NCBI GenBank assembly: GCA_018057635.1
Contig: JAGPDJ010000185.1
Location: forward strand, 1 to 5,642
DNA from: Ferruginibacter sp.
GTDB lineage: Bacteria > Bacteroidota > Bacteroidia > Chitinophagales > Chitinophagaceae
Direction: 5' to 3'
DNA length: 5,642 bases
Shown here: positions 1 through 5,642 of the stretch, piece by piece
Layout: each line of letters begins with the position of its first letter
Position numbering within the stretch: position 1 is the stretch's first letter
Translations under genes and position numbers: made by a program
The notes under the pieces: generated by a model
The model's input: the letters and a program-made list of their open reading frames with translations, nothing else
Databases searched by the model: none
What the model was told of the DNA's origin: nothing

Positions 1-1013
1 ATAGCTTTGAAATGGAACAGCTTATAACAGGCTCATTTGACCCCAATGATAAAAATTGCCTGGAAGGAGATAAGATTGACATTACCAGGGTGGGAGATTA
101 TGTACATTACCTGGTACGGTTTCAAAATACCGGGACAGATGTTGCAGAGAATGTTGTTATAACAGATATACTGGAAAATAATTTCAACTGGAATAGCCTG
201 GTGATATATCAAAGCAGCCATCCTTATAAATTAAAGCAAAGTTCCGGCAATAAGCTCGAGTTTATTTTCGAGGGTATAAACCTGCCTGCTGTAACTGTTG
301 ATGAACCGGGAAGCCATGGCTTTATAGCGTTTAAGGTTAGAACCGCAGCTACACTGGTACTGGGAGATTCTGTAAGGAACAGTGCGGCCATTTACTTTGA
401 TTTCAATTTACCGGTTATCACAAACACAACGAGGTCTGTTATAGATAGTGTGAAAATTATTCCGGTTGGTATTGAATATTTTAAAGGCGTTAAACAATCA
501 GGTAAAAATCTGCTTAACTGGAAAGTGAATTGCACCAGTTTACAGGTAAAATTTAACATTGAAAGAAGTACAGGCGGAAGAAATTTCACCAGCCTGCAAA
601 GCATAACAGCCAGCAATACACGCTGCCTGCAACCATTTGATTTCTCAGATAACAATCCTGCATCGGGCATGAATTATTATCGCATTAAAATGACTGATAT
701 AGACGGTAAAGTAACTTACAGTTCTGTGATCGCCCTGCTAAATAAAAAATCCGGTTTTGAAATTGTGAATCTCACCCCCAATCCTGTTACCAATGAAAAT
801 GCATTGCTTAATATTACTTCTGCTGAGAAGCAAACAGTGAATATTTTAGTAACAGATGCTTCAGGCAAAATAGTACACTCAACCTATCAACCTGTTATTG
901 CAGGTTTTACCCAGGTGAAACTAAATTTCAATAACCTAGCTACTGGCGTATACACGATTGCTGTTTATACAAATGAGGGAGAAAGAAAGACTGTGCAGTT
1001 TATCAAAAAATAG
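1..1013 (+). CDS. T9SS-secreted surface protein, DPNDK module plus sorting domain (5' partial)
   Basis: The reading frame is open to the left edge (first full codon at base 3, reading S-F-E before the first ATG at 12), so this is the C-terminal part of a longer gene and the ATG at 12 is internal. Counting from that ATG: residues 6-145 form a DUF7619-type module with the signatures GSFDPNDK, YLVRFQNTGT, SSHP, SHGFIAFKVR and AAIYFDFNLPVITN. Residues about 150-240 are a beta-rich stretch common before sorting domains in this group (LLNW, FNIERS, NYYRIKMTDIDGK). Residues about 245-333 are a T9SS type A sorting domain (LTPNPV, VTDASGK, LATGVYTIAV, final FIKK). Known for such tails: they direct proteins through the type IX system and are cleaved at the cell surface. 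The role of the mature protein is unknown because its N-terminus is missing. The last 94 residues are identical to the end of the protein at 1634-3664. Confidence 0.88.
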   Translation, partial: SFEMEQLITGSFDPNDKNCLEGDKIDITRVGDYVHYLVRFQNTGTDVAENVVITDILENNFNWNSLVIYQSSHPYKLKQSSGNKLEFIFEGINLPAVTVDEPGSHGFIAFKVRTAATLVLGDSVRNSAAIYFDFNLPVITNTTRSVIDSVKIIPVGIEYFKGVKQSGKNLLNWKVNCTSLQVKFNIERSTGGRNFTSLQSITASNTRCLQPFDFSDNNPASGMNYYRIKMTDIDGKVTYSSVIALLNKKSGFEIVNLTPNPVTNENALLNITSAEKQTVNILVTDASGKIVHSTYQPVIAGFTQVKLNFNNLATGVYTIAVYTNEGERKTVQFIKK

Positions 1014-1023
1014 TGTTTAACCG
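729..1023 (+). repeat. Direct repeat R1, copy 1 (sorting-domain segment)
   Basis: This 295-bp segment matches 3380-3674 at a constant offset of 2651 with only two differences, G827/A3478 and G956/A3607, both silent (Glu and Thr codons). It starts at the ATC of IALLNKK, covers the whole sorting domain and stop codon, and ends 10 bases past the stop, at the ACCG that begins the inverted repeat. Immediately upstream the two genes are clearly diverged, so the left edge is sharp. Confidence 0.95.
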
Positions 1024-1098
1024 GGGAGGCGCAGAGGCGCAGCGTTTAACAAGCGATAAAATGTAATAGTATTCTCTGAGTCTCCGCGCCTCTGCGGT
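1020..1098. repeat. Imperfect inverted repeat of the GCAGAGGCGCAG family
   Basis: The left arm 1020-1044 (begins ACCGGGGAGGCGCAGAGGCG) pairs with the right arm 1074-1098 (ends CGCGCCTCTGCGGT) around a 29-base loop. Nineteen of 25 positions are complementary, with some additional G-T pairs. It lies between the stop of the secreted protein and the start of the truncated alkB copy, and the right arm is followed by A-rich sequence, not a T tract. It may end upstream transcription, but it is mainly a member of a repeat family seen again at 3671-3751, 3917-3940 and 3969-3991. Confidence 0.8.
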
Positions 1099-1117
1099 AA
1101 AAATTAAAGAAATTACT

Positions 1118-1342
1118 TTGCAAATAAGGGTATTTAAATATTTATCTCCCATCAGCATTTACGGGCTGGCAATTCTTGCATTTACTTATACAGGTTTTTA
1201 TACCTGGCTACCCATGGTCTATGCCTGGGTGTTATTGCCTGTTACCGAACTTTTTTTAAAACCTGATGAGCACAATTTGGAAGCGGCAGAAGAGGAATTG
1301 GCTAAAAAGAACAGGTTGTATGTTTATATGCTGTATATCATT
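1118..1342 (+). repeat. Direct repeat R2, copy 1 (alkB 5' end)
   Basis: This segment matches 4016-4240 at offset 2898 with about 13 substitutions in 225 bases and no gaps. Weaker similarity continues a dozen bases further. Similarity also reaches a few bases upstream (TACTTTGCAAATA context and the CTGCGGTAAAAA arm). Confidence 0.92.
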
Positions 1343-1420
1343 TTTCATTTTCTGCCATGGGGCCAAAGACGGCGAGCCATAACAGGTGCTGTTTTTTTAA
1401 ACGGATGGAGATTTTCATGA
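1118..1420 (+). pseudogene. Truncated alkB-like membrane hydroxylase (5' fragment of duplicate)
   Basis: The first 75 codons are a near copy of the intact alkB-family gene at 4016-5098: 71 of 75 residues match, and at DNA level there are about 13 differences over 1118-1342, mostly silent. The same TTG start is used. Homology fades between 1342 and 1354 (YII then FHFLPWG in place of VPFQYVA), and the frame then reads about 25 unrelated residues to a TGA at 1418. Only the first membrane segments survive. All four histidine-rich motifs needed to bind the di-iron centre are missing, so it cannot be a functional hydroxylase. The mostly silent pattern of change suggests both copies were under selection for some time before the break. 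A translated short membrane peptide cannot be excluded. Confidence 0.85.
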
Positions 1421-1513
1421 AGTAAATTTAAGGTAGAACCGGGGTTAGACTTCATAGCTGTTGAAATGTTTAATGGCAGTAAGAAATATATCGCGATCAG
1501 GAAGCCGGTTTAA
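1421..1513 (+). other. Open-frame remnant after the alkB fragment, origin unknown
   Basis: Directly after the TGA at 1418-1420 the same frame stays open for 30 codons to a TAA at 1511-1513. The translation contains VEPGLDFIAVEMFNGSKKY and ends AIRKPV, which reads like a plausible protein end. It has no similarity that I can see to the intact AlkB sequence. It could be the tail of a gene that was joined to the broken alkB copy, or chance. An open run this short is not strong evidence of coding. A terminator-like hairpin starts nine bases before the stop, which fits a former gene end. Confidence 0.25.
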
Positions 1514-1524
1514 CACCGGTTTTT
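1502..1524 (+). terminator. Candidate Rho-independent terminator
   Basis: AAGCCGGT (1502-1509) pairs with ACCGGTTT (1515-1522) with one G-T wobble, around the loop TTAAC, and is followed by further T residues to 1524. The stem is short but GC-centred and the T run is in the expected place. It would end transcription coming from the alkB fragment before the LRR gene. The rest of the gap to 1633 is AT-rich with no clear motif. Confidence 0.45.
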
Positions 1525-1633
1525 ACTGTATATTATATAATCGCTATGTATAGTTATTACTGAATTTAAGTTGTAGATTTATAGAGCCAAAGAGCCAGAA
1601 TAATCCGTATTAATAACTGCTAAAAGTTTGTTT

Positions 1634-3664
1634 ATGAAACAATTTATATCATTGCTTTTTGTATTGTTTGTAATTGGTGCTAAGGCACAAATTGTGAATA
1701 TACCGGATGCGAATTTCAAACAGGCATTAGTAACTTATTCAGATCTGTTTGGAAGAACGATTGACACCAATAATGATGGTGAAATTCAGTATAGTGAGGC
1801 ATTGTTTTTTAGTCAGATTAACGGAGGATATAGTCTGACAATTAACAATAAGAATATCACCGACCTTACTGGTATAAAGGCTTTCAGTTCACTGAATTAT
1901 TTAAATTGTGGCTATAATCAATTGAACAGTTTAGACATCAGTAATATGCCGATTGAGAGTTTATCATGCATCAATAATAACCTTTCATTTGTTAACCTGG
2001 CTGGTTGCGGAAATTTAAGATTTGCTTCAATTGACCATAACCAGCTAAATTCCATTAATCTCACGGGCTTAAATAGTCTGACACAGCTTGGTGTTTCTTA
2101 TAATAATTTTACTTCACTTGATGTGAGTAATGCCCATGGACTTAAAACATTGTATTGTGAGCATAATCAATTAACATCACTTGACCTTAGCCAAAATTCA
2201 ATCAGGTACTTATACTGTGCCAATAATCAACTTACTTCTCTGAACGTAAAGAATAACCAGGCATTTGAATATACAACCAGTTTTCCACCTTTGTATGCTT
2301 CAGGTAATCCCGCACTTCAATATGTATGTGCTGATACTGCTGAAATTTTATTCTTATTGAATTATTTTGTTCAAAACGGAATGAACAATGTGCAGGTAGA
2401 TGCCAACTGCAGCTTTTCAACAAGCGGAGGTTATGGAACAGTGAATGGAGTAGCTAAGGTGGACCTGGATAACAACGGCTGCAATTTAGCTGATAACGGG
2501 AAAGTGATGCTACCATTAAAACTGATCAATGATAATGATACATCACAAAACTTTTTTTTGAAAGCCGATTCTTCCGGAGAATATTCTGTTCATACATATG
2601 CAGGAAATTATTCATTAACAACACTTAATCAAATACCATATTATAATATCAGCCCGGATACCATACATTTTACAACAACAGCCGGAACAACCCAAAATCT
2701 TAATTTTTGTATTACTCCGGATGGTGTACATAATGACCTTGATGTGATCTTCAATTATATTGTTGCATTTGTAAATGATACAACCCGTATGAGGATCATT
2801 TTCAGGAATAAAGGAACGCAGGCATTATCCGGCAATCTGCAGCTTGGTTATGATGACAATAAACTGGATTTTGTGTCTGCAGCCATACCAGTCAGCAGCC
2901 AATCTACAGGTAATTTAACCTGGGAATTTACAAACCTGCAACCATTTGAAACAAGGGTAATTGAGTATGTTTACATGAAAATATTATCTGCTCCAATAAA
3001 TAATATGGGTGATACACTTTCTTTTGTTGCAAGCATAGATTTTCCCGGTATAGATGAAACTCCGTCAGATAATATTTATTTGTATAAGGCAGTAATATCT
3101 CCAAATGTGCTTCCCATTACCATGGAGTATTTAAAAGGAACCAGTCGTTCCGGAAAACACTACCTCAACTGGAAAGCAACCTGTACAAGTTCTCATGCAG
3201 AATTTGTAATTGAAAGTAGTTCAGATGGCAGAACTTTTACTGCAATTGGAAATACAAGTGGAGATTATCTACGGTGCCGGCAACCATTCTACTTTACAGA
3301 TAACAATCCATTAAACGGAGTAAATTTTTACCGTATAAAAATGATAGATATAGATGGCAAAACATCAAACAGTACAACTATCGCCCTGCTAAATAAAAAA
3401 TCCGGTTTTGAAATTGTGAATCTCACCCCCAATCCTGTTACCAATGAAAATGCATTGCTTAATATTACTTCTGCTGAAAAGCAAACAGTGAATATTTTAG
3501 TAACAGATGCTTCAGGCAAAATAGTACACTCAACCTATCAACCTGTTATTGCAGGTTTTACCCAGGTGAAACTAAATTTCAATAACCTAGCTACTGGCGT
3601 ATACACAATTGCTGTTTATACAAATGAGGGAGAAAGAAAGACTGTGCAGTTTATCAAAAAATAG
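1634..3664 (+). CDS. Secreted leucine-rich-repeat protein with T9SS sorting domain
   Basis: The chosen ATG at 1634 gives MKQFISLLFVLFVIGAKAQ, a typical signal peptide; a TTG two codons upstream is possible but less likely. Product 676 residues. Residues 22-60 hold the NIPDANFK motif and a perfect EF-hand-like loop, DTNNDGEIQYSE (44-55). Residues 86-208 are six LRRs of 20-21 residues (pattern LxxLxCxxNQLTSLDLS). Residues 264-332 resemble a small beta-sandwich (GTVNGVAKVDLDNNGCN, then SSGEYSV and AGNYSLTTL). Residues 367-488 are a second beta-rich, DUF11-like region. Residues 500-582 precede the T9SS type A sorting domain (about 588-676). Family knowledge: such proteins are exported by Sec, cross the outer membrane by T9SS and often serve in adhesion or binding; the ligand is not visible. 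It lacks the DPNDK module present in the protein at 1-1013. It is probably monocistronic, with a hairpin repeat directly after the stop. Confidence 0.92.
   Translation: MKQFISLLFVLFVIGAKAQIVNIPDANFKQALVTYSDLFGRTIDTNNDGEIQYSEALFFSQINGGYSLTINNKNITDLTGIKAFSSLNYLNCGYNQLNSLDISNMPIESLSCINNNLSFVNLAGCGNLRFASIDHNQLNSINLTGLNSLTQLGVSYNNFTSLDVSNAHGLKTLYCEHNQLTSLDLSQNSIRYLYCANNQLTSLNVKNNQAFEYTTSFPPLYASGNPALQYVCADTAEILFLLNYFVQNGMNNVQVDANCSFSTSGGYGTVNGVAKVDLDNNGCNLADNGKVMLPLKLINDNDTSQNFFLKADSSGEYSVHTYAGNYSLTTLNQIPYYNISPDTIHFTTTAGTTQNLNFCITPDGVHNDLDVIFNYIVAFVNDTTRMRIIFRNKGTQALSGNLQLGYDDNKLDFVSAAIPVSSQSTGNLTWEFTNLQPFETRVIEYVYMKILSAPINNMGDTLSFVASIDFPGIDETPSDNIYLYKAVISPNVLPITMEYLKGTSRSGKHYLNWKATCTSSHAEFVIESSSDGRTFTAIGNTSGDYLRCRQPFYFTDNNPLNGVNFYRIKMIDIDGKTSNSTTIALLNKKSGFEIVNLTPNPVTNENALLNITSAEKQTVNILVTDASGKIVHSTYQPVIAGFTQVKLNFNNLATGVYTIAVYTNEGERKTVQFIKK
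1937..2257 (+). repeat. Tandem LRR-coding units within the secreted protein
   Basis: Successive units of about 60-63 bases encode the leucine-rich repeats, recognisable by the recurring N-(Q/N)-L-x-S-(L/I/V) core (NQLNSLDIS, NNLSFVNLA, NQLNSINLT, NNFTSLDVS, NQLTSLDLS, NQLTSLNVK). Units 5 and 6 are the most alike (LYCEHNQLTSLDLSQN and LYCANNQLTSLNVKNN), suggesting the most recent internal duplication. Edges are approximate. Confidence 0.75.
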
Positions 3665-3674
3665 TGTTTAACCG
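3380..3674 (+). repeat. Direct repeat R1, copy 2 (sorting-domain segment)
   Basis: This is the partner of 729-1023, 293 of 295 bases identical, both differences silent. It covers the last 94 codons, the TAG stop and 10 bases beyond. The 88 residues before it are only about 51% identical between the two proteins, against 100% inside it. Confidence 0.95.
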
Positions 3675-3751
3675 CAGAGACGCAGAGACGCGGTGTTCAC
3701 AATGAATATAAAATTATGAATGTAAACGCTGCGTCTCTGCGCCTCCGCGGT
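3671..3751. repeat. Long inverted repeat, likely terminator of the LRR gene
   Basis: Arms 3671-3695 (begins ACCGCAGAGACGCAGAGACG) and 3727-3751 (ends GCGCCTCCGCGGT) match at 21 of 25 positions, with two more as G-T pairs, around a 31-base loop. It begins seven bases after the stop codon and is followed by eight T residues (3753-3760), so on the plus strand it could work as an intrinsic terminator despite the large loop. The arms are built from an 8-base unit (GCAGAGAC). Confidence 0.75.
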
Positions 3752-3757
3752 ATTTTT

Positions 3758-3847
3758 TTTCACCACAAATCACTAAGGCGGAAAGCAGTACAAAGGGCAT
3801 TCATTCCAAAAACCTTGCGTCTTTGCCCCTTTGCGGCTTTGCGTGAA
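3758..3847. repeat. Second inverted repeat, TTTGCG/CACAAA family
   Basis: The left arm starts TTTCACCACAAATCACTAAG and the right arm (about 3813-3847) ends CCCCTTTGCGGCTTTGCG then TGAA. The arms are imperfectly complementary (the TTTCAC ends and several AAAG/CTTT blocks). The right arm has an 8-base rhythm of TTTGC (TTTGCCCC, TTTGCGGC, TTTGCGTG), the same period as the neighbouring GCAGAGAC repeat. Function unknown. Confidence 0.6.
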
Positions 3848-3916
3848 ACAAAAGAGAAAAGATTGCCATATACAGGCTCAAACCTGATACAATAGAAAAT
3901 ATTTTTTTATATTTTT

Positions 3917-3940
3917 CTGCGTCTCCCCACCTCTGCAGTA
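3917..3940. repeat. Isolated repeat arm (CTGCGTCTCC type)
   Basis: CTGCGTCTCCCCACCTCTGC followed by AGTA is a degenerate copy (about 18 of 23 positions) of the right arm of the inverted repeat ending at 3751. I see no left partner beside it, so it is a half element or part of a decayed one. Confidence 0.6.
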
Positions 3941-3954
3941 TTCCCAGGAAATAT

Positions 3955-3962
3955 TATCTTTG
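3955..3962 (+). promoter_or_regulatory. Candidate Bacteroidetes promoter -7 element for alkB
   Basis: TATCTTTG fits the known Bacteroidetes -7 consensus TAnnTTTG exactly and lies about 54 bases before the alkB start. No clear TTG -33 element is found at the usual distance, so the call rests on one motif. If used, the leader RNA would include the repeat arm at 3969-3991. The truncated alkB copy has no equivalent motif in its shorter spacer. Confidence 0.35.
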
Positions 3963-3968
3963 TTTTCC

Positions 3969-3991
3969 CCGCACCTCAGCGCCGCTGCGGT
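3969..3991. repeat. Isolated repeat arm next to the alkB start
   Basis: CCGCACCTCAGCGCCGCTGC followed by GGT is another degenerate right arm (about 17 of 23 positions to 3729-3751). It is followed by an A-rich stretch and the TACTTTGCAAATA start region, exactly as the right arm at 1076-1098 is before the truncated alkB copy. So it is the positional equivalent of that arm. Confidence 0.6.
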
Positions 3992-4015
3992 AAAAAAAAT
4001 AAAAAAGAAAATACT

Positions 4016-4240
4016 TTGCAAATACGGGTATTTAAATATTTATCTCCCATCAGCATTTACGGGCTGGCAATTCTTGCATTTACTTATACAGGTTTTTATA
4101 CCTGGCTTCCCATGATATATGCCTGGGTGTTATTGCCCCTGACCGAACTTTTTTTAAAACCTGATGAGCACAACATGGAAGCGGCAGAAGAGGAATTGGC
4201 CAAAAAGAACAGGTTGTATGATTACATGCTATATATCATT
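4016..4240 (+). repeat. Direct repeat R2, copy 2 (alkB 5' end)
   Basis: This is the partner of 1118-1342 at offset 2898, about 94% identical without gaps. Four codons differ in meaning (I/V, L/V, M/L, D/V); the other changes are silent. Confidence 0.92.
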
Positions 4241-5098
4241 GTGCCTTTTCAGTATGTCGCTTTGTTTTATTTTTTAATTTCAATGGGGCAGGCAGAACTA
4301 ACAGTGTGGGATAAAGCGGGCAGGATACTCAGCATGGGATTGTTGTGTGGTACATTTGGCATCAACGTGGCACATGAACTCGGGCACCGGGTTAATAAGT
4401 TTGAACAGTTCCTGGCAAAAGCACTATTGGCAACATCGCTCTATATTCATTTCTTTATAGAGCACAATAAGGGCCATCATAAAAATGTGGCCACACCCGA
4501 AGATCCCAGTTCTGCCAGGTACAATGAACCGGTGTATACTTTTTATTTCCGCACCATTATTTTCTCTTACCTCTCTGCCTGGAAAATTGCCAATGATGAT
4601 TGCCGTAAAAAAGGGAAAAGCATTTTTAGTTTACACAATGAAATGGTACAGGCACATATCGTTCAAATGATCCTGGTTGCTGTTATTTATTTTTTTGCAG
4701 GTTGGCTGATATGTTTGTATTTTATTGCTGCGGCATTTATTGGCATTGCATTGCTGGAAACGGTTAATTACATTGAGCATTATGGCCTCCAAAGAAAACA
4801 AACAGGAGCAGGGAATTACGAAAGAACCTTGCCTCATCACAGCTGGAACAGCAACCACATATTGGGAAGGATCATGTTGTTTGAACTGAGCCGGCACAGC
4901 GACCATCATTACATGGCCAGCAGGAAATACCAGGTTCTGCGTCATCACGAAAATGCCCCGCAATTACCCACCGGCTACCCGGGCAGCATGATACTTGCCA
5001 TGATTCCACCGGCATGGTTTTTTGTAATGAACAGGAAAATAAAAGCAGAAAATGGAAAGCGTTTTGAAACCTCACCCCAACACTCTCCCCCGAAATAA
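4016..5098 (+). CDS. alkB: AlkB-family alkane 1-monooxygenase (membrane di-iron hydroxylase)
   Basis: The 360-residue product carries the complete histidine signature of AlkB-type hydroxylases: HELGH (120-124), EHNKGHHKNVATPEDP (149-164), the diagnostic HYG motif NYIEHYGL (251-258) and LSRHSDHH (291-298), with SWNSNH just before (276-281). Hydrophobic segments near 11-47, 73-118, 130-148 and 215-250 fit the usual six-helix inner-membrane fold. Family knowledge: AlkB hydroxylates the terminal carbon of medium-chain alkanes using O2 and electrons from rubredoxin. The real substrate here is not shown, and no electron donor gene lies in the window. The start is TTG; no in-frame ATG exists before residue 33, and the same TTG is conserved in the truncated copy. 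No Shine-Dalgarno is visible, only an A-rich leader. The last nine or so residues (TSPQHSPPK) are encoded by an intergenic-type repeat and are probably not functional. Length is slightly below the roughly 400 of classical AlkB. Confidence 0.93.
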   Translation: MQIRVFKYLSPISIYGLAILAFTYTGFYTWLPMIYAWVLLPLTELFLKPDEHNMEAAEEELAKKNRLYDYMLYIIVPFQYVALFYFLISMGQAELTVWDKAGRILSMGLLCGTFGINVAHELGHRVNKFEQFLAKALLATSLYIHFFIEHNKGHHKNVATPEDPSSARYNEPVYTFYFRTIIFSYLSAWKIANDDCRKKGKSIFSLHNEMVQAHIVQMILVAVIYFFAGWLICLYFIAAAFIGIALLETVNYIEHYGLQRKQTGAGNYERTLPHHSWNSNHILGRIMLFELSRHSDHHYMASRKYQVLRHHENAPQLPTGYPGSMILAMIPPAWFFVMNRKIKAENGKRFETSPQHSPPK

Positions 5099-5139
5099 TC
5101 GGGGTCTTCGACAAAGGAGAGGGAGTAAGATTGGGTAAG
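5071..5139. repeat. Compound hairpin repeat overlapping the alkB stop
   Basis: An inner hairpin CCCCGA-AATAA-TCGGGG (5088-5104) sits inside an outer interrupted inverted repeat: CTCTCC (5083-5088) with GGAGAG (5116-5121), and ACCCCAA (5074-5080) with TTGGGT (5131-5136). The alkB stop codon TAA (5096-5098) is in the inner loop. No T tract follows on either strand, so it is not a standard intrinsic terminator, although it could still slow or end transcription from either convergent gene. It looks like a dispersed repeat that captured the gene end. Confidence 0.65.
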
Positions 5140-5152
5140 TTTCGTGACCCCC

Positions 5153-5222
5153 GTATTTAAAACAATTCGTGTAATTCGTGGTTGTAATTCGTGTTATATG
5201 TATTTAAAATAATTCGTGTAAT
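5153..5222. repeat. AATTCGTG repeat cluster between convergent genes
   Basis: A 23-base direct repeat, GTATTTAAAACAATTCGTGT then AAT, occurs at 5153-5175 and again at 5200-5222 with a single C/T difference. The core AATTCGTG occurs four times (5164, 5173, 5186 and 5211). It fills the space between the alkB end and the serS stop codon. The spacing of the core is uneven (9, 13 and 25 bases), so it is neither a CRISPR nor a simple tandem repeat. Confidence 0.8.
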
Positions 5223-5223
5223 C

Positions 5224-5642
5224 TTATTCCCCCTTTTCAATCTTCGCTCCCCCAAAATAATGCTGTATTGCATTTGGAAGATGTATTCCATCCTCAGCCT
5301 GGTTGTTTTCCAGTAATGCCGCCATGATCCTTGGCAGGGCAAGTGAAGAACCATTCAGGGAATGCAGCAGTTGTGTTTTACCTGATTCGTCTTTGTAACG
5401 GATCTTCATCCGGTTGGTCTGGAAACTTTCAAAATTGCTGACAGAACTTACTTCCAGCCATTTTTGCTGGGCTGCACTGAATACTTCAAAATCGTAGGTA
5501 AGTGCAGAAGTAAAGCTCATATCGCCACCGCATAAACGCAGTATCCGGTAAGGTAATTCCAGGAACTGTAACAGGCGTTCCACATGGTGAACCATTTCTT
5601 CCAGGGTATCATAGCTGTTTTGCGGGTGAACCAATTGTATGA
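5224..5642 (-). CDS. serS: Seryl-tRNA synthetase, C-terminal part (5' partial at window edge)
   Basis: The frame is open to the right edge and the visible piece is about 138 codons of the class II catalytic domain. It starts at ...IQLVHPQNSY, just after where motif 2 should lie, and includes LCGGDMSFTSALTYDFEV, the serine-site region WLEVSSVSNFESFQTNR, YKDESGKTQ, and motif 3 NGSSLALPRIMAALLENNQ with its ATP-binding arginine at 5329-5331. The enzyme charges tRNA-Ser with serine in the cytoplasm (ATP + serine + tRNA). The N-terminal coiled-coil arm and motif 1 lie outside the window. The C-terminus ends HYFGGAKIEKGE, slightly extended past the conserved fold. It is convergent with alkB, separated by 125 bases of repeats. 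The TTG at 5632-5634 is an internal leucine codon, not the start. Confidence 0.95.
   Translation of the reverse strand, partial: IQLVHPQNSYDTLEEMVHHVERLLQFLELPYRILRLCGGDMSFTSALTYDFEVFSAAQQKWLEVSSVSNFESFQTNRMKIRYKDESGKTQLLHSLNGSSLALPRIMAALLENNQAEDGIHLPNAIQHYFGGAKIEKGE

Follow-up and report, generated by a model that had tools for sequence, protein, structure and literature searches.

The near-identity of the sorting tails of two neighbouring predicted T9SS substrates of Ferruginibacter sp. probably arose through recent homologous gene conversion between tandem paralogs, laid over an older insertion-duplication at a desaturase gene. The window referred to below is the whole stretch of DNA analysed, 5,642 nucleotides of contig JAGPDJ010000185.1. 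The first-pass annotation had read the tails as a case of recent gene conversion or cassette-like replacement and not of simple descent; of these, gene conversion is upheld by the silent sites, by a conflict between trees, by the relative P0125 and by tracts in 4 of 24 other adjacent gene pairs. The parts of the locus are as follows.

3..1013, + strand: gene 1, an open reading frame with its 5' end beyond the window, encoding a DUF7619 domain (about 39-434), a linker domain and a T9SS sorting tail (PF24595, E 4e-52; PF18962, 32.7 bits, cut-off 27; TIGR04183, 32.8 bits, cut-off 23)
465..728, + strand: gene 1 linker beta domain, outside the homogenised tract and sharing 45 of 88 residues with gene 2; the beta domain was modelled in the gene 2 copy
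729..1023, + strand: homogenised tract, copy 1, the probable recipient; last linker-domain strand, sorting tail, stop codon and 10 further bases
1020..1101, + strand: CGCAGAG-type hairpin 1, formed by inverted repeats (MFE -37.4 kcal/mol, z -4.8)
1118..1342, + strand: truncated desaturase 5' stump, first 75 codons; the frame continues to a stop at 1418-1420
1634..3664, + strand: gene 2, an open reading frame with a signal-peptide-like start, LRR, linker domain and T9SS sorting tail and without DUF7619 (LRR_4; PF18962, 31.1 bits, cut-off 27; TIGR04183, 30.9 bits, cut-off 23); the ATG at 1634 is our choice of start codon
3116..3379, + strand: linker beta domain of gene 2 (AlphaFold2 model of 3116-3661, pLDDT 93.8)
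3380..3674, + strand: homogenised tract, copy 2, the probable donor; 293 of 295 bases as in copy 1
3671..3754, + strand: CGCAGAG-type hairpin 2, formed by inverted repeats (MFE -48.2 kcal/mol, z -9.0)
4016..5098, + strand: full-length membrane desaturase-type gene (PF00487, E 1.8e-25), the source family of the stump
5224..5640, - strand: 3' end of serS, a conserved convergent neighbour (TIGR00414, E 7.8e-44)

The identity step between neighbouring sorting tails

Both gene tails score above the curated cut-offs for the T9SS type A sorting domain (TIGR04183, PF18962) at the C-terminus, and genes 1 and 2 are predicted T9SS substrates, their export and surface attachment being predictions from sequence. 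The annotation called both products secreted, which for gene 2 agrees with a start that looks by eye like a signal peptide; gene 1 begins beyond the edge of the window, and its secretion is presumed from the close relative P0011, a full-length protein of 1001 aa with LRR, DUF7619 and tail. Linker and tail modules also occur, at 52-54% identity, on proteins with a G8-like domain. The linker domain, which may be fibronectin-like, gave together with the tail no match to solved structures, and an Rfam scan of the window matched no family.

When recomputed, the step reported between linker and tail was reproduced in full. Over the linker (465-728 against 3116-3379) the genes share 45 of 88 residues, 165 of 264 bases and 40 of 88 third positions, and over the tail (729-1023 against 3380-3674) 94 of 94 residues, 293 of 295 bases and 92 of 94 third positions, the two differences, at 827 and 956, both being silent. 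Permutation over codons with identical residues placed the silent-site patch beyond chance, with a p of 5e-5 that is the floor of the 20,000 permutations used. The first mismatches outside the tract lie at 728 (G/T) and 1024 (G/C). On the 5' side the Pfam tail match begins 16 residues beyond the break, which falls at the final strand of the linker domain. On the 3' side identity runs 10 bases past the gene 1 stop codon (1011-1013), as had been stated; it was said to end at the edge of the inverted repeat, and in fact ends 4 bases inside the first arm of hairpin 1. A sharp-edged tract of silent-site identity within otherwise diverged paralogs is one of the features by which gene conversion is recognized.

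Conflicting trees and tracts in other adjacent pairs

A disagreement between the trees of tract and flank is another such feature. The linker data reject a single clade of gene 1 and gene 2 rows (p 0.00085), whereas the tail tree separates the gene 1 and gene 2 rows from 14 other rows at 100/99. The reverse test is weaker: the tail data reject the gene 2 clade of the linker only at p 0.029 and do not reject the gene 2 rows WG2, P0002 and P0007 as a clade (p 0.44). These clade tests omit P0001 and P0011, which are the same or nearly the same as rows kept, and P0242, which has a long branch; the tail test also omits WG1. Because the trees of the tail and of the preceding domain disagree, an exchange of tails between old paralogs is indicated.

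The direction of transfer was probably from gene 2 to gene 1, judging by protein comparisons with P0125 and P0002. P0125 differs from gene 1 at 3 of 92 linker residues and at 16 of 94 tail residues (p = 0.003), while gene 2 and P0002 differ at 17 of 92 linker and 8 of 94 tail residues, which is compatible with plain descent; alternatively, P0125 itself could have been the recipient. Between P0125 and P0002, 43 of 92 linker residues differ and 14 of 94 tail residues (p 3e-6), a contrast that suggests an earlier round of conversion.

The annotation had recommended a genome-wide search for conversion tracts; such a search, run on the DNA of relatives (congeneric genomes) in place of the source genome, recovered further tracts. 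The silent-site patch test was positive in 4 of 24 adjacent pairs, in none of 68 non-adjacent pairs from the same genome (p 0.004 for adjacent against non-adjacent) and in 4 of 400 cross-genome pairs, the last being a sample from 4,186; the other 20 adjacent pairs carried no tract. The pairs were drawn from 93 genes of 53 genomes (loci L081-L172), in array regions that we picked because adjacent hits were listed there, so that 4 of 24 should not be taken as a frequency in the population. Up to 36 candidates were scored per genome, hits ending before query residue 150 were dropped, and the array set also excludes frames that are shorter than 170 residues or run off the locus. With the test run over 330 or 600 residues, 3 to 5 of the 24 adjacent pairs came out positive, as did 0 or 1 of the 68 non-adjacent pairs; confined to the last 182 residues, it gave 0 or 1 of 24 adjacent pairs. 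Tract limits vary among the four positive pairs, one tract ending within the tail. The local copying that some of these related bacteria share with the window is best explained by gene conversion of the ordinary sort, a special cassette being the less likely cause.

A second duplicated block and the histories weighed

Replacement of just the tail, as the annotation had it, has to be qualified: a second copy also exists, at greater divergence, of the hairpin and of 225 bases belonging to the desaturase gene. This second block, which had been missed, comprises 1099-1352 and 3997-4250, is 92% identical and corresponds to the 5' end of the desaturase gene. The window thus holds two copies of the series tail, hairpin and desaturase 5' end, with the order unchanged, and the tail is probably the youngest layer of this larger duplicated block. 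The similar stretch begins at about 1107 and ends at 1342-1352; the stump has no Pfam match. The desaturase gene itself, which we take to be AlkB-like, has a nearest relative at 78% identity among the matches listed.

In the history that we favour, genes 1 and 2 would be adjacent T9SS substrates and paralogs of long standing. Gene 1 would at first have been followed by its own hairpin and desaturase 5' end; an older event would then have brought in gene 2 and a second desaturase allele behind these, so that only the 75-codon stump was left; a plausible route would be uptake of related DNA, with homologous recombination at the desaturase/serS end and illegitimate joining at the other. No donor strain for the inserted DNA was found. 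The sorting tails would later have been homogenised by homologous conversion between the nearby copies, gene 2 most probably donating and gene 1 receiving the sequence, and the tract would have stopped where the copies were already too different, in the diverged linker upstream and the diverged hairpins downstream. Of all this, the identity step, the second duplicated block, the conflict of trees and the tracts in other adjacent pairs are direct results; the direction of transfer, the sequence of events and the way in which the DNA recombined are inferences. Among the best 80 of at least 570 relatives, neither the gene 2 body nor its tail lies near the desaturase gene at any of the 80 loci; the gene 1 body gives weak matches at 3 of them (27-34% identity over 70-105 residues), and serS is present, within the flank examined, at 30.

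A single recent segmental copy could instead have put the gene 2 tail, the hairpin and the desaturase 5' end behind the gene 1 linker, for example if a break was repaired by strand invasion within the tail and the other end was joined without homology near 1342. The differences would then have come later, as the hairpins changed fast and selection on the stump was relaxed. The contiguity and shared order of the three parts speak for such an origin, and if the stump was neutral from birth the counts fit one age (the tail holds 2 of the 15 differences, p 0.08). We nevertheless regard it as rather unlikely, since the stump differs from 4016-4239 at 13 of 224 bases and the tails at 2 of 295 (p 0.0008; silent sites only, p 0.03), and since from 1024 on the hairpins are identical at only 58 of 76 aligned bases. 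Differences in the stump are moreover mostly silent, with 4 or 5 replacements among 13 (p 0.011 or 0.043), as if selection had acted on both copies, which suggests two desaturase alleles.

A dedicated cassette, in which tail modules move by site-specific or repeat-guided transfer with the GCAGAGAC hairpin as 3' boundary, appears highly improbable; the annotation had suggested that tails may be exchanged as modules bounded on that side by the repeat. Identity in the window does end within the hairpin, and the recurrence of linker and tail modules on proteins with the G8-like domain would suit it; against this, tract limits vary and none of the four other positive pairs adjoins the repeat, the nearest copy lying about 5 kb from the G363 pair. 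In relatives the repeat follows genes for GAPDH, fmt, a papain-type peptidase and a gene near surE, and the 11 loci concerned hold no tail-like match. No recombinase gene is present among the five scanned ORFs of the window, judged by family matches. The exact 16-mer of the repeat occurs in 1 of 93 genomes and its 19-mer, when up to 3 mismatches are allowed, in 25 of 93 at 1 to 11 copies each (the reversed-pattern control is uninformative, the pattern being mirror-symmetric); a genus-wide tail boundary is rejected on this rarity and on the absence of copies beside the four pairs. The 15 letters of the repeat did not occur in a literature search covering non-subscription papers. Just as little credence is given to an assembly error or to functional constraint. 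A 295-base repeat can mislead short-read assembly, but two bases and both flanks distinguish the copies, and a wrong join could swap flanks and not create identity; P0001 (gene 2 body) and P0011 (gene 1 body), representatives of clusters of 11 and 18 members, also carry the same tail. Sorting tails are constrained, yet constraint at the protein level does not preserve silent sites.

Known systems and a constant-ends reading

Resemblance among T9SS tails, which are usually regarded simply as sorting signals, is ordinarily put down to function or descent. Should conversion homogenise neighbouring tails, their similarity within a genome would be no evidence of shared descent of the whole proteins, and trees based on tails would mislead. 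A new body arising beside an existing substrate could then acquire a working export address by recombination, and it becomes testable whether a tail adapts to the sorting machine encoded alongside it in the genome.

Several known systems bear a resemblance to this locus, as far as the parts of the papers drawn on here describe them. Conversion of domain 3 in RF1/RF2, Bacteroidia included (PMC4530459), is likewise confined to the domain of shared paralog function and was likewise detected by conflict between parts of one gene; those are essential translation factors, whereas here adjacent genes for predicted surface proteins carry a recent silent-identity tract, with variable limits elsewhere. 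The gingipains and HagA of Porphyromonas gingivalis (PMC5266723), in the same phylum, are T9SS substrates with modules in common that are exchanged, for which gene conversion has been proposed; the exchange concerns adhesin domains and alleles between strains, and the sections used do not describe tail conversion between tandem paralogs. In Vibrio T6SS immunity arrays (PMC5361080; mechanism in PMC3240628) homology-facilitated illegitimate recombination, in which homology anchors the insertion at one end, displaces the former neighbour and leaves part of it behind, as may have happened here; the remnants are orphan gene pieces there and a desaturase stump in the window. Prokaryotic concerted evolution (PMC6053082) also makes same-genome paralogs closer than orthologs, but is long-lasting and affects key pathway genes, as opposed to a C-terminal segment alone. 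Within the non-subscription literature, and in the portions of the sources that were covered (PMC5266723, PMC5808330, PMC5714932, PMC7323717 and PMC4530459 among them), no description of T9SS-tail conversion between tandem paralogs was found.

We offer as a speculation that adjacent T9SS substrates of the genus may have constant ends, matched within each genome by recurrent conversion, around a diversifying middle, so that a local array would serve for display under an export address specific to the genome. The constant ends would be the sorting module of beta domain and tail and, at the window locus, perhaps the signal peptide too. Over the N-terminal 29 residues, gene 2 shares 27 with P0011, the relative of gene 1, and 22 with its own relative P0002.

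The shared tail of two neighbouring T9SS substrates

The two T9SS-substrate genes lie on the same strand as a desaturase-type gene and a truncated copy of its 5′ end, here called the stump:

3–1013, forward: gene 1, with a DUF7619 domain, a linker domain and a T9SS sorting tail; its 5′ end lies beyond the window
1118–1342, forward: desaturase stump of 75 codons, downstream of gene 1 and of a hairpin related to that of gene 2
1634–3664, forward: gene 2, with an LRR stretch, a linker domain of the gene 1 kind and a T9SS sorting tail
4016–5098, forward: membrane desaturase-type gene, downstream of gene 2 and its hairpin
5224–5640, reverse: serS, convergent with the desaturase-type gene

The start of gene 2 is signal-peptide-like, as judged by eye. 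Positions 729–1023 and 3380–3674 agree in 293 of 295 bases, and the two mismatches are silent, while only 45 of the preceding 88 residues are shared. Third codon positions follow the same step, with 92 of 94 identical in the tail against 40 of 88 in the codons before it, confirming the abrupt boundary described in the first-pass annotation. In a permutation test restricted to codons whose residues are identical, the best patch of silent identity fell within the last 101 residues (p = 5e-5). In an AlphaFold2 model of linker and tail built from an 11-row alignment (pLDDT 93.8), strands occupy residues 2–93 and then 98–181, and the Pfam tail match begins 16 residues after the break in identity. 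Because the break falls at residue 89, where the strand 89–93 starts, the tract opens with the final strand of the linker domain, continues through the tail and ends 10 bases beyond the stop codon.

A bolder reading, in which these T9SS substrates have constant ends and a variable middle, is less likely. Gene 2 and P0011, a relative of gene 1, do have 27 of 29 N-terminal residues in common; against this reading, the start of gene 1 itself lies outside the window, and just 3 of the 13 other adjacent pairs with readable starts (14 were tried) share at least 20 of their first 45 residues.

Probable tail exchange and its probable direction

Relatives of both genes were gathered and 22 rows aligned. 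The linker tree places gene 2 with P0002, P0007 and P0003, and gene 1 with P0125, each with support of 100/99, and a single linker clade of both genes with P0125, P0002 and P0007 is rejected (p 0.00085). The tail tree instead separates both genes, P0001, P0011, P0002, P0007, P0125 and the long-branched P0242 from the 14 other rows (100/99). The reverse tests on the tail data are weaker: the gene 2 clade of the linker tree is rejected when P0003 is included (p 0.029), and there is no rejection of the gene 2 rows as a clade without it (p 0.44). This conflict between linker and tail upholds the earlier view that simple descent does not account for the tails.

Gene 1 differs from P0125 at 3 of 92 linker and 16 of 94 tail residues (p 0.003), and gene 2 from P0002 at 17 of 92 and 8 of 94 (p 0.054). 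These counts point to gene 2 as the probable donor and gene 1 as the recipient, once gene 1 had split from P0125; the alternative is that P0125 received the tail. Since P0125 and P0002 share far more in the tail (14 of 94 residues differing) than in the linker (43 of 92; p 3e-6), an earlier round of homogenization is likely to have preceded the present tract. Homologous conversion between neighbouring copies is the most likely process; it would be limited to stretches still alike in both genes, and the constrained tail module would be the part that stays alike. Such conversion works like that of RF1/RF2 domains (PMC4530459) and resembles domain exchange among P. gingivalis surface proteins (PMC5266723).

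Probable tail conversion among relatives

The survey covered 93 genomes of the GTDB genus of the nearest listed desaturase relative, 54 of which hold linker-plus-tail matches (E <= 1e-20), frequently in adjacent genes. The comparison set, 93 genes from 53 genomes, came from 28 fetched regions and previously collected loci, the survey regions having been picked for adjacent matches. The tails of adjacent pairs have a median identity of 50% (n = 24); the figure is 27% for non-adjacent pairs within one genome (n = 68) and 28% for pairs from different genomes (n = 4,186). Where a gene has an adjacent paralog, the closest tail belongs to that neighbour in 16 of 36 cases, and the closest body does so in 7 of 33 (p 0.046). 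The search for conversion tracts proposed in the first-pass annotation, run on these relatives as a silent-site patch test (positive at p < 0.01), identified 4 of the 24 adjacent pairs, of which genome G009 supplies two and genomes G363 and G019 one apiece. It was positive in none of the 68 pairs that are not adjacent (p 0.004) and in 4 of the 400 cross-genome pairs sampled. The remaining 20 of the 24 adjacent pairs gave no tract. The four tracts occupy differing parts of the last 175 residues, and in the first G009 pair DNA identity is 88–100% over the middle of the module and 60% over the last 20 codons.

At locus L146 (4083–16457, G009), four tandem T9SS genes have unlike N-termini, and two neighbouring pairs among them each have their C-terminal module in common. 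Locus L145 holds a 191-residue frame with little beyond linker and tail (7688–8260), either a gene remnant or an orphan sorting module. Immediately downstream of it lies a full paralog of 707 residues (8476–10596) whose tail is 74% identical. The module is also used on unrelated bodies, since P0278, P0284 and P0332, which carry a G8-type domain (PF10162; a precomputed label for P0284), end in a stretch 52–54% identical to the linker and tail of gene 1.

Desaturase stump and intergenic hairpins

The truncated desaturase copy behind gene 1 (1107–1342 against 4005–4239, 75 codons) loses similarity to the full gene after 1342. Between stump and full gene 13 of 224 bases differ, whereas the two tails differ at 2 of 295 (p 0.0008); at silent sites alone the counts are 7 of 47 and 2 of 67 (p 0.03); if the stump is taken as neutral from birth, the contrast falls to p 0.08. 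Most of the changes between stump and full gene are silent (4 or 5 of the 13 are replacements, p 0.011 or 0.043), as if both copies had been functional while they diverged, so that the stump may be the remnant of a second desaturase allele. Because of these silent differences, and because no more than 58 of 76 aligned bases agree between the two hairpins, we read the locus as probably two-layered: an insertion-duplication came first and left the stump behind, and the tail was converted later. The stump resembles orphan gene pieces attributed to homology-facilitated illegitimate recombination (PMC5361080, PMC3240628).

The closest desaturase relatives among the matches listed are Ferruginibacter-type Chitinophagaceae MAGs, the best being 78% identical. 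Among the best 80 of at least 570 desaturase loci, none matches the tail or the gene 2 body, three match the gene 1 body weakly (27–34% over 70–105 residues), and 30 have serS inside the fetched flank. A divergent gene pair lies upstream of the desaturase in nine of the 10 nearest loci read among the matches listed, recognised as DUF1800 and DUF1501 by Pfam in L001 and by visual reading in the remaining eight. The two T9SS genes look like an insertion upstream of the desaturase, in a window that begins within gene 1.

The two CGCAGAG hairpins are real, with folding z of −4.8 and −9.0, and the window contains 10 motif matches where 0.01 would be expected. Whole and half copies crowd the intergenic spaces (1020–1101, 3671–3754, 3829–3843, 3917–3942 and 3975–3989). 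The element occurs, at up to 3 mismatches, in 25 of the 93 relative genomes. Eleven loci around it were read, two being the same place, and none holds a linker or tail match; at five places it starts no more than about 60 bases beyond an open frame, these neighbours being the housekeeping genes GAPDH (at two places) and fmt, a gene for a papain-type peptidase and a frame beside surE. It is also absent beside all four positive pairs. The proposal that this repeat bounds exchanged tails on their 3′ side is not supported. The best reading is that the hairpins belong to a dispersed intergenic element, not a recombination site, and that their divergence terminates the tract in the window. The spacer that separates the desaturase gene from serS carries short direct repeats of the AATTCGTGTAAT type (5153–5222), which look like another dispersed intergenic repeat.
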